A DNA stretch of 64,000 bases from Roseibium aquae. Its GTDB lineage: Bacteria; Pseudomonadota; Alphaproteobacteria; Rhizobiales; Stappiaceae. The notes under the pieces are model-generated. The model saw only the letters and a list, made by a program, of their open reading frames with translations, ran no database searches and was not told the DNA's origin. The stretch spans positions 248,001 through 312,000 of the forward strand of contig NZ_VXDC01000004.1 of NCBI RefSeq assembly GCF_008711285.1, written 5' to 3'. Both the position numbers and the translations under genes were made by a program. The stretch's first letter is position 1, and each line of letters opens with the position of its first letter. This document shows, one piece after another, positions 1 through 64,000 of the stretch.

Positions 1-788
1 AAAGCCCCGCTCTGGATGGCTTGAACGATGTCGCCACCCTCCTTGCTGCAGCCGGCGAGCGTGTCGACAAACACCGTGGATTTCCGGATCGCCGCATCGT
101 CGCTCTCGCGCATCTCCGGCTTGAAGGCGCCAACAAGATCGACATGCGTGCCCGGCTGAACCCAGTCGCCCTTGATGAGCGGATCGGTCGACAGAGTTGC
201 CGCAGAAATGATATCGGCGCTGCGGCATGCGGCTTCCAGGTCATCGCTGGCTGCGGCGGCAACCCCGTAAAGATCCCCGGCCTGCCGGGCGATCGCGGCA
301 GCCTTTTCCAGCGACCGGCCCCAGATGGTCACCTTGGAAATCGGCCGGGCGGCCTTGTGGGCGCCGATCAGATTGAGCGACAGCCGCCCCGTTCCGGCGA
401 TCACCAGATGCTCTGCGTTGCCCCGGGCAAGAAACCGCGCGGCCAGCGCTGAGGCAGCGGCGGTTCTGCGAGCCGTCAATTCACCGCCGTCAATCAGGGC
501 AAGCGCTTGCCCGGTCTTTCCATCCGACAGGAGGTAGGACGCGGACACGGCGGGCAAGCCGCGATCCGAATTGCCGGGGACGACCGTTGCGATCTTGACC
601 CCTGAATAGGAACCGGGAACCCAGGCAGGCATCAACAGGAGCGTCGCATCCGGCTCGCCCGGCACCTCCATGTCGTGATGGTGTCTGACCGGCATCTCGC
701 AGCCCTGTTTGAACATCGCATCGAGCGCGTCGATCAAACCGGAAAACGGAAGTGCATCACGGGTTTGATCTTCAGACAACAAAAGCAC
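1..788 (-). CDS. Ornithine cyclodeaminase / mu-crystallin family protein (3' end cut by window edge)
   Basis: Read on the minus strand from a GTG start at 788 preceded by a GAGGGG ribosome site; 262 residues are visible and the C-terminus lies outside the window. The protein has the family's hallmarks: GVKIATVVPGN with the substrate-binding lysine, ELTARRTAAASALAA with the conserved arginine, a Rossmann nucleotide-binding GTGRLS, and DLVGAFKPEMRE with the catalytic-type aspartate. The family includes ornithine cyclodeaminase, delta1-pyrroline-2-carboxylate reductase and related NAD(P)-dependent amino/imino acid enzymes, and the exact substrate cannot be told from sequence. It follows an amino-acid-type ABC transporter on the same strand, but a strong terminator separates them. 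The non-ATG start is why it is easy to miss. Confidence 0.85.
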   Translation of the reverse strand, partial: MLLLSEDQTRDALPFSGLIDALDAMFKQGCEMPVRHHHDMEVPGEPDATLLLMPAWVPGSYSGVKIATVVPGNSDRGLPAVSASYLLSDGKTGQALALIDGGELTARRTAAASALAARFLARGNAEHLVIAGTGRLSLNLIGAHKAARPISKVTIWGRSLEKAAAIARQAGDLYGVAAAASDDLEAACRSADIISAATLSTDPLIKGDWVQPGTHVDLVGAFKPEMRESDDAAIRKSTVFVDTLAGCSKEGGDIVQAIQSGA

Positions 789-848
789 GGCCGGATCCCC
801 TCAATAAAAACGAAGTCTGCCCCGGCATACCGCTTTTTCGGGCGGGTT

Positions 849-859
849 GTCATCCCGGC
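849..859. repeat. REP-like 11-mer, copy 1
   Basis: The 11-mer GTCATCCCGGC lies in the gap between the livF-type gene and the cyclodeaminase gene. The same word recurs as its reverse complement at 37022-37032 and 61338-61348, both intergenic. It looks like a fragment of a dispersed palindromic intergenic element. The word also occurs once inside a coding region (about 40901-40911), so chance contributes. Confidence 0.4.
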
Positions 860-882
860 CGGCAACAGGCAAGACAGGATCC

Positions 883-918
883 AAAAAAACGGCGCCCTCC
901 CCACCGGAGAGGGCGCCG
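883..918 (-). terminator. Intrinsic terminator after the livF-type gene
   Basis: On the minus strand a 9-bp GC-rich stem (CGGCGCCCT at 890-898 paired with AGGGCGCCG at 910-918) is followed by seven U residues (A-tract 883-889 on plus). It lies 30 bp downstream of the ATPase gene stop and should end the transporter transcript before the cyclodeaminase gene. Confidence 0.85.
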
Positions 919-947
919 GCTACAGAAAAGCCGCCCGGACTTGCCCG

Positions 948-1727
948 TCAGATGGCGAGATACTCCTGGCGCAGCTCCGCATTGTCGAGCACATCCTGGG
1001 CCGTGCCGTCGAACACGACCTCGCCCATGTCGAGAATGACCGCGCGATCAGCCAGATGAAGCGCGGCGATGGCGTTTTGTTCGACGATGATGGTGGTGAT
1101 CCCAAGCTCCTTGACGCCCTCAAGGATCCGCTCGATCTCCTGCACGATAACCGGCGCCAGACCCTCATAGGGCTCGTCCAGCAGCAACAGCTTGATATCG
1201 CGGGCGAGAATCCGCGCAACGGCCAGCATTTGCTGCTCGCCGCCCGACATGGTCACGGCTTCCTGGGCACGCCGTTCGGCCAGCCGCGGGAAGTGTTCAT
1301 AGATCCGCTCGATCGACCAGCCTTTCGGCTCGGCGATCTGGGACAATTCCAGGTTTTCCTGCACCGTGAGCCCGGGAATGATCCGCCGGTCCTCGGGCAC
1401 CAGGCCGACACCGAGCTGGGCGGCCTGATAGCTCTTCATCTCGTGCAGCGGCTTGTGATCGAGCCAGATTTCACCATGTGTGAGCATGGGATCGTCCATC
1501 CGCGCGATCGTCCTCAGTGTCGAGGTTTTTCCCGCACCGTTGCGGCCCAGCAAGGCCAGGATCTCACCCTCGCGAACATCGAAGTTGACACCCTGCACGA
1601 TGTAGCTTTCGCCATAGTAGGCTTGCATTTCCCAAGCCGAGAAAAACGCGGGAGCACCGCCTTGGGCCTTGCGCGGCGGCACGCTCGGCGCGGTCTTGCC
1701 CGCAAACTGATCGTCAAGAAGGGTCAT
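948..1727 (-). CDS. ABC transporter ATP-binding protein, LivF type
   Basis: 259-residue ATPase of the hydrophobic amino-acid uptake (HAAT) family, acting at the inner face of the membrane with the LivG-type partner. Walker A is GRNGAGKTS, the signature is MSGGEQQ and Walker B is LLLLDEPYEGLAP. LivF proteins are usually about 235 residues; the excess is an N-terminal extension of about 28 residues before the first beta strand. Its ATG overlaps the stop of the LivG-type gene by 4 bp (ATGA), so the two are translationally coupled. It is the last gene of the transporter operon. Confidence 0.93.
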   Translation of the reverse strand: MTLLDDQFAGKTAPSVPPRKAQGGAPAFFSAWEMQAYYGESYIVQGVNFDVREGEILALLGRNGAGKTSTLRTIARMDDPMLTHGEIWLDHKPLHEMKSYQAAQLGVGLVPEDRRIIPGLTVQENLELSQIAEPKGWSIERIYEHFPRLAERRAQEAVTMSGGEQQMLAVARILARDIKLLLLDEPYEGLAPVIVQEIERILEGVKELGITTIIVEQNAIAALHLADRAVILDMGEVVFDGTAQDVLDNAELRQEYLAI

Positions 1728-2479
1728 AGATGCGCTCCCCCGAGATAGGCTTCCTGAACGCGCGGATCGCCTTTGATGTCCTCCGGCTTTCCTTCAGCGA
1801 TAATTGTTCCTTGTGCAAGGACCGTCACTTTATCGGCCAGCGAGAACACCACATGCATGTCGTGCTCGATGACAACCTTGGTGATCCCCCGGTCGCCGAT
1901 CCGTTTCAAAAGATCGATCGTTTTATTGGTATCGGCCCGTGACATTCCCGCCGTCGGCTCGTCCAGCAAAAGCAGCTTCGGGTCCTGGCTGAGGCACATG
2001 GCCAGTTCCAGACGCCGCTTGTCGCCGCGCGACAAGCTGCTGGCGGTCATGTCGCGCTTGTTCTCAAGGTTCACATCCTCGAGCATATGCATCGCCTTGT
2101 CCCGGATCTCCGCATCATGCTCCATCCGCTTGAACGGGTGCAGGGCGTACTCCCCGTCCCGCTTGGCAAGGCTGGGAATCATGACGTTTTCAAGTAGTGT
2201 CAAATCACCGAAAATCTCCGGCGTCTGAAACACCCGGGACACGCCAACCTGATTGATCTCGTAGGGTTTCATACCCGTGAGCGAGATATCGCCAAACATC
2301 ACGGTGCCGGTGTCGGGCGCAAGGCGCCCGATCATGCAGTTCAGGAAGGTCGACTTGCCGGCTCCATTCGGTCCAATGATGGCGTGTTTCGCCCCCTGTT
2401 CGACCGAAAAGTTCACGTTGTTGAGGGCCTTCAGTCCGCCAAAGGATTTGTTGACCCCTTCAACCGTCAGTATCTTCAT
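1724..2479 (-). CDS. ABC transporter ATP-binding protein, LivG type
   Basis: ATPase with Walker A GPNGAGKST, signature LSRGDKRRLELAMCL and Walker B LLLLDEPTAGMS, ending with the C-terminal EAYLGG motif typical of LivG. I chose the ATG at 2479 because AAGGA sits about 7 bases upstream and the protein then begins MKILTVEGVNKSFGG. A longer frame reaches 2527 but would overlap the permease gene. The signature has SRGD where LSGGQ is usual, a common variant in this subfamily. It forms the ATPase dimer with the LivF-type protein. Confidence 0.93.
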   Translation of the reverse strand: MKILTVEGVNKSFGGLKALNNVNFSVEQGAKHAIIGPNGAGKSTFLNCMIGRLAPDTGTVMFGDISLTGMKPYEINQVGVSRVFQTPEIFGDLTLLENVMIPSLAKRDGEYALHPFKRMEHDAEIRDKAMHMLEDVNLENKRDMTASSLSRGDKRRLELAMCLSQDPKLLLLDEPTAGMSRADTNKTIDLLKRIGDRGITKVVIEHDMHVVFSLADKVTVLAQGTIIAEGKPEDIKGDPRVQEAYLGGAHL

Positions 2480-2489
2480 GGTCTGGTCC

Positions 2490-3689
2490 TTATTCGGCTG
2501 GAGCTGCGGCCGGCTGCGACGGCTCATTGGTTTTCTTCTTCCGTGAGACCAGCGCTCCGAGACGCTGAACCCCCTCGAGAAGGCCTCCCGGCAGGAAGAT
2601 CACGATCAGCATGAACATCAAGCCAAGTGTCATGAGCCACCCGTCACCCACAAACATCTGGGCAACCGTCACGAGCGGGGCCTGAATAAAGTCTGGCAGG
2701 AACCCGAACAGCGCGTTCAGATCGGACTCGTTGAGGCGGGAGAAGATGTTCTCGAAATACTTGATCATTCCGGCGCCGAGTACCGGTCCAAGCAACGTGC
2801 CAACGCCGCCCAGAATGGTCATCAGCACGACCTCGCCGCTGGCCGTCCAGAACATGCGGTCCGCGCCCGCAAGCGGATCGACCGCAACCATCAGCCCGCC
2901 TGCCAGACCGGCATACATGCCGGAGATGACAAAGGCCGCCAGCATGTAGGGCTTGGAGTTCAAACCCGTATATCCCATCCGCTGCTGGTTCGATTTCACA
3001 GCCCTCAGCATCATCCCGAAGGGCGAGCGGAAAATGCGGATCGAGATGTAGAACGCGATCAGCATGAACACGGCGCACAGGTAGTAGCCGAAGTTGAACG
3101 TGAAGACCCAGTCCCCGACCGCCCAGTCGAAACCAGACCGCATTTCAAGTCCGAAGAAGTTCGCGGCCGGGATCGTGCCGCTCGCATTGGCGGCCTCGAG
3201 GATCCTGGGGTCGGCAAGCGAGAGCTGCAGCCCGGTTTCCCCGGCGGTGATCGGCGTCAACACCGAATAAGCCAGTGCAAACGACATCTGCGCAAAGGCC
3301 AGCGTCAGGATCGAGAAGTAGATCCCAGACCGGCGAAGGCAGATATAACCGATAACCAGGGAGAAGATCCCGGCAACGACTATGGCCGCGATGAGCGCCG
3401 GAACAATGTTCACGGTGAGCAGCTTCATCATCCACACGCCGGCATAGGAACCAACCCCGAGAAAGGCGGCATGGCCGAAGCTAAGATATCCGGTAAGACC
3501 GAACAGGATGTTGAAGCCGATGGCGAAGATCCCGAAGATCACAAAGCGTTGCATCAGGTCGGGGTAGCCGGCGTTGAACCGGGCGAGATCCGAGCTTTCG
3601 GGGAACGGGTTCAAGATGAACGGCGCGAACACGATCAACGCCAGAACAAACAGGAACAGACCCGTGTCTTTTTTATTCAATCCGAGCAT
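2490..3689 (-). CDS. ABC transporter permease, LivM type
   Basis: 399-residue polytopic permease of the HAAT family, with an initial hydrophobic helix ([16 protein letters not shown]) followed by the conserved [19 protein letters not shown] segment. It carries the cytoplasmic [17 protein letters not shown] loop that contacts the ATPases. The polar tail is rich in lysine, alanine and proline. It starts 3 bp after the LivH-type stop, within the operon. It should form the membrane channel with the LivH-type protein. Confidence 0.92.
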
Positions 3690-3692
3690 GTC

Positions 3693-4724
3693 CTAGTCCT
3701 CCATCACGCCCTTGCGGCCCATAAGCCCGCGCGGCCGCACCAAAAGCACGACGATTGCAACAAGGTAGATGATCACCTGGTTGATGCCGGGCACGATATC
3801 GATCACCGCGGCCATGGAGGCGAAGCTTTCCAGAATGCCGAGCATGAACCCGGCCAGAACGGCGCCCGGCAGGGACCCCATTCCGCCGACCACCACGACG
3901 ACGAAGCTGAGCACCAGGAAGTTCATGCCCATGTTGTAGTTGGGCGCAACGATCGGCGTGTACATCACGCCCGCCAGCCCGGCGACAATCGCGGCGATCG
4001 CGAACATGATCGTGAAGCGACGGCCGATATTGATGCCAAGCAATCCCACGGTTTCCCGGTCGGCCATCCCGGCCCGCACGACCATGCCAAAGGTTGTGTA
4101 GCGCAGGAAGGCGAACACCGCGGCAATGATGACAAGCGAAAACAGGAAGTAGACCAATCGCCAGTAGGGATACATGATCGAGAACGGATCAAAACCGAGC
4201 AAAACCCCGAAATCGTACGTTCCGACGAACGCATCGGGGGCAGGCATCGGGATCGGGTTGGCGCCGTAGAAGTATTTCACGACCTGCTGCAAGACGATGG
4301 CCAAGCCGAAAGTGACCAGAATCTGGTCGGCATGCGGACGCTTGTAGAAGTGCTTGATCAGCCCGCGTTCCATCGCGAGGCCGATGGCTGCCATCACCGG
4401 GATGGCGATCAGAATCGAAAGCGGCACCGACCAGTCGATGATCGCGTTTCCGGTGGCCTCGCCGAACCACTCGACGAGATAGGGTATCTCGACACGCAAA
4501 GGGTTGCCAAGAAAGTCGGTCCGCGACGGATCGATGACTTGGTGCGATAGCGTGAAGAGCGCGTTGAGGGTCACGGCACAAAAGGCGCCCAGCATGAACA
4601 GCGCGCCATGCGCGAAGTTCACCACCCCAAGGGTCCCGAAGATAAGGGTCAGACCTAGGGCAATCAGCGCATAGGCCGACCCCTTATCCAAACCGTTCAG
4701 AATTTGTAAGATTATCGCGTCCAT
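3693..4724 (-). CDS. ABC transporter permease, LivH type
   Basis: 343-residue permease whose N-terminus (GSAYALIALGLTLIFGTLGVVNFAHGAL) is diagnostic of LivH. It has the RYTTFGMVVRAGMADRETVGLLGI coupling loop and the late GMGSLPGAVLAGFMLG helix. It is longer than E. coli LivH (about 308 residues) because of an insertion after the second helix, around residues 60-90. It is the first membrane subunit after the binding-protein gene and is separated from it by a stem-loop. Confidence 0.92.
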   Translation of the reverse strand: MDAIILQILNGLDKGSAYALIALGLTLIFGTLGVVNFAHGALFMLGAFCAVTLNALFTLSHQVIDPSRTDFLGNPLRVEIPYLVEWFGEATGNAIIDWSVPLSILIAIPVMAAIGLAMERGLIKHFYKRPHADQILVTFGLAIVLQQVVKYFYGANPIPMPAPDAFVGTYDFGVLLGFDPFSIMYPYWRLVYFLFSLVIIAAVFAFLRYTTFGMVVRAGMADRETVGLLGINIGRRFTIMFAIAAIVAGLAGVMYTPIVAPNYNMGMNFLVLSFVVVVVGGMGSLPGAVLAGFMLGILESFASMAAVIDIVPGINQVIIYLVAIVVLLVRPRGLMGRKGVMED

Positions 4725-4792
4725 AGCTCAGCCTGGATCAGGGCGCGCGAGCATAAGCCCCCCGCGCGAGAAGGTCCCAAAAGACAGCAGAT

Positions 4793-4822
4793 CCGGTGGG
4801 GCGGACATTTCCGCCCCACCGG
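4793..4822 (-). promoter_or_regulatory. Stem-loop between binding-protein and permease genes
   Basis: A perfect 13-bp inverted repeat (left arm 4793-4805, right arm 4810-4822, loop CATT) lies 13 bp after the binding-protein stop and about 70 bp before the LivH-type start. No U-tract follows on the minus strand, so a 3'-end-stabilising or attenuating structure fits better than a full terminator. Confidence 0.75.
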
Positions 4823-4834
4823 TTCGGATGCGCG

Positions 4835-6190
4835 TCAGGCGCCCGGGTTACACGTGCCCAGGGCACCGCCCGCGAATTGCGGGTGATCGTGCGGGTAGGT
4901 GACCTGCTCAGCAGGGGTGATTTCCACGATCTCGAGAAGGTCGAATTCCGAGGTCGGGTTTTCCTTGCCCTTCACGACCAGAACGTCCTTGAAGCACTGG
5001 TGGTCTTCAGCGCGGTACAAGGTCTTGCCGTTGCCGAGGCCGTCGAACTCGAAGTCCTCGAGCGCTTCGACAACGCCGCACGGGTTGAAGGTGCCGGCCC
5101 GCTCGCAGGCATCGGCATAAAGCAGGGTCTGGCAGTAGACCGTGTGCGCGGCCTGGCTCGGCGGGAAGCCGTACTTCTGGCCGAAGGACCGGGTGAACGC
5201 CTGCGAGCCTTCGTCCTGCAGGGACCAATGCCAGTTGGTGGAACCGAAAATGCCCTTGATGTTCTCGCCGGCGCCGCGCGCCATGAGGCGGGAGAACAGC
5301 GGCACGACGATCTGGAAGTCCTTGCCGTTGGCCTGGGCTTCGCGCAGACCGAACTGAACCGCGTTGGTGAGCGAGTTCACCATGTCGCCGCCGTAGTGCA
5401 CGAGGACGAGGGTGTCAGCTCCCGACTGAAGCACCGGCGCGATGTAAGACGAGAAGTCGCCTGCGCCCAGCGGGGTCAGAACCTTGTTCACGGTGTTCCA
5501 GCCGATCGCCTCGGTTGCTTCCGAAATCGCCTGCTCGGTGGTGTAGCCCCAGTTGTAGTCGGCGGTCAGATAGTACGCGTTCCGGTCGGCGCCGTAAGCA
5601 TTCTTCAACACCGGTGCCAATGCGGCGCCGGACATGTAGGAGTTGAAGAAGTGGCGGAAGCCGTTGGCGCGGCGGTCCTTGCCCGTCGTGTCATTGGCGT
5701 GTGTAAGGCCGGCCATGAAAATGACCCCGGCTTCCTGGCAGAGCGCCTGAACGGCGACCGCGGGGCCGGAGGACGATCCGCCGGTGATCATGATCGCACC
5801 GTCTTTTTCGATCATGGAACGCGCGGACGCACGCGCGGCATCTGTTTTGGTCTGCGTGTCGCCCGTGACATACACGACCTTCTTGCCGAGGATCCCGTTC
5901 CCCTTCAGCGCTTTCGACGAGAAGGTGTTCATCATCCCGCCATCGCCCTCGCCATTGATGTGCTCAACGGCAAGCTCATACGCACGCAGCTGGTCTGCGC
6001 CTTCGTCGGCATACACACCGGACTGAGGCACGTTGAAACCGAGGGTAACCGTCGAACCGGTTGGTTCGTTGGTGTAGCTCTGCGCCCATGCACGGCTTGT
6101 GAAGATCGTCGGTGTGGCGAGCAGCGCACCACCGGCTGCGCCTGCACGCAAGACGGAACGACGGCTCAACGGTTTACGAATTAGGGTCAT
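4835..6190 (-). CDS. HAAT-family ABC transporter substrate-binding protein (Tat signal)
   Basis: 451-residue periplasmic binding protein. Its N-terminus has a twin-arginine export motif (SRRSVLRAG) and ends in an ARAWAQ-like cleavage region. The body is a Peripla_BP_6 fold: VTLGFNVPQSGVYADEG near the start and MITGGSSSGPAVAVQ in the first domain. It binds the solute and delivers it to the LivHM-type pore. The solute is not identifiable; the family takes up branched-chain amino acids, amides, urea and aromatic acids. It is the first gene of the operon, as expected for a subunit needed in excess. Confidence 0.88.
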   Translation of the reverse strand: MTLIRKPLSRRSVLRAGAAGGALLATPTIFTSRAWAQSYTNEPTGSTVTLGFNVPQSGVYADEGADQLRAYELAVEHINGEGDGGMMNTFSSKALKGNGILGKKVVYVTGDTQTKTDAARASARSMIEKDGAIMITGGSSSGPAVAVQALCQEAGVIFMAGLTHANDTTGKDRRANGFRHFFNSYMSGAALAPVLKNAYGADRNAYYLTADYNWGYTTEQAISEATEAIGWNTVNKVLTPLGAGDFSSYIAPVLQSGADTLVLVHYGGDMVNSLTNAVQFGLREAQANGKDFQIVVPLFSRLMARGAGENIKGIFGSTNWHWSLQDEGSQAFTRSFGQKYGFPPSQAAHTVYCQTLLYADACERAGTFNPCGVVEALEDFEFDGLGNGKTLYRAEDHQCFKDVLVVKGKENPTSEFDLLEIVEITPAEQVTYPHDHPQFAGGALGTCNPGA

Positions 6191-6651
6191 GCTTTCCTCC
6201 CAGAAAGGCCCGAATGCCTGTGAGTTGATGCAGGTTGGACCTGCAAATGCCCGCAGAACTCCGAACGCCGAGCGCCCGACAAAAATGGCTCCTCCACCAC
6301 GTATCTGCAGACAGGCGGGACATTAGAAACATTCGCGTATAGGTGACAATACGACCTTCGGCTCTATTACTCACCGGCGCCGAGTAGATCGGAGAAACAA
6401 AACTGGAGAGGAGACAAGACACCCGATCAATATTGCAACGCAAAAATAAAAAAACCTTTTTTTCCATATTTTTAAGAAAAATATTTATGCATTGCACCAT
6501 TACTTTTACGTAATAGTCAAAAAAGACAATGCCTACCGCCATTAGACGAAAGTCATAGTCGATCTACAGTCTTTAGGATCTTTGAAAGAAACAGACACGC
6601 TGCGCTACAGTCGCTTGTGATCCAGATTCCCGAAGCTTTAGGACCATCGCC
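6191..6651. other. Intergenic region, divergent promoters expected
   Basis: 461 bp between the binding-protein gene (minus) and the PPOX gene (plus). It includes a strongly AT-rich stretch at about 6440-6540, in sharp contrast to the rest of the window, and an 8-bp palindrome TTACGTAA at 6506-6513. This is where the transporter promoter should lie. A 122-codon open frame here has no family resemblance and poor composition; I read it as non-coding. I could not place -35/-10 boxes with confidence. Confidence 0.5.
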
Positions 6652-7260
6652 ATGTCGTTCATTGCCTCTGTTTCCGAGTTGGAAACGCACTATGGAGCGC
6701 CGGGAGAGGCGTCTTTGATCAAAGAAGTCGATCATCTGACGACCAAGTACCGGGTAGTTGTCGAAACCGCGAAGTTCTGCACGCTGGCCACGACGGGGCC
6801 AGAGGGAATCGATTGTTCTCCGCGCGGAGATGCCGAACCGGTCGTCCGGATCGCGGACGACCGTACGTTGCTGCTGCCCGACTGGCGGGGCAACAACCGG
6901 ATCGATTCCCTGCGCAACATCGTCGAAGACCCCCGAGTTGCGCTCATGTTCATGGTCCCAGGCTGGAACAACGTTTTGCGAATCAACGGATCGGCGAAGA
7001 TCTCTGTCGATCGCGACCTGCTTGCCTCATTCGAAATGGAAGGCAAACACCCCCGCTCCGTCATCGTCATTGCTATCAAACAAGTGTATTTTCAGTGCGC
7101 ACGGGCGCTCATGCGGTCAGACTTGTGGAACCCTGACCAACGCATCGATCCAAACTTCTTGCCCAAGCCCGGCCACATGATGCAGGAAATCAAGGCGGCT
7201 TTCGATGGCGCACAATACGACAAGGACTGGCCTGGGCGCGCAAATGCATCCATGTGGTAG
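6652..7260 (+). CDS. Pyridoxamine 5'-phosphate oxidase-family FMN-binding protein
   Basis: 202 residues. The core FCTLATTGPEGIDCSPRGD and the following LLLPDWRGNNRIDSLRNIVEDPRVALMFMVPG segment are typical of the split-barrel PPOX family subgroup known as MSMEG_1061/DR2398-like. Such proteins bind FMN (or a related flavin) and their physiological substrates are mostly unknown. They are cytoplasmic and dimeric. The 3' end overlaps the agmatine deiminase frame by up to 56 bp, so the two are probably co-translated. It is not PdxH: it is shorter than PdxH and lacks its C-terminal domain. Confidence 0.85.
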   Translation: MSFIASVSELETHYGAPGEASLIKEVDHLTTKYRVVVETAKFCTLATTGPEGIDCSPRGDAEPVVRIADDRTLLLPDWRGNNRIDSLRNIVEDPRVALMFMVPGWNNVLRINGSAKISVDRDLLASFEMEGKHPRSVIVIAIKQVYFQCARALMRSDLWNPDQRIDPNFLPKPGHMMQEIKAAFDGAQYDKDWPGRANASMW

Positions 7261-8383
7261 AGATGCGTCACTTACCCGTCGCGCTTTTCTCTTGTCCTCG
7301 GCGGCCTTTACAGCCGGACCATTGACCCCGTACGGACATATAGCGATGAACCAGGCGCAGGCTGCAGTCTACGGGTTGCCTTCCGGCTTTTATGTTCCGC
7401 CGGAAGACGCACGGCATGAGCGCACTTTCATGCAGTGGCCGGTGAACCGGGCGGTTCATTCCGATCAATGGTTCTTGGAGGATCTGCAGTCGACAATCGC
7501 CGATATCGCCAACGCCATCGCGAGCTTCGAACCCGTTGTCGTGTTGATGCCCGAAGCGGCGATCAAAGCCGCGCGCAAAAAACTGTCGGACACCGTCGAG
7601 ATCTGGGACATCCCGACGGACGATCTTTGGGCGCGGGACTCCGGCCCGCTCTTCGCAGTCAATGGGACTGGCGACCTCGCAATATCCAATCTGAATTTCA
7701 ATGGCTGGGGCAACAAGCAGGTGCACCCGCACGATGGGCGAGTGGCCCTGCGGGTTGCGGAGCGCCTTGGCATTCCCATCTACAACAGCGGAGTTTCCGG
7801 GGAACCGGGCGGCGTTGAATGGGACGGGCACGGGACGCTGATCGCCCATGAAAGCTCGTGGGTCAACCCGAACCGCAACACCCTGTCGCGCAGCGAGATC
7901 GAGGCGCGCCTTCTGGCTGCGTACGGGGCTGACAAGATGATCTGGGCGCCCGGTGTGACCGGACATGACATCACCGACGACCATATCGATGCCCTCGCAC
8001 GCTACACGGCCCCCGGCCACGTCGTCATTCAGGTCCCCTATCCTGAAGATCGTGACGTTTTTTCGAAGTCCGCCCGTCAAACGCTAGCAATCCTGAAGAC
8101 GGCCACGGATGCCAAAGGGCGCCGTCTCGAGATCACGGAAATCCCCTCACCTGTCCGCCCAAGGATTTCCTCCGAAGACTTTCTCGCGTCCTATGCCAAC
8201 TTCTATGTCTGCAATGGTGCTGTGATCTGTTCCGAATTCGGAGACCGCGACACGGACGAAACCGCCAGATCAGCCTTCGCACGCCTGTTTCCAGGGCGAG
8301 AGATCATTGCGCTCAATGTCGACGCGCTCGGCGAAATTGGCGGCGGCATTCACTGCGCCACACAGCAGCAACCTGCCACTTGA
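7205..8383 (+). CDS. Agmatine deiminase family protein with Tat signal
   Basis: 392 residues in the peptidyl-arginine-deiminase/AguA family: agmatine plus water gives N-carbamoylputrescine and ammonia. Family motifs are WPVN, DDLWARDSGP, NGWGNK, GGVEWDGHGTLIAHESSWVNPNRN and GEIGGGIHCATQQQP with the catalytic cysteine. Unusually, the N-terminus has a twin-arginine export signal (TRRAFLLSSAAF), so the enzyme should be periplasmic. The start at 7205 has AAGG 9 bases upstream and overlaps the PPOX gene; an ATG at 7244 would shorten the leader but lacks a good ribosome site. Family membership is secure, agmatine as substrate is inferred. Confidence 0.88.
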   Translation: MAHNTTRTGLGAQMHPCGRDASLTRRAFLLSSAAFTAGPLTPYGHIAMNQAQAAVYGLPSGFYVPPEDARHERTFMQWPVNRAVHSDQWFLEDLQSTIADIANAIASFEPVVVLMPEAAIKAARKKLSDTVEIWDIPTDDLWARDSGPLFAVNGTGDLAISNLNFNGWGNKQVHPHDGRVALRVAERLGIPIYNSGVSGEPGGVEWDGHGTLIAHESSWVNPNRNTLSRSEIEARLLAAYGADKMIWAPGVTGHDITDDHIDALARYTAPGHVVIQVPYPEDRDVFSKSARQTLAILKTATDAKGRRLEITEIPSPVRPRISSEDFLASYANFYVCNGAVICSEFGDRDTDETARSAFARLFPGREIIALNVDALGEIGGGIHCATQQQPAT

Positions 8384-8465
8384 TCCTGGGCAGAGCACCA
8401 CCCCTTTGACATCCCAAGGCATTTCACCATATCCGGGCGTAGACCGATGAATAAGGACACAAGAC

Positions 8466-10511
8466 TTGTCTCACAATCCGCTGCTTGCCGACTGGTCCAC
8501 GCCATTTGACCTTCCTCCCTTCGATGCCATCACCCCAGACCATTTCCTGCCGGCTTTCGAGGCCGCGATGGCGGAGGGAAAGGCGGAGATCAACGCGATC
8601 GCGGGACAGGATTCAGACCCGACTTTCCAGAACACGATCGAAGCTTTGGAGAAGTCGGGCAAAACCCTCAGCAAGGTCGCGCGCACCTTTTTCAATCTGA
8701 CCGGTGCCCACACGAACCCGGATCTTCAGAAAATCGAGCGCGAGGTCGCTCCCAAGCTCGCGAAACATTCCTCCGACATGCTGCTTAACGCGGATCTGTT
8801 CCGCCGCATCGATACGCTCTGGCGAAACCGGAATGAGCTTGAGCTTGATCCAGAACAGAGCAAGGTCCTGGAGCGGTATCACATTATCTTCCAGCGCGCA
8901 GGCGCCGGTCTTGACGACAACGCCAAGACCCGAATGGCCGAGATCTCACCGCAACTTGCAAGTCTGGGAACCGCGTTCGCCCAAAACATCTTGAAAGACG
9001 AGGCCGACTATCACCTCGTTCTGGAAACCGAAGAGGACAAAGCGGGCCTGCCCGGCTTTCTCCTGGAAGCAGCGGCATCGGCCGCCAGGGAACGGGGCCT
9101 GGACGGAAAACATGTGATTACGTTGTCCCGCTCGCTGATCGAGCCGTTTTTGCAATTCTCTGCAAATCGGTCCCTACGCGAGGAGGCGTTCGCGGCCTGG
9201 ATCGCCCGGGGCGAAACCGGCGGCGAGACGGACAATGCCGACATCATCACCAAGACATTGAAGCTCCGTCAGGAAAAGGCCCGTCTTCTCGGCTTTGAGA
9301 GTTTCGCCCATTTCAAGCTCGATGACACGATGGCAAAAAACCCGGAGGCCGTGCGGAACCTCTTGATCAATGTGTGGACACCCGGTGTGGCGCGCGCCCT
9401 CGAGGAGGCGGCCGATCTGCAGGACCTGGCCGTCCGCCTTGGAGACAACATCGAAATCGCGCCGTGGGACTGGCGCTACTACTCGGAGAAGGTCCGGAAG
9501 GAAAAATACGACCTCGACGAGACGGAGCTCAAACCGTACCTGCAACTCGACAACATCATCCGGGCCGCTTTCGACACGGCCACCAAGCTGTTCGGCCTGA
9601 CCTTCGAGCAGCGCACCAACCTTCCCGTCTATCATCCGGATGTCCGGGTCTACGAGGTTCTTGGCCCGGATGGCCGGCACGTCGGCCTCTTCATGGGCGA
9701 TTATTTCGCGCGGCCCTCCAAACGGTCCGGAGCCTGGATGAGCGGGTTTCAATCCCAAAGCCGTGTCGATGGCGTCAAGCCGCCAATCATCGTGAACGTC
9801 ATGAACTTCGCCAAGGGCGCGGATGGCGCGCCATCGCTGCTGACCTTTGACGACGCGCGGACCCTCTTCCACGAATTCGGGCATGCCTTGCACGGACTTC
9901 TGTCGGACGTGACCTATCCGATCCTGTCCGGAACCAGCGTATCCCGCGACTTCGTCGAACTGCCTTCCCAACTCTATGAACACTGGCTCAGACGCCCGGA
10001 AGTGCTGTCGCGCTATGCCGTTCATTACAAGACGGGCGATCCGATGCCCAAGGAACTCCTCGACAAGGTTCTCGCGGCGGATACGTTCAATCAAGGCTTT
10101 GCGACGGTGGAGTACACAGCTTCCGCTCTGGTTGATCTCGAGCTTCACCTGCTAACGGATCTGGAGGATTTCGATCCGGCCAGGTTCGAGAAAGACGTTC
10201 TGGCAAAGATCGGGATGCCCGGCATGATCACGATGCGCCACCGGGTGCCGCACTTCGCCCATATCTTTGCCGGGGACGGCTATTCGTCGGGCTACTACAG
10301 CTACATGTGGTCGGAAGTCATGGATGCGGACGCGTTCGGGGCCTTTGAGGAAGCCGGCGACATCTTCGACAAGGCGACCGCACAACGGCTTCACGATCAC
10401 ATCTATTCGGCGGGCGGCAAACCGGACCCGGACGCGGCTTACGAGGCTTTTCGGGGCCGCGCGCCGCGTATCGAGGCCCTTCTGGAACGGCGGGGGCTCA
10501 AGGCAGCATGA
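8466..10511 (+). CDS. M3 family metallopeptidase (peptidyl-dipeptidase Dcp / oligopeptidase A type)
   Basis: 681-residue cytoplasmic zinc peptidase that degrades short peptides. The zinc site is FHEFGHALHGLL (H469, E470, H473) with the downstream glutamate in the SRDFVELPSQLYEHW segment. The N-terminus NPLLADWSTPFDLPPFDAI is typical of Dcp. It begins with TTG at 8466, chosen because AAGGA lies 8 bases upstream and no ATG fits the frame. Length matches Dcp (about 680). A DUF423 gene follows after 22 bp. Confidence 0.92.
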   Translation: MSHNPLLADWSTPFDLPPFDAITPDHFLPAFEAAMAEGKAEINAIAGQDSDPTFQNTIEALEKSGKTLSKVARTFFNLTGAHTNPDLQKIEREVAPKLAKHSSDMLLNADLFRRIDTLWRNRNELELDPEQSKVLERYHIIFQRAGAGLDDNAKTRMAEISPQLASLGTAFAQNILKDEADYHLVLETEEDKAGLPGFLLEAAASAARERGLDGKHVITLSRSLIEPFLQFSANRSLREEAFAAWIARGETGGETDNADIITKTLKLRQEKARLLGFESFAHFKLDDTMAKNPEAVRNLLINVWTPGVARALEEAADLQDLAVRLGDNIEIAPWDWRYYSEKVRKEKYDLDETELKPYLQLDNIIRAAFDTATKLFGLTFEQRTNLPVYHPDVRVYEVLGPDGRHVGLFMGDYFARPSKRSGAWMSGFQSQSRVDGVKPPIIVNVMNFAKGADGAPSLLTFDDARTLFHEFGHALHGLLSDVTYPILSGTSVSRDFVELPSQLYEHWLRRPEVLSRYAVHYKTGDPMPKELLDKVLAADTFNQGFATVEYTASALVDLELHLLTDLEDFDPARFEKDVLAKIGMPGMITMRHRVPHFAHIFAGDGYSSGYYSYMWSEVMDADAFGAFEEAGDIFDKATAQRLHDHIYSAGGKPDPDAAYEAFRGRAPRIEALLERRGLKAA

Positions 10512-10533
10512 AAACCGCGGCGCGGACACAGCC

Positions 10534-10941
10534 ATGAACGACACCGCAAGAAACACTCCCCCGGGCGTACCGATCTGGCCCTTGCGGGCAAGCCTAGTGT
10601 TGTCCGGGGTCATGGGCGGCCTGGGGGTGGCGCTTCTGGCAGCTTCAGCCCATGCCGATCCCAGCGGCATGAGCGGAACGGCTGCGGAAATGCTGCTGTT
10701 TCACGCGCCAGTCGTGCTTGCCCTGGGCATTCTGGCCGAGCTTCGCAAAGTGTCGCTTGTTCCCCTGGCTCTTGGACTGCTGTTGATCGGCCTGACACTT
10801 TTTTGCGGCGACCTGGTCAGCCGGGCGTATATTGGCTTGCGGCTTTTCCCCATGGCCGCTCCGACCGGCGGTCTATTGATCATTGCCGGCTGGGCTGCTA
10901 TCGCCCTTTCAGCGTTTTGGATCAGGCCAAACCGGGTCTAG
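10534..10941 (+). CDS. DUF423 family small integral membrane protein
   Basis: 135 residues with about four hydrophobic segments and the family's features: an N-terminal SGVMGGLGVALLAASAHA helix, a TAAEMLLFHAPVVLALGI segment and a late RLFPMAAPTGGLLIIAGW segment. DUF423 (YgdD-like) proteins are inner-membrane proteins of unknown function. The ATG at 10534 begins 22 bp after the peptidase stop, so it is probably in the same transcript. The ribosome site is weak. Confidence 0.75.
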   Translation: MNDTARNTPPGVPIWPLRASLVLSGVMGGLGVALLAASAHADPSGMSGTAAEMLLFHAPVVLALGILAELRKVSLVPLALGLLLIGLTLFCGDLVSRAYIGLRLFPMAAPTGGLLIIAGWAAIALSAFWIRPNRV

Positions 10942-10996
10942 CGCAGTTTTCACCGCTCCCGACCGCTCGCTCGGGCCTTGTTTGAGGATGTGCGTT

Positions 10997-12403
10997 GTGA
11001 CGGCTCCCATTGCCCCTGTTTCTCCCGCGCTTGAAGACCCATTCGTCCCGCCCTACCCGTTTCGCCACGAAAAAATGCCCCCGGTCTGGAAACTGATCGG
11101 CATAGCCAGAAAGAATTTTCTCGCGATCTGGGGCCATGCCGATTTCAAGGGCCGCTTGCGCAGCCAGAAGGTGCTGGCCCGCGAAATCGTGGTCTGCAAC
11201 CGGCCGGATGTCGTTCGGGAGGCGTTTCAGGTCAATCATGCCGCCCTGCAACGCAAGAGCCCCCAGATGCGGCATGCACTGGAGCCCCTGCTCGGAGACG
11301 GTCTGTTCATCAGCGACACCCAGACCTGGGCAGATCGCCGCAAGGTCGTTGCGCCGATCATCCATGGCACGCGGGTTCCCGGCTTTGCGCCCATCATGGT
11401 GGAAACCATCGAGGAGAAAAGGAGCGAGTGGACCCGCAAGGGCGCGGGTGCGCAAATCGATGCATTGGCCGAAATGGCCCATCTGACGGCCGAGATCATT
11501 TGCCGGACGATCTTCGGACGTACCCTGGGCCGCAATTACGCGGCCGAGGTCGTCGAAGGCTTTTCCGACTACCAGCGGCGGATCGATCAGGTCGACCTCA
11601 TGTCCATGATCGGATTGCCCGAGTGGCTTCCCCGCTACCAAAGCCGGGCCGTCCGTCTGTCGGTGAAACGCATCATGAGCGTGATGGACGAGATCATCGA
11701 CAGCTATGCGGCGCAAAAGGCTGGCGGCGAGGCGTCGGTCATTGGCGGTTTGCTGGAAGCGCGCGACGACGATGGCCAGCCGCTGAGCCGCGAAGCGATC
11801 CGCAACGAAGCGGCTGTGATTTTCATGGCCGGTCATGAAACCACCGCGAACACGCTTGCCTGGACGTGGTACCTCCTGTCCCAATCGCCGGGTGTGCGTC
11901 AAAAACTGCATGCCGAGGTGGACGCCGTGCTCGGCGACCGGACGCCCGACTTCAAGGACGTTGCGAAACTGCCTTATTGCAAGGCGATTATCGAGGAGAC
12001 GCTCCGCCTGTATCCGCCTGTGCCGATCCTTGCCCGGGAAGCCATGGAGGACGTGCAGATCAGCCACAAGCCGATCGCCAAGGGGTCGTTGGTCATGGTC
12101 GTGCCCTGGCTGATGCACCGCAATCCGGAACTGTGGGACAATGCCGACGCGTTCATTCCCGAACGTTTCATCGACCCGGATGCAAAAAAGCCGAACAAGT
12201 ACGGCTATGTGCCTTTCAGTATCGGACCACGCATCTGCGCCGGACTGCAATTCGGGATGACCGAAGCCATTCTCAGCCTTGCCATACTGGCGCGGCATTT
12301 CGATCTCGCGTTGCAACCGGGCACCGACGTTCAGCCGGTGGCGCGTCTGACCTTGCGTCCCGGGGACGACCTGCCCATGTCGCTCCACCCGCGCGCGGCG
12401 TGA
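10997..12403 (+). CDS. Cytochrome P450
   Basis: 468-residue haem monooxygenase. I-helix AGHETTA (around residue 279), K-helix ETLR, PERF region and the haem loop FSIGPRICAG with the cysteine ligand at residue 414 are all present. The start is a GTG at 10997 with GAGG 9 bases upstream; the nearby ATG at 10988 has no room for a ribosome site. No membrane anchor is seen, so it is a soluble class I-type P450 that needs a separate reductase and ferredoxin, which are not in this window. An acyltransferase gene starts 6 bp later, pointing to a lipid or fatty-acid substrate (inference). Confidence 0.93.
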   Translation: MTAPIAPVSPALEDPFVPPYPFRHEKMPPVWKLIGIARKNFLAIWGHADFKGRLRSQKVLAREIVVCNRPDVVREAFQVNHAALQRKSPQMRHALEPLLGDGLFISDTQTWADRRKVVAPIIHGTRVPGFAPIMVETIEEKRSEWTRKGAGAQIDALAEMAHLTAEIICRTIFGRTLGRNYAAEVVEGFSDYQRRIDQVDLMSMIGLPEWLPRYQSRAVRLSVKRIMSVMDEIIDSYAAQKAGGEASVIGGLLEARDDDGQPLSREAIRNEAAVIFMAGHETTANTLAWTWYLLSQSPGVRQKLHAEVDAVLGDRTPDFKDVAKLPYCKAIIEETLRLYPPVPILAREAMEDVQISHKPIAKGSLVMVVPWLMHRNPELWDNADAFIPERFIDPDAKKPNKYGYVPFSIGPRICAGLQFGMTEAILSLAILARHFDLALQPGTDVQPVARLTLRPGDDLPMSLHPRAA

Positions 12404-12409
12404 GTTGCC

Positions 12410-13513
12410 ATGGCGAGCGGGCAAGACAGGACACCGCCGGTCCGGCTGCGCTCGCCCCGCGCTTTGCGCCTCAAGGATATCCCCTTCGAGGAAACCCGGC
12501 CGGACGAGCCCCTGCCCCCTGCCTTTCGCGATCTGTGGTCAAAGGACCCGGAGGCCAAACACGCGGCGAACCTGTATTGGAACCGCCACTTCGTCGATGG
12601 CACGCTCAACAGCCTGACCCACCACGCCCTCAAGCTCTTGCCCGTGGACGCGGTTTCGCGGTTCGGGGCCTGGGCCTCGGCGCTGGCTTACGCCCGCTAT
12701 GAAAACCGGATATTCGCGCAGAGGATCAAACGGAATTTCGGCGCCCTGACACTTGGCCGCTGGCAAAACCCGGACGAACGCCAAACGGGTCTGAAGCGCT
12801 GGTGGTCCAATATCGGGCGCAGCAATGCCGAGTTTTCCGTGGTCAACCGCCTCTGGCGCGCGGGCCGGATCGAGGTAATGGGCGCCGAGCATATCGCGGC
12901 TGTCCGCGCGGCCGGAAGACTTCCCATGTTCGTGTCGGTCCACCTCGCCACCTGGGAAGCTGTCTTTGTCGCCATCCATGAAGGCCTTGCCGGGCCCAGC
13001 ATCGGCCCGTTCCAGCCGGAACCGAACCGGTTTTCCAACCGGATCGTTCACAATCTCCGCAAGGCCAGAAACCAGTACCTGTTTCCGCCGGGGCAGCGCA
13101 GTGCCTATCGCCTCCGGCGCCTGTTGTGCGAAGGCGAAGCCACCTTGACGATCTTCATTGACGAGGTGCGCGACCACCAGGTGCATTTTCCCCTGTTTGG
13201 CCGCCCGGCCCCCGAGCGGGGCAACGCCGTGGTGGCCGTCAAACTGGCCAATGCCGCCAACGGGTCTTTGTTGCCTGTTCATCTGGCGCGCCTCAGCGAT
13301 GCGCGCTTCCGGCTAACCATCTGCCCGCCCATCCCGCGGTCCGACATGCCTTACGATATTGCTGGGACGATCGAGCAGTTGAACAGCGTGTTCGAACCGG
13401 AGATCCTCGCCAGGATCGAGGAATGGTACATGATGGCCGAACTGAGACTGCCAGACGATTTCGAAACCAGCGCCTATGCATCGCAGTTGCACCGGAACTT
13501 CGCGGATCACTGA
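12410..13513 (+). CDS. LpxL/HtrB-like lysophospholipid acyltransferase family protein
   Basis: 367 residues. The catalytic-type motif HLATWE (HxxxxE, around residues 178-183) and the later TIFIDEVRDHQVHFPLFGRPAPERGN segment match the lipid A / lysophospholipid acyltransferase superfamily. There is no obvious N-terminal membrane helix, although TLNSLTHHALKLLP is amphipathic. It starts 6 bp after the P450 stop, a likely two-gene unit. Its 3' end overlaps the convergent AsmA-like gene by 7 bp. The acyl acceptor is unknown. Confidence 0.75.
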   Translation: MASGQDRTPPVRLRSPRALRLKDIPFEETRPDEPLPPAFRDLWSKDPEAKHAANLYWNRHFVDGTLNSLTHHALKLLPVDAVSRFGAWASALAYARYENRIFAQRIKRNFGALTLGRWQNPDERQTGLKRWWSNIGRSNAEFSVVNRLWRAGRIEVMGAEHIAAVRAAGRLPMFVSVHLATWEAVFVAIHEGLAGPSIGPFQPEPNRFSNRIVHNLRKARNQYLFPPGQRSAYRLRRLLCEGEATLTIFIDEVRDHQVHFPLFGRPAPERGNAVVAVKLANAANGSLLPVHLARLSDARFRLTICPPIPRSDMPYDIAGTIEQLNSVFEPEILARIEEWYMMAELRLPDDFETSAYASQLHRNFADH

Positions 13514-16500
13514 AACTCGAACATCTTTCTGAAGATGCCGGGTGCGATCGCGGACACCGGATTCACGGTCAGGACCGGGTCGGTCAACGGCCCGGACAGC
13601 CGGTATGTCACACCCAAAAGCCCTTCTCCGGTGTTCCCGCCGAGGGCAAATCCAAGCACAGGAATATTCGCGAAGATATTGTTCAAGGCGTAGATCGGGA
13701 CGAAGGTGCCGCTCAAGTTCATCTGCTGCCCGGCAAGGTCCACTTGCCCGCTGACGGTACCGCCGAACACGGCGCCCTGGAGAGCACCCCGCGTGATCGT
13801 CAACGTGTCACCGGAACGGGTGAAAGCCAGTTCCAGCGTTTCGAAGCCGGCGTCGCCCGCCGCCTTGTCCCGGCCGGGGATCAAAACGCGCCCCATGCGC
13901 TCATCCGTGAGAAGGTCCTGCCGCTGGCGCAGTTTCTCGATCGCCGGGTCATTGGTGATCGACAGGTTACGAACGCTGAACAAACCGGTCCAGTCCTTGT
14001 CGCTCCGCATCGAAATCTCAAGATTGCCCGCGCCGCCGCGCATGCGTTCGTAAAGATCGAGAAAAGACAGGAGGACCCCAGTATCGCCAAAACGGCCATC
14101 GGCCCGGCGTCCGCCATCGACCGCGGCGAGGGTGAACTCAAACGGCTCCCGGCCATTCAACTGGCCGCTCATTTGCGCTGTTTGCAGCCTATCCGCGCCA
14201 AACCGAAGACGGCCGTTGACGCCGTCAATCCGCGCGCCGTTAAATCCAAGGACGCGATCGACGGCCAAGGTGACATCCAGCGTCCCTTCGAGGCCTTTTC
14301 CCGTGCCTTCGGGCTCCCCGGCCCGCATCTGCCGGATCAATCCGCGCGCGTCAAAGCGTTGCCCGGCCAGCCGGACCTGATAGCCGTCTGGAACACTCTT
14401 CGCCTCCAGCGCCACCTGATCATCCGGTCTCAGATGAAACCGGTCGAAGGTCAATTCGCGCAGGCCACCATCCGGGGACAGACGCAGTCGTCCGGTGATC
14501 TCCACCCCATCGGCGGTCAACCGGAACGCATCGATACGCTGATCTGCGCCTTGATCGTCAAGCATGAAGGACGCCTGTGCGGGCACACCGCGTTCCTTGC
14601 GCCAGCCGAGTGAGGTTACATCGATCCGGGCCTTGGTCATGTCGATCTCGAATTTCCGGCCCGTTTCGCCCTCACTCACTTGCACCCGCATGGGGCCGGA
14701 AAGAAACTCCGTCAGATCAATTCCGCGCTCCTTGAGCTGAGCGGCCGTGACCGTCAAACCAACACCCTGACGTGTTTCGACGCTGGATTCACCGAGTGGA
14801 AACTGTAGATCGATATCCGCGTCGAAGCCGTTGAGATTGCCACGACCGTTGATCGACACTTGTGTCGGATCGGCGCGCAGGGTTACGTCCGCGTTTCGGA
14901 TGATCTGACCTCCGATCGGCTCTTGAGCGGCAAAATCGCGGGAAACGGCCTCCGCCTTCCAGTCCACCTCGTCAAGCGCGATGTCCTCGTCCAGGGAGAA
15001 AGCGGCTTCCACGCGCATGGAGCTTTCCCCGCTCACGCCGTTGTTCTGGAGCCCCGCCCGCTCCAAAATCTGGAACGGCGGACTGTCGACAATAGTGCCG
15101 ATGTCGGAAACGGCTCCATCCAATCGCGCAACAAAACGCGCGGTCTTGCCAACCCGAAGCGGCAAATCGAAAATCTGAAACGAGACGTCCTCAAGGGCGA
15201 GCGGTTTTTCGGGCGAGCTGAGACCCATCACGGCATCTTGTGCCGACAGGGTGAGGGTCTCATCGGCGACCGTCAACGTGCCGGACAGCCCGACCGCGTC
15301 CGGCACCTCCCCGATCGGCGTGATGCGTCCACCGGAAAACCGCATGTCCATCCGGATATCGTTTCCACCCCATCCGGGATCCGGATCATCGCTATCGAAG
15401 ACCGGGGGCCGCAGGGCACCGGTGAAAGAAATCTCCTCGATCAGCCCTTCATGCACATGCTGGATCACCCAATTGCGTGCCGGGGGCACCAGCGTGATCG
15501 GCCAGACCTGTTTGGCGAGCGCGACAGAAAACTCGTTTGCATGGGCCGCGAGGGCCAGATATGGCCCATCCGGCGCGACATCGACCGACCCGACCGCGAG
15601 CAAATCGGCCTCGCCGGCCCGCAGCCGGAAACGGTCGATGAAAACCGACCGCTCCAGCGGCTGAACACGTGCGTTCACCTTCAGGGTATCGATCCTCATC
15701 GGCGGGCCGGGAATGTCGGCCGAACCGAATTGGGCATTGTCCGATCCCACAGACACTGTCCAGGCGCCGCCGGGGACTTCGGGCGGGGTCACAATACCCT
15801 CAAGTTCGATCCGCGTTTGCCCCTGCGCCAAGTGGGACCGGGTGATCTCGATGGTCTCGCGCCCGGACTGCCACAGAAGGGACAGGGCCGCGTCTTCCAC
15901 CGCGACCGTTGTATCGCCAACCTGAAACCAGCCGTTCCGCATACGGCCAACAAGGTTCGCCGCCTGGAAGCCGCCCGCGCCCGTCAGATAGCTGTCGAAA
16001 GTGAGATCGACAGGAAGCCCAAGGCCTTTTCCCGCGTCCGATTGAACGTCGGGATCGAGGAACTCGCGAATGGTGATATCGCGAACCGAAAGACCGATCC
16101 GGCGGAACCCCTGTTCGGGCTCATCCGGTTGGCGCACGAAAGTCAAGTCCCAGGGGCCGGCCTGCCCGGCAACATCGGCCTGGGCGCGGATCCGCCCCTC
16201 GGCCGATCTCTCGACCATGGCATCGATCCCGGAATATTGGCGGCGAACTAGACCCTCGAACACAACCTCGCCGTTGACGACCTTGATGGAGGTGAGTTCA
16301 CGCCGGGCAAACTCCTCGTCGACAACCGCGCTCACGCGATCCACAGCTTCCACCAGCGAGGCCATGTCCGGAACGGCCGGGGTGTCGGACACACTGGCCC
16401 CAAGCCGCACCTTTGGCTGGTCCAGCAGGAGAGACTGGAAATGCAATTGGCCGGTCAGAAGGGAAAGCAGGTTCAGCGGCGCTTCGACACGGGGCAGAAA

Positions 16501-16791
16501 AACCTCGACGGTCGTTTCCCCACTGACCGTCAAATGCGCCTCGCGGACTATGATTTTCAGCCCCTCTTGGCGATTGCGGGCCAGAGCCGCATCGAAGACC
16601 TTCAGCTGAACAGTCCCCTCGCTCGCCGCATCGCCCATGTAGCTGGCCAGAAACGGGACGGAGACGGGGCCCGTCGCGAGACGAAAACCGATGAACGCCG
16701 TCATGGCCACAACGACGAGCACCATCACGAGGAACAGCCGCAGTCCCCAATTGAGAAAGGTCCGCCGTGTTTTGTGCCTGGTTTTCGCCAT
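13507..16791 (-). CDS. AsmA-like / YhdP-type large envelope protein
   Basis: 1094 residues with one N-terminal membrane helix (about residues 14-36) after a basic stretch, then a long beta-rich periplasmic body. The start of the body resembles DUF3971 (YhdP) and the C-terminal part resembles the AsmA_2 domain, with TLTITRGALQGAVFGGTVSGQ and an FVPIYALNNIFANIPVLG motif near the end. YhdP, TamB and AsmA proteins are bridge-like and are implicated in moving phospholipid between inner and outer membranes. It faces the acyltransferase gene tail to tail. Confidence 0.8.
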   Translation of the reverse strand: MAKTRHKTRRTFLNWGLRLFLVMVLVVVAMTAFIGFRLATGPVSVPFLASYMGDAASEGTVQLKVFDAALARNRQEGLKIIVREAHLTVSGETTVEVFLPRVEAPLNLLSLLTGQLHFQSLLLDQPKVRLGASVSDTPAVPDMASLVEAVDRVSAVVDEEFARRELTSIKVVNGEVVFEGLVRRQYSGIDAMVERSAEGRIRAQADVAGQAGPWDLTFVRQPDEPEQGFRRIGLSVRDITIREFLDPDVQSDAGKGLGLPVDLTFDSYLTGAGGFQAANLVGRMRNGWFQVGDTTVAVEDAALSLLWQSGRETIEITRSHLAQGQTRIELEGIVTPPEVPGGAWTVSVGSDNAQFGSADIPGPPMRIDTLKVNARVQPLERSVFIDRFRLRAGEADLLAVGSVDVAPDGPYLALAAHANEFSVALAKQVWPITLVPPARNWVIQHVHEGLIEEISFTGALRPPVFDSDDPDPGWGGNDIRMDMRFSGGRITPIGEVPDAVGLSGTLTVADETLTLSAQDAVMGLSSPEKPLALEDVSFQIFDLPLRVGKTARFVARLDGAVSDIGTIVDSPPFQILERAGLQNNGVSGESSMRVEAAFSLDEDIALDEVDWKAEAVSRDFAAQEPIGGQIIRNADVTLRADPTQVSINGRGNLNGFDADIDLQFPLGESSVETRQGVGLTVTAAQLKERGIDLTEFLSGPMRVQVSEGETGRKFEIDMTKARIDVTSLGWRKERGVPAQASFMLDDQGADQRIDAFRLTADGVEITGRLRLSPDGGLRELTFDRFHLRPDDQVALEAKSVPDGYQVRLAGQRFDARGLIRQMRAGEPEGTGKGLEGTLDVTLAVDRVLGFNGARIDGVNGRLRFGADRLQTAQMSGQLNGREPFEFTLAAVDGGRRADGRFGDTGVLLSFLDLYERMRGGAGNLEISMRSDKDWTGLFSVRNLSITNDPAIEKLRQRQDLLTDERMGRVLIPGRDKAAGDAGFETLELAFTRSGDTLTITRGALQGAVFGGTVSGQVDLAGQQMNLSGTFVPIYALNNIFANIPVLGFALGGNTGEGLLGVTYRLSGPLTDPVLTVNPVSAIAPGIFRKMFEFQ

Positions 16792-17014
16792 CCGGTCTCT
16801 GCTGTTGAAGCGGCAAGTGACCGCTTTTCGCCCATGCGGACGGTCATCATCCGCAAACGGGAGTGTTGGCCGCCGACCATTGAATCAGCCGGTCGCGGGC
16901 CTAAGATAACGCGAGTCGGTCAAGTGTTGCGACTGAACCCCGCGTGAAAGCGTGGAAAGTCGCCGCGCCCGCTGGCATAAGGATTTCAAAACTTTGACAA
17001 TAGGAAGGCGACCC

Positions 17015-17482
17015 ATGAGCGAACTGTCAGTCGGCATGATGGCCCCGGACTTTGATCTGGAAGCGGACGGTGGAGACCGCATTTCCCTCAGCGGATTAAA
17101 GGGCAATCCGGTTGTGGTCTACTTTTACCCCAAGGATGACACGCCCGGTTGCACGAAGGAGGCAATCGCGTTCTCCGGATTGCAAGACGAGTTTGCGGCG
17201 CTGAACACGACAATTGTTGGCATCTCGCCCGACACGGCGGCAAAACACGATAAATTCAAAGCCAAGCACGACCTCACCGTCAGACTTGCCGCCGACACGG
17301 AAACACTTGCCGCGCAGGCCTATGGCGCTTGGGTCGAAAAGAACATGTACGGCAAGAAGTACATGGGTGTGGAACGGTCTACCTTTCTGGTGGACGGACA
17401 TGGAAAGATCGCTCAGGTCTGGCGCAAGGTTAAGGTCCCAGGCCACGCGGAAGCCGTTCTGGAAGCCGTAAGGGCACTTTGA
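17015..17482 (+). CDS. bcp: Thioredoxin-dependent peroxiredoxin, BCP type
   Basis: 155 residues. The motif YFYPKDDTPGCTKEA holds the peroxidatic cysteine in the PxxxTxxC context. The protein reduces hydroperoxides in the cytoplasm using thioredoxin. The start is fixed by AGGAAGG six bases upstream of the ATG at 17015. The usual second (resolving) cysteine five residues later is replaced (CTKEAIAF), so this is a one-cysteine BCP variant. A DUF455 gene follows, an association also known in rhizobia. Confidence 0.95.
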   Translation: MSELSVGMMAPDFDLEADGGDRISLSGLKGNPVVVYFYPKDDTPGCTKEAIAFSGLQDEFAALNTTIVGISPDTAAKHDKFKAKHDLTVRLAADTETLAAQAYGAWVEKNMYGKKYMGVERSTFLVDGHGKIAQVWRKVKVPGHAEAVLEAVRAL

Positions 17483-17615
17483 TGCATGACCGCGCAACCG
17501 GAGGATAGCTGCCGGGTCAATCCGCCACCTTCGCGGAAAAAATCCGATTGCTGCCACACGCCCTGCCAGTTCCCTCGAAACTGATCTAGGCCCGGCCCTG
17601 TTAAGGACCCCAACC

Positions 17616-18452
17616 ATGTCAAACGAGGAAGATGTCCCGGTGCCGGAAACTCTGGTTGCCGGTGCCAGGGCAATCGTGGCGGCGCGGGACACGAAAACGA
17701 AGACGGCCCTCGCCTACAAGACCGCGCGGGCCTGGTTTCAGCGGAAACTGGCTGTTGGATCCACACGCCTTTGTGGCCCCATGCCGGACAGGCCCGGACG
17801 CCCGGACAAACCTTTGCTTCTTCCGCCGCGCGACATGCCGAAACGGAAAATGGGTGGCGCGGCCGGCCGGATCGCCTTGATCCATTCCCTGGCGCATATC
17901 GAGCTCAATGCCGTTGATCTCACCTGGGACCTGATCGGCCGGTTCGCGGACGTCCGCCTCCCCCGCTCCTATTATGACGATTGGGTGCGGGTGGGTCTGG
18001 AGGAGGCCAAACACTTCTCAATGCTGGAAGATCGTCTGTCCCGGCTGGATGCGGCGTACGGTGATATGCCGGCCCATGACGGGCTTTGGGAAGCAGCCCA
18101 GGATACGGGACAGGATCTGGCAGCCCGGCTTGCGATCATACCGCTTGTCCTGGAAGCGCGGGGCCTTGATATCACGCCCCCCATGATTGAGAAGGCCCGG
18201 TCACTGAACGATCATGAGACAGCCCGCTGCCTGGAAATCATTTATCGCGACGAGAAAAATCATGTCGCCTTTGGCGCAAAATGGTTCCGCTACCTGTGCG
18301 ACCGGCAAGGCATCCGGCCCGAGCCCGCGTTCCAGCAATATGTCCGGCGGCATTTCCGCGGAACACTGAAACCCCCTTTCAACGATCGCGCCCGGTCCGA
18401 AGCGGGACTGACACCCGGATTTTACAAGCCTTTGGCGCCCCTGAAGGGCTGA
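17616..18452 (+). CDS. DUF455 ferritin-like domain protein
   Basis: 278 residues. The body carries ferritin-like carboxylate and histidine pairs: HSLAHIELNAVDL, GLEEAKHFSML and IYRDEKNHVAFGAKWF, i.e. E/H metal ligands spread on a four-helix bundle, as in DUF455 (PF04305). Function is unknown; a di-iron protein is likely. It lies downstream of the peroxiredoxin gene, 133 bp away, and before an M23 peptidase gene. Confidence 0.85.
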   Translation: MSNEEDVPVPETLVAGARAIVAARDTKTKTALAYKTARAWFQRKLAVGSTRLCGPMPDRPGRPDKPLLLPPRDMPKRKMGGAAGRIALIHSLAHIELNAVDLTWDLIGRFADVRLPRSYYDDWVRVGLEEAKHFSMLEDRLSRLDAAYGDMPAHDGLWEAAQDTGQDLAARLAIIPLVLEARGLDITPPMIEKARSLNDHETARCLEIIYRDEKNHVAFGAKWFRYLCDRQGIRPEPAFQQYVRRHFRGTLKPPFNDRARSEAGLTPGFYKPLAPLKG

Positions 18453-18498
18453 GCTTCCGCGCGGGAAAGGAAATTATTAACCTTAACCAACTCTAATC

Positions 18499-19914
18499 AT
18501 GACCAGCCGCAAACGAGCTGAAACGAGTCGAAGTTCGGTCATGATGAAGCAGAACGCTTTCCATTCCCAAGTCCCAGATGATCTATCTGTCCGCACCTGT
18601 TCTGCCAGCGCGCAGTACCCCAACGGTTTGGCCCCGCTGAACAGCGTTCAGAGATTGGGCTTGGTCACTGCCCTTTGCGCCATCATGGGCGTTGCGATGC
18701 TTGGAACGGGGCTGGCCACCTATTTCTTCATGAAAAGCGATCTCGTCGCCATTTCGAGCCGCGAGAAGGACGCGCTCGAACTCCAGTATCAGGACCGGAT
18801 CGACCGGCTGCGCACCGAAATCGAGCGCCTTACCAGCCGCCAGATGGTTGACCGGGAGAGCGTCGAGCTCAAGGTCATGGAAATCGTCCGCCGCCAGCAA
18901 GCCATCGCCCGCCAGCACGACCTCGTGACCGACCTGATGGACCGTGCCGAGCGCAGCGGGATTCGCATCGCGGCAGCCACCCCTTCCCCGCCGGAAAAAC
19001 CTGTTGTTTCCGAATTCACCTCCGACGAGGGTGGTTTCGACCCCCTTCTGGCGATTGGCGGCGAGCCTGAGCCCCTTGTCGATCCGCTCAAAATTCTCGG
19101 CCTTCGGGGAAGTTCCCAAGCCCCTTCCGGAGCGCCGTCAACGGACCAGCCACCGGCCCTGGTGCCCCACGAAACTTTGGGTCAGGGCAATTCTGAAATC
19201 GATGCGGACAAAAAGGCCGCCCTGGACGAGATCAACGACACACTCATGGCAATGGATCGCAACAGCGCCGCGGCTCTGGATGCGCTGGCATTGGCCGCCG
19301 AACAGGAAGTTGAAACGCTCGTTTCGGCCATCACTCCGCTCGGCGTCGATCTCGATAAGGCGGTCGGCATTTCCGGCCTTGCGGCCGGAGGCCCCTTTAT
19401 TCCCTACACCGGCACGGGCTTTGACCACCGGGTCCGCCGGGCCAGCCTGGCAATGGAAGCGCTGGACGATCTCAAGGACGCGGCCGGCCGTCTACCGATC
19501 CACCGCCCCGTGCGGCACGTCAGCATCTCCAGCGATTTCGGTCCGCGTCTTGACCCCTTTTTGAACCGGTGGGCCATGCATAGCGGTATCGATTTCCGGG
19601 CCTCTCACGGAACCCGGGTTTACGCCGCAGCACCGGGAACCGTGGTCCATGCGGGCTGGAGCGGCGGCTATGGCAAGATGGTGGAAATCGAGCATGCCAA
19701 CGGCTATGTGACCCGCTATGCCCATCTCAGCCGTCTTCAGGTGAAGACAGGCAACCACGTCCTCACCGGCGATGTAATCGGCAATATTGGCTCGACCGGC
19801 CGGTCGACGGGGCCCCATTTGCATTACGAGTTGCACGAACCCGGGGGGCCGGTGGATCCGGCACACTTCATCGGCACGGGCGATCGTCTGGCAAGCCTGT
19901 TGCGCCGCCGCTAA
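18499..19914 (+). CDS. M23 (LytM-type) family metallopeptidase
   Basis: 471 residues. A membrane helix follows the polar N-terminus (LGLVTALCAIMGVAMLGTGLATYF), then a coiled-coil region (EKDALELQYQDRIDRLRTEIERL), and a C-terminal LytM domain with HSGIDF (H361, D365) and HLHYE zinc ligands. It is expected to cut or regulate cutting of peptidoglycan cross-bridges in the periplasm. The start is uncertain: ATG 18499 has no clear ribosome site and ATG at 18541 is an alternative. An intrinsic terminator follows 18 bp after the stop. Confidence 0.88.
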   Translation: MTSRKRAETSRSSVMMKQNAFHSQVPDDLSVRTCSASAQYPNGLAPLNSVQRLGLVTALCAIMGVAMLGTGLATYFFMKSDLVAISSREKDALELQYQDRIDRLRTEIERLTSRQMVDRESVELKVMEIVRRQQAIARQHDLVTDLMDRAERSGIRIAAATPSPPEKPVVSEFTSDEGGFDPLLAIGGEPEPLVDPLKILGLRGSSQAPSGAPSTDQPPALVPHETLGQGNSEIDADKKAALDEINDTLMAMDRNSAAALDALALAAEQEVETLVSAITPLGVDLDKAVGISGLAAGGPFIPYTGTGFDHRVRRASLAMEALDDLKDAAGRLPIHRPVRHVSISSDFGPRLDPFLNRWAMHSGIDFRASHGTRVYAAAPGTVVHAGWSGGYGKMVEIEHANGYVTRYAHLSRLQVKTGNHVLTGDVIGNIGSTGRSTGPHLHYELHEPGGPVDPAHFIGTGDRLASLLRRR

Positions 19915-19932
19915 CGTCCTCACATCAAACAA

Positions 19933-19955
19933 AAAACCGCCCCTTGGGCGGTTTT
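19933..19955. terminator. Bidirectional intrinsic terminator
   Basis: AAAACCGCCC (19933-19942) and GGGCGGTTTT (19946-19955) form a perfect 10-bp stem with a 3-base loop. It serves the M23 gene on plus (four Us) and prfB on minus (at least six Us), which converge here. Confidence 0.9.
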
Positions 19956-19979
19956 CTGCCCATTTGCCAGACTTGACGG

Positions 19980-21111
19980 CTATTCCACGTCCTCGACTGC
20001 TACAGGCTCACCGCCAAAAACCCGCTGTGCGAGTGCGGCTTCCATGAAGCGGTCCAGATCGCCGTCCAACACATCGCCCGGCGAGGTGCTTTCCGTGCCT
20101 GTCCGCAAGTCCTTCACCAGCTGATAGGGCTGAAGGACATAAGATCGGATCTGGTGGCCCCAGCCAATATCGGTCTTGGAGGCCGCCTCGGCATTGGCCG
20201 CTTCCTCGCGCTTCTTCAGCTCCAGCTCATAGAGCCGCGCCTTGAGCATCGACCACGCCGTCGCCCTGTTCTTGTGCTGCGACCGTTCAGACTGGCACTG
20301 AACCACGATTCCGGTGGGCTGGTGCGTGATACGCACCGCAGAATCGGTGGTGTTGACGTGCTGTCCCCCAGCACCGGAAGCCCGGTAGGTATCGATCCGG
20401 CAATCGCTTTCATTGATCTCGATCTCGATCGAATCATCGATGACCGGATAGACCCACACGCTGGAGAAACTGGTGTGGCGTCGCGCGTTGCTGTCATAGG
20501 GTGAAATCCGCACCAGGCGGTGAACACCGGATTCGGTCTTCATCCAGCCATAGGCGTTTTCGCCTTTGATCAGCAAGGTGGCCGACTTGATCCCCGCTTC
20601 CTCGCCGTCATTGTATTCCAAAAGCTCGACTTTATAGCCGTGCTGCTCTGCCCAACGCCGATACATGCGCAAAAGCATGGAAGCCCAGTCCTGGCTTTCC
20701 GTGCCACCTGCCCCGGAGTTGATCTCCACATAGGTGTCGTTCCCGTCGGCCTCGCCGGACAAGAGCGATTGAAGTTGCAGCTTGTTGACCTTGGCTTTGA
20801 GTCCGCGCAGCGCGTCTTCCGCCTCGGACACCACGGAAGGATCGTCTTCCATCTCGCCGAGTTCGATCAGTTCCATGTTGTCGGCCAGATCCTGTTCCAA
20901 CTCGCGCAGACCGCTGATTCCGTCATCCAGTTGCTGGCGCTCGCGCATCAGTTTTTGCGCTTTTGCCGGATCGTTCCACAGCTCCGGGTTCTCCGAAGCC
21001 GCGTTCAACTCGTCCAGTCGAACAAGGGCTTGATCCCAGTCAAAGATGCCTCCTCAGCAGGCTTATGGCCTGCTTGATTTCATCGACGATCGCTTCCATT
21101 TCAGCGCGCAT
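19980..21111 (-). CDS. prfB: Peptide chain release factor 2, with programmed +1 frameshift
   Basis: Release factor recognising UGA and UAA. A first frame of 23 codons starts at ATG 21111 (GAGGT upstream) and ends at UGA 21042-21040; a +1 shift joins it to the main frame, giving about 376 residues, close to E. coli RF2 (365). The GGQ hydrolysis motif is SGAGGQHVN. The anticodon-like tripeptide is SPY where E. coli has SPF, which I believe is usual in this bacterial class. Annotations starting near 21008 would miss the first 34 residues. Confidence 0.95.
21039..21054 (-). promoter_or_regulatory. prfB autoregulatory frameshift site
   Basis: Reading on the minus strand: an internal Shine-Dalgarno AGGAGG (21054-21049), CAT, then the slippery CTT followed by in-frame TGA and C. 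This is the canonical RF2 autoregulation signal: when RF2 is scarce, ribosomes slip +1 at CUU-UGA-C and make more RF2. Confidence 0.95.
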
Positions 21112-21135
21112 CGGTTACCTCGCGTTCGTAGGGTG

Positions 21136-21167
21136 AAAAAGGCCCGGCCCTTTGACAAGGACCGGGC
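21136..21167 (-). terminator. Intrinsic terminator after mrcA
   Basis: An 11-bp stem with one mismatch (21142-21152 with 21157-21167, 4-base loop) is followed on the minus strand by five Us (21136-21140). It lies between the mrcA stop and the prfB start, so the two genes are separate transcripts or prfB has its own promoter in the gap. Confidence 0.8.
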
Positions 21168-21251
21168 GCGTTCGATCGGGGCCGGACATTAGCGGCGCGG
21201 TCCCATGGTGTAAAGTTCTCTCATCGGGCGCGGCCGGGTCGAGGCGCGGTC

Positions 21252-23705
21252 TCAGTAAAGCCCGCCTGTGCCGCTCAACACCGCCTGTCCTGCCTCCGGC
21301 GAAACCGTGCGCGGGATGCCCATGTCATCCTGGAAACCGATGACAGAGTAACTGTCGGGTGGCGCCATCCCCGGTTTGAACGCTTCCAGAATGGCGCCCG
21401 GTGCCCCGGCGGCGACCCGCAAGCCGGTGCGTTTGTCGATCGGGATGAGCTGCAGCCCGGGAGGCACACGGAACTCCACCGGTGGCTTGCCCTCCAAGGC
21501 CTTGGAGACGAAATCGGTAAAGATGGGAGCCGCCACCTGACCTCCGGTCGCACCCCGGCCCATTGCGCGAGGATTATCGAAGCCGACAAAGACCCCCACG
21601 GCAAGGTCGGGGGTGTAACCGACGAACCAGGCGTCTTTTTCGTCATTCGTGGTCCCGGTCTTTCCGGCAACAGGACGCCCTACCGCGCGCACGCTGGTCG
21701 CGGTGCCGCGGATGACCACGCCTTCCATCATCGAGGTAATCTGATAAGCCGTCATTGGATCGAGCACCTGCTCGCGGTCATCGATCAATTGCGGTTCGGG
21801 CTGGCCTTCCCAGACGTCCTGGGTGCACCCGTCGCAAATCCGGCTGTCATGTTTGTAGATGGTCCGGCCGTAGCGATCCTGGATCCGGTCAATCAAGGTC
21901 GGTTTGATCCGGCGTCCGCCATTGGCAATGGTCGCATAGGCCGCTGTCAGCCGCAAAACCGTGGTTTCGCCCGCGCCAAGCGACATGGACAGAACCGGCA
22001 ACATATTGTCATAGATCCCGAATCTTTTGGCATACTCGGCAACCAGCGGCATTCCCATGTCCTGGGCCAGCCGGACCGTCATGACATTCCGGGACAGTTC
22101 AATCCCGGTCCGCAGCGTGGAGGGTCCGTAGAAGTTGCCGCCATAATTCTGCGGACGCCAGGTTTCCAGCCCTGGACCCTGACTGATTTCCAGCGGAGCG
22201 TCCATGACAACCGATGAAGGCGTGTAGCCATTGTCGAGCGCCGCCGCGTACAAGAACGGCTTGAACGAGGAGCCGGGCTGACGCCAGGCCTGTGTGGCCC
22301 GGTTGAATTCGCTTTGATCGAAACTGAACCCGCCGACCAGAGCCAGCACACGGCCCGTGTAAGGATCCATGGCCACCAGCGCGCCGGAAACTTCCGGCAC
22401 CTGCCGCAATTCATAACTGCCCGGTGCAACGTCACTCGCCTGAACATAGACCACATCGCCCACATTCAGGACATCCGAAACACGGCTGGGCGCCCGGCCG
22501 TCGACCCGGGCCCATTTCATGGTCTCGAGGAACAATTTGCCACTCACCCGCTCGTCGGACAAACGGCCCGACACAAGCCGGCCCGGACGCAGACCAACCT
22601 CGGCCTCGTTGTCCCTGACCTCCAGAACCACAGCCAGAGACCATTCCGGAATGTCCTCAAGCATCTCGACCTTGGACAGGGGCACACCCCAATCAGCCCC
22701 AAGCTCAATCGCGTCAACCGGTCCCCGCCACCTGCCGCGTTCGCGGTCGAACTTGATCAACCCCCGCTTCAGGGCGTCGCGGGCCATGATCTGCATTTTA
22801 GGGTCGAGCGAAGAGCGAACCGACAATCCGCCTTCGTACAACCGCTTCTCACCGAAGATATCCGCGACCTCGCGGCGAACTTCCTCGGTGAAATATTCGG
22901 CCGCAACCAGACGTGTGCCGGTTTCGCGCGGATTGACGTCCAACGGGCGTGCCTTGGCGATGTCGGCCTCTTCCTGCGTGACATATCCATTGTCGATCAT
23001 CCGGTCGATGACCCAATTCCGGCGCCCGATTGCCCGCTCCGTCTGGCGGAAGGGATGATAATTGTTCGGCGCCTTGGGCAAGGCGGCCAAATAGGCCATC
23101 TCATCCAATGTCAATTCATGAACAGACTTATCGAAGTAAACGAGCGACGCGGCCGCCACGCCGTAGGCGCCCAGCCCCAGGTAAATCTCATTGAGGTACA
23201 GTTCGAGAATTTCGTCCTTGGTGTAGGCCTGCTCGATCCGCAGGGCCAGGATCGCTTCCTTGATCTTTCGCTCGACCGACACCTCGTTGGTCAGCAGGAA
23301 GTTCTTCGCGACCTGCTGCGTGATTGTGGAGGCGCCTTCGGGCCTCCGGCCGGTGCCGAAGTTCTGCACGTAGCGGACCACGGCCCGGGCGATGCCTTCA
23401 GGATCCACGCCGATATGATGATAGAAATTCTTGTCCTCGGCCGAAAGATAAGCGTGCTTGAGCTGATCCGGCATGGCCTGGATCGGCAGGAACATGCGCC
23501 GCTCACGGGCATATTCGGCCATCAGGCTGCCATCGGCGGCATGAACGCGGGTCATGACCGGCGGCTCATAGTTCTTGAGCGCCGTGTAATCTGGAAGATC
23601 CTGGCTCAGGTGGTCAAGATACATCCACACTCCGGCCGCGACCAGCAAACCCAGCGCTGCCCCGATCCCGAAAAAGTAGCCAAATAGCTTTACGAGGAAT
23701 TTCAT
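21252..23705 (-). CDS. mrcA: Penicillin-binding protein 1A, bifunctional
   Basis: 817-residue class A PBP with an N-terminal membrane helix (about residues 8-30). The glycosyltransferase 51 domain has SAEDKNFYHHIGVD, the GASTITQQVAKNFLLTNE motif and ELYLNEIYLGLGAYGV. An OB-like insert follows (about residues 320-430). The transpeptidase domain has SxxK at S479-K482 (GSSFKPF), SRN at 538-540 and KTG at 682-684. It makes and cross-links peptidoglycan. It follows the amidase gene on the same strand after about 190 bp. Confidence 0.96.
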   Translation of the reverse strand: MKFLVKLFGYFFGIGAALGLLVAAGVWMYLDHLSQDLPDYTALKNYEPPVMTRVHAADGSLMAEYARERRMFLPIQAMPDQLKHAYLSAEDKNFYHHIGVDPEGIARAVVRYVQNFGTGRRPEGASTITQQVAKNFLLTNEVSVERKIKEAILALRIEQAYTKDEILELYLNEIYLGLGAYGVAAASLVYFDKSVHELTLDEMAYLAALPKAPNNYHPFRQTERAIGRRNWVIDRMIDNGYVTQEEADIAKARPLDVNPRETGTRLVAAEYFTEEVRREVADIFGEKRLYEGGLSVRSSLDPKMQIMARDALKRGLIKFDRERGRWRGPVDAIELGADWGVPLSKVEMLEDIPEWSLAVVLEVRDNEAEVGLRPGRLVSGRLSDERVSGKLFLETMKWARVDGRAPSRVSDVLNVGDVVYVQASDVAPGSYELRQVPEVSGALVAMDPYTGRVLALVGGFSFDQSEFNRATQAWRQPGSSFKPFLYAAALDNGYTPSSVVMDAPLEISQGPGLETWRPQNYGGNFYGPSTLRTGIELSRNVMTVRLAQDMGMPLVAEYAKRFGIYDNMLPVLSMSLGAGETTVLRLTAAYATIANGGRRIKPTLIDRIQDRYGRTIYKHDSRICDGCTQDVWEGQPEPQLIDDREQVLDPMTAYQITSMMEGVVIRGTATSVRAVGRPVAGKTGTTNDEKDAWFVGYTPDLAVGVFVGFDNPRAMGRGATGGQVAAPIFTDFVSKALEGKPPVEFRVPPGLQLIPIDKRTGLRVAAGAPGAILEAFKPGMAPPDSYSVIGFQDDMGIPRTVSPEAGQAVLSGTGGLY

Positions 23706-23891
23706 TCTGCGAGCTCGTCTTTCCCGGCTCCGGTGTGCCCTATCGCACTGTATAACATATCTGGGACAGTCACGGCACCATTCGGTGCATTCCCAACGCT
23801 CCAGGCTCTCTTCCTAGACCATTATGGCGATGCTGAGGCACATGGCAAACCCCCAAGCGGATTTCGCCAGTTGACCGGCGTTGACGTTGCT

Positions 23892-25196
23892 TCACTGGAC
23901 CGCCTGGATCCCCTCGCGGGCAAAGCGTGGACGGAAGAACCCATCGACGGCCGCCACAATGGCATTGGCCATCCGCTCGCGCCAGGCATTGGAGACCAGC
24001 AGCTTCTCGTCATGCTCGTTCGACAAATAGCCAAGCTCGAGCAGGACGGACGGGACATCGTGCGCCCTCAATACCTGGAAACCGGCGGAGCGATGCGGAT
24101 TCTTAATGAGCTGAACGGCGCTTTCGAGTTCCGCGACCAAAGTGCGCGCGAAGTGGACGGAAAAATTTCGGGTTTCGCGGCGTGCAAGGTCGACCAGAAT
24201 GTCGGTGACCTCATCGGTCTTCGTGACCAGTTCAACCCCGGCGATGATGTCGGACCGGTTTTCCCGCTCGGCAAGTTCCTGGGCAAGGGCATCCGATGCG
24301 CGGTCCGACAGCGTGTAGACGGAGGCGCCACGAACCACGGTCCGGCCCTGCCGCACCGAATCGGCATGAACCGAAATAAACAGATCTGCGGCGGTGTCGT
24401 GACCGAACTGAACCCGCTCGTTCAAGGGGATGAACGTGTCATCCTCGCGGGTCATCTTCACCTCATAGCGTCCCGTCGCTTCCAGCTTCTCCCGCAGCAG
24501 TCTGGAGAAATCGAGCACAACCGCCTTTTCCAGGGTGCCGCCAACCCCGACCGCTCCCGCATCGATTCCCCCGTGTCCGGGGTCCAGAACCACGAGTGGC
24601 CGGTCACGTTCCGGCTTGGCTGGCATTCTGTCGCCTTTCCCGAGGTTTTCCGCCGCACGCTTGTGGCGCAGCTGGCGCGTTTCCTCCGCAAAGGAAAGGA
24701 AATCATTCCGCGTGGCTGTGACGATATCCACCACCAAGCGGACCGGCTGGTCGTCGATCGCAGGAAGAAGAAACGTCTTGTCCAGCGCCACCGGACCATT
24801 GACGTCGAGAACGATCCTCGACTTGCCTTCCGCAAACACTCCGTACCGCCAGGCCGACACCAGCCCGCGGCCGGCCATGCCCGCTTCGGGGGGCAAATCG
24901 AAATCGAGTTCGGGAAAATCGATGATAAGCCTATAGGGGTCGGGAAGGGCCGAGATGGCGGGTACAACTTCAGCGTCGAGATCCAGGACGAATCGCGTCC
25001 GCACTTCATCCCCCGCCACGCGGGCCCCGGAAACCCTTGGCAGTTTCTCGAAGGCGCCTCCGGCGGGCTCCGCAAGCGTTTCCGGAGCGAGCACAAACAG
25101 CCCGAGCATTGCCAGGAAAGCCGGCAGAATGGCGCGCACCGTGCAGCGCCGGATCGCGACGCCCAATCGACTGAAAATGGATGTCATCACCACCAT
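23892..25196 (-). CDS. N-acetylmuramoyl-L-alanine amidase, AMIN + Amidase_3
   Basis: 434 residues. A signal peptide (hydrophobic AILPAFLAMLGLFVLAPETLA) is followed by an AMIN domain (about residues 50-160) that targets septal peptidoglycan. The zinc amidase domain (about 200-425) shows DPGHGGIDAGAVG, TLEKAVVLDFS, FISVHADS and VPSVLLELGYLSN, covering the metal ligands and the catalytic glutamate. It splits daughter-cell wall by removing peptide stems (AmiC-like role). It diverges from rne, an order known in rhizobia. Confidence 0.92.
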   Translation of the reverse strand: MVVMTSIFSRLGVAIRRCTVRAILPAFLAMLGLFVLAPETLAEPAGGAFEKLPRVSGARVAGDEVRTRFVLDLDAEVVPAISALPDPYRLIIDFPELDFDLPPEAGMAGRGLVSAWRYGVFAEGKSRIVLDVNGPVALDKTFLLPAIDDQPVRLVVDIVTATRNDFLSFAEETRQLRHKRAAENLGKGDRMPAKPERDRPLVVLDPGHGGIDAGAVGVGGTLEKAVVLDFSRLLREKLEATGRYEVKMTREDDTFIPLNERVQFGHDTAADLFISVHADSVRQGRTVVRGASVYTLSDRASDALAQELAERENRSDIIAGVELVTKTDEVTDILVDLARRETRNFSVHFARTLVAELESAVQLIKNPHRSAGFQVLRAHDVPSVLLELGYLSNEHDEKLLVSNAWRERMANAIVAAVDGFFRPRFAREGIQAVQ

Positions 25197-25851
25197 GCCG
25201 TGGTCCCGGGATCATGTGCCAGAACTTGCTCTTGGCAGACTGTCTAATCCAAAAGCGCCAATAGGGTAAATTGTTTTGTGCCCTTCACATTGCTTGCATT
25301 GCCGTGCGGCGGGTCGTACAAGTAGCTTACGGATTTAGATCCTGTTCCGGTATCGGCCCGGATGGCTTTGAGTGTAACTTTCCACATGCCATCTCGTCGA
25401 GGTTGGTCCGCGGGGAATTTTTCGCAGACTTGAGGCCGTCTGCTCTCCCCCCGGCCCCCCGCGTTACGGCGCCGGTCCGGCTGCAGGATCGGACACCGCC
25501 GAGCGGCACTGATTCTCTGTTCTTCAAGACAGCACGGAATGAGCGCCAGTGAAGGCGGGACGGTCCATGGCGTGAGCGGCGGCCCGCTGGTTTTGTCCAG
25601 TACGCTGCCTCACTAACGAAACAACGAGCTTACACTTGGGGCCTGTGCCGCCCTTCGAAGGACCCGCGCGATGCACATGATGATCGACAAACCGGCTTGC
25701 CCCGCCCGTGCGGCGGCTGCCTTCGATCATCAGTCCGCGCCGGCCACGGATCCCATTCTTTTTCTTAAAACACGTTCGGCAACCGCTACCGAAGCAGTCG
25801 GTGGGCGCATCGAAGGCGCACCCACGTGCGTTGCCGTGGAGACTCTCATCA
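25197..25851. other. Intergenic region and presumed rne leader
   Basis: 655 bp between the amidase gene and rne, which point apart. No gene is supported: short open frames (for example 25671-25928) overlap the rne start in another frame and have no family resemblance. The last 200-300 bases are likely 5' untranslated leader of rne, which is autoregulated through its leader in E. coli; I cannot show homology to that element. An imperfect hairpin (GGGCGC near 25804 with GCGCACCC near 25816) lies about 30 bases before the start. Confidence 0.45.
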
Positions 25852-28683
25852 ATGGCAAACAAAATGCTGATCGACGCGGCCCACCCGGAAGAAACCCGGG
25901 TGGTCGTGGTGCGTGGCAACCGGGTTGAAGAATTCGACTTCGAGGCAGCTAACAGGAAACAACTTCGCGGGAATATTTATCTAGCAAAAGTCACGCGCGT
26001 CGAACCCTCCCTCCAGGCGGCATTCGTCGAGTATGGCGGGAACCGCCATGGCTTCCTGGCGTTCAGTGAAATCCATCCGGACTATTACCAAATCCCGGTT
26101 GCAGACAGGCAGGCGCTCCTCGAAGCCGAAGCGGCCGAGCGTGCGAATGACGACGCAGGCGATGCGGATGAAAAGCCGAAACGCCGCCGCAGATCCCAAC
26201 CGGCGAAAAACGAAACACGGGATGATGTCGTTACTGGCGACGTCGAGGACGGCACCGACCAAGATGCCACCGAGGCTTCGGGCACACCCGATTCCCCTGA
26301 AGACACCGGCGGCGGAAACCAAACAGATACTGAACCGGCGGACACCGGTTCCGGAGAGGACGGGGACAACGAGGCTTCCGCGGACGAAGACGGCGCTGAA
26401 GACGATGTGGACGTTGAAGCCGGAAGCGAGGCAAGGGACAGCCGGTCAAGACCGCGCAGAAACCGCCGCACCCGCTCACGGCGCAAGCCCGATGACGAGG
26501 ATGAGGACGCCGATGCCGATGGCGACGACCATGTGGAATCGGTCGGTGCCGAAGACGCGATGGAAGAGGTGCCGGAACGGCGCCAGGTCCTGCGCCGTCA
26601 ATACAAGATCCAGGAAGTCATCAAGCGGCGCCAGGTGATCCTGGTGCAGGTTGTCAAGGAAGAGCGCGGCAACAAGGGGGCCGCCCTCACGACCTACCTG
26701 TCACTGGCAGGCCGTTACTCTGTGCTGATGCCCAACACCGCGCGAGGTGGCGGCATATCGCGCAAGATCACGCAGCCGACCGATCGCAAGCGCTTGAAGA
26801 ATATCGCTTCTGAACTGGATGTGCCGGAAGGCATGGGGGTCATCTTGCGGACCGCGGGTGCCAGCCGGACGAAGGCGGAAATCAAGCGCGATTTCGAATA
26901 CCTGATGCGCCTTTGGGAAAATGTTCGCGAACTGACCCTTCAGTCGAGCGCACCCAGCCTCGTCTATGAGGAAGGTAGCCTGATCAAGCGCTCGATTCGC
27001 GACCTTTACAACAAGGACATCAACCAGGTTCTTGTGGCCGGGGACGAGGGCTACCGAGAGGCCAAGGACTTCATGCGCATGCTGATGCCCAGCCATGCAA
27101 AGAATGTTCAGCCCTATCGCGACCCCTCCCCGCTGTTCATCCGCAACGGGGTCGAGCCGCAACTCGACGCCATGTTCTCACCTCAGGTGACGCTGAAATC
27201 CGGCGGTTATATCGTCATAAACCAGACGGAAGCGCTGGTTTCCATCGATGTGAACTCCGGAAAGTCGACCCGGGAACACAATATCGAGGACACGGCGCTC
27301 CAGACGAACCTTGAGGCCGCAGAGGAAGTGGCACGCCAGCTCCGGCTTCGGGACCTCGCCGGTCTTGTTGTGATCGACTTCATCGATATGGAGGAGAACA
27401 AGAACAACCGTAACGTCGAGCGCAAACTGAAGGAATGCCTGAAAAATGACCGCGCCCGGATCCAGGTCGGCCGGATATCGCATTTCGGGCTTCTGGAGAT
27501 GTCGCGCCAGCGCCTGCGCACCGGCGTTCTGGAGAGTTCAACCACGCCGTGTCCGCACTGCAATGGCACGGGGATGATCCGCTCTGTCGAATCGGTTGCT
27601 CTGCACGTTCTTCGCTCGATCGAGGACAATCTTCTAAAGGGCGCGACCCACAATCTGGTGATCCGGACAAACGCGACCGTCGCGCTTTACATCCTCAACC
27701 AGAAACGTCCGCATCTTTCAGATTTGGAACGGCGTTTTGCCGTCGGGATCTCGATCGAGGCAGGAGAATTGGCCAACGGTCAGCTCTATGCCCTTGAACG
27801 GGCCGATCCCGTGGACCGCGAACGCTTTCCAGCGCCCGAGCTGCCGACCATCCAGATCGACACCATCGATCCAGAAGATGAAGACGAACAGCCGGATATC
27901 GTCGAGCAGGAGGACCTCGAAACCGAAGACCGGACCGAGGACCGGGCCGAAGACCGGGCGAACGACCGCAAACGACGCCGCAGACGCAAGCGCCGCCGGC
28001 AGGAGGACTCGGATCAATCGCCAGCCCCTGCGCACGGTAGCGGCGACGAGACCATTGGTGACGACGAGGTGGAGAAGGCAGCGGACTCTGCTGAAGGACC
28101 CGAATCCGATGAAGATCGTGCGGGAGACGATGAACGCCGCCGCAAGCGCCGCCGTGGGCGCCGGGGTGGACGGCGGGGCCGCCGCGATGGCGACATGACG
28201 GACACGACGTCTGCAGAAACCGCGGGCGCTTCGAGCGGCGAAGAAGCTGACGATGCAAACGCGACACAGCCGGACGCCGAAGCGGACCAGGGCTCCGCTG
28301 ACCAAGAGACGCCCGAAGAGGGCAACGCACCGGTCGCCGCGGACCTTCAACCGGCCAATGCAGCAACCGAAACCGGCCAAACCAGCGCGGAAGATCCCGC
28401 CTCGGCGCCGGAAAGCGTCAGCCCGGACGATACGGGCGCGGACACCGTAGCTGCGGAGACCGCGCCGCTCGAAACGGCGGCGGATGGCGGAGACGCGCCG
28501 GCCGATATCGGAACCGTCCAACCGGCCGCCTCGGAAGCCGGAACGGAGACGGGCGAGACCGCGCAGCCCGAAAAACCGTCCGCACCGGCCGAACCGGTTT
28601 TGACCAGCCAAACGTCGGAGGGCGAAGAGGACACGCCCAAACCCAAGCGCGGCGGATGGTGGCAGCGCCGCTCGTTCTTCTAG
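25852..28683 (+). CDS. rne: Ribonuclease E
   Basis: 943-residue endoribonuclease for mRNA turnover and rRNA processing. ATG 25852 is chosen for MANKMLIDAAHPEETRVVVV, the conserved family start, with GGAG 10 bases upstream. The S1 domain is split by a roughly 140-residue acidic/basic insertion (about residues 95-238). Catalytic aspartates are in VSIDVNSG and VVIDFIDM; the zinc link is TTPCPHCNGTG. From about residue 666 to the end the chain is low-complexity Asp/Glu/Arg/Ala, the scaffold region of the degradosome, ending in PKRGGWWQRRSFF as in other alphaproteobacteria. Confidence 0.95.
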   Translation: MANKMLIDAAHPEETRVVVVRGNRVEEFDFEAANRKQLRGNIYLAKVTRVEPSLQAAFVEYGGNRHGFLAFSEIHPDYYQIPVADRQALLEAEAAERANDDAGDADEKPKRRRRSQPAKNETRDDVVTGDVEDGTDQDATEASGTPDSPEDTGGGNQTDTEPADTGSGEDGDNEASADEDGAEDDVDVEAGSEARDSRSRPRRNRRTRSRRKPDDEDEDADADGDDHVESVGAEDAMEEVPERRQVLRRQYKIQEVIKRRQVILVQVVKEERGNKGAALTTYLSLAGRYSVLMPNTARGGGISRKITQPTDRKRLKNIASELDVPEGMGVILRTAGASRTKAEIKRDFEYLMRLWENVRELTLQSSAPSLVYEEGSLIKRSIRDLYNKDINQVLVAGDEGYREAKDFMRMLMPSHAKNVQPYRDPSPLFIRNGVEPQLDAMFSPQVTLKSGGYIVINQTEALVSIDVNSGKSTREHNIEDTALQTNLEAAEEVARQLRLRDLAGLVVIDFIDMEENKNNRNVERKLKECLKNDRARIQVGRISHFGLLEMSRQRLRTGVLESSTTPCPHCNGTGMIRSVESVALHVLRSIEDNLLKGATHNLVIRTNATVALYILNQKRPHLSDLERRFAVGISIEAGELANGQLYALERADPVDRERFPAPELPTIQIDTIDPEDEDEQPDIVEQEDLETEDRTEDRAEDRANDRKRRRRRKRRRQEDSDQSPAPAHGSGDETIGDDEVEKAADSAEGPESDEDRAGDDERRRKRRRGRRGGRRGRRDGDMTDTTSAETAGASSGEEADDANATQPDAEADQGSADQETPEEGNAPVAADLQPANAATETGQTSAEDPASAPESVSPDDTGADTVAAETAPLETAADGGDAPADIGTVQPAASEAGTETGETAQPEKPSAPAEPVLTSQTSEGEEDTPKPKRGGWWQRRSFF

Positions 28684-28768
28684 GACACCGGGTGCGGGGT
28701 GCTCATGACACGCCCTCTTCCCGGACCGAGCCGCCGCCCGGCTTGGTAGATCCGAACGGCAAAAACGA

Positions 28769-28801
28769 AGCCCGCGGCCATGGGACCGCGGGCTTTGTTT
28801 T
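28769..28801. terminator. Bidirectional terminator between rne and fghA
   Basis: AGCCCGCGG (28769-28777) pairs with CCGCGGGCT (28786-28794), loop of 8. On plus it is followed by TTGTTTT, on minus by CGTTTTT. It ends both convergent transcripts. Confidence 0.88.
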
Positions 28802-28824
28802 GGATCCGCCAGATAAAGGCCGGT

Positions 28825-29652
28825 TCAGGCGAACAGTCGCTCGGCATGCCAGGCCATGTGATCAGCTCCAAAGCTCGACACGAAATAATAGGAATGATCA
28901 TAGCCTTCCTGCATCCGGATCACCGACGGCGTGCGGGTCTCGAAGAGGGCGGACGCAAGCGCTTCCGGGTTCAGGAGATCCAGGAATTTGTCACTGGCTC
29001 CCTGATCGACAAGGATGTCGCCCTTCCAGCCCTTGGTCTTCAACAGCGCGGTGGCGTCGTGATCGGCCCACAGGCTTTCGTTCGTGCCAAGATACGCGGC
29101 CAGTTGCTTGCGTCCCCACTCGCTTCGGGTCGGGTTGGAGATCGGCGCGAACGCCGACAGCGACTGGAACAGATCGGGATGATTCATGGCCAGCGTCAAC
29201 GCGCCATGCCCGCCCATCGAATGACCGGTGATCCCGTGCCGGTCGGCCACCGGAAATTCGGCTTCAACCAGTGTGCGCAATTCCCGGACGATATAGCTCT
29301 CCATCTTGAAGTGCGCCGCCCAAGGCGCTTCCCGGGCATCGACATAAAAGCCGGCTCCTTTGCCCAGATCGTACGCCTCGTCATCCGCGACCTTGTCGCC
29401 GCGCGGGCTGGTGTCCGGAAACACGATGGCCAGCCCCAGTTCCGCTGCATGCGCCTGCAGGCCGGCCTTCGTCATGGCGTTCTCGTGCGTGCAGGTCAGC
29501 CCGGACAGGTACCACAGGCACGGGACCGGGCCGTCTTTGGCCTCCGGCGGCAGATAGACCGCGAATGTCATGTCGCAGGCGCACACGCTCGATGCATGCA
29601 TATAGACGCCCTGGACCCCGTCGAAGCATCGGGTTTCGGAGATGATATCCAT
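28825..29652 (-). CDS. fghA: S-formylglutathione hydrolase
   Basis: 275-residue serine esterase: S-formylglutathione to formate and glutathione, the second step of glutathione-dependent formaldehyde oxidation. The nucleophile motif is GHSMGGHGAL, and YDHSYYFVSSF holds the catalytic histidine. ATG 29652 gives the family start MDIISETRCFDGVQGVY; an upstream TTG is less likely. It is the third gene of a minus-strand set with a GNAT gene and frmA, so enzymes for both oxidation steps are co-transcribed. Confidence 0.95.
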   Translation of the reverse strand: MDIISETRCFDGVQGVYMHASSVCACDMTFAVYLPPEAKDGPVPCLWYLSGLTCTHENAMTKAGLQAHAAELGLAIVFPDTSPRGDKVADDEAYDLGKGAGFYVDAREAPWAAHFKMESYIVRELRTLVEAEFPVADRHGITGHSMGGHGALTLAMNHPDLFQSLSAFAPISNPTRSEWGRKQLAAYLGTNESLWADHDATALLKTKGWKGDILVDQGASDKFLDLLNPEALASALFETRTPSVIRMQEGYDHSYYFVSSFGADHMAWHAERLFA

Positions 29653-29694
29653 GAATGGCCCCACAATCGGCAAATGGTGAAGAGTTCAAAAGCC

Positions 29695-30189
29695 TTACAG
29701 CTTCCGGTACATGACGAGGGCATCGACATAGCCCTCGTGTGGATGGAAAAACGCATCCGGCAAGCGGCCGACGGTATCGAAACCGTACCGGGTCCACAGA
29801 TTGATCGCACGTGTGTTCGCCGAGATGACGAAATTGAACTGCATCGCCGCGAACCCGCCTTCTTTCGCCGCGCCGAAAGCATGTTCCAGCATCAACCGGG
29901 CGATGCCCATCCCTTGCGCCGATGCCGCGGTCACGAAGCCGCAGTTGCACACATGCGCGCCGCCGCCCCCCTGATTGCGGACAAGATAGTAGGTTCCCAG
30001 AAGATCGCCGCCGCCCCGCTCCGCCACGAAGACCTTTTTTTTCCCGCCCGTCCAATAGGCCAGCGCCCCGGCCCGGTCGATATCCGGATCGATGGCGTAG
30101 GTTTCTCCGGCAGCGAAGACCGGTTGCAGAATGGCCCACAACCCGTCGCCATCCTGCTCCTCCGCGGACCTGATCGAGACGTCCGTCAT
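29695..30189 (-). CDS. GNAT family N-acetyltransferase
   Basis: 164 residues with a full GNAT fold: N-terminal IRSAEEQDGDGLWAIL, the acetyl-CoA loop ASAQGMGIARLMLEHA (Q/RxxGxG/A) and the C-terminal NLWTRYGFDTVGRLPDAFFHP segment. The acceptor is unknown. It lies 4 bp after frmA and just before fghA, so it is transcribed with the formaldehyde genes. Whether it takes part in that pathway is not shown. Confidence 0.85.
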   Translation of the reverse strand: MTDVSIRSAEEQDGDGLWAILQPVFAAGETYAIDPDIDRAGALAYWTGGKKKVFVAERGGGDLLGTYYLVRNQGGGGAHVCNCGFVTAASAQGMGIARLMLEHAFGAAKEGGFAAMQFNFVISANTRAINLWTRYGFDTVGRLPDAFFHPHEGYVDALVMYRKL

Positions 30190-30193
30190 GTCC

Positions 30194-31306
<1,113 letters not shown>

Positions 31307-31703
31307 GAAATGGCCTCCCGCTTTGGAATTTTCGAAGAGTGAACCCGAACTGTTTGAGCTATCGTGATATAGAACCGGCCGCGCTCTGGAAACCGCCTTG
31401 TTTGCGGCAGGCGCCTTGTCAGAACCGGAACGGACGGCGGACGGTGATCAAGTTGACCGGTGCTAGAACTGGCAGGCAAGGCGGTGGCATGGACACGACA
31501 GAGGCATGGACATGTCGCATTTGAGCAAACAAGCGACTGAAACCCGGTAGGCAGCACAGCTTTCAATCGTGATGATGCGCAAGACTTGGGACGTGCGGCC
31601 ATTCGGCCGCTTGCCTGCCGCATGCCCGATGAAGCACCCTGATTTTCCGGCTTGATCCGTCGCGCACGGCAGCCCCCCTCGGACCTTTTGGAGCACCGGC
31701 TTC
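31307..31703. other. Intergenic region between frmA and soxB
   Basis: 397 bp between divergent genes, expected to hold both promoters. I see no gene and no regulator site I can name. A short inverted repeat GCGGCCATTCGGCCGC lies at about 31597-31612. Confidence 0.4.
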
Positions 31704-32957
31704 ATGAAACACTACTCGTTTCTGGAATTGGCCAAGAATGCCTTTTCCGCGCACCAGAACTGGGGCCGTCAATGGCGTGCACCGGAGCCCAAGGCGGAAT
31801 ATGACATTGTGATCGTTGGCGCAGGGGGACATGGGCTCGGCACGGCCTATTATCTCGCCAAGGAACACGGGCTGCGCAACATCGCCGTTCTGGAAAAGGG
31901 CTGGCTGGGCGGCGGCAACACCGGCCGGAACACGACGATCATCCGATCGAACTACCTGTGGGAAGAGAGCGCGGCACTCTACAATCATTCGGTCAAGTTA
32001 TGGGACGGCCTTTCCCAGGATCTGAACTACAACGTGATGTATTCCGCGCGCGGCGTCATGATGCTGGCGCATACGGTTCACGACATCCAGGTGTTCAAGC
32101 GCCACGTTCACGCCAACCGCCTCGCCGGGGTGCAAAACGAATGGCTGACCCCGGAAGAGGCAAAGGAATACTGCCCGCCGCTGAACATTTCCAAAAACAT
32201 CCGGTACCCGGTTGTTGGAGCCGCACTGCAACGGGTGGGCGGCACCGCGCGCCACGATGCGGTGGCTTGGGGCTATGCGCGCGCGGCCGATGATCTGGGC
32301 GTCGACATCATTCAGAACTGCGCCGTCACGGGCATCCGCCGGGCCGCCGACGGGTCTGTGGAAGGGGTGGACACCGCCAAGGGCTTCATCAAGGCCAAGA
32401 AGGTTGGCGTCGTCGCGGCCGGTCACACGAGCGTCCTGATGGAGATGGCCGGTATCCGCATGCCGCTGGAATCCAACCCGCTGCAGGCGCTGGTCTCCGA
32501 ACCGGTCAAGCCAGCTTTTCCGTGCGTGGTCATGTCGAACACGATTCATGCCTACATCTCCCAGTCCGACAAGGGCGAACTGGTGATCGGCGCGGGCACG
32601 GACCAGTTCGTGTCCTACAGCCAGACGGGCGGGATCCACATCACCAACCATACGATCGACGCGATCTGCGAATTGTTCCCGATGTTCCGCCGGATGCGGA
32701 TGCTGCGCAATTGGGGCGGCATCGTGGATGTCACACCGGACCGCTCCCCGATCATCGCCAAGACCCCCGTCCCGGGACTTTTCGTGAACTGCGGCTGGGG
32801 GACCGGCGGCTTCAAGGCGACACCGGGCTCGGCCCATGTGTTCGCGCACACCATCGCCAAGGACGAGCCGCATCCCATCGCGGCGCCCTTTTCACTGGAG
32901 CGCTTCCGCACCGGACGCCTGATCGACGAGGCGGCAGCGGCCGCCGTTGCGCACTGA
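31704..32957 (+). CDS. soxB: Sarcosine oxidase subunit beta
   Basis: 417 residues, matching the family. The FAD-binding motif is [20 protein letters not shown], followed by [22 protein letters not shown], which is diagnostic of heterotetrameric SoxB. It carries FAD and the FMN-linked site and oxidises sarcosine to glycine, passing the methyl group as formaldehyde or 5,10-methylene-tetrahydrofolate through subunit alpha. Gene order is soxB-soxD-soxA-soxG, tightly spaced. Confidence 0.96.
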
Positions 32958-32970
32958 CGAGGGATTTATC

Positions 32971-33276
32971 GTGCTATTGATCCAATGCCCCTATTGCGGT
33001 GTCGAGCGCCCGGAACTGGAATTCTCCTGCCGTGGCGAAGCCCATATCGCGCGCCCTGCCGATCCGTCAGCCACGACCGACGAGCAATGGGCGGAATACC
33101 TCTATCTCCGGACGAACCCGAAAGGTGTAATCGCCGAACGCTGGCGCCACATCCACGGGTGCGGACGCTTTTTCAACGCTCTGCGCGACACGGTCAGTGA
33201 CAAGTTCCTGATGGTTTACAAGGCCGGCGAACCGAAACCGGATCCTGCCCAGTTTTCCAAGGAGGCCGGACGATGA
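32971..33276 (+). CDS. soxD: Sarcosine oxidase subunit delta
   Basis: 101 residues starting at GTG 32971 with GAGGGA six bases upstream. The zinc site is CPYCG near the N-terminus, a second cysteine in FSCRGEAH and the later RHIHGCGRFFN. It is the small zinc subunit of the heterotetramer. Its stop overlaps the soxA start by 4 bp. Confidence 0.93.
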   Translation: MLLIQCPYCGVERPELEFSCRGEAHIARPADPSATTDEQWAEYLYLRTNPKGVIAERWRHIHGCGRFFNALRDTVSDKFLMVYKAGEPKPDPAQFSKEAGR

Positions 33277-36272
33277 GCCAGCCATTCCGCATTGAAAAGG
33301 GCGGCCGCATCGACCGCGCCGCATCCCTGTCTTTCACGTTCGATGGCGAGCGCCTGAGCGGTCATGCCGGCGACACCCTCGCCTCGGCCCTTCTGGCGAA
33401 CGGTATTCATCTGGTCGGCCGCTCTTTCAAGTATCATCGCCCCCGCGGTATCCTGACAGCCGGCTCCGAAGAGCCGAACGCACTTGTCGGCATTTGCCGG
33501 AAGGGCGACCAGACCCCCAACCTTCGGGCAACCCAAGTCGAAGTCTACGAAGGGCTGGAGACCGTCAGTCAGAACCGGTTTCCCTCTCGCGGCTTTGATG
33601 TCGGCGCGGTCAACGATCTGCTCTCGCCGCTGTTTCCGGCCGGTTTTTATTACAAGACCTTCATGTGGCCAAAGGCGTTCTGGGACCGGGTGTACGAACC
33701 GGTGATCCGGGCCGCCGCCGGTCTTGGAAATCCGCCGAAGAACCCCGATCACGACACCTATGGCAATCTCTACGCCCATTGCGATGTTCTGGTGATCGGA
33801 TCCGGTCCGGCGGGACTTGCGGCGGCGTTGGCAGCGGCGGACAGCGGCGCACGGGTCATTCTGTGCGACGAGCAGGCCGAGTTCGGCGGTTCCCTGCTGA
33901 CCGAGACAGCGGCAACGATTGACGGCACTGCGCCCGCCCAGTGGGTTGCGGACACGCTGGAAAAACTGTCGGCGAACGGCAATGTCACCTTGCTGCCGCG
34001 CACGACCGCCTTTGGATATTTCGCACAGAACTTCGTGGCCCTGGCGCAGCGCATCACGGATCACGTGTCCGAACCCGACCCGCGGCTGCCGCGCGAGCGC
34101 TTGTGGCAGGTGCGCGCCAGGGAAGTGGTGATTGCGGCGGGCGCCATCGAACGGCCCATGGTGTTTCCGGAGAATGACCGCCCCGGCATCATGCTGGCAG
34201 AAGCCGGCCGCACCTATCTGAACCGCTACGGCGTCAAGGTGGGCCACAACGTACTGGTGGCCACTGCATGCGACACGGCCTGGCAGGCGGCATTCGATCT
34301 GGCGGACCATGGCGTGACGATTGCCGCAATCGCGGATGTTCGCGAAAACCCGCCCGAAGCCCTGCAATCCATCGCAAAAGCGCGCGGCATCCGTGTCGAA
34401 AAGGGCTGTGTTGTGACCGGAACAACCGGCCGCAAGCGCATTTCCGCGGCCCTGCTGGGTCGCCTTAGGGGCAACGGCGTCGCCGCCGCCGGTGAAGTGG
34501 CCTGCGATGCCTTGCTGATGTCGGGCGGCTGGACGCCGACGGTGAGCCTCTACTCCCAATCGCGTGGCAAGGTTGTCTGGAACGAGAGCCTCGGCACCTT
34601 CGTGCCCGGCCAGAGTGTCCAGAACGAACGCTCCGCGGGAGCCTGCCTGGGGATTTACGGTCTCAACGCAGCACTGGAGGACGGTTATGCGGCAGGCGAA
34701 AACGCTGCCAAGGCGGCGATCGGCAGAAGCGGCACCGTTTCCCGGGCGCAGGCCCACGGCGCGGATGCCGGCGAAGGCGGAATTCTCGGCGCCCTTCCCC
34801 ACGACCGCGACCCCTCCAAGGTCAAGGCTTTCGTTGATTACCAGAATGATGTGACCGCCAAGGACGTTAAGCTGGCCGTGCGCGAGGGCATGCATTCCAT
34901 CGAGCACATCAAGCGCTACACCACCACCGGCATGGCCACCGACCAGGGCCGATTGTCGAACCTAAACGCGCTTGATATTGCCTCCAAGGCGCTCGACAAA
35001 CCGGTTACGGATGTGGGCCTGACGACCTTCCGCCAACCCTACACGCCAACAACCTTCGGGATCTTCGCGAACATCTCCCGCGGCGACTTTTTCGACCCCG
35101 TCCGCAAGACACCCTCGCACGATTTCGTGGCTGGCCAAGACGCCGCGTTCGAGGATGTCGGCCAATGGAAGCGGGCCTGGTATTTGCCAAAGGATGGCGA
35201 AGACATGCATCAGGCTGTCGCGCGCGAATGCGAGACCGTGCGCAAGTCCGCTGGCCTGTTCGATGCTTCGACCCTGGGCAAGATCGAGGTGGTCGGCCCG
35301 GACGCGGCCGAATTCCTGGAACGCATGTACACCAATCCCTGGAAGAAGCTTGCGCCCGGACGCTGCCGCTACGGCCTTCTCCTGAACGATGCCGGGTTCA
35401 TCATCGACGACGGTGTTGTCGGACGATTGGCCGAGGACCGCTTCCACGTGACGACGACCACCGGCGGTGCAGCCCACGTCTTCGCCACGATGGAGGACTA
35501 CCTGCAGACCGAATGGCCGGACCTGGATGTATGGATCACCTCCATCACCGAGCAATACGCGGTGTGCGCCGTTCAAGGCCCGAAAGCGCGTGACATCATC
35601 GCCCCGTTCGTCGAGGGGATCGACCTGTCTGCCGACGCCTTCCCCCACATGAGCGTGGGCAGCGGCACGTTCTGCGGTGTGCCCTGCCGCCTGTTCCGCA
35701 TTTCCTTCACCGGCGAGCTGGGCTTTGAAGTGAACGTGCCCCGACGCCATGGCAAGATGGTTTGGGACAAGCTGGCCAAGGCCGTCGCCGAGCAGGAGGG
35801 CGTGATCTACGGCACGGAAACCATGCACGTTCTGCGCGCCGACAAGGGATACATCATCGTCGGTCAGGAAACCGACGGCACGGTGACCCCGGACGATGTC
35901 GGCATGAACTGGGCCATCGGCAAGAACAAGGCAGACTTTGTCGGCAAGCGCGGGCTTGCCCGTCCGGATCTTGTGGCCGGGGGCCGCAAGCAGCTTGTCG
36001 GCCTTCTGACCAAGGACCCCAAAGTGGTTCTCGAGGAAGGCGCTCAGGTGACGAAGCTGGCCAATCCGCCGGCTGGAACACCCGCCGAAGGGCATGTGAC
36101 TTCGGCCTATCACAGCCCGGCCATGGGCCGCTCCATCGCCCTGGCCCTTGTCAAGGACGGAAGGCGCCTGACCGGCGAGACACTGAACATCCCCATGCCC
36201 AACGGCGCCATCCCGGTGGAGGTCGTCGAACCATTCTTCTATGACAAGGAAGGAGCGCGGCTCAATGGCTGA
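33273..36272 (+). CDS. soxA: Sarcosine oxidase subunit alpha
   Basis: 999 residues, the usual length. The N-terminal region resembles a ferredoxin-like fold (FTFDGERLSGHAGDTLASALLANG, FKYHRPRG), followed by a dinucleotide-binding domain (LVIGSGPAGLAAALAAADSG) for NAD and a C-terminal GcvT-like folate-binding domain (about residues 600-990). It binds the tetrahydrofolate that takes up the methyl carbon. It overlaps soxD by 4 bp and soxG by 8 bp. Confidence 0.96.
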   Translation: MSQPFRIEKGGRIDRAASLSFTFDGERLSGHAGDTLASALLANGIHLVGRSFKYHRPRGILTAGSEEPNALVGICRKGDQTPNLRATQVEVYEGLETVSQNRFPSRGFDVGAVNDLLSPLFPAGFYYKTFMWPKAFWDRVYEPVIRAAAGLGNPPKNPDHDTYGNLYAHCDVLVIGSGPAGLAAALAAADSGARVILCDEQAEFGGSLLTETAATIDGTAPAQWVADTLEKLSANGNVTLLPRTTAFGYFAQNFVALAQRITDHVSEPDPRLPRERLWQVRAREVVIAAGAIERPMVFPENDRPGIMLAEAGRTYLNRYGVKVGHNVLVATACDTAWQAAFDLADHGVTIAAIADVRENPPEALQSIAKARGIRVEKGCVVTGTTGRKRISAALLGRLRGNGVAAAGEVACDALLMSGGWTPTVSLYSQSRGKVVWNESLGTFVPGQSVQNERSAGACLGIYGLNAALEDGYAAGENAAKAAIGRSGTVSRAQAHGADAGEGGILGALPHDRDPSKVKAFVDYQNDVTAKDVKLAVREGMHSIEHIKRYTTTGMATDQGRLSNLNALDIASKALDKPVTDVGLTTFRQPYTPTTFGIFANISRGDFFDPVRKTPSHDFVAGQDAAFEDVGQWKRAWYLPKDGEDMHQAVARECETVRKSAGLFDASTLGKIEVVGPDAAEFLERMYTNPWKKLAPGRCRYGLLLNDAGFIIDDGVVGRLAEDRFHVTTTTGGAAHVFATMEDYLQTEWPDLDVWITSITEQYAVCAVQGPKARDIIAPFVEGIDLSADAFPHMSVGSGTFCGVPCRLFRISFTGELGFEVNVPRRHGKMVWDKLAKAVAEQEGVIYGTETMHVLRADKGYIIVGQETDGTVTPDDVGMNWAIGKNKADFVGKRGLARPDLVAGGRKQLVGLLTKDPKVVLEEGAQVTKLANPPAGTPAEGHVTSAYHSPAMGRSIALALVKDGRRLTGETLNIPMPNGAIPVEVVEPFFYDKEGARLNG

Positions 36273-36840
36273 CATCCTGACCAGCGAACTCTATTCCGCC
36301 GATTCATCGCAAGCTCCGCTGCTGGTGCTGCCCGATGTGACGATCATGCCAGCGGCTCCGGCCGCCCGTGTGTCGCTGCGCTGCCGGGAGACCGGGCTCG
36401 CTCTGGCGGCGAAGGCCTTCGGCACACCGATCCCCCAAACACCGCTCACGGCGGAAACCGCCGCGAACCGGGCCGCCTTCTGGTTGGGGCCAGACGAATG
36501 GATGCTCGTCGCGCCAGAAAGCCAGCTCGCGGCTATCCTCTCCGACCTGGAAACCCACCTTGACGCCGTTCCCCACTCGGTGGTCGATATTTCGCATCGC
36601 CAGGACGCGGTGCTGGTGTCCGGGCCCCGCGCGGGTTGGCTCTTGAACACCGGCGTGCCGATCGACCTGCACGAGAGCGCCTTCGCTGTCGGAACGGTGA
36701 CCCGCACGCTGTTCCACAAGACCCCGATCATGCTGTGGCGCACCGGGCCGGACAGTTTTGTCGTCGAGGCCTGGGGCTCTTTCATGGACTATGTGACCGG
36801 TTTGCTGGTCCAGTCGGCGGAAGAGTTGAAGGCGGCATAG
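36265..36840 (+). CDS. soxG: Sarcosine oxidase subunit gamma
   Basis: 191 residues starting at ATG 36265, with AAGGAG 9 bases upstream inside the soxA end. LGPDEWMLVAP and VDISHRQDAVLVSGPRA are family motifs; the fold is GcvT-like. It completes the four-subunit complex. It is the last gene of the operon; a stem-loop follows 25 bases after the stop. Confidence 0.92.
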   Translation: MADILTSELYSADSSQAPLLVLPDVTIMPAAPAARVSLRCRETGLALAAKAFGTPIPQTPLTAETAANRAAFWLGPDEWMLVAPESQLAAILSDLETHLDAVPHSVVDISHRQDAVLVSGPRAGWLLNTGVPIDLHESAFAVGTVTRTLFHKTPIMLWRTGPDSFVVEAWGSFMDYVTGLLVQSAEELKAA

Positions 36841-36864
36841 GCCAAGCAAACAATCAGGGGCCCG

Positions 36865-36889
36865 GAACGGCGCCTGGCAGGTGCCGTTC
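36865..36889 (+). terminator. Stem-loop after soxG, possible terminator
   Basis: GAACGGCGCC (36865-36874) pairs with GGTGCCGTTC (36880-36889), one G-U pair, loop TGGCA. No U-tract follows, so it may be a processing or Rho-linked 3' end. Confidence 0.5.
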
Positions 36890-36914
36890 TCGACGAATAT
36901 CGAACCTCGCTCTC

Positions 36915-37032
36915 GTCATCCCCGGCGCAGCGCAGCGGAAATCTGGAACCGGGTGACCGAGACACTTGTTTCATCAAAAAAAGACGGTGTGGCTCGCCGA
37001 TCCCGGCTCGTCCTGCATTTGGCCGGGATGAC
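36915..37032. repeat. REP-like intergenic element, copy 2
   Basis: The 354-bp gap 36841-37194 holds no gene. Near-matching inverted words bound a stretch: GTCATCCCCGGC at 36915-36926 and GCCGGGATGAC at 37022-37032. The second is an exact copy (reverse complement) of the word at 849-859. It resembles the palindromic bacterial interspersed elements common in alphaproteobacteria. Confidence 0.45.
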
Positions 37033-37194
37033 CGGAAGGCGCGTCCCGTTTGTCATCAAACTCGAAGCGTGCTTTGCGGACAGCGTTTTTTCACACGCGT
37101 TTTCCGTGATCCAGGTGTGATTTCCGTTTGGGAATGCTATGGGATATGCCCAATCAGAAAGCATCCTTAAAGCATTTCCCGCTATTCAATCCGC

Positions 37195-37938
37195 ATGATC
37201 AAAATCGGGTCCTACAACATCCAGAAAAGCATCGGTGTCGACGCCCGCCGGAAACCGGAACGGATTCTAGAAGTCCTGAGGGAAATGGACTGCGACATCG
37301 TCGCCTTGCAAGAGGCAGACCGGCGCTTCGGCCCGCGGGAAACAACGATTGATCCCGAACTCATTGCCAGCACCACCGACTACAAGATTGTCCCGCTGGC
37401 AACCCGGCAGCTCAGCCTGGGATGGCACGGCAATGCCATTCTCGCCCGCACGGATGTCAACATCATCGACTTCAAGCGCCTGGAACTGCCGGCCCTCGAA
37501 CCGCGCGGTGCGGTCATGGCCGACCTCAAGGTGAACGGCGCGCTGATCCGGGTTGCCGCCATGCATCTGAGCGTGGTGTCAACTTTCCGGCGCCGCCAAG
37601 TCGCCTCGGTCATGCAGCAACTTCACGAGCACGCCTACCAGTTGCCAACGGTTCTGGTTGGCGATCTGAACGAATGGCGGGACACCGGCCGGAGCCTGAA
37701 GACATTCAGTCCGCATTATGAGGTGACAACTCCAGGCCGCAGCTTCCCTTCCCCTTTGCCGATCGCAAGCCTCGACCGGATCATCACAAGCCCGGAGTTT
37801 TCCGTGGAGGAATGCGGTGTGCACCGGACCAAAATCGCCAAGATCGCTTCGGATCACCTGCCCATCTGGGCACGGCTGTCGCTGGCCGATCATCCGGCGC
37901 AAAGTACCTCCTCCGGGGCGGAGAGCGTTTGCCAATAA
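37195..37938 (+). CDS. Endonuclease/exonuclease/phosphatase family protein
   Basis: 247 residues. Family motifs are IGSYNIQKSIG at the N-terminus, DIVALQEAD, the histidine motif AAMHLSV, LVGDLNEWRD and the final SDHLPIWARL. These are the metal-binding and catalytic positions of the EEP fold (magnesium-dependent phosphoesterase). The substrate could be DNA, a lipid or a phosphate ester. No signal peptide is seen. The gene stands alone after the REP-like element. Confidence 0.85.
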   Translation: MIKIGSYNIQKSIGVDARRKPERILEVLREMDCDIVALQEADRRFGPRETTIDPELIASTTDYKIVPLATRQLSLGWHGNAILARTDVNIIDFKRLELPALEPRGAVMADLKVNGALIRVAAMHLSVVSTFRRRQVASVMQQLHEHAYQLPTVLVGDLNEWRDTGRSLKTFSPHYEVTTPGRSFPSPLPIASLDRIITSPEFSVEECGVHRTKIAKIASDHLPIWARLSLADHPAQSTSSGAESVCQ

Positions 37939-38205
37939 GCGAGGCCCTCTTTTTCGGCCCAAGTGGTATCATTCAAAAAGCGTTCGACGGTGAGCGCCCC
38001 CACTGCCGGCCGCTTGGGCTTCACCACGGATCCCCGCCCGTTTGAAGCAGATCCGGTCAACGCATAAAGCACTGCGGAAGAGGCGTGCTTGTTGAAGGCC
38101 GCCAAGCCGTCTACACGTTATCCAATGGGGCAAAGATCCGCCGGGCAGCGAAAACCGGCAGTTTCGGCGAAGCGAACCGGCGAGCCCGCAAGACGGAGCG
38201 GCGTG

Positions 38206-38481
38206 ATGGATCATATCCTCAATCACTTCGAAAGCTACGCGGCCCTCTACGTGCTGCTTCAGTCGATCGCGCTTTGGGTCACGCAAGGCTGGTGGCGGGT
38301 ACTGGCTATGGTGCCCTTGGTCCCTGTGCTTGCCGTCGTGGGGTTGGTGATCGCCGCCTCCGGAAGCGGCGGAAACGTGACGCCGATCCTGTTGTTCTTC
38401 GTGCTACCGCCCGCGCTGATCTTCATTGTATTGCTGCTTCTCCTCTACGGTTTGTTGCGCTGGCGGGGATTCGCAGACTGA
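38206..38481 (+). CDS. Small membrane protein of unknown function
   Basis: 91 residues with strong hydrophobic segments (AMVPLVPVLAVVGLVIAASG and ILLFFVLPPALIFIVLLLLLYGLL), so two or three membrane helices. ATG 38206 follows GAGCGGCGTG. I do not recognise a family. A second long frame on the same strand (38085-38525) is a shadow with Arg/Ala-rich composition. It is 90 bp before the HD-GYP gene. Confidence 0.55.
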   Translation: MDHILNHFESYAALYVLLQSIALWVTQGWWRVLAMVPLVPVLAVVGLVIAASGSGGNVTPILLFFVLPPALIFIVLLLLLYGLLRWRGFAD

Positions 38482-38571
38482 GCGCGCACGCCATGAGAGC
38501 CTTTGGCGGGCACTGCAATTGTTAACGGTCCGGCTGGTATCCTCGCCTTTCAAACCGAGGAACCCGGCCAT

Positions 38572-39930
38572 ATGTTGCGCGACTATCAAGAACTCCGCCT
38601 TGCCGAACTGCTTGGGGCCTTGAGCCACGCGCTGGACATTACCGAAGGCCAGCCCAAAGGCCACTGTGTCCGTGTATGCTGGATCGGCATCAACATTGGC
38701 CGCGCCCATGGGCTGAGCGAGGCCGATTTGTCGCACCTCTACTACACCTTGTTGCTGAAGGATCTGGGATGCTCCAGCAACGCGGCCCGGATCTGCGAGC
38801 TCTATCTCACCGACGACCTGACCTTCAAACGCGATTTCAAGGTGATGGCGGACAGCTTGCCGGCCGCACTGCGTTTTGTGCTCGGCCACACGGGGCTCAA
38901 GCACGGCCTTGCCGAACGGGTTCGGGCGATCATCAACATCTTGCAGAACGGCGGAGACATCGTCAGCGAAATGATCGAAACCCGGTGCCAGCGCGGTGCC
39001 GACATCGCGCGGCAGATGCGGTTTCCCGATCCTGTGGTCAACGGAATATACAGCCTGGATGAGCACTGGAATGGGCAGGGCCGCCCGCACGGGCTTCAAG
39101 GATCACAGATCCCGCTGTTTTCCCAGATCGCCCTGCTGGCCCAGATCATCGACGTCTTCCAAGTGCATTCAGGCCCCGACAGCGCCCGCCAGGAAGCCAG
39201 GATCCGGGCCGGCAACTGGTTCGACCCTCAGCTTGTGGCGACCTTCGAGCGGATCGCAACGGACCCGGTGTTCTGGTCGGTTCTGACCACCGAAGCTCTT
39301 GAAGCAACGGTCTATTCCCTGGAACCGGCGCGATTGGTCCGTTTTGCCGATGAAGACCACCTTGATGAGATCGCCCTTGGCTTTGCGTCGGTGATCGATT
39401 CAAAAAGCCCCTACACCGCCGGCCACAGCGAACGGGTCACCCTGTTCACAGACCTGATCGCGGAGCGCATGGCCTACAGCGACCGGGACCGTCAGCTTCT
39501 CCGGCGCGCCGCGCTGTTGCATGACATCGGCAAGCTGGGTGTCAGCAACGCCATCCTCGACAAGCCGGCCAAGCTGGACGAGGTGGAATGGGGGCAGATC
39601 CGTCAGCACCCCGTGTTCTCGGATGAAATCCTGTCCCGGATCGCCGCGTTCAAGGACTTGTCCAAGATCGCGCGCGGCCATCATGAACGGCTTGACGGGA
39701 CGGGGTATCCGGACGGCCTGACCGCAAGCCAAATCGCCATGGAAACCCGGATCGTGACGGCAGCCGACATTTTCGATGCCCTGACCGCGGCCCGCCCCTA
39801 CCGGCCTGCCATGCCCCTTCACAAGGCGCTGTCGATCATGGAAGGCGATGTTGGAACAGCCATCGACCCCTTGTGTTTTGCCGCCCTGAAAGATGCGACC
39901 CGGGGCTGGGAGGAAAAGGACGCGGCCTGA
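38572..39930 (+). CDS. HD-GYP domain protein (putative cyclic di-GMP phosphodiesterase)
   Basis: 452 residues. The C-terminal half has a complete HD-GYP domain: HSERVTLFTDLIAERM, LLHDIGKLGVSNAIL, HHERLDGTGYPDG and AADIFDALTAARPYRPAM. These residues bind the metal centre that cleaves cyclic di-GMP. An N-terminal HD-like domain (HCVRVCWIGINIG, HLYYTLLLKDLG) has lost the HD pair (KDLG in place of HDIG), so it is probably a non-catalytic copy. ATG 38572 is preferred (GAGG about 11 bases upstream). Confidence 0.85.
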   Translation: MLRDYQELRLAELLGALSHALDITEGQPKGHCVRVCWIGINIGRAHGLSEADLSHLYYTLLLKDLGCSSNAARICELYLTDDLTFKRDFKVMADSLPAALRFVLGHTGLKHGLAERVRAIINILQNGGDIVSEMIETRCQRGADIARQMRFPDPVVNGIYSLDEHWNGQGRPHGLQGSQIPLFSQIALLAQIIDVFQVHSGPDSARQEARIRAGNWFDPQLVATFERIATDPVFWSVLTTEALEATVYSLEPARLVRFADEDHLDEIALGFASVIDSKSPYTAGHSERVTLFTDLIAERMAYSDRDRQLLRRAALLHDIGKLGVSNAILDKPAKLDEVEWGQIRQHPVFSDEILSRIAAFKDLSKIARGHHERLDGTGYPDGLTASQIAMETRIVTAADIFDALTAARPYRPAMPLHKALSIMEGDVGTAIDPLCFAALKDATRGWEEKDAA

Positions 39931-40014
39931 TCCCTTTCACCGGGGAACCGGACGGCTGTGCCGTTGCTTGCCGGCAACTTGCCACGAACCGGCGCGCAGT
40001 TTGCCTTCGGTATG

Positions 40015-40043
40015 GTGGACAGGCTCCATAAGGGCCTGTCCAC
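40015..40043. terminator. Stem-loop between convergent genes
   Basis: GTGGACAGGC (40015-40024) and GCCTGTCCAC (40034-40043) form a perfect 10-bp stem with a 9-base loop, 85 bp after the HD-GYP stop and 22 bp before the nucleotidase stop. No U-run on either side, so the call as terminator is tentative. Confidence 0.5.
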
Positions 40044-40064
40044 TCGTTGTACGTCATTGGCGGC

Positions 40065-42062
40065 TCAGGCGATGCGCAGCCGACCATCGAGACGAATGCC
40101 GTTTTCTGGCGTCACAGTGCCCAGATCACGGATATGGGCGATGACTTCATTGCGGTAGACCAGACCAGTGTGATTGTAGGACCAACCGCGGATGTCCAGA
40201 CTTGCGATATTACCCGCCACGCCGCCAGAAATCGGCGCACCGTTCCAAGCCTCACCGAACGCGCCAAGCTGGATATAGCTGTTGATCGCAAGGGAGAAAG
40301 TCTTGTCAAGTTGACTTTCCAACGGCTGGCCTAGCACCTCCACCTTGACTGCGCGCGCTTCCGCGGCCGAACCACCAAGTTCGATCGCGTAACGCAGTCC
40401 GCTCGAAAAGTGAAGGAACCCGCGCGAGACAAATCCGTTCAGATCCGCGCTCTCCACTTCTTCGGGCCGCAGGATCCGCTTGGCGTTGCTGTCCAGCATT
40501 GCCTTCAGATCCCGACCTGTAACCGTCGCTACATGCACCTGGTCGGCATAAGGCATCACGTCGAACCATTCACCGAAGCTCAATGGCCCTTCGTCCACCC
40601 CGGCAGCGAGTCCTGTTGCATTGAAAAGCGCAAGATCCACCGTCCCATTCGCGAATGAACTGGAGCGCGCGACCAGCGCGTCGTTCATGAAGTTCGCCAG
40701 CGCAGCTTCGCGGATATACCGATCCGAAATGGTCCGATGACGCGATAGAAGACCCTCTGGATCGACTACATTGCCAATCGCTTCCGCCATTTTGTCTTCC
40801 AGCGCGGCGATCATCGGCCCGATTACCTCTGCCTCGAATTGCTGATCGTAGTCTTCGTCCCGCTCGGCAGCTTCATAGCCGTCATCGCCCGGGACCAAAC
40901 GGTCATCCCGGCGCTTGGTGGGATGCAAGGAGACGCTAGTAAACCAGCCCCGGCGACCGTTTTCCGCAGCAATCGACATGGCTATATCACCCAGATGCCG
41001 GCCATTGGCATTTGCCTGGGTAATTAGCACGCCGTTCATGACATTAGCGGGATTGATCCCGGTCTCATTCAAAACGGTATGAGTATGGCCACCAACAAGA
41101 ACAATCGGCTTGTCCGACAATGGACCTGCGCGTTCAGCCAAGACGAAATCGCCGTCGTCGATACGGCGGGCAAAGGCCGAGCGGCCACTCTGATGGCTTC
41201 CCGCGCCATAACCACAATGGGACAAGATCACAACAACGTCCGAGACCGCGGATACCGCCGGCATGAGGTTTTCAAGTGCGGTCACCGGGCTCGCCACGGC
41301 AAGCCCAGGATCTGACTCGGTGCCAACTCGCGTATCGACCGATGTTGTCAAGCCGATGACGCCGATCCGCAGGCCCTTCGCCTCAAGAATCGCCGCTGCA
41401 TGATAGTCGCGATCACGTTCCATGTGGGCGGAGCCATGTATGTTCGCAGACAGAACCGGGAAGGTCACATCCCGCTCAATACCAAGGCGCAACATCTCCG
41501 CGCCTCTGTCGAATTCGTGGTTGCCAAGTACGGCAATGTCCAAACCCGCTGCCGAGGCGGCGCGATAGCCGGCATCGGCGACAAACTCCTCAGGGGACCA
41601 GCCCATCAGTTCGTCGAAGACGGAACCTGTATGATCATCGCCCGCGGACACAAAGAGGGTGATCTCATTGTCGGCCGATGATGCGCGTGCAGCCCGGACC
41701 ATCTTGACGATCTGGCTGAACCGATGGGTGTCGCCTCGTTTGCTATGCATCTCGGTCAGATGGTTGTGCATATCGTTGATATGCAGAATGCGCAGCACCC
41801 GGCGTTCGCCCTCAGGCAAAGCCGGAGACGGCACAGGCGAGCCGTCGGCGGCCACGATCCGCTCGATCGGCCCCGCAAGCGGATCGCCGGTCAGCAAGAA
41901 CGCGCGTTCAACAACGCCTTTCGGATTGGGGGCAACTTCGGTCAGGGACAGCTCGCGAAGTCCGGCCTGGGCGTTGGCCCGGAAAACAATCATTGGAGTC
42001 AGGGCGGCTGCGGATGCCCCAACGAGGAAGGCGCGGCGGGAGGGAGAAATGAAGGAAGGCAT
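40065..42062 (-). CDS. 5'-nucleotidase / bifunctional metallophosphatase (Tat-exported)
   Basis: 665 residues. A twin-arginine signal (SPSRRAFLVGASAAAL) sends it to the periplasm. The metallophosphatase domain shows ILHINDMHNHL, SAGDDHTGS, VLGNHEFDRG and VGGHTHTVLNE, the dimetal ligands of the UshA family. The C-terminal domain has LFNATGLAAGVDEGPLSFGE and ends in the typical nucleotide-binding region. It probably releases phosphate and nucleosides from external nucleotides. ATG 42062 is set by CAGGAG upstream. It is a single-gene unit. Confidence 0.88.
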   Translation of the reverse strand: MPSFISPSRRAFLVGASAAALTPMIVFRANAQAGLRELSLTEVAPNPKGVVERAFLLTGDPLAGPIERIVAADGSPVPSPALPEGERRVLRILHINDMHNHLTEMHSKRGDTHRFSQIVKMVRAARASSADNEITLFVSAGDDHTGSVFDELMGWSPEEFVADAGYRAASAAGLDIAVLGNHEFDRGAEMLRLGIERDVTFPVLSANIHGSAHMERDRDYHAAAILEAKGLRIGVIGLTTSVDTRVGTESDPGLAVASPVTALENLMPAVSAVSDVVVILSHCGYGAGSHQSGRSAFARRIDDGDFVLAERAGPLSDKPIVLVGGHTHTVLNETGINPANVMNGVLITQANANGRHLGDIAMSIAAENGRRGWFTSVSLHPTKRRDDRLVPGDDGYEAAERDEDYDQQFEAEVIGPMIAALEDKMAEAIGNVVDPEGLLSRHRTISDRYIREAALANFMNDALVARSSSFANGTVDLALFNATGLAAGVDEGPLSFGEWFDVMPYADQVHVATVTGRDLKAMLDSNAKRILRPEEVESADLNGFVSRGFLHFSSGLRYAIELGGSAAEARAVKVEVLGQPLESQLDKTFSLAINSYIQLGAFGEAWNGAPISGGVAGNIASLDIRGWSYNHTGLVYRNEVIAHIRDLGTVTPENGIRLDGRLRIA

Positions 42063-42471
42063 AAAAAACTCCTGATTGGTTTCCCGCCTGATAGAGCAGG
42101 CATGTGACAGGCGTTTGATCATGGTTGGGCGGCTACAAAACTGCGGTTTCCTAAGTCAGCGGTGGCGCTCTGCATTGATGAAAGGACCGTCCATTTTCAC
42201 AGGTTGGTCCGAATCGGCTTCAAAAAGCTCCCGCTACCCTCGCCCCACCACGAAGCGCGCCTGCCAACCCGCCAAACAACTTCCCCAAGCGCTATCGAGT
42301 GCGGTTTTTTAACGCTGCGATGGCTTCCTCCGGTTCCGCCGCGCGCCCCCGCCAAAATGCCTCCAGCCCGAAAGCCGCACGAAAATCGGCGTTTTGGAAG
42401 CCGAAGTCGGCCACGATGGAAACCTGCGGCGCGACGCCCCTGCACCCCAGACTGTGGTCTGGCCGACCGCC
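42063..42471. other. Intergenic region with a possible gene remnant
   Basis: 409 bp. On the minus strand, in the same frame as modC and beyond its stop codon, positions 42414-42292 read as 40 residues with coding-like composition (starting at a GTG; ADFGFQNADF, LEAFWRGRAAEPEEA). This could be a small protein or a remnant; the LEAFWRGR stretch faintly recalls the N-terminus of MetE. I would not annotate it as a gene. The rest shows no recognisable content. Confidence 0.25.
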
Positions 42472-43572
42472 CTATCGCTTGGTTCTGCCTCCGCCTCCAA
42501 CGTCCAGCGGGGCAACGGAAACGGTCTTGACGATTGCATGAACTTCCGCCCCCGGCACCAGGCCGAGCACATTGGCAGAGCGCCGCGTGATCCGTGCCAG
42601 GACACGCCCCGCACAGGTGTCCAGCGCGACAATCGCGCCAGGTCCCTCGCCGGGCCGGACCTCGTGCACCACGCCCGGCAGGATGTTCAGCGCCGACAGC
42701 CCCTCGGGCCGGGCGCGGGACAGGATCACGTCATGGGCGGCGATGCGGACCCGCAATCGCCCCCCTTCCGGCTGGGGCACCTTGGGCAGAAACAGCGGCA
42801 GGCCGCCCGCATCCAGCTCGGTCAGCCCGTCCGCATGGTGACGCGCCACACGTGCGGTCAAGACGGCCCCTGCTTCGCGGGCCCCTGCCGGAAGGATGCC
42901 CGGATTTCCGAGAACCTCGGCCGCCGGCCCCTGCGCCACAACGCGGCCGGCGTCCAGCGCCACGACGGTCGTGGCGAGCCGGGCGACTTCGGAGGGCGAA
43001 TGGCTGACATACAGGATCGGCACGCTCACCTCGTCGCGCAGTCTCTCGAAATAGGGCAGGATTTCGGCCTTGCGCGCCTCGTCGAGAGCCGCCAGCGGTT
43101 CGTCGGCCAAAATGAGGCGCGGCGCGGACAGGAGGGCGCGGCCGATCGCGACACGTTGCTTCTCCCCGCCTGACAGCGCGCCGGGACGGCGATCGAGCAG
43201 ATGGCCGATGCCCAGCAAGTCGACCACCCCTGCCGTGCTCGCGCGTGGGGCGTCCTTGGGCGCGAACCAGGCACCATAGGCCAGGTTCTGCCGGACGGTC
43301 AGATGCGGAAAGAGACGCCCTTCCTGGAAAATGTAACCCAGGCGGCGCCGGTGCGGCTTCAAACGGATCCCGCTTTCGGTGTCAAGCAAGCACCAGTCCC
43401 CCGACGCGATGCGGCCGGAATCCGGCATCAAGAGACCCGCAACCGTATTGATAATGGTCGTTTTGCCCGATCCGGACCGCCCGAACAGAACGGTGACACC
43501 GGGCGGGGCCTTGAAGGCAGCGTCAAGGGCAAACCCTTCGAAGCGATGGCGGACGGAAACCTCCAGCATCAT
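42472..43572 (-). CDS. modC: Molybdate ABC transporter ATP-binding protein
   Basis: 366 residues. Walker A is GRSGSGKTT, signature LSGGEKQRVAIGRAL, Walker B LILADEPLAALDE. The C-terminal third (about 235-366) contains a Mop-like molybdate-binding domain. It powers molybdate uptake with ModB and ModA, and sits last in modE-modA-modB-modC. It overlaps modB by 4 bp. Confidence 0.94.
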   Translation of the reverse strand: MMLEVSVRHRFEGFALDAAFKAPPGVTVLFGRSGSGKTTIINTVAGLLMPDSGRIASGDWCLLDTESGIRLKPHRRRLGYIFQEGRLFPHLTVRQNLAYGAWFAPKDAPRASTAGVVDLLGIGHLLDRRPGALSGGEKQRVAIGRALLSAPRLILADEPLAALDEARKAEILPYFERLRDEVSVPILYVSHSPSEVARLATTVVALDAGRVVAQGPAAEVLGNPGILPAGAREAGAVLTARVARHHADGLTELDAGGLPLFLPKVPQPEGGRLRVRIAAHDVILSRARPEGLSALNILPGVVHEVRPGEGPGAIVALDTCAGRVLARITRRSANVLGLVPGAEVHAIVKTVSVAPLDVGGGGRTKR

Positions 43573-44264
43573 CGGCCTCCGACCCGCGCGGTGACCCGGC
43601 GCCCGATCAGTTCAGACAGCAGAAGAGCGCCCATGGCAACGACGACCGAAACGATCACCAGCTTCATCGCCGACGCCTCGCCCCCTGGCACCTGAAGGAA
43701 AGCGTAGATCGCCGAAGGGATGGTCCGCGTCTCGCCGGGAATATTGGACACAAAGGTGATCGTCGCCCCGAACTCGCCCATGGCTTTGGCGAAGGCGAGG
43801 ATCGCGCCAGCGACAATGCCCGGCAGCGCCATGGGGAGCGTGACGGTCAGGAAGACCCAGACCGGCGAAGCGCCGAGCGTTGCCGAGGCTTGCTCCAGCT
43901 TCGGATCGACAGCCTCGATCGACAGCCGGATCGCCCGCACCATGAGCGGAAAGGCCATCACCGCGGCCGCCACGGCGGCGCCGGTCCAGCGAAAGGCAAA
44001 GACAATGCCCCAGTCGGCCAGAACGCTGCCGATGGGACCGCGCGTGCCCAGTGTCAAAAGCAGGAGATAACCCGTGACGACGGGAGGCAGGATCAGCGGC
44101 AGATGAACAAGGCCATTGAGGACCTGCTTGCCGGGAAAAGACCAGCGCGCCAGAGCGTAGGCCACGAAGATACCGAGTGGCAGGCTGACGAGCGTCGCCC
44201 AAAAGGAAACCTGTAGAGAGAGCGCTACCGCGCTCCACTCAGCGGGGCCGAGCCAGTCTGTCAT
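43569..44264 (-). CDS. modB: Molybdate ABC transporter permease
   Basis: 231 residues with about five membrane helices. The coupling loop EQASATLGASPVWVFLTVTLPMALPGIVAGAILAFAKAMGEFGAT is the classical ModB EAA motif, with the AKAMGEFGAT ending diagnostic. It is in the inner membrane with ModC, and lies 3 bp after modA. Confidence 0.95.
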   Translation of the reverse strand: MTDWLGPAEWSAVALSLQVSFWATLVSLPLGIFVAYALARWSFPGKQVLNGLVHLPLILPPVVTGYLLLLTLGTRGPIGSVLADWGIVFAFRWTGAAVAAAVMAFPLMVRAIRLSIEAVDPKLEQASATLGASPVWVFLTVTLPMALPGIVAGAILAFAKAMGEFGATITFVSNIPGETRTIPSAIYAFLQVPGGEASAMKLVIVSVVVAMGALLLSELIGRRVTARVGGR

Positions 44265-44267
44265 GCG

Positions 44268-45038
44268 CTACTCTGTGAGGACCGTGAAGCCCTGCCGCTC
44301 GAAGGCCGCGCGCGCTTCCGGGCCGCGGAGATACGCGAGAAACTCCGCTTCGGCGGGAACATCCCGGCTGGCAAGATCGGCCGCCGGATAGACAATGGCG
44401 GGATGCGTGTCAGGGGGGAACGTTCCGACGATGGTCACGTTGTCCTCAGCAGCCGCATCCGTGGCATAGACGATACCATAGGGTGCCTCCCCGGCCGCCA
44501 CGAAGGCAAGCGCCGCGCGCACATTGTCGGCTTGGGCCACCTGCGCTTCGACATCGTCCCAAAGCCCGAGGCTCTCAAGGGCCGCCTTGCCGTAGACACC
44601 GGCCGGCACGGAATCCACCAGCGCCATGGCCAGCCGGCCGTCGCCGAGCAGACCGGCAAGATCGAGGTCGGGCCCGATCTCGACGGGCGCGGTCTCGGTG
44701 CCGAAGGCGGCAAGAACGATGGAATTACCGAGAAGGTCGAACCGCGATCCCTCCTCGATCAGCCCATCGGCTTCGATCCTGTCCATCCAGTCCGTGCTGG
44801 CCGAAATGAAAATGTCGGCCGGTGCGCCCTGCTGGATCTGCCGCGCAAGAGCCGAAGAGCCCGCGAGCGAAACGACAAGGTCATGGCCTGTGGCCGCCTC
44901 GAAATTCGTTTCGATCTCGGCAAGGGCGCTGGTCATGCTCGCCGCGGCGAAGACAATGATTTCCTCAGCCGCGACCGTGGCCGGTGTGGCGGCAACGCAA
45001 ACAATCCCGAAAACGCGAGACAAGGCTGATCTGACCAC
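44268..45038 (-). CDS. modA: Molybdate-binding periplasmic protein
   Basis: 256 residues with a signal peptide (VFGIVCVAATPATVAAEE). The mature start IIVFAAASMTSALAEIETNFE and SLAGSSALARQIQQGAPADIFISAS are the oxyanion-binding motifs of ModA. It binds molybdate or tungstate in the periplasm. A perfect palindrome lies about 20 bp upstream of its ATG. Confidence 0.95.
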   Translation of the reverse strand: MVRSALSRVFGIVCVAATPATVAAEEIIVFAAASMTSALAEIETNFEAATGHDLVVSLAGSSALARQIQQGAPADIFISASTDWMDRIEADGLIEEGSRFDLLGNSIVLAAFGTETAPVEIGPDLDLAGLLGDGRLAMALVDSVPAGVYGKAALESLGLWDDVEAQVAQADNVRAALAFVAAGEAPYGIVYATDAAAEDNVTIVGTFPPDTHPAIVYPAADLASRDVPAEAEFLAYLRGPEARAAFERQGFTVLTE

Positions 45039-45058
45039 GGACGATACCTACCAACTTT

Positions 45059-45080
45059 GATATGTTTCTTGAAACATATC
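45059..45080. promoter_or_regulatory. Palindrome before modA, candidate ModE operator
   Basis: GATATGTTTC (45059-45068) TT GAAACATATC (45071-45080): perfect 10-bp arms about 21 bp upstream of modA. It runs into ATCGCTATA at 45077-45085, which resembles half of the E. coli Mo-box. The position between modE and modA fits molybdate-dependent repression. Confidence 0.6.
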
Positions 45081-45113
45081 GCTATACACCATCTATCTGG
45101 TCAAGCATTATTT

Positions 45114-45491
45114 TCACTCGGAAATATCGCGCAACATGGACCGGAGGGAACCGATCCGCGCGGCCCCAGCTTCGGCCAGGATTTCCTCGAGCTTTCGATA
45201 ATTGGTCAAGACGGTCTCGCCCGCCTCGGTCAGGCGGGCACCGCCGCCCCTGGAGCCGCCACGGGTGGACTCAACCAAAGGGTCACGGAATGCATTGTTC
45301 ATTTCCTCGACCAACATCCATGCGCGTTTGTAACTCATGGCCATCGCGCGGCCAGCCGCCGCGATCGAACCCGTTTCGCGGATTCGTTCGAGCAGGTCGG
45401 CCTTTCCCGGCCCCAGCATCGCGTCCTCACCGAACACGATCCGGATGCGCAGGCTCGGGGCGGCTTTGTCATCGGGACGGTCGTCACTCAT
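45114..45491 (-). CDS. ModE-type winged helix-turn-helix regulator without Mop domains
   Basis: 125 residues starting at ATG 45491. The winged helix (ERIRETGSIAAAGRAMAMSYKRAWMLVEEMN) and the following VESTRGGSRGGGARLTEAGE hairpin match the N-terminal DNA-binding half of ModE. E. coli ModE is about 262 residues and has two molybdate-binding Mop domains, which are absent here. It probably binds DNA near modA, with sensing done otherwise. It lies upstream of modA on the same strand, 75 bp away. Confidence 0.82.
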   Translation of the reverse strand: MSDDRPDDKAAPSLRIRIVFGEDAMLGPGKADLLERIRETGSIAAAGRAMAMSYKRAWMLVEEMNNAFRDPLVESTRGGSRGGGARLTEAGETVLTNYRKLEEILAEAGAARIGSLRSMLRDISE

Positions 45492-45889
45492 GATGCGGTT
45501 ATGCCAGTCAAACGGCAGGACCGGCAAGCCATATGGACGGCCACCGGGGCGGCCCGTCCACAAAGCTCGCCTGAAGGCGATATTTCCCTATGTTCATATC
45601 ATCCTCAAAATGCCGGGCGGACAAGCGGGTGTTGAAGATCAACCGAAACGGCCTGTCGCAAGGCGCTGGAGACTACTTGACCGAAAACCCGGCCGGAAAT
45701 CGGTTCTCTTGAGTGAAAAAGTCGCTCCCATACCCAAGCGTCATCTGGTGATTTCACCAATGAAAATTGATGATATCCCTCGGTATCACTGTGAATTATA
45801 TCACGTTTTATAGTTTTATCTTTTGCTTAAATCTTACTGGCTAGGTTGCGGCTTACTGAGCGGTAGGAATCCTTTAGAGGCGTAGGCGT
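45492..45889. other. Intergenic region with GTGA/TCAC palindromes
   Basis: 398 bp with no gene seen. The last 150 bp is AT-rich and holds TGGTGATTTCACCA (45746-45759) and GTGAATTATATCAC (45791-45804), both inverted repeats sharing GTGA...TCAC ends, and an imperfect GATATCCCTCGGTATC between them. Candidate control sites for the response-regulator gene downstream. Confidence 0.45.
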
Positions 45890-48112
45890 ATGCTGAAATC
45901 TGCGGCGGACGCGAAAGATATTGTCCTCTTCGTAGACGAGACTGACCGTACCCCGCCTTCCCAACTCTTCTGGAACGTTCTGATCGTCGATGACGATCCG
46001 GATGTGCACGAAGCAACCCGGCTCGCCCTCGACAACGTGAAGATTGAAGGCCGGCCTCTGCGGTTTCTTCATGCGCGGTCCGAAGCCGAGGCCATGGACA
46101 TTCTCCATTCCGCGAAGGACACCATTCCAGTCGCCTTGATCGATGTTGTGATGGAACGCTCCGATTCAGGGCTGCGCCTTGTAAAGCATATCCGGGACGA
46201 GCTCGGACTTGACACGCTGCAGATCATCTTGCGCACCGGGCAACCCGGATACGCCCCCGAACTGGAGACGATCGAGACTTACAATATCAATGACTACCGC
46301 ACCAAATCCAACCTGACCCGAACCCGGTTGTGCACCAGTCTCATCGTTGCCATCCGCTCCTATAATCAGTTGCGGCATCTGGAAACAAACAAGCGCGGTT
46401 TTGAGAAGATCGTCTCCGCGAGCACCCACCTCAACGGGCTGCGCAGCCTCTCCCAGTTCGCAGACGGCGTGATCGCCCAGATCTGCGCCCTTCTTGAAGT
46501 GCCCGAAAACGGCTTCACGACAGTCGTTGGCGTCGATGGTGCCCTGGTCGATCCGCTGGTCATTTCCGGCACCGGCCGGTTTGAGGGCTATGCGGGACAG
46601 AACCTGGCCGACCTCAAAAACGACGTCATCAGAGAGCAGATTGAAATCTGTATCCGCAACAAGGCGAACCAGTTGGGGCCGCTCACCTGTTTCGTGTTTC
46701 GGGCCAGCAACGATGTGTGTCTTGCGACCTGTGTGGACACCCCCCGTTGTGACCATGAGATCGACCATCGTGTGATCGAGGCGTTTTGCGCGAGTGTGAC
46801 CGTGGGGTTCGAGAACGTGCTTTTGAACGGCAAGCTTCAAAGGCTTGCCTACCGGGATCACCTCACGGACCTGCCCAATCGCAACGGGTTTGAGCGCATC
46901 ATCGACGACTATCTCGCGAACGAGACCGACGGACGGCTGGCGCTTGTCGATATCGACGATTTCGCATCGATCAACGCGGCCCTGGACCAGCACTATGGTG
47001 ATGACGTTCTGCGGGCGATCGCAGGCCGTTTGCTGGATGTGCTCGGCCGGTCCGTCAGCCTCGGGCGGATATCCGGCGATTGTTTCGGTGTGATCGGACC
47101 GGAGGACGCCGTGCGACCGGACATGATCGACGACTTGTTCACGGAACCGATCGTGGTCAACAACGAACCCTTGCGGCTCTCTGCCACCAGCGGGTTCGTT
47201 TCCCTGCGGCAAAGCTCCGGTTCCGGCATGCAGCTGTTAAAGGACGCAAACATCGCGCTGAAACAGGCCAAGCTGGAGAACCGCGGCAAGGCCCTGGTGT
47301 TCAGCGAGAATCTGCGGACCCAGGCGGACGCGCGGATCAACATGCTGTCGGGCCTTCGGTCCGCATTCACCTCGCAGCGGCTGTTTCTCGCCTACCAGCC
47401 CCAGGTTACCATGTCGGACGGCCGCCTGGTCGGTTTGGAAGCCTTGCTGCGCTGGCGTGATGCCCATGGCAGTTTCATTCCGCCCGACCAGTTCATACCG
47501 CTCGCTGAAAAATCCGGCCTGATTAATCCGATTGGCGACTGGGTGCTTCGGGTGGCCTGCGATCAGCTGCGCGCGTTTCTGGACGCCGGACATCACCAGA
47601 CCCGGATGGCCGTCAATGTTTCCCATGTCCAATTCCGCGAACCCGGCTTTGTCGAAACGGTCGCGGAGGTGTTGTCGGAGACCGGGGTGCCGGCAAAGTA
47701 TTTGGAAATAGAATTGACCGAATCCGTTGCCGTTGAAAACACCGACATGATCGTTTCCAGACTTCAGGACCTGCGATCTCTGGGGGTTTCGATCGCGCTT
47801 GATGATTTCGGGACCGGCTATTCCTCGCTGAGCGTCCTGAAAGACCTGCCCCTCGACAAGCTCAAGATCGACAGGTCGTTCATCCGGGATCTGCACAGCC
47901 ACGAAACCGCGACCAATGTCGCCGACCTGATCGTGGCTTTTGGCAAGAAGATGGGCCTCGAGCTGATTGCCGAAGGTGTGGAAACCCCGGACCAGATCGA
48001 GATCCTTCGCTCGATGGGGTGCGAGGTCGCGCAAGGCTTTTATTACTCAAGACCCCTTGAGGCGGCCCAGCTTTTCAAATGGCTGGAAGCGCGGCAGGAA
48101 GATGCAACATGA
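45890..48112 (+). CDS. Response regulator: REC - DUF3369 - GGDEF (degenerate) - EAL
   Basis: 740 residues. The receiver domain (about 28-150) has VLIVDDDPD and the phosphoacceptor D85 in ALIDVVMERSDSG; a DUF3369 domain follows to about 310. The GGDEF domain (about 315-475) reads SGDCF (395-399) where GGDEF is required, so it cannot make cyclic di-GMP. The EAL domain (about 490-740) keeps E517-A-L, then NVSHVQF, ELTES, DDFGTGYSSL and EGVET: an active phosphodiesterase is expected. The histidine kinase gene overlaps its stop (ATGA), so the two form a pair. Confidence 0.9.
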   Translation: MLKSAADAKDIVLFVDETDRTPPSQLFWNVLIVDDDPDVHEATRLALDNVKIEGRPLRFLHARSEAEAMDILHSAKDTIPVALIDVVMERSDSGLRLVKHIRDELGLDTLQIILRTGQPGYAPELETIETYNINDYRTKSNLTRTRLCTSLIVAIRSYNQLRHLETNKRGFEKIVSASTHLNGLRSLSQFADGVIAQICALLEVPENGFTTVVGVDGALVDPLVISGTGRFEGYAGQNLADLKNDVIREQIEICIRNKANQLGPLTCFVFRASNDVCLATCVDTPRCDHEIDHRVIEAFCASVTVGFENVLLNGKLQRLAYRDHLTDLPNRNGFERIIDDYLANETDGRLALVDIDDFASINAALDQHYGDDVLRAIAGRLLDVLGRSVSLGRISGDCFGVIGPEDAVRPDMIDDLFTEPIVVNNEPLRLSATSGFVSLRQSSGSGMQLLKDANIALKQAKLENRGKALVFSENLRTQADARINMLSGLRSAFTSQRLFLAYQPQVTMSDGRLVGLEALLRWRDAHGSFIPPDQFIPLAEKSGLINPIGDWVLRVACDQLRAFLDAGHHQTRMAVNVSHVQFREPGFVETVAEVLSETGVPAKYLEIELTESVAVENTDMIVSRLQDLRSLGVSIALDDFGTGYSSLSVLKDLPLDKLKIDRSFIRDLHSHETATNVADLIVAFGKKMGLELIAEGVETPDQIEILRSMGCEVAQGFYYSRPLEAAQLFKWLEARQEDAT

Positions 48113-50361
48113 CCGTCAACACACTCCAGACAAACGATGCGCCATTGGAACGAAGCAGCGACTCCGAACGCTTGATCAAGGACTATGGCGGCTTGTTCAT
48201 CGGCGGAATCATGCTGTTGACAGCCGTCGGTGTCGGCTTTGGCCTTTTGCAGGCGAAGCAGATCTCGACCCGGTTGGTCCAGCAGGCCACCGGACAGGCG
48301 GAACTGCTTTTCAACGGTCTCTCGGAGCAGCTTGACATCGCCCAGCGTCATGTCGACGGGATGCGCTTCGTGATGGAGAATGTGCTCGCCCATCCTGAAC
48401 TGGCGGATTTCGGTGCGATCAGCTCAACCCTGAACCGCATTGGGCAAGGCAGCCCGGAGGGCGCACCTTGGGATAGCGTTCCGAAGGATTTGCGCGGCCG
48501 CACCGGAACCCTGTTCACCCGCAACGCGGAAGCTGCGCGCAGCCCGGAACTCGAGCGCATGCTTTCGGTCTTGCCCTTGATGTGGAATGCGCACCAGCAG
48601 CATCCGGATTTCCAGTGGAGCTACTACTACGACGACAAAGAGGAATTCAGCCTGCTTTTCCCCGGCCTGGACTACAGTGTCTTGGCCGACGCGACCGGGA
48701 AAACGAACATGAACGACGTGCTGGACGTGGTCTATGCGGCGGGCGGTACGTACCCGGTCGATCTTGTTTCTCCGGGCAAAAACCCCGAACGCGACCATAT
48801 CTGGACCCCGCCCTATCCGGATGCCGCAGCAGCTGGCCTGATGATCTCGTTGGTTGCGCCGGTTTATGACGGCAACAGTTTTGTGGGCGCCTTCGGGGCC
48901 GACCTCACCTTGTCCGTCCTCAATGATTTGCTTGCGCTGGACGGCTCCGGTGTGGGCAAGATCTGGGTCGTTGCAAGGGACGGCCAGGTCATCGCCACCT
49001 CCGAAGCAACCGGCGACATGGGGCAACGGATCCCGCAGTTTTCCGAGTTCATTCCGCAATTGCCCATCGAAACCGTTTACGCGACCACACCGGGAGACCG
49101 GCAAACGACGCACGACGGGATCTGGAAGACATTCGACCTGAAAGGCACCCCCTGGAAGATGCTGCTTTATATCCCCGACGCGGATCTGAACGGTGCCGTG
49201 TTCGATGTCATGAAGCCGTATCTGGCCATGACGAGCCTCTGTGTCCTGTCCCTCATCGGGCTTGTTCTCCTGCAGCACCGCCGCTTCACCCTCCCCGCCC
49301 TGCTGCTGGCACGCCATGTCGAAACCCTCCCTCAAAATGCCAGGATTGATACCCCCCAGGTTCCAAGTCATTGGAGAGGCCTGTTCGGTCGGGCCAACAC
49401 CACCGAGAAGGAGCGGCGCGAAGCGATCGCCAAGCTTCAGGACCTGAATGCGGACCTGGAAAGCCTGGTCGCGGAACGAACGCACGAGCTGACAGAGGCA
49501 AACGGGCAGCTCTCTCACACGATAGACGAGTTGAAGGCAACGCAGGGCCAGTTGGTCAAGGCCGAGAAGCTCGCCAGCCTGGGGTCACTGGTGGCGGGCA
49601 TCGCCCATGAGCTGAACACCCCAATCGGCAATGCAGTCATGGTGGCCAGCACATTGGCCGACAGGAACAAGGCGTTCCGCGAAGCCATGGATCAGCCGCT
49701 GCGAAAATCGGACCTCGACGAATTCGTCGACCTGATGGACAATGGAAGCGCCGTTGTCCTGCGCAATCTGGCCAGGGCCGAGGAACTCGTCACCAGTTTC
49801 AAGCAGATCGCGGTCGATCAGACCAGCTACAATCGGCGCACATTCCAGATTTCCGAAGTGCTTCGCGAAATCAACATCGCCTTGGGGCCGTCTCTTGAAA
49901 AAGCCAATGCTGTGATTGAAACCCGCGTCGAAGGCGATGTGGAAATGGACAGCTATCCCGGACCTGTCGGCCAGGTCCTGCTGAACCTTTACAACAATGC
50001 GATCATTCATGGGTTTGAAGCCAAGGGAAGCGGCAATATCAAGGTCCACGCCGTCCAGATCGGGACCACTGTGAAAATCACCGTTTCGGACGACGGCGCC
50101 GGAATTCCGGAAGAAAATCTCAACAAGATCTTCGATCCGTTCTTTACCACCAGACTTGGAAAAGGCGGTTCCGGCCTCGGCCTGCACATCCTGTTTAATC
50201 TGGTCACCGACCTGCTGGGAGGCGACATCAGCGTCGAAAGCCAGGTCGGCAAAGGGACGAAGTTCGTCATCACGCTGCCGGTCGTCTCCCCGCAACGGGC
50301 GAAGTCGAAGGACTCAGATGCCGAAACTCGTCCGCCAGAATCCGGAGTGCGTGTTCACTGA
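48109..50361 (+). CDS. Sensor histidine kinase with periplasmic Cache-like domain
   Basis: 750 residues. An N-terminal membrane helix (about 28-50), a large periplasmic sensor (about 60-370, with SVLADATGKTNMNDVLDVVYAAG) and a second helix precede a coiled coil and the kinase core. The H-box is GIAHELNTPIGN (H500); ATPase boxes are LLNLYNNAI, DDGAGIPEENLNKIFDPFFTT and GGSGLGLHI. The start overlaps the response-regulator stop by 4 bp. The pair probably tunes cyclic di-GMP by phosphorylating D85 of its partner. The ligand is unknown. Confidence 0.9.
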   Translation: MTVNTLQTNDAPLERSSDSERLIKDYGGLFIGGIMLLTAVGVGFGLLQAKQISTRLVQQATGQAELLFNGLSEQLDIAQRHVDGMRFVMENVLAHPELADFGAISSTLNRIGQGSPEGAPWDSVPKDLRGRTGTLFTRNAEAARSPELERMLSVLPLMWNAHQQHPDFQWSYYYDDKEEFSLLFPGLDYSVLADATGKTNMNDVLDVVYAAGGTYPVDLVSPGKNPERDHIWTPPYPDAAAAGLMISLVAPVYDGNSFVGAFGADLTLSVLNDLLALDGSGVGKIWVVARDGQVIATSEATGDMGQRIPQFSEFIPQLPIETVYATTPGDRQTTHDGIWKTFDLKGTPWKMLLYIPDADLNGAVFDVMKPYLAMTSLCVLSLIGLVLLQHRRFTLPALLLARHVETLPQNARIDTPQVPSHWRGLFGRANTTEKERREAIAKLQDLNADLESLVAERTHELTEANGQLSHTIDELKATQGQLVKAEKLASLGSLVAGIAHELNTPIGNAVMVASTLADRNKAFREAMDQPLRKSDLDEFVDLMDNGSAVVLRNLARAEELVTSFKQIAVDQTSYNRRTFQISEVLREINIALGPSLEKANAVIETRVEGDVEMDSYPGPVGQVLLNLYNNAIIHGFEAKGSGNIKVHAVQIGTTVKITVSDDGAGIPEENLNKIFDPFFTTRLGKGGSGLGLHILFNLVTDLLGGDISVESQVGKGTKFVITLPVVSPQRAKSKDSDAETRPPESGVRVH

Positions 50362-50521
50362 CCGGCCGGGCATCGGCGCACATCCACTTCTTGGATCGGA
50401 GATTGCCCGCGCTTGCTTATGCGGTCGGGTTGGTCGGAGAAGAAAAGACCTTCTCTTCAAACGAGGGGTGAACTTCTTTTGGTACTGCCAAGGGGCCAAT
50501 GACTCTGGCATTTTCTTTTAA

Positions 50522-50853
50522 TCTGGCGCCGTGTTTTTTGCGCCCGCTCAGCCGCTGCGCCCGCCATCCGCACGGCCATTGCCACCACACGGCCGCTTGG
50601 AACCATCGTGCACATCGGCGTGACAGGCGACCAACCCGTGCCGATCAACCTGCTCGTGGCAAAGGAGATCAGCCTGGTCGGAACCCACAGGTTTCATGCG
50701 GAATACAAGGAAGCCGTTGCGGCGATCAACTCGCGGGCGATTGACGTGAAGCCGATCCTGACCCGTCAGTATCCGCTCGAGAGCGCCACGGCCGCCTTTG
50801 CCGAGGCGGGCGACAGATCCCGGGCCGTCAAGGTTCACCTGACCTTTGCATGA
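50522..50853 (+). pseudogene. Remnant of zinc-dependent alcohol dehydrogenase (L-idonate 5-dehydrogenase-like), 3' end only
   Basis: The last 80 or so codons of a medium-chain dehydrogenase survive: IVHIGVTGDQPVPINLLV, AKEISLVGTHRFHAEYKEAV and RAIDVKPILTRQYPLES are typical of the idonate/threonine dehydrogenase tail. Upstream, AVFFA matches the family in one frame and the APAIRTAIATTRPLGTI stretch in the next, a one-base frameshift near 50540. Zinc-binding and Rossmann parts are gone, replaced by the end of the histidine kinase. A short frame from ATG 50608 could be mistaken for a gene. Confidence 0.75.
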
Positions 50854-50996
50854 CCGGCGGCCGTGTGAACGGCAAAGATGCGCGCCCACTCAAAACGCGA
50901 TCAGCTTGGGGCGTGAAACCGGTTCCGGTTTAACGCCCGCAGATCTCGCAACGGGTCAAGAGCGTGGGGAACGGTTACGGCTCATGTGGCGCAGGG

Positions 50997-51806
50997 TTAC
51001 TCGCGAGCACCGGCAAGCCCCTCCAGTCCCTCCAGGCTTTGGACCGCTTGCGTCCAAATCCGGTCATAGGAGCCATCTGCCTTCATCTCGCGGAGTGTCT
51101 CGCTGAAGGCTTTCGCCATGGTCTCACCGGTCAATGTGCGGTTGAAGGCCACATAGCAGGCCCGGCGTTCGAAAACCGTCCGGTGCTCGATCACGAGTTC
51201 GTCACGCTCCATCTGGAATTCGGTCGCAAGCGCATACTCCAGCACCTCACGCGCATCGATCAGAAAATCGACCCTGTCCGCCTTCACCTGCCGGATCGAC
51301 GACGGCAGGTCGGGCGACAGGCTCCAATAGATACCCGGATTGCGCAACAGGCGCGCTCCATAGTCAAAACCGAGGATCACCGCCACACGCTTGCTGCTCA
51401 GATCGGTCATGGTTTCGAACGACCATCCCGCATCCCTCCGGCGCAGGACCACAAGATCGTGAACCATCAAGGGTTCCTCGGAGAGGTAGGAAATCTGCCG
51501 GCGTTCCGGGGTATCCCAAACACAGTCCGCGGCAAGCACAGCCGCCGCGCTGACCCGGGCGATGACGCGTTTGAACGGATAGATGCGGTGCGTCACCTCA
51601 TGGCCCATACGCGCAAATACGGCGCGGGTCAGCTGCGCCCCGACGCCCTGCGCCTCCAAGGTCTCCCCATAGAACGGGGGCCAGTCACCCGCGGCGATTT
51701 CGAAGTCGGCGGCGGCCAAGGGTTTTGACGTCCCCAGCCATGCGACCACCACCAGCGGTACAGCGCTGATCAGAAGACGGAAAACGAGAGATAGCCTTGG
51801 GATCAT
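50997..51806 (-). CDS. Periplasmic solute-binding family 3-type protein
   Basis: 269 residues. ATG 51806 is preferred (AAGGCGGGC upstream, signal peptide SLVFRLLISAVPLVVVAWLG); longer versions lack a leader. The body resembles SBP_bac_3 proteins: AAGDWPPFYGETLEAQGVGAQL at the start, then MTDLSSKRVAVILGFDYG and the late VAFNRTLTGETMAKAFSETLREMKADGSYDRI. No permease or ATPase gene is adjacent, so it is an orphan receptor or transport protein of unknown ligand. Confidence 0.75.
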   Translation of the reverse strand: MIPRLSLVFRLLISAVPLVVVAWLGTSKPLAAADFEIAAGDWPPFYGETLEAQGVGAQLTRAVFARMGHEVTHRIYPFKRVIARVSAAAVLAADCVWDTPERRQISYLSEEPLMVHDLVVLRRRDAGWSFETMTDLSSKRVAVILGFDYGARLLRNPGIYWSLSPDLPSSIRQVKADRVDFLIDAREVLEYALATEFQMERDELVIEHRTVFERRACYVAFNRTLTGETMAKAFSETLREMKADGSYDRIWTQAVQSLEGLEGLAGARE

Positions 51807-52095
51807 GCCCGCCTTTATAGCCAAGCTCCGTAACAAAATTTTTGCAACAAACAGAGTGTCATCGCCGGGGATGGGCATGGCATCGATTGGCAAGTCGCGG
51901 CGCGATCAATCGATCAAGGCTGCGGGCAGAAAACCGCATGGACCATGACCGGGCAAAGCCCGCACCTTTGAAGTATCCATGACAAGCCGGACAGACTGCT
52001 TTTATGCGTCCGGTCGCCCTCGCATTCAGGGGGCCAGCCCCTTCCCCGCCACCGTCACAATCCATCCCGACCACGCCCTTTTTCACAAAAGGGGG

Positions 52096-53124
52096 CTAGA
52101 GGGTCTGCCTTCGGCAGATCTCGACCGGCAGTTCGACACTTGGCGGCTCCAGGCCGTCCAGAGTCTCAACCAAGACACGGGCCGCCAATTGCCCCATCCG
52201 CCGGTGCGGGACATGCACCGTCGTGAGCGGGTACGGTGCGACCTGCGCGAGTTCGATGTCATCGAAGCCCGTGATGGCGACATCCTCCGGCACCCGCAAT
52301 CCCAGACTTGCCGCGCCTTTCAAGGCGCCGATCGCAAGGACATCGTTCCCGCACATCACGACTTCGGGTTGTGCGGCGCCGGACATCAGCTGCGCGAAGG
52401 CTGCTTCGCCATTTTCAATCGAATAGGTGGTCTCGATCAGTTGGAGCGTGCCGGGATCAAGGTGGGCGTCGCGCATGGCCGCGCGGATCCCCTCGACCCG
52501 ATCCCGTGCCCGGTCGTTGGTTCCGGTTTCGGCGGATATGCATCCAATCGCCGTGTATCCCTCTTGAATGACCATATCGGCGAGTTGTTTCATGGCTTTA
52601 CGGTTGTCAAATCCGACCGAAAGCAGGCCGCTGTCCGGCCGTGACGCCCAGGTCAGAACGACAGGGATATCGCGCTTTTCCAGATAGTCGTAGATGCGTG
52701 CATCCCTCTGGTAGCCGATCAGCAAAAGCGCATCTGCCCCCCGCGCGCTCAAGGTTTTGATCTGCTGCTCTTCCAGATCGAGCCGATAGGAGGATGAGGC
52801 GACCAGGAGCGTGCGCCCGTGGCGCTGCAATTCCTCTTGAAACGCCTGCAGCCCGCGCGCGAAGATGGCGTTCTCCATGGTCGGAATAATGGCGCCGACC
52901 ATGTTGGTGCGGTTCGAGGCAAGCGCACGCGCGCTGAAATTGGGCGAATAACCCAGGCGCTCCACCGCTTCCATCACCCGTTTCAAGGTTTTCTCGCTGA
53001 CGACCGTCGGAGAATTGAGACACCTGGACACGGTCGCCGTCGATACGCCTGCCGCAGCGGCCACATCTGCAACGGTCGGGACGGGCCGTCCGCCGGAGCT
53101 ATGGGTTTTGTCCATCTCTGCCAT
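52096..53124 (-). CDS. LacI family transcriptional regulator
   Basis: 342 residues. The DNA-binding region is VADVAAAAGVSTATVSRCLNSP with the hinge helix LGYSPNFSARALASNRT, and the ligand core has VGAIIPTMENAIFARGL and AITGFDDIELAQVAPYPLTTVHVP. It diverges from the DHPS operon with a LacI-type operator in between, so it is very probably the pathway regulator. The effector is likely DHPS or an intermediate (inference). Its closest characterised relatives would be GntR/gluconate-type LacI regulators. Confidence 0.93.
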   Translation of the reverse strand: MAEMDKTHSSGGRPVPTVADVAAAAGVSTATVSRCLNSPTVVSEKTLKRVMEAVERLGYSPNFSARALASNRTNMVGAIIPTMENAIFARGLQAFQEELQRHGRTLLVASSSYRLDLEEQQIKTLSARGADALLLIGYQRDARIYDYLEKRDIPVVLTWASRPDSGLLSVGFDNRKAMKQLADMVIQEGYTAIGCISAETGTNDRARDRVEGIRAAMRDAHLDPGTLQLIETTYSIENGEAAFAQLMSGAAQPEVVMCGNDVLAIGALKGAASLGLRVPEDVAITGFDDIELAQVAPYPLTTVHVPHRRMGQLAARVLVETLDGLEPPSVELPVEICRRQTL

Positions 53125-53194
53125 TCCAAGTAAGTGGCAGCCGCACCATTCGCTGCCGAAACCGATGTCCGCTCATGGAAAATACACTTTTCGC

Positions 53195-53226
53195 TTGTCA
53201 GAAGAAATGTAACCGCTTACATTTCT
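53195..53226 (+). promoter_or_regulatory. Promoter and LacI-type operator of the sulfonate operon
   Basis: A -35 like TTGTCA (53195-53200) and a -10 like TACATT (53218-53223) are 17 bp apart. Overlapping them is the inverted repeat AGAAATGTAA CCGC TTACATTTCT (53203-53226), perfect 10-bp arms around CCGC, of the form usual for LacI family sites. Repressor binding would block the promoter. The first gene starts at 53261. Confidence 0.8.
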
Positions 53227-53260
53227 AATCGCTGGGTGATCTGATCATTGGGAGGTGATC

Positions 53261-53440
53261 ATGCTGTTGGCTTTGGCAGGAGGCTTCTTCTGCGTTTACG
53301 TGATCAACGTGTGGATTGGATCCTTTGGCGGAACACCGTTTTTTGGCGCTGTCGGAGAGATGCTGTGTTTGTTCGCAGTATCCATCTCATTCACGGCGGC
53401 GGTCCTGAGGAAGGAAGCGGAGAAGAAAGCCAGCAAATAA
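53261..53440 (+). CDS. Small two-helix membrane protein, first gene of the sulfonate/TRAP operon
   Basis: 59 residues. ATG 53261 follows GGGAGGT at a good distance, so translation is credible. Two hydrophobic segments (LLALAGGFFCVYVINVWIG, about 2-20, and MLCLFAVSISFTAAVL, about 34-49) and a lysine-rich tail (RKEAEKKASK) make a hairpin membrane protein. It lies 30 bp before the TRAP P-subunit gene and right after the operator. It is not a known TRAP subunit; it could assist the transporter. Confidence 0.7.
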   Translation: MLLALAGGFFCVYVINVWIGSFGGTPFFGAVGEMLCLFAVSISFTAAVLRKEAEKKASK

Positions 53441-53470
53441 TCGGCAAACTGGAATTTCTGGGAGGAAATG

Positions 53471-54613
53471 ATGAAAAAGACAGAAGACCTGGCCTCACAT
53501 GAGCGCCGTAATTTCTTGAAGCTGACCAGCAAGGGCGCGTTTACCGCCGCGGTCGTGGCCGGGGCCGCCGGGACGCTTTGGTCCGACGAAGCCGTTGCGC
53601 AGACGGCCCAGGAAGAGCGCGAGCGCCAACAGGCCGCGGACCACACGATGACACTTGCGACCGCCTATGTTCTCGGCGCATCGCGCAGCTATCCGATCAT
53701 GCAGCTCGACCTGAAGGAAAACATCCAGAACGCGACCAACGGCAAGGTTTATGTAAAACTGGCGCCGGGAGGCCAGCTTGGAGCCGGTGGCGCGCTGGTT
53801 CAGGCCGTCCAGGGCGGCACCATCCAGGCAGCGCAGCACTCGCTTGCCAACTTCGCGCCGTTCGCCTCCGCTGTGGATCTCATCAACATGCCGTATTTCT
53901 GCGGCTCAAACCAGCGCTTTACAAATCTTGTGACCTCCGATGCCTGGAAGCGGGAAGTCCATCCGAAGATCGAAGCCTCCGGCTTCAAGGCGCTGTTCTA
54001 CGTGGTCATTGATCCCCGCGTCGTCGCAATTCGCAGAGGCGGCAACCAGGTGATCACCCCGGGCGATCTGGCTGGCGTGAAGTTCAGGGTGCCAGGTTCG
54101 GCGATGCTTCAGCAGTATTACCGGATGGTCGGCGCCAATCCCACGCCGGTGGCCTGGGGCGAAACACCCTCGGCGATCAAGCAAGGCGTGGCGGATGCGC
54201 TCGATCCGTCAGTCGGCGCGCTCTACGTGTTCGGCTTCAAGGATATTCTCAGCCATGTGACCTTCACGCAAGCCGTGCCGGACAGCCAAGTGTATTCGAT
54301 GAACCTGGAGTGGTTCAATTCCCTGCCTGCCGATGTCCAGGAAGGCATCGAGTTCGCCGGTGAAATCACCGCTCAGCAAAACCTTGCCAAGGTTCCGGCC
54401 GCCCGGTCCTTCGCCATGGCCGAACTGGTCAAGTCGGGCGTCGAGTTCCACTCGCTGACCGAAGATCAGTTGGCCGAATGGCAGGCTGCCGGTGGATACC
54501 AGCGCTCTGAGTGGGATGAGTTCAAGGTGGAACTGGCCGGCTCCATGGATACGTTCAACCGCCTTGAAGAGGCCGCGAACACCCAGGGCCGCTACTACGT
54601 GCACGACGCCTAA
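53471..54613 (+). CDS. TRAP transporter substrate-binding protein (DctP family)
   Basis: 380 residues. GGAGG lies 5 bases upstream of ATG 53471 (a second ATG at 53468 is too close). A Tat signal RRNFLKLTSKGAFTAAVV exports it. The binding-protein body has KVYVKLAPGGQLGAGGALVQAVQGG and LAGVKFRVPGSAMLQQYYRMVGANPTPV with the conserved arginine of DctP proteins. Predicted ligand is DHPS or a related sulfonate, from the catabolic genes that follow. Its gene is separated from the membrane subunit genes by a stem-loop. Confidence 0.88.
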   Translation: MKKTEDLASHERRNFLKLTSKGAFTAAVVAGAAGTLWSDEAVAQTAQEERERQQAADHTMTLATAYVLGASRSYPIMQLDLKENIQNATNGKVYVKLAPGGQLGAGGALVQAVQGGTIQAAQHSLANFAPFASAVDLINMPYFCGSNQRFTNLVTSDAWKREVHPKIEASGFKALFYVVIDPRVVAIRRGGNQVITPGDLAGVKFRVPGSAMLQQYYRMVGANPTPVAWGETPSAIKQGVADALDPSVGALYVFGFKDILSHVTFTQAVPDSQVYSMNLEWFNSLPADVQEGIEFAGEITAQQNLAKVPAARSFAMAELVKSGVEFHSLTEDQLAEWQAAGGYQRSEWDEFKVELAGSMDTFNRLEEAANTQGRYYVHDA

Positions 54614-54624
54614 GGGCTGAACGA

Positions 54625-54652
54625 CGGCCGGCGCCATCAAGAGCGCTGGCCG
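54625..54652 (+). promoter_or_regulatory. Stem-loop between TRAP binding-protein and membrane-subunit genes
   Basis: CGGCCGGCGC (54625-54634) pairs with GCGCTGGCCG (54643-54652), one G-U pair, loop CATCAAGA, 11 bases after the DctP stop. No U-tract, so partial attenuation or 3'-end protection of the binding-protein mRNA. Confidence 0.7.
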
Positions 54653-54740
54653 CGGGCACCGCGTGTTTTCACACATCTGATTTGCGCGACCACCGCATCG
54701 GCTCCACGGACTGATGGGAACGGGAGAGGAGTGCTTGAAG

Positions 54741-55253
54741 TTGAGTATCCTGAATGCAGTCGACAAAAACGGAGAGCGCTGGCTTCTTCTCGTCTTCTAT
54801 ATGATGCTTGTTCTCACAATGTTCATTGAGGTCGTCCGGCGGGAAGTATTTGCCTACTCGTCGATATGGGGCGAGGAAATCGTCCGATATTCCTTCATAT
54901 ACCTGGCCTGGATCGGAGCGGCATCCGCCGTGAAGGAGCGCGGCCACATCCGGATCGACGTGCTGATGCAATATGTCGGCCCGAAGGCGAAGGCCGGACT
55001 CTACATCTTCGGCGACATCGTCATGGCGGTAGTCGCGGTGATCGCCTTCATCTGGTCGCTCGAAACGGTGCTTGTTTCCGCCAAGTTCGGGTCGGTGACC
55101 CATGGCCTGCGCATCTCGCAGGTCTGGTTTTTGAGCGCTGTTCCCTTTGGCTTTGCGCTTGTTCTCTTCCGTCTCACGCAGTCCTTGCTGCGCGATATCC
55201 GCGACCTTCGTAACGGCCGTCCCGTTTACGAAGGCGACAAGTTGTTCGACTGA
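54741..55253 (+). CDS. TRAP transporter small membrane subunit (DctQ family)
   Basis: About 170 residues with four helices: LVFYMMLVLTMFIEVV, WGEEIVRYSFIYLAWIGAA (the conserved WxEE/EIVRY motif), YIFGDIVMAVVAVIAFIW and FLSAVPFGFALVLFRL. AGGAG lies 9 bases before a TTG at 54741, my preferred start; ATG 54714 upstream has no ribosome site. It links the M subunit and stabilises the complex. DctM follows after 11 bp. Confidence 0.88.
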   Translation: MSILNAVDKNGERWLLLVFYMMLVLTMFIEVVRREVFAYSSIWGEEIVRYSFIYLAWIGAASAVKERGHIRIDVLMQYVGPKAKAGLYIFGDIVMAVVAVIAFIWSLETVLVSAKFGSVTHGLRISQVWFLSAVPFGFALVLFRLTQSLLRDIRDLRNGRPVYEGDKLFD

Positions 55254-55264
55254 GGAGACCGGTC

Positions 55265-56596
55265 ATGCTCTGGCAACATCTCCAACCCCAAACCATCGAA
55301 CTCGGCTGGGATTTTTACGGTCCCGTCCTGCTGTTCGTTCTCCTCGTCGCGCTTGCGGTCCCGGTCTGGGCAGCAATAGGTGCTGCCGCGAGCCTCATGC
55401 TCGTCTGGTCCGGTGCCCTTCCCCTGTCCCTTGTCGGGGAAAAGCTTTTTAGCGGCATCGACGCCTTCGCCCTTACCGCCGTCCCCTTGTTCATCCTGAC
55501 GGGCGATGCGCTCGTGCGCACCGGGCTCAGTCGAAAGTTCCTCGATGTCGCAGAAGCGCTGACCCAGTTCGCCAAGGGCGGCTTCGGCTCGGCAACCGTT
55601 CTTGTGTGCGGCATGTTCGCGGCGATCTCCGGATCGGATGCGGCTGGCGCCGCGGCGGTCGGCCGGATGACCATCGACCGGCTGGTGGAAAGTGGTTACC
55701 CCCGCCCCTACGCGTGTGCGCTGGTCGCTGCGGGCGCTTGCACGGGCATTCTGATCCCGCCCTCCATCGCCTACATCATTATCGGATTGGTCCTTGGCAT
55801 ATCCGCGTCCACGCTTTTTCTGGCCGCGATCATTCCCGGGCTTGCCATCCTGGTTTCCATTCTCGCCACCAATATCATCATGAACCGGCTTTACGGCTGG
55901 GAGGGCGGCGGCAATATCGGCCTCAGCGACTATTTCAGCCGCCTTTGGGGTGCCCTTAAATCAGGTTGGTACGCCTTCATCGTCCCGGCGATCATCTTCT
56001 ACGGCATCTTTTCGGGCCGCTTGACCCCAACGGAAGCAGGCGCCACCGCCGTCGTGGTGACGATCGCCATCGGCTTTATCCTGGGAACGATGAAGCTGTC
56101 CGACTTTCCGGCCATGTTTGTCAGCTCGGCCAAGGTCAACGGCGTGATCATTCCGATCATCGCATTCTCCATTCCCCTGGCCGAAGCTCTTGCCATCATC
56201 GGGGTGCCGCAAGGTTTTGTCGCGGTGGCCACAGGTATCAGCGACGAGCCGTGGGTCCTCATCATGATGATGATCCTGGTGCTGATCGCCGCCGGGTGCG
56301 TCATGGAAACCACCCCGAACATCGTGATCCTGGCGCCGATCCTGAAGCCTCTGGCAGACAACATCGGCATGAACGAGATCCAGTTCTGCATCATGATGAT
56401 CACCGCGCTCGGTGTCGGCTTCATCACGCCGCCGCTCGGTCTCAACCTGTTCGTCGTCTCCGGCCTGACTGGTGAGTCGATCCTCAAGATCGCCGCCCGG
56501 GCCGTCCCCTTCGTCCTCTTCATGCTCGCAGTGACCCTGCTGATTGCCTATGTGCCGGCAATCTCCACCACGCTGCTGCCTGAAATCTACAAGTAG
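55265..56596 (+). CDS. TRAP transporter large permease (DctM family)
   Basis: 443 residues, about 12 helices. It has the family motifs GMFAAISGSDAAGAAAVGRM, GACTGILIPPSIAYIIIGLV, GRLTPTEAGATAVVV and the late ITPPLGLNLFVVSGL. It forms the ion-coupled channel with the Q subunit. The 3-subunit set sits directly before hpsN. Usual length is about 430 residues. Confidence 0.93.
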   Translation: MLWQHLQPQTIELGWDFYGPVLLFVLLVALAVPVWAAIGAAASLMLVWSGALPLSLVGEKLFSGIDAFALTAVPLFILTGDALVRTGLSRKFLDVAEALTQFAKGGFGSATVLVCGMFAAISGSDAAGAAAVGRMTIDRLVESGYPRPYACALVAAGACTGILIPPSIAYIIIGLVLGISASTLFLAAIIPGLAILVSILATNIIMNRLYGWEGGGNIGLSDYFSRLWGALKSGWYAFIVPAIIFYGIFSGRLTPTEAGATAVVVTIAIGFILGTMKLSDFPAMFVSSAKVNGVIIPIIAFSIPLAEALAIIGVPQGFVAVATGISDEPWVLIMMMILVLIAAGCVMETTPNIVILAPILKPLADNIGMNEIQFCIMMITALGVGFITPPLGLNLFVVSGLTGESILKIAARAVPFVLFMLAVTLLIAYVPAISTTLLPEIYK

Positions 56597-56604
56597 GTTC
56601 AGCC

Positions 56605-57918
56605 ATGACCGTTGAATATCTGAAAAAAGCAGATCGAACCTCAACCAGCGATGCGTCCGAGACCACCAGGATCGTTCAGGAAATCCTGGATGCGATCGAG
56701 GCGGGCGGAGATGCCGCCGCGATGGAATATGCCGCCAAGTTCGACAAGTATGACGGGGCGATTATTCTCAGCGCGGCAGACATCGAAGCGGCGAGCGCCA
56801 AGGTTCCGGAAAAACTGAAGAACGACATTGGATTCGCCCACGCAAACGTGAAGCGCTTCGCCGAGGCCCAGCGGGAAACCTGCCAGAACATCGAGGTCGA
56901 GGTTATTCCGGGCTTGATCGCGGGCCAGAAAAGCATCCCGGTCAATACCGCGGGCTGTTATATTCCAGGAGGCCGTTACAGCCACATTGCCAGCGCGATC
57001 ATGACCGTGACGACCGCCAAGGTGGCGGGGTGCGAGAACATTATCGCCTGCTCCCCGCCCCGGCCCGGGATCGGCATCAATCCGGCCATCATTCACGCAG
57101 CCCATGTGTGCGGCGCCGACAAGATTGTCGCCATGGGCGGCGTCCAGGGTGTGGCTGCCATGACCTTCGGCCTGTTCGGCCTGCCGAAGGCCAATATCCT
57201 CGTTGGTCCGGGCAATCAGTTTGTCGCGGAAGCCAAGCGGATCCTGTTCGGCCGCGTGGGCATCGATATGTTCGCAGGCCCCACCGACAGTCTAATCCTC
57301 GCCGACAAGACGGCCGATCCGGAAGTGGTCGCCGCCGACTTGGTCGGGCAGGCGGAACACGGCTACAACTCGCCGGTCTGGCTGGTCACCGACACCAGAT
57401 CGCTCGCCGAGGAGGTGATGGCGCTGGTGCCCAAACTCATCGACGATCTGCCGGAGGTGAACAGCCAGAACGCGGCGGCCGCCTGGCGCGATTATGCCGA
57501 GGTGATCCTGTGCGACACCCGCGAGGAAATGGCGGCAACATCCGACGCCTATGCGCCCGAACATCTGACGGTACAGGCCGAGGACCTGGATTGGTGGCTG
57601 GACCGGCTGTCCTGCTACGGCTCCTTGTTCCTGGGCGAGGAAACCACCGTGGCTTTCGGCGACAAGGCGTCGGGCACGAACCATGTTTTGCCGACTTCGG
57701 GCGCCGCGTCCTACACGGGCGGCCTGTCGGTCCACAAGTTCATGAAGATCGTGACCTGGCAGCGGGCGACCCGCGAAGGGTCCAAACCGGTTGCCGAAGC
57801 GACAGCCCGCATTTCCCGCCTGGAAGGCATGGAAGGCCATGCCCGCACGGCGGACATCCGGCTCCGGAAGTATTTTCCAGGTGAGAACTTCGACCTGAGC
57901 GCGGAGGCCGCGGAATAA
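56605..57918 (+). CDS. hpsN: Sulfopropanediol 3-dehydrogenase HpsN (histidinol dehydrogenase homologue)
   Basis: 437 residues of the histidinol dehydrogenase superfamily. Zinc ligands and catalytic residues are kept: QAEHGYNSP (Q, H), YAPEHLTV (E, H), FGDKASGTNHVLPT (D) and LEGMEGHART (H). Context identifies it as HpsN, which oxidises (R)-DHPS to (R)-sulfolactate with two NAD: TRAP genes before it, a dehydrogenase pair and suyAB after it. It is not hisD, whose neighbours would be other his genes. A plain annotation would read histidinol dehydrogenase. Confidence 0.88.
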   Translation: MTVEYLKKADRTSTSDASETTRIVQEILDAIEAGGDAAAMEYAAKFDKYDGAIILSAADIEAASAKVPEKLKNDIGFAHANVKRFAEAQRETCQNIEVEVIPGLIAGQKSIPVNTAGCYIPGGRYSHIASAIMTVTTAKVAGCENIIACSPPRPGIGINPAIIHAAHVCGADKIVAMGGVQGVAAMTFGLFGLPKANILVGPGNQFVAEAKRILFGRVGIDMFAGPTDSLILADKTADPEVVAADLVGQAEHGYNSPVWLVTDTRSLAEEVMALVPKLIDDLPEVNSQNAAAAWRDYAEVILCDTREEMAATSDAYAPEHLTVQAEDLDWWLDRLSCYGSLFLGEETTVAFGDKASGTNHVLPTSGAASYTGGLSVHKFMKIVTWQRATREGSKPVAEATARISRLEGMEGHARTADIRLRKYFPGENFDLSAEAAE

Positions 57919-57922
57919 CGCC

Positions 57923-58675
57923 ATGTCCGGTTTGTTCGACATCTCCGGAAAGGTTGCCTGCGTCACCGGAGCAAGTTCCGGTCTTGGCCGGCAAGCGGCG
58001 ACCGTGTTGGCCCGGGCCGGCGCATCGGTTGTCGGCGTCGCCCGCCGGGCCGCCGATCTCGAAGACTGGCGTCAGGAGGCCGGTGCCCAGACCGCCGCGG
58101 TTCCAGCCGATCTGAGCGACCGGTCAGCCATGTCTCGGATCGCGGAGGATATCGCGGCGCCCTTCGGCCCGCCGCAGATCCTGGTCCATGCGGCAGGGAT
58201 CAACACCCGCGAACCGGCCGATGAGGTGACCGAGGCCGGATGGGACATCACCATGACACTCAACCTCACGGTTCCATTTTTCCTCAGCAAGGCCTTCGTA
58301 CCGGCAATGCGCGAAAAAGGCTGGGGCCGGATCGTCAATTTCGCCTCGCTCCAGACAACCCGGGCCTTTCCCGGCGGCATCGCCTATGGAGCCTCCAAGG
58401 GCGGGATTGGCCAATTGACCAGGGCGATGGCCGAGGCCTGGTCAAGGCATGGCATCAATGCCAATGCCATCGGCCCCGGCTTCTTCCCAACCGAGCTGAC
58501 GGCCGCTGTCTTTGGCGATGAAGCGCGGGCGCAGCGCAACGCGGACCAGACCTGTATCGGCCGCAATGGCGCCCTTGAGGATATCGACGGGCCGATCCTG
58601 TTCCTGTGCTCGGATGCCTCCCGGTATGTGACCGGTCAGGTCCTGATGGTCGACGGGGGGTTCACCGCAAAATGA
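57923..58675 (+). CDS. SDR family oxidoreductase, HpsO/HpsP-like
   Basis: 250 residues. Rossmann motif VTGASSGLGRQAATVLARAGA, NAG-type VHAAGINTREP, catalytic SLQTTRAFPGGIAYGASKGG (S, Y, K) and the C-terminal VTGQVLMVDGGF. Next to hpsN and a zinc alcohol dehydrogenase it fits one of the two DHPS-2-dehydrogenases (HpsO and HpsP) that convert (S)-DHPS to the (R)-form through the 2-oxo compound. I cannot tell which of the two it is. It starts 4 bp after hpsN and overlaps the next gene by 4 bp. Confidence 0.85.
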   Translation: MSGLFDISGKVACVTGASSGLGRQAATVLARAGASVVGVARRAADLEDWRQEAGAQTAAVPADLSDRSAMSRIAEDIAAPFGPPQILVHAAGINTREPADEVTEAGWDITMTLNLTVPFFLSKAFVPAMREKGWGRIVNFASLQTTRAFPGGIAYGASKGGIGQLTRAMAEAWSRHGINANAIGPGFFPTELTAAVFGDEARAQRNADQTCIGRNGALEDIDGPILFLCSDASRYVTGQVLMVDGGFTAK

Positions 58676-59667
58676 AAGCCCTTGTCTATACCGGTCTCGA
58701 AACCCAGGCCTATCGGGATTTTGCCGATCCGGTTCCAGCGGCCGGCGAAGCGCTGATCAAGGTGGCGCATACCGGGATCTGCGGCTCGGACATGCATGCC
58801 TTTCTCGGTCACGACGAGCGCCGGCCCGCCCCGCTTATTCTTGGTCATGAAGTTGCCGGAACCGTCATGTCCGGCGCGCTCGAAGGCAAGCGTGTCACCG
58901 TCAATCCCCTGGTCACTTGCGGAACCTGCGCGGCCTGCGCATCTGGCCGCGACAATCTGTGCCCGGACCGGCAGATCATCTCCATGCCGCCGCGCGAAGG
59001 CGGGTTTGCCGAGTATCTTGCCATGCCCGAACGCAATCTCGTGGTCGTGCCGGATCACATTTCGGACGCGCAGGCCGCCCTTGCCGAACCCATTGCCTGC
59101 GGCTGGCATGCCATCAAGCTGGCGAAACGGGCATCGATGGTCGATCCGGTGGACGCAAAGGCCCTTGTCATCGGCGGCGGCGCAATCGGCCTTGGCGCGG
59201 CTCTTTCGTTGAAGGCGCAAGGGATTTCCAACGTCCGGCTTGTCGAACCCAATGCGGAACGGGCGCAGTATCTTGCCTCCGCTTGCGGGATTGACATCCT
59301 GACCCCAGACCAGGCGGGTGCCAGCGGGCATTATGATCTGATCGTCGACGGCGTCGGATATGCCGCAACGCGAGCAACCGCCTCCAAACTGGCAAGACCG
59401 GGCGGCGTCATTGTCCACATCGGACTGGGATCCGCCGATGGCGGGCTCGATATCCGCCGCATGACGCTGCAGGAAATCACCCTCATCGGCACCTACACCT
59501 ACACGGCCGAAGACTTCCGCGAGACCGCCAAGGCCATGTTCGATGGCCGGCTGGGCGCGCTCGACTGGACCGAGATCCGGCCGCTGTCCGATGGACTGAA
59601 CGCTTTCAACGACCTCCGTAAAGGCGCGGTTTCTGTTCCGAAGATCCTACTCACACCAGACACTTGA
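58672..59667 (+). CDS. Zinc-dependent medium-chain alcohol dehydrogenase, HpsO/HpsP-like
   Basis: 331 residues. ATG 58672 overlaps the SDR stop (ATGA), so it is translationally coupled. Zinc motifs are GICGSDMHAF and GHEVAGTVMSG, the structural-zinc run CGTCAACASGRDNLCP and the nucleotide site VIGGGAIGLGAALSL. It is probably the second DHPS-2-dehydrogenase. The C-terminal half is somewhat shorter than usual (families run to about 340-350). Confidence 0.85.
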   Translation: MKALVYTGLETQAYRDFADPVPAAGEALIKVAHTGICGSDMHAFLGHDERRPAPLILGHEVAGTVMSGALEGKRVTVNPLVTCGTCAACASGRDNLCPDRQIISMPPREGGFAEYLAMPERNLVVVPDHISDAQAALAEPIACGWHAIKLAKRASMVDPVDAKALVIGGGAIGLGAALSLKAQGISNVRLVEPNAERAQYLASACGIDILTPDQAGASGHYDLIVDGVGYAATRATASKLARPGGVIVHIGLGSADGGLDIRRMTLQEITLIGTYTYTAEDFRETAKAMFDGRLGALDWTEIRPLSDGLNAFNDLRKGAVSVPKILLTPDT

Positions 59668-59677
59668 GGAGACATTC

Positions 59678-59968
59678 ATGTCTGAAATTCCGCATCTTCT
59701 CGTCCACGAACACGCCGACAATGTCGGTGTCGTGGTTGTGGAAGGGCTGACCAAGGGCACCGACATGCTGTGCTGCGTCACCCATGACAATTCCACCTTC
59801 CGCCTGACCGCCGGCGCAGATGTTCCGATCGGCCACAAGATCGCTCTGAAGGATCTCAAAGAAGGCGACACGGCCATCAAATACGGCGAGGACATCGGCA
59901 AGATCATTGCCGACATCCCGAAGGGCGACCACGTCCACACCCACAATTGCAAAACCAAGCGCTGGTAA
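59678..59968 (+). CDS. suyA: (2R)-sulfolactate sulfo-lyase subunit alpha
   Basis: 96 residues, a SAF domain protein ([60 protein letters not shown]). The closest general annotation is altronate dehydratase N-terminal (UxaA). With SuyB it cleaves (R)-sulfolactate to pyruvate and sulfite. It starts 10 bp after the dehydrogenase gene, and SuyB's ribosome site overlaps its stop. Confidence 0.9.
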
Positions 59969-59981
59969 GGAGCCGCCTGAC

Positions 59982-61163
59982 ATGTCGACCAAATACTCCA
60001 ATATGACGGTGAAGGCCTACCGGCGCGAGAACGGCCGTATCGGCGTGCGCAACCACGTGGTCATTCTGCCTGTCGACGATATCTCGAACGCCGCCTGCGA
60101 AGCGGTGGCCAACAATGTCAAGGGCACGCTGGCCATTCCCCACGCCTATGGCCGCCTGCAATTCGGGGAGGATCTTGAACTCCATTTCCGCACTATGATC
60201 GGCACCGGGGCCAACCCGAATGTTGCCGCCGTGGTCGTGATCGGCATCGAGCCGGGCTGGACCAAGCGCATCGCCGACGGCATCCGGGAGACCGGCAAGC
60301 CGGTCGCCGAGTTCTCCATCGAGCAGAACGGCGACTTCGAGACCATCCGCCGCGCGTCCTGGGCCGCGAAGGAATTCGTCCACATGACTTCCGAATACCA
60401 GCGCGAAGAATGCTCGATTTCCGAGCTCTGGGTTTCCACCAAATGCGGGGAGAGCGACACGACCACGGGTCTCGGCTCGTGCCCCACCGTCGGCAACATG
60501 TACGACAAGCTGCTGCCGGAAGGCATCACGGGGTTCTTCGGCGAGACCTCGGAAATCACCGGCGCCGAACACATCTGCCAAAAGCGGGCGATCAACGAGG
60601 AAGTCGGCGAGCGCTGGTACAAGATGTGGAAGGCCTATCAGGACGAGGTCATTTTCGCCCATCAGACCGATGACCTGTCCGACAGCCAACCGACCAAGGG
60701 CAACATCGAGGGCGGTCTGACCACCATTGAGGAAAAGGCCCTCGGGAACCTGGAAAAGATCGGCCGCACCTCGCAGTACATCGACATCTTGGAGCCTGCA
60801 GAAGCGCCAAAATCCGGCAACGGCCTCTATTTCATGGACTCGTCCTCCGCCGCCGCGGAATGCGTGACCCTGATGGCCGCGGGCGGGGCCGTGATCCACA
60901 CCTTCCCGACAGGCCAGGGCAACGTGGTCGGCAACCCGATCGTGCCGGTGATCAAGATCACCGCCAACCCGCGCACGGTCCGCACCATGAGCGAGCACGT
61001 GGATGTGGATGTGTCCGGCATTTTGCGACGGGAGATGACCATTGATGAGGCGGGCGATGCCTTGATCGATATGATCTGCCGCACCGCCAATGGCCGCAAC
61101 ACCGCAGCCGAAGCCCTTGGGCACCGGGAGTTCTCGATGACCAAGCTTTACCGGAGCGCTTAA
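59982..61163 (+). CDS. suyB: (2R)-sulfolactate sulfo-lyase subunit beta
   Basis: 393 residues of the UxaA C-terminal family. ATG 59982 follows AAGGAG with 9 bases between. Motifs include [18 protein letters not shown] near the start, [18 protein letters not shown] (cysteines for the iron centre) and [22 protein letters not shown], and [17 protein letters not shown] towards the end. Catalytic subunit with SuyA. Context excludes an altronate dehydratase: no uronate genes are nearby. A stem-loop follows the stop. Confidence 0.92.
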
Positions 61164-61175
61164 GGCCCTTCGAAC

Positions 61176-61199
61176 CGGCGGCCGGCACCCCGGCCGCCG
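61176..61199 (+). terminator. Stem-loop after suyB
   Basis: CGGCGGCCGG (61176-61185) and CCGGCCGCCG (61190-61199), perfect 10-bp stem, loop CACC, 13 bases after the suyB stop. No U-run follows; could be a weak terminator or mRNA 3' end. Confidence 0.55.
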
Positions 61200-61337
61200 C
61201 TCTGGTCTTCTGAAAAAAAGGGTCGGTGCCAGAAGCACTTCAGGACCACGAACAATCAGATCGCGTTTGGCAAGGGCCGGGCCATGGCCTCCATCCTTCC
61301 AGACGCGTTTTGCCCCCCTCGGGATGCGGGGAGCAAA

Positions 61338-61380
61338 GCCGGGATGACGATGGGATTTGGCAGCTCCGCCCGTCGTCATC
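61338..61380. repeat. REP-like element, copy 3
   Basis: Starts with GCCGGGATGAC (61338-61348), the same 11-mer as at 849-859 and 37022-37032 in reverse complement. It folds: GATGACGATGGG (61343-61354) with CCCGTCGTCATC (61369-61380), one G-U pair, 14-base loop. Confidence 0.5.
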
Positions 61381-61497
61381 CTCAGCCAGAGGAGGGTCTC
61401 GGATCCACCTCGCAGGAGGTGTGGCAATTCCGTCGCCAAGACGCGCGAATAACGATAGCTCTTGGCGATCTTTTGTCATTTGAAAGCATGAACACCC

Positions 61498-62508
61498 ATG
61501 GAACCAACCGAACGCCTGACCCTCACCGACGCGCAAGCCCTGATCACGGCGGCCTTCGCCACCGTGGGTGTGCCCGATGCCATCGCGCGCTCGGTTGCCC
61601 AAGCCCTCGTGGCCGCCGAAGCCGAGGGGCAGGTCGGGCATGGATTTTCGCGGGTCGAGGACTACGCCGCCCAGGTCCGCTCCGGCAAGATCATCGCCTC
61701 CGCGCGTGTCGAGATTCACATGAAGGGAACCACCAGCCTGCTTGCCGATGCCGGTTTCGGATTTGCCTATCCGGCGCTGGACGCGGTGATCGAAACCGGA
61801 TCCGTGATCGCGCTGGAGCACGGCTGCGCCGCCATGGGTATCACCCGGTCCCACCATTGCGGCGCCTTGTCGGTGCAGGTCGAAAAGCTCGCCCAAAAGG
61901 GCTTGATGGCGATCATGGTCGCCAATGCGCCAGCGGCCATGGCGCCCTTTGGAGCCAAGGATCCGGTCTTCGGCACCAATCCGATCGCTTTTGCCGCACC
62001 CCGTCCGGGCAAGGATCCACTCGTCGTGGATATGTCCTTGTCGCGCGTGGCGCGCGGCAAGGTCATGAACGCACAGAAGGCCGGGAAGGACATCCCGCAA
62101 GGCTGGGCACTCGACAAGGACGGCAACCCGACGACCAACGCGGAGGCCGCGATGGCGGGAACCATGCTGCCGATCGGCGAAGCCAAGGGCACCGCGCTGG
62201 CGCTGATGGTGGAAATCCTGGCCTCGGTCATGACCGGGGCCGCCAAAAGCACGGAAGCGTCGTCGTTCTTTTCCCCGGACGGACCGCCTCCGGGCGTCGG
62301 TCAGTTTCTGATCGCTCTGAAACCCATGGATTCCGATCATTTTGCACCCAGGATCGACGCCCTTCTCAGTCTGATTGAAACGATGGATGGCACGCGTTTG
62401 CCGGGCAGCCGCCGCGCGGCCGCCATCGCCAAGGCAACAATGGAAGGCATCGATGTCCCGGTGCGGTATGTCGAGGCCGTTAGGAGACTGCGCGATGGGT
62501 CAACCTGA
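61498..62508 (+). CDS. comC: (2R)-3-sulfolactate dehydrogenase ComC-type (malate/L-lactate dehydrogenase family)
   Basis: 336 residues. The family (LDH_2) motifs are GHGFSRVEDYAAQVRSGKI, catalytic-histidine region GITRSHHCGALSVQVEKL, FGTNPIAFAAPRP and the late SEASSF-like KSTEASSFFSP. ComC interconverts (R)-sulfolactate and sulfopyruvate with NADP. Adjacent suyAB makes that role likely over malate or ureidoglycolate. The ribosome site is weak. The next gene overlaps its end by 14 bp. Confidence 0.82.
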   Translation: MEPTERLTLTDAQALITAAFATVGVPDAIARSVAQALVAAEAEGQVGHGFSRVEDYAAQVRSGKIIASARVEIHMKGTTSLLADAGFGFAYPALDAVIETGSVIALEHGCAAMGITRSHHCGALSVQVEKLAQKGLMAIMVANAPAAMAPFGAKDPVFGTNPIAFAAPRPGKDPLVVDMSLSRVARGKVMNAQKAGKDIPQGWALDKDGNPTTNAEAAMAGTMLPIGEAKGTALALMVEILASVMTGAAKSTEASSFFSPDGPPPGVGQFLIALKPMDSDHFAPRIDALLSLIETMDGTRLPGSRRAAAIAKATMEGIDVPVRYVEAVRRLRDGST

Positions 62509-63553
62509 CATACCGGCAGAAGGACCCCGCACCCTTTTGAAAAAGACTGCAGGCAAAACCGCGGCGGCGCGGGAACTGATGCCCGGCCTGCTCGTTGCGG
62601 CCGTGATCGCCCTCGCCAGCCAGTTCATCGCCGAACACTATGGTGCGCCGGCCATGTTGCTAGCCCTCTTGATCGGCATCGCGCTCAACTTCCTGTCCGA
62701 GGACGGACCCTGCAAGGCCGGAATTGCTTTCGGCTCGAAGCAGATGCTGCGGCTGGGAGTTGCTCTCTTGGGGCTCAGGATCAGTTTCGACATGGTGGCA
62801 GCCCTCGGCCTGCCCGTTGTCGGCCTGGTTGTCTGCGGAACGCTTGCGACCATCGCATTCGGGATCACGTTCGCGCGCGCTTTTGGCTTTGACCGCAGCT
62901 TTGGCTTCCTGTCGGCGGGAGCAGTCGCCATTTGCGGAGCATCCGCGGCCATGGCGATTGCCGCCGTCTTGCCCCGGGATTCCGATTCGGAGAACCGTCT
63001 CGTCTTCACGGTTGTCGGAGTGACCATCCTGTCGACGATCGCGATGATCCTGTACCCTGTAGTCAGCCAGGGGCTCGGCTTCGATGACCGGATGAGCGGC
63101 GTTTACCTGGGAGCGACGATCCACGATGTTGCTCAGGTTGTCGGCGCGGGATTTTCCGTATCGGAGGAAACGGGCGAAACCGCGACGCTCGTCAAACTGC
63201 TTCGGGTCGCCATGTTGGCACCGGTCGTTCTGGCGGCCCTACTGATCATCCGGAACACCTCGGGGAAAAGGGCTGCGGACGGCCCCAAAGTCCCGCTGAT
63301 ACCCGCATTCGTGGCAGGATTTGTTCTGCTTGCGGTGATCAATTCTACGATCGATTTACCGGACATGATCGCGGACGGTTCGGCCGCCGTCTCGCGCTGG
63401 CTGCTGTTGCTCGCGATTGCCGCGGTCGGGCTGAAAACCGTTCCAAAGGATCTGATGAAGGTCGGCAAAAGCGCCGCCGCGTTCCTGATCGCCCAAACGG
63501 TCTTTTTGGCCATTTTGATCGGGATCGGACTGCTCGTTGTCCTGCCGGGCTGA
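62495..63553 (+). CDS. YeiH/PF03601 family transporter, probable sulfite exporter
   Basis: 352 residues, about 10 helices. ATG 62495 has AGGAG 8 bases upstream. Family motifs: AMLLALLIGIALNFL, MLRLGVALLGLRISF, GAVAICGASAAMAIAAVLP and GATIHDVAQVVGAGFSVS. Members near sulfonate genes (for example TauZ/CuyZ) are proposed to export sulfite or sulfate. It overlaps comC by 14 bp, so it is in the same unit and would remove the sulfite made by SuyAB. Confidence 0.85.
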   Translation: MGQPDIPAEGPRTLLKKTAGKTAAARELMPGLLVAAVIALASQFIAEHYGAPAMLLALLIGIALNFLSEDGPCKAGIAFGSKQMLRLGVALLGLRISFDMVAALGLPVVGLVVCGTLATIAFGITFARAFGFDRSFGFLSAGAVAICGASAAMAIAAVLPRDSDSENRLVFTVVGVTILSTIAMILYPVVSQGLGFDDRMSGVYLGATIHDVAQVVGAGFSVSEETGETATLVKLLRVAMLAPVVLAALLIIRNTSGKRAADGPKVPLIPAFVAGFVLLAVINSTIDLPDMIADGSAAVSRWLLLLAIAAVGLKTVPKDLMKVGKSAAAFLIAQTVFLAILIGIGLLVVLPG

Positions 63554-63589
63554 CCAGTTGACCATTCACGAACCCAAGAGGAGACCACC

Positions 63590-64000
63590 ATGTACCGACA
63601 CATCCTCATCCCCGTCGCACTTGATCATGAGGCACTGATTGCCCCCAAACAGAAGGTTGCCCGGCGCCTGCTGGAGGACGGCGGCCGTATCACACTGCTA
63701 ACGGTGCTGGAGAATATTCCAGGTTTCGTATCGGAGTTCGTGGATCTCAAGATCGACAATCACCTGGCCGAGAAGGTGGCGGAAAAGCTGCGCGCAGCGG
63801 CGGACGCAGACGCGGACGAGCGGATCATCTGCAAGGTCGTCACGGGCAAGCCCGGCGTGCAGATCGCCGCCTATGCCGCCGAAAACAGTGTCGACTTGAT
63901 AATCGTCGGATCGCACCATCCGTCCGCGCAAGACTATTTCCTGGGGTCGACGGCGTCCCGCGTGGTCCGCCGCGCGGACTGTTCGGTATTTGTGGTTCGA
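63590..64000 (+). CDS. Universal stress protein, UspA type (3' end cut by window edge)
   Basis: 137 residues visible; the reading frame is open at the window end. ATG 63590 follows AAGAGGAG. It has the UspA start MYRHILIPVALDH and the ATP-binding-type loop VGSHHPSAQDYFLGSTASRVVRRADCSVFVV, so nearly the whole domain is present. It follows the exporter gene by 36 bp and is probably the last gene of this unit; small Usp genes often lie beside TRAP and sulfonate genes. Confidence 0.88.
   Translation, partial: MYRHILIPVALDHEALIAPKQKVARRLLEDGGRITLLTVLENIPGFVSEFVDLKIDNHLAEKVAEKLRAAADADADERIICKVVTGKPGVQIAAYAAENSVDLIIVGSHHPSAQDYFLGSTASRVVRRADCSVFVVR

What the first reader, a model, noticed from the sequence alone, without database searches (positions are those of the whole stretch)
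52096..64000. A complete DHPS/sulfolactate degradation operon hidden under generic names
LacI regulator, small membrane protein, TRAP PQM, HpsN, SDR, zinc ADH, SuyA, SuyB, ComC-type dehydrogenase, PF03601 transporter and Usp lie in one run. Family knowledge: HpsN is a histidinol dehydrogenase homologue making (R)-sulfolactate from (R)-DHPS, and SuyAB splits sulfolactate to pyruvate and sulfite. Inference: the organism takes up DHPS, an abundant diatom compound, and grows on it, exporting sulfite. Automated names (histidinol dehydrogenase, altronate dehydratase, malate dehydrogenase) would hide this.
Basis: partly seen in the sequence, partly recalled or inferred. Interest (0 to 1): 0.8.

Follow-up and report, generated by a model that had tools for sequence, protein, structure and literature searches.

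The report
DHPS-eating operon in a marine bacterium
This stretch carries the genes for taking up and breaking down DHPS, an abundant algal sulfur compound; the pathway is already known, but a tiny conserved membrane protein that travels with its uptake system has no known role.

Summary
Confirmed: 52096-64000 holds the genes named, in one run, and they are DHPS genes. The binding protein, HpsN and HpsP match solved DHPS proteins far above other solved relatives; HpsO matches its DHPS entry only just above a 'gluconate 5-dehydrogenase' (408 against 404 bits). The published catalytic residues I checked are kept. A true hisD lies elsewhere. SuyB is 65% identical to Cupriavidus SuyB and separates from two altronate-type proteins. 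The genome is Roseibium/Labrenzia-like. The arrangement is the published Ruegeria hpsRKLMNOPQ unit plus the published SuyAB route: a new member of a known kind. Caveats: sulfite export is inferred, and a SoxC-type sulfite dehydrogenase is present. The S-DHPS branch looks incomplete: no close SlcC or SlcD. The ComC-type enzyme is 51% identical to a ComC-like protein assigned by context. Added here: a conserved 59-residue, two-helix membrane protein, beside an HpsK-type binding protein in 45 of 45 loci found with it and unnamed in the papers seen; and a conserved LacI-type operator before it in 67 of 68 distinct upstream regions.

The parts
52096..53124 (-). LacI-type regulator, HpsR by position and similarity
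   Evidence: PF00356 and Peripla_BP_3; divergent LacI in the same place in relatives; R. pomeroyi SPO0590 = hpsR, LacI family (PMC4334477)
53207..53222 (.). predicted LacI-family operator ATGTAACCGCTTACAT
   Evidence: only site within 3 mismatches of ATGTAAGCGCTTACAT in the 64-kb window; such sites in 67 of 68 distinct upstream regions. A promoter-like match, 53195-53223, overlaps it, but such matches are no commoner than in shuffles
53261..53440 (+). small two-helix membrane protein (59 aa), no family, unnamed
   Evidence: no Pfam or NCBIfam match for the window copy; pN/pS 0.295 over 19 Roseibium-type sequences; AlphaFold helices 2-23 and 31-58, mean pLDDT 83; beside an HpsK-type binding protein in 45 of 45 loci
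53468..54613 (+). HpsK: TRAP substrate-binding protein for DHPS; Tat-like N-terminal signal (my reading)
   Evidence: 690 bits to the solved DHPS TRAP binding protein 24gc; next best 73 bits
54714..55253 (+). HpsL: TRAP small permease (DctQ)
   Evidence: PF04290
55265..56596 (+). HpsM: TRAP large permease (DctM)
   Evidence: TIGR00786 302 bits, over its cut-off
56605..57918 (+). HpsN: R-DHPS 3-dehydrogenase (R-DHPS to R-sulfolactate)
   Evidence: 726 bits to 8wwe, 545 to CpHpsN 8v35, at most 265 to a HisD; His127, Glu319, His320, Asp353, Lys354, His360 kept; the Ser226 of CpHpsN is Thr227 here, as in 8wwe
57923..58675 (+). HpsO: SDR, R-DHPS dehydrogenase
   Evidence: 408 bits to 8wwf HpsO, 404 bits to 6le3 (deposited as gluconate 5-dehydrogenase), then 245; Ser142, Gln144, Tyr155, Lys159 kept
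58672..59667 (+). HpsP: zinc MDR, S-DHPS dehydrogenase; start overlaps the HpsO stop by 4 bases
   Evidence: 464 bits to 8wwd (DsHpsP); next best 107; His59, Glu60, Glu139 kept
59678..59968 (+). SuyA: small subunit of R-sulfolactate sulfo-lyase
   Evidence: 86% to L004, 43% to Cupriavidus SuyA; no Pfam match
59982..61163 (+). SuyB: large subunit of R-sulfolactate sulfo-lyase
   Evidence: 65% to Cupriavidus SuyB, 30% to the genome's altronate-dehydratase-like protein, tree split 100/100
61176..61199 (+). stem-loop just after suyB, possible attenuator or processing site
   Evidence: fold of 61160-61225: -30.9 kcal/mol, z -2.76; no T-run after it
61498..62508 (+). Ldh_2-family dehydrogenase, ComC-type (putative R-sulfolactate/sulfopyruvate dehydrogenase)
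   Evidence: PF02615; 51% to the ComC-like protein of Paracoccus seriniphilus; NF040650 181.6 bits, below its cut-off of 500
62495..63553 (+). PF03601 (YeiH-type) transporter, putative sulfite/sulfate exporter
   Evidence: PF03601 223 bits; TIGR00698 134 bits, below its cut-off of 232.6
63590..64000 (+). universal stress protein, HpsQ-like; runs 6 bases beyond the window
   Evidence: PF00582; R. pomeroyi SPO0597 = hpsQ UspA

Best explanation
This is a DHPS (2,3-dihydroxypropane-1-sulfonate) catabolic operon of the SuyAB type in a Roseibium/Labrenzia-like bacterium. HpsR (LacI) sits on a TGTAAnCGnTTACA-type operator until inducer binds. HpsKLM, a TRAP transporter, imports DHPS, probably with the small membrane protein as a partner. 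HpsN oxidises R-DHPS in a 4-electron step to R-sulfolactate. HpsO takes R-DHPS and HpsP takes S-DHPS to sulfolactaldehyde, which another dehydrogenase must finish. SuyAB splits R-sulfolactate to pyruvate and sulfite. The ComC-type enzyme links sulfopyruvate and R-sulfolactate. Sulfite leaves through the PF03601 transporter or is oxidised by a Sox-type enzyme. Shown here by sequence: gene identities, residues, a conserved palindrome, a separate hisD. Inferred: substrate in this organism, regulation, the ComC step, the role of the small protein, export.
For: Matches to solved DHPS proteins for four components; active-site residues as named in PMC11131964 and PMC11382572; separate hisD; SuyB tree; same order in L004 and L044; hpsR-KLM-NOP-Q naming in R. 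pomeroyi; HpsNOP with SuyB already published, 93 of 272; the R. pomeroyi hpsK mutant SPO0591 loses 78.6% of growth and 64.8% of drawdown on DHPS (PMC10130141, passages); no Xsc over cut-off.
Against: No growth or enzyme data for this organism. No close SlcC (best 39%) or SlcD (best 34%), so how S-sulfolactate from S-DHPS would reach SuyAB is unclear. GabD-2 and CuyA were not searched for. HpsO scores almost as well against 6le3, a protein deposited as gluconate 5-dehydrogenase. The ComC and exporter models score below their NCBIfam cut-offs. The stem-loop and gap after suyB suggest that the last three genes may not share one transcript with the rest.
Confidence: 0.94

Rival explanations
1. A mixed-substrate C3-sulfonate operon: besides DHPS it also serves sulfolactate, or sulfopyruvate from cysteate, the ComC-type enzyme reducing sulfopyruvate to R-sulfolactate for SuyAB.
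For: A ComC-type enzyme stands without a close SlcC or SlcD in the genome; a 51% identical enzyme in Paracoccus seriniphilus sits in a SuyAB cluster that has its own transporter.
Against: The only uptake system in the run has a DHPS-type binding protein; no cysteate or sulfolactate transporter was looked for elsewhere in the genome.
Confidence: 0.3
2. Histidinol, altronate and malate genes: HpsN is a redundant HisD, SuyAB an altronate dehydratase, and the run degrades a sugar acid.
For: Automated models call HpsN hisD over cut-off (TIGR00069 445 bits against 243.8); SuyB belongs to the altronate/galactarate dehydratase superfamily; HpsO is close to a protein deposited as gluconate 5-dehydrogenase.
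Against: A separate hisD scores higher (526 bits); 726 bits to R-DHPS dehydrogenase against at most 265 to HisD; His127 present; SuyB splits from altronate-type proteins; the binding protein matches a DHPS-binding protein.
Confidence: 0.02

Closest known systems
Ruegeria pomeroyi DSS-3 hpsRKLMNOPQ-slcD (SPO0590-SPO0598)
   Same: Regulator, TRAP genes, HpsN, HpsO, HpsP and Usp in the same roles (PMC4334477, passages); an R. pomeroyi strain whose HpsN agrees with 8WWE at 202 of 205 residues (L090) carries the same small ORF and operator.
   Different: R. pomeroyi has slcD next and is placed on the CuyA pathway (PMC11382572 section 2.8); the window has SuyAB, a ComC-type enzyme and a PF03601 transporter, with Usp last.
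Cupriavidus pinatubonensis hpsN-hpsO-MFS-hpsP-suyAB (strain HN-2 plasmid seen here)
   Same: HpsN 56%, HpsO 50%, HpsP 43%, SuyB 65% identical; LacI beside hpsN; SuyAB route.
   Different: An MFS gene stands in the run; neither the TRAP genes nor the small membrane protein was found there.
Rhodobacteraceae bacterium SC52 plasmid pSC52_2 (L004)
   Same: Same gene order from LacI to Usp.
   Different: Sequence only: HpsN 81%, Ldh 59% identical.
SlcC-ComC-SuyAB sulfolactate clusters (Paracoccus seriniphilus L153; P. wurundjeri, PMC12421959, passages)
   Same: SuyAB with a ComC-type dehydrogenase; a putative sulfate exporter gene next to it in L153.
   Different: No SlcC and no tripartite tricarboxylate transporter in the window's run. 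The SlcC and ComC names in L153 are mine, by context.

Membership tests
DHPS degradation operon (hps), SuyAB route | HpsN: closer to DHPS dehydrogenase than to HisD, with the sulfonate-binding His | tested here: met
   His126 of CpHpsN named in PMC11382572, here His127 by the alignment
DHPS degradation operon (hps), SuyAB route | hpsO and hpsP beside hpsN with catalytic residues | tested here: met
   residues named in PMC11131964 section 22; HpsO only 4 bits above a protein deposited as gluconate 5-dehydrogenase
DHPS degradation operon (hps), SuyAB route | Dedicated DHPS uptake system | tested here: met
   binding protein 690 bits to 24gc DHPS TRAP protein
DHPS degradation operon (hps), SuyAB route | SuyA and SuyB grouping with known SuyB | tested here: met
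   (SuyB tree); SuyA by similarity only
DHPS degradation operon (hps), SuyAB route | Growth on DHPS with sulfite or sulfate release | not testable with these tools
   needs culture work
DHPS degradation operon (hps), S-DHPS branch | SlcC or SlcD partner for S-sulfolactate in the genome | tested here: not met
   best matches 39% and 34% identical; queries from Paracoccus seriniphilus and Leisingera, named by context
DHPS degradation operon (hps), S-DHPS branch | Sulfolactaldehyde dehydrogenase GabD-2 | not tested
   no reference sequence at hand
Histidinol dehydrogenase (HisD) | Only or best hisD of the genome | tested here: not met
   hisD at G000:C34 (L011:5403-6698) scores 526 bits to TIGR00069 against 445 for the window gene
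ComC (R-sulfolactate dehydrogenase) | Score over the curated NF040650 cut-off | tested here: not met
   181.6 bits against 500; the Paracoccus ComC-like protein also fails with 186, so the model may be too narrow for bacteria
ComC (R-sulfolactate dehydrogenase) | Closeness to a ComC-like protein beside SlcC and SuyAB | tested here: inconclusive
   51% identical; the other Ldh_2 of the genome 29%; tree inside the group unresolved
YeiH/TIGR00698 sulfate exporter | Score over the curated cut-off | tested here: not met
   134.2 bits against 232.6; Pfam PF03601 is met

The most novel reading that the evidence does not exclude
The 59-residue two-helix membrane protein is a dedicated extra membrane component (or regulator) of the DHPS TRAP transporter HpsKLM, overlooked in the model organism, so that this TRAP system has four protein parts and not three.
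Probability: 0.4. Interest if true: 0.5.

Novelty: new member of a known kind. Interest (0 to 1): 0.3.

Why it matters
DHPS is a globally abundant sulfur compound passed from phytoplankton to bacteria (PMC11131964, abstract). The finding places the SuyAB form of a well-characterised pathway in a Roseibium/Labrenzia-like genome (31 of 87 genomes of its family carry a close HpsN; SuyAB was not searched across the family) and shows again that automated names (hisD, UxaA, Ldh) hide it. The testable new element is the small membrane protein: if HpsKLM needs it, a known transporter has a missed part. The open biochemical point is how the S-enantiomer is finished in a genome without a close SlcC or SlcD.

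Tried and rejected
HisD reading rejected. Altronate dehydratase reading rejected (the altronate side has only 2 rows, one on a long branch). Extending the operon downstream to the SulP transporter and the two-domain Usp at L009:12257-14619: not kept, because besides the own locus only L049 and L123 of the other 86 loci searched had a SulP match and none had a match to that Usp (many stretches end early). The 334-bp gap as a dispersed repeat: rejected, 61200-61480 has one match in the genome. Sigma-70 and terminator scans gave about as many sites as shuffles. NF040650 as judge of ComC: undecided, since the Paracoccus ComC-like protein fails too. Xsc route: no match over cut-off. An HpsN phylogeny proper was not built; identities, bit scores and residues were used.

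Literature on the small protein or an extra TRAP component: searches listed nothing whose title or abstract start names it, and I opened only five papers, mostly in passages. The R. pomeroyi update lists SPO0590 and SPO0591 in succession with no tag between in the passage seen. Searches for DHPS with Roseibium or Labrenzia gave 0 and 3 papers, none opened. Only an open-licence library was searched, so this is not proof of absence in print. The founding DHPS work is known to me only through citing papers.
Full report
WHAT IS THERE. The window lies at G000:C32:248001-312000 of a 4.40-Mb, 37-contig genome. From 52096 to its end it holds, in order, a divergent LacI regulator, a 59-aa membrane protein, three TRAP genes, a HisD-family dehydrogenase, an SDR, a zinc ADH, SuyA, SuyB, an Ldh_2 dehydrogenase, a PF03601 transporter and a Usp. 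HpsN and HpsO lie 4 bases apart, and the HpsO stop overlaps the HpsP start. Between suyB and the Ldh gene lie 334 bp that open with a strong stem-loop.

WHOSE GENOME. The nearest named loci are Labrenzia sp. OB1 and two Roseibium (HpsN 90, 88, 86%).

IDENTITY OF THE GENES. The binding protein scores 690 bits to 24gc, a DHPS TRAP protein (next 73). HpsN scores 726 bits to 8wwe and 545 to 8v35 (HisD at most 265). HpsP scores 464 bits to 8wwd (next 107). HpsO scores 408 bits to 8wwf but 404 to 6le3, deposited as gluconate 5-dehydrogenase, then 245, so its name rests also on its place and residues. PMC11131964 gives 8WWF, 8WWD and 8WWE as HpsO of Ruegeria pomeroyi, HpsP of Dinoroseobacter shibae and HpsN of R. 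pomeroyi. PMC11382572 (abstract and sections 2.4 and 2.8 read) names His126 of CpHpsN as the residue that separates DHPS from histidinol dehydrogenases; by the alignment it is His127 here, while the genome's paralogue has Met and its true hisD has Tyr in that column. The residues tested by mutation in PMC11131964 (abstract, section 21, first parts of sections 22 and 24 read) that I checked are kept: Ser, Gln, Tyr, Lys in HpsO; His, Glu, Glu in HpsP; His320 and Asp353 in HpsN. One contact of CpHpsN, Ser226, is Thr here, as it is in 8wwe.

A separate hisD is present (G000:C34, L011:5403-6698; 35% identical to the window HpsN; 526 bits to TIGR00069). SuyB is 65% identical to Cupriavidus SuyB and 30% to the genome's altronate-dehydratase-like protein, and a 13-row tree splits 11 SuyB from 2 altronate-type rows with 100/100 support; the altronate side is thin and one of its rows is a long branch. 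Neither refutes.

RELATIVES. One GTDB scan with an HpsN alignment kept the best 80 of at least 536 loci, so it leans to close relatives. By tblastn, 19 of 80 carry SuyB nearby, 34 ComD or ComE, none both, and 27 neither within the stretch held (some contigs end early). The upper part is steady and the lower part swaps, as PMC11382572 already reports (93 of 272 HpsN sequences on the SuyAB pathway). SC52 has the window's order, and so has Labrenzia OB1. In the window's family 31 of 87 genomes hold an HpsN at E 1e-150 or better.

THE SMALL MEMBRANE PROTEIN. Among the 80 loci, 45 have an HpsK-type binding protein at 60% identity or more. Of these, 41 have the small gene by tblastn just upstream, three more (L063, L104, L108) have an ORF of like pattern at the same place that I judged by eye, and one lacks room upstream; none of the 35 others has a match (truncated contigs included). 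The other way round, 45 of 45 loci found with the small protein as bait (28 of 87 family genomes, 17 of 385 class genomes, the window's own locus counted twice) have an HpsK-type binding protein beside it at 69-100% identity, and 44 of 45 a LacI. All 28 family genomes with it are among the 31 with HpsN; G079, G083 and G085 have HpsN and no match, and I did not test whether they have HpsK. It evolves as a protein: pN/pS is 0.295 over 171 pairs of 19 sequences, 0.283 in the 51 closer pairs, though mean pS is high (0.66); another frame is often open too. N16, E33, F44 and E52 are invariant in the 63 distinct tblastn-found sequences, but with the two outliers L063 and L104 added only E52 is. AlphaFold gives two helices, 2-23 and 31-58 (pLDDT 83, pTM 0.54). 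There is no Pfam match for the window copy and none over a cut-off for four relatives, and no NCBIfam match. R. pomeroyi tags run SPO0590-SPO0591 with none between in the passage seen, although the R. pomeroyi strain at L090 has the ORF. The Cupriavidus run, with an MFS gene and no TRAP genes, lacks it. The simplest reading is a partner or regulator of HpsKLM; this is inference.

THE REGULATORY SITE. A 16-bp palindrome, consensus ATGTAAGCGCTTACAT, lies before the small gene at 3 mismatches or fewer in 71 of 72 upstream regions, 67 of 68 when identical regions are counted once, 37 of them as a pair. The window has one, at 53207, and no other in 64 kb. It has the shape of LacI-family operators (recalled). 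The only relevant paper found that names hpsR describes no site in the passages seen.

HOW IT WORKS. Uptake by HpsKLM is shown in R. pomeroyi: the SPO0591 mutant loses 78.6% of growth and 64.8% of drawdown on DHPS (PMC10130141, passages). HpsN making R-sulfolactate and SuyAB cleaving it are established for these families (PMC11382572, PMC11131964). HpsP and HpsO give sulfolactaldehyde, which needs GabD-2 (not searched for). S-sulfolactate would need SlcC or SlcD with ComC; the best matches are 39% and 34%, the first in a 555-codon frame, the length of a phosphoglycerate dehydrogenase (inference). So the S branch is open. The ComC-type enzyme is 51% identical to the protein beside a hydroxyacid dehydrogenase and SuyAB in Paracoccus seriniphilus, a pair I named by context after PMC12421959 (passages), and the tree inside the group is not resolved. 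Sulfite may leave by the PF03601 protein (below its NCBIfam cut-off) or be oxidised: a SoxC-type sulfite dehydrogenase scores 649 bits against a cut-off of 420. The Usp corresponds to HpsQ; a Usp is said to control the ectoine TRAP transporter TeaABC in Halomonas (recalled), which makes a transporter role conceivable.

VERDICT. Novelty is low because the operon type, its enzymes and the SuyAB variant are published; the small protein and the incomplete S branch are what remain worth testing.

Noticed in passing
G000:C6:58077-59360 (L010:8051-9358, minus strand): A second HpsN/HisD-like protein, 49% identical to the window HpsN, with Met in place of the sulfonate-binding His, sits among an SDR, a LacI regulator, SnoaL-like, GST-like and cupin-like ORFs and ABC permeases (names are my reading of the translations). 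Proteins of like distance (48-50%) to the window HpsN lie on Mesorhizobium, Aminobacter, Alloyangia, Labrenzia and Roseibium plasmids; whether they are its kin was not tested. Substrate unknown.
   Followed up: partly
window 61164-61497: A 334-bp gap between suyB and the Ldh gene opens with a GC-rich stem-loop (fold -30.9 kcal/mol, z -2.76); 61200-61480 has a single match in the genome.
   Followed up: partly
L009:12257-14619 (just beyond the window): A SulP-type anion transporter (my reading) and a two-domain Usp follow the operon; no relative searched has both beside its DHPS genes.
   Followed up: partly
G000:C2:142910-144145: SoxC-type sulfite dehydrogenase over the family cut-off, a possible sink for the sulfite made by SuyAB.
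   Followed up: no
L004-L008, L044-L123: Usp changes place within the DHPS run (after hpsP, after hpsN, between dctM and hpsN, or last); it is present in 31 of 44 loci with the HpsK-type binding protein at the cut-offs, and in 5 of the 36 without.
   Followed up: partly
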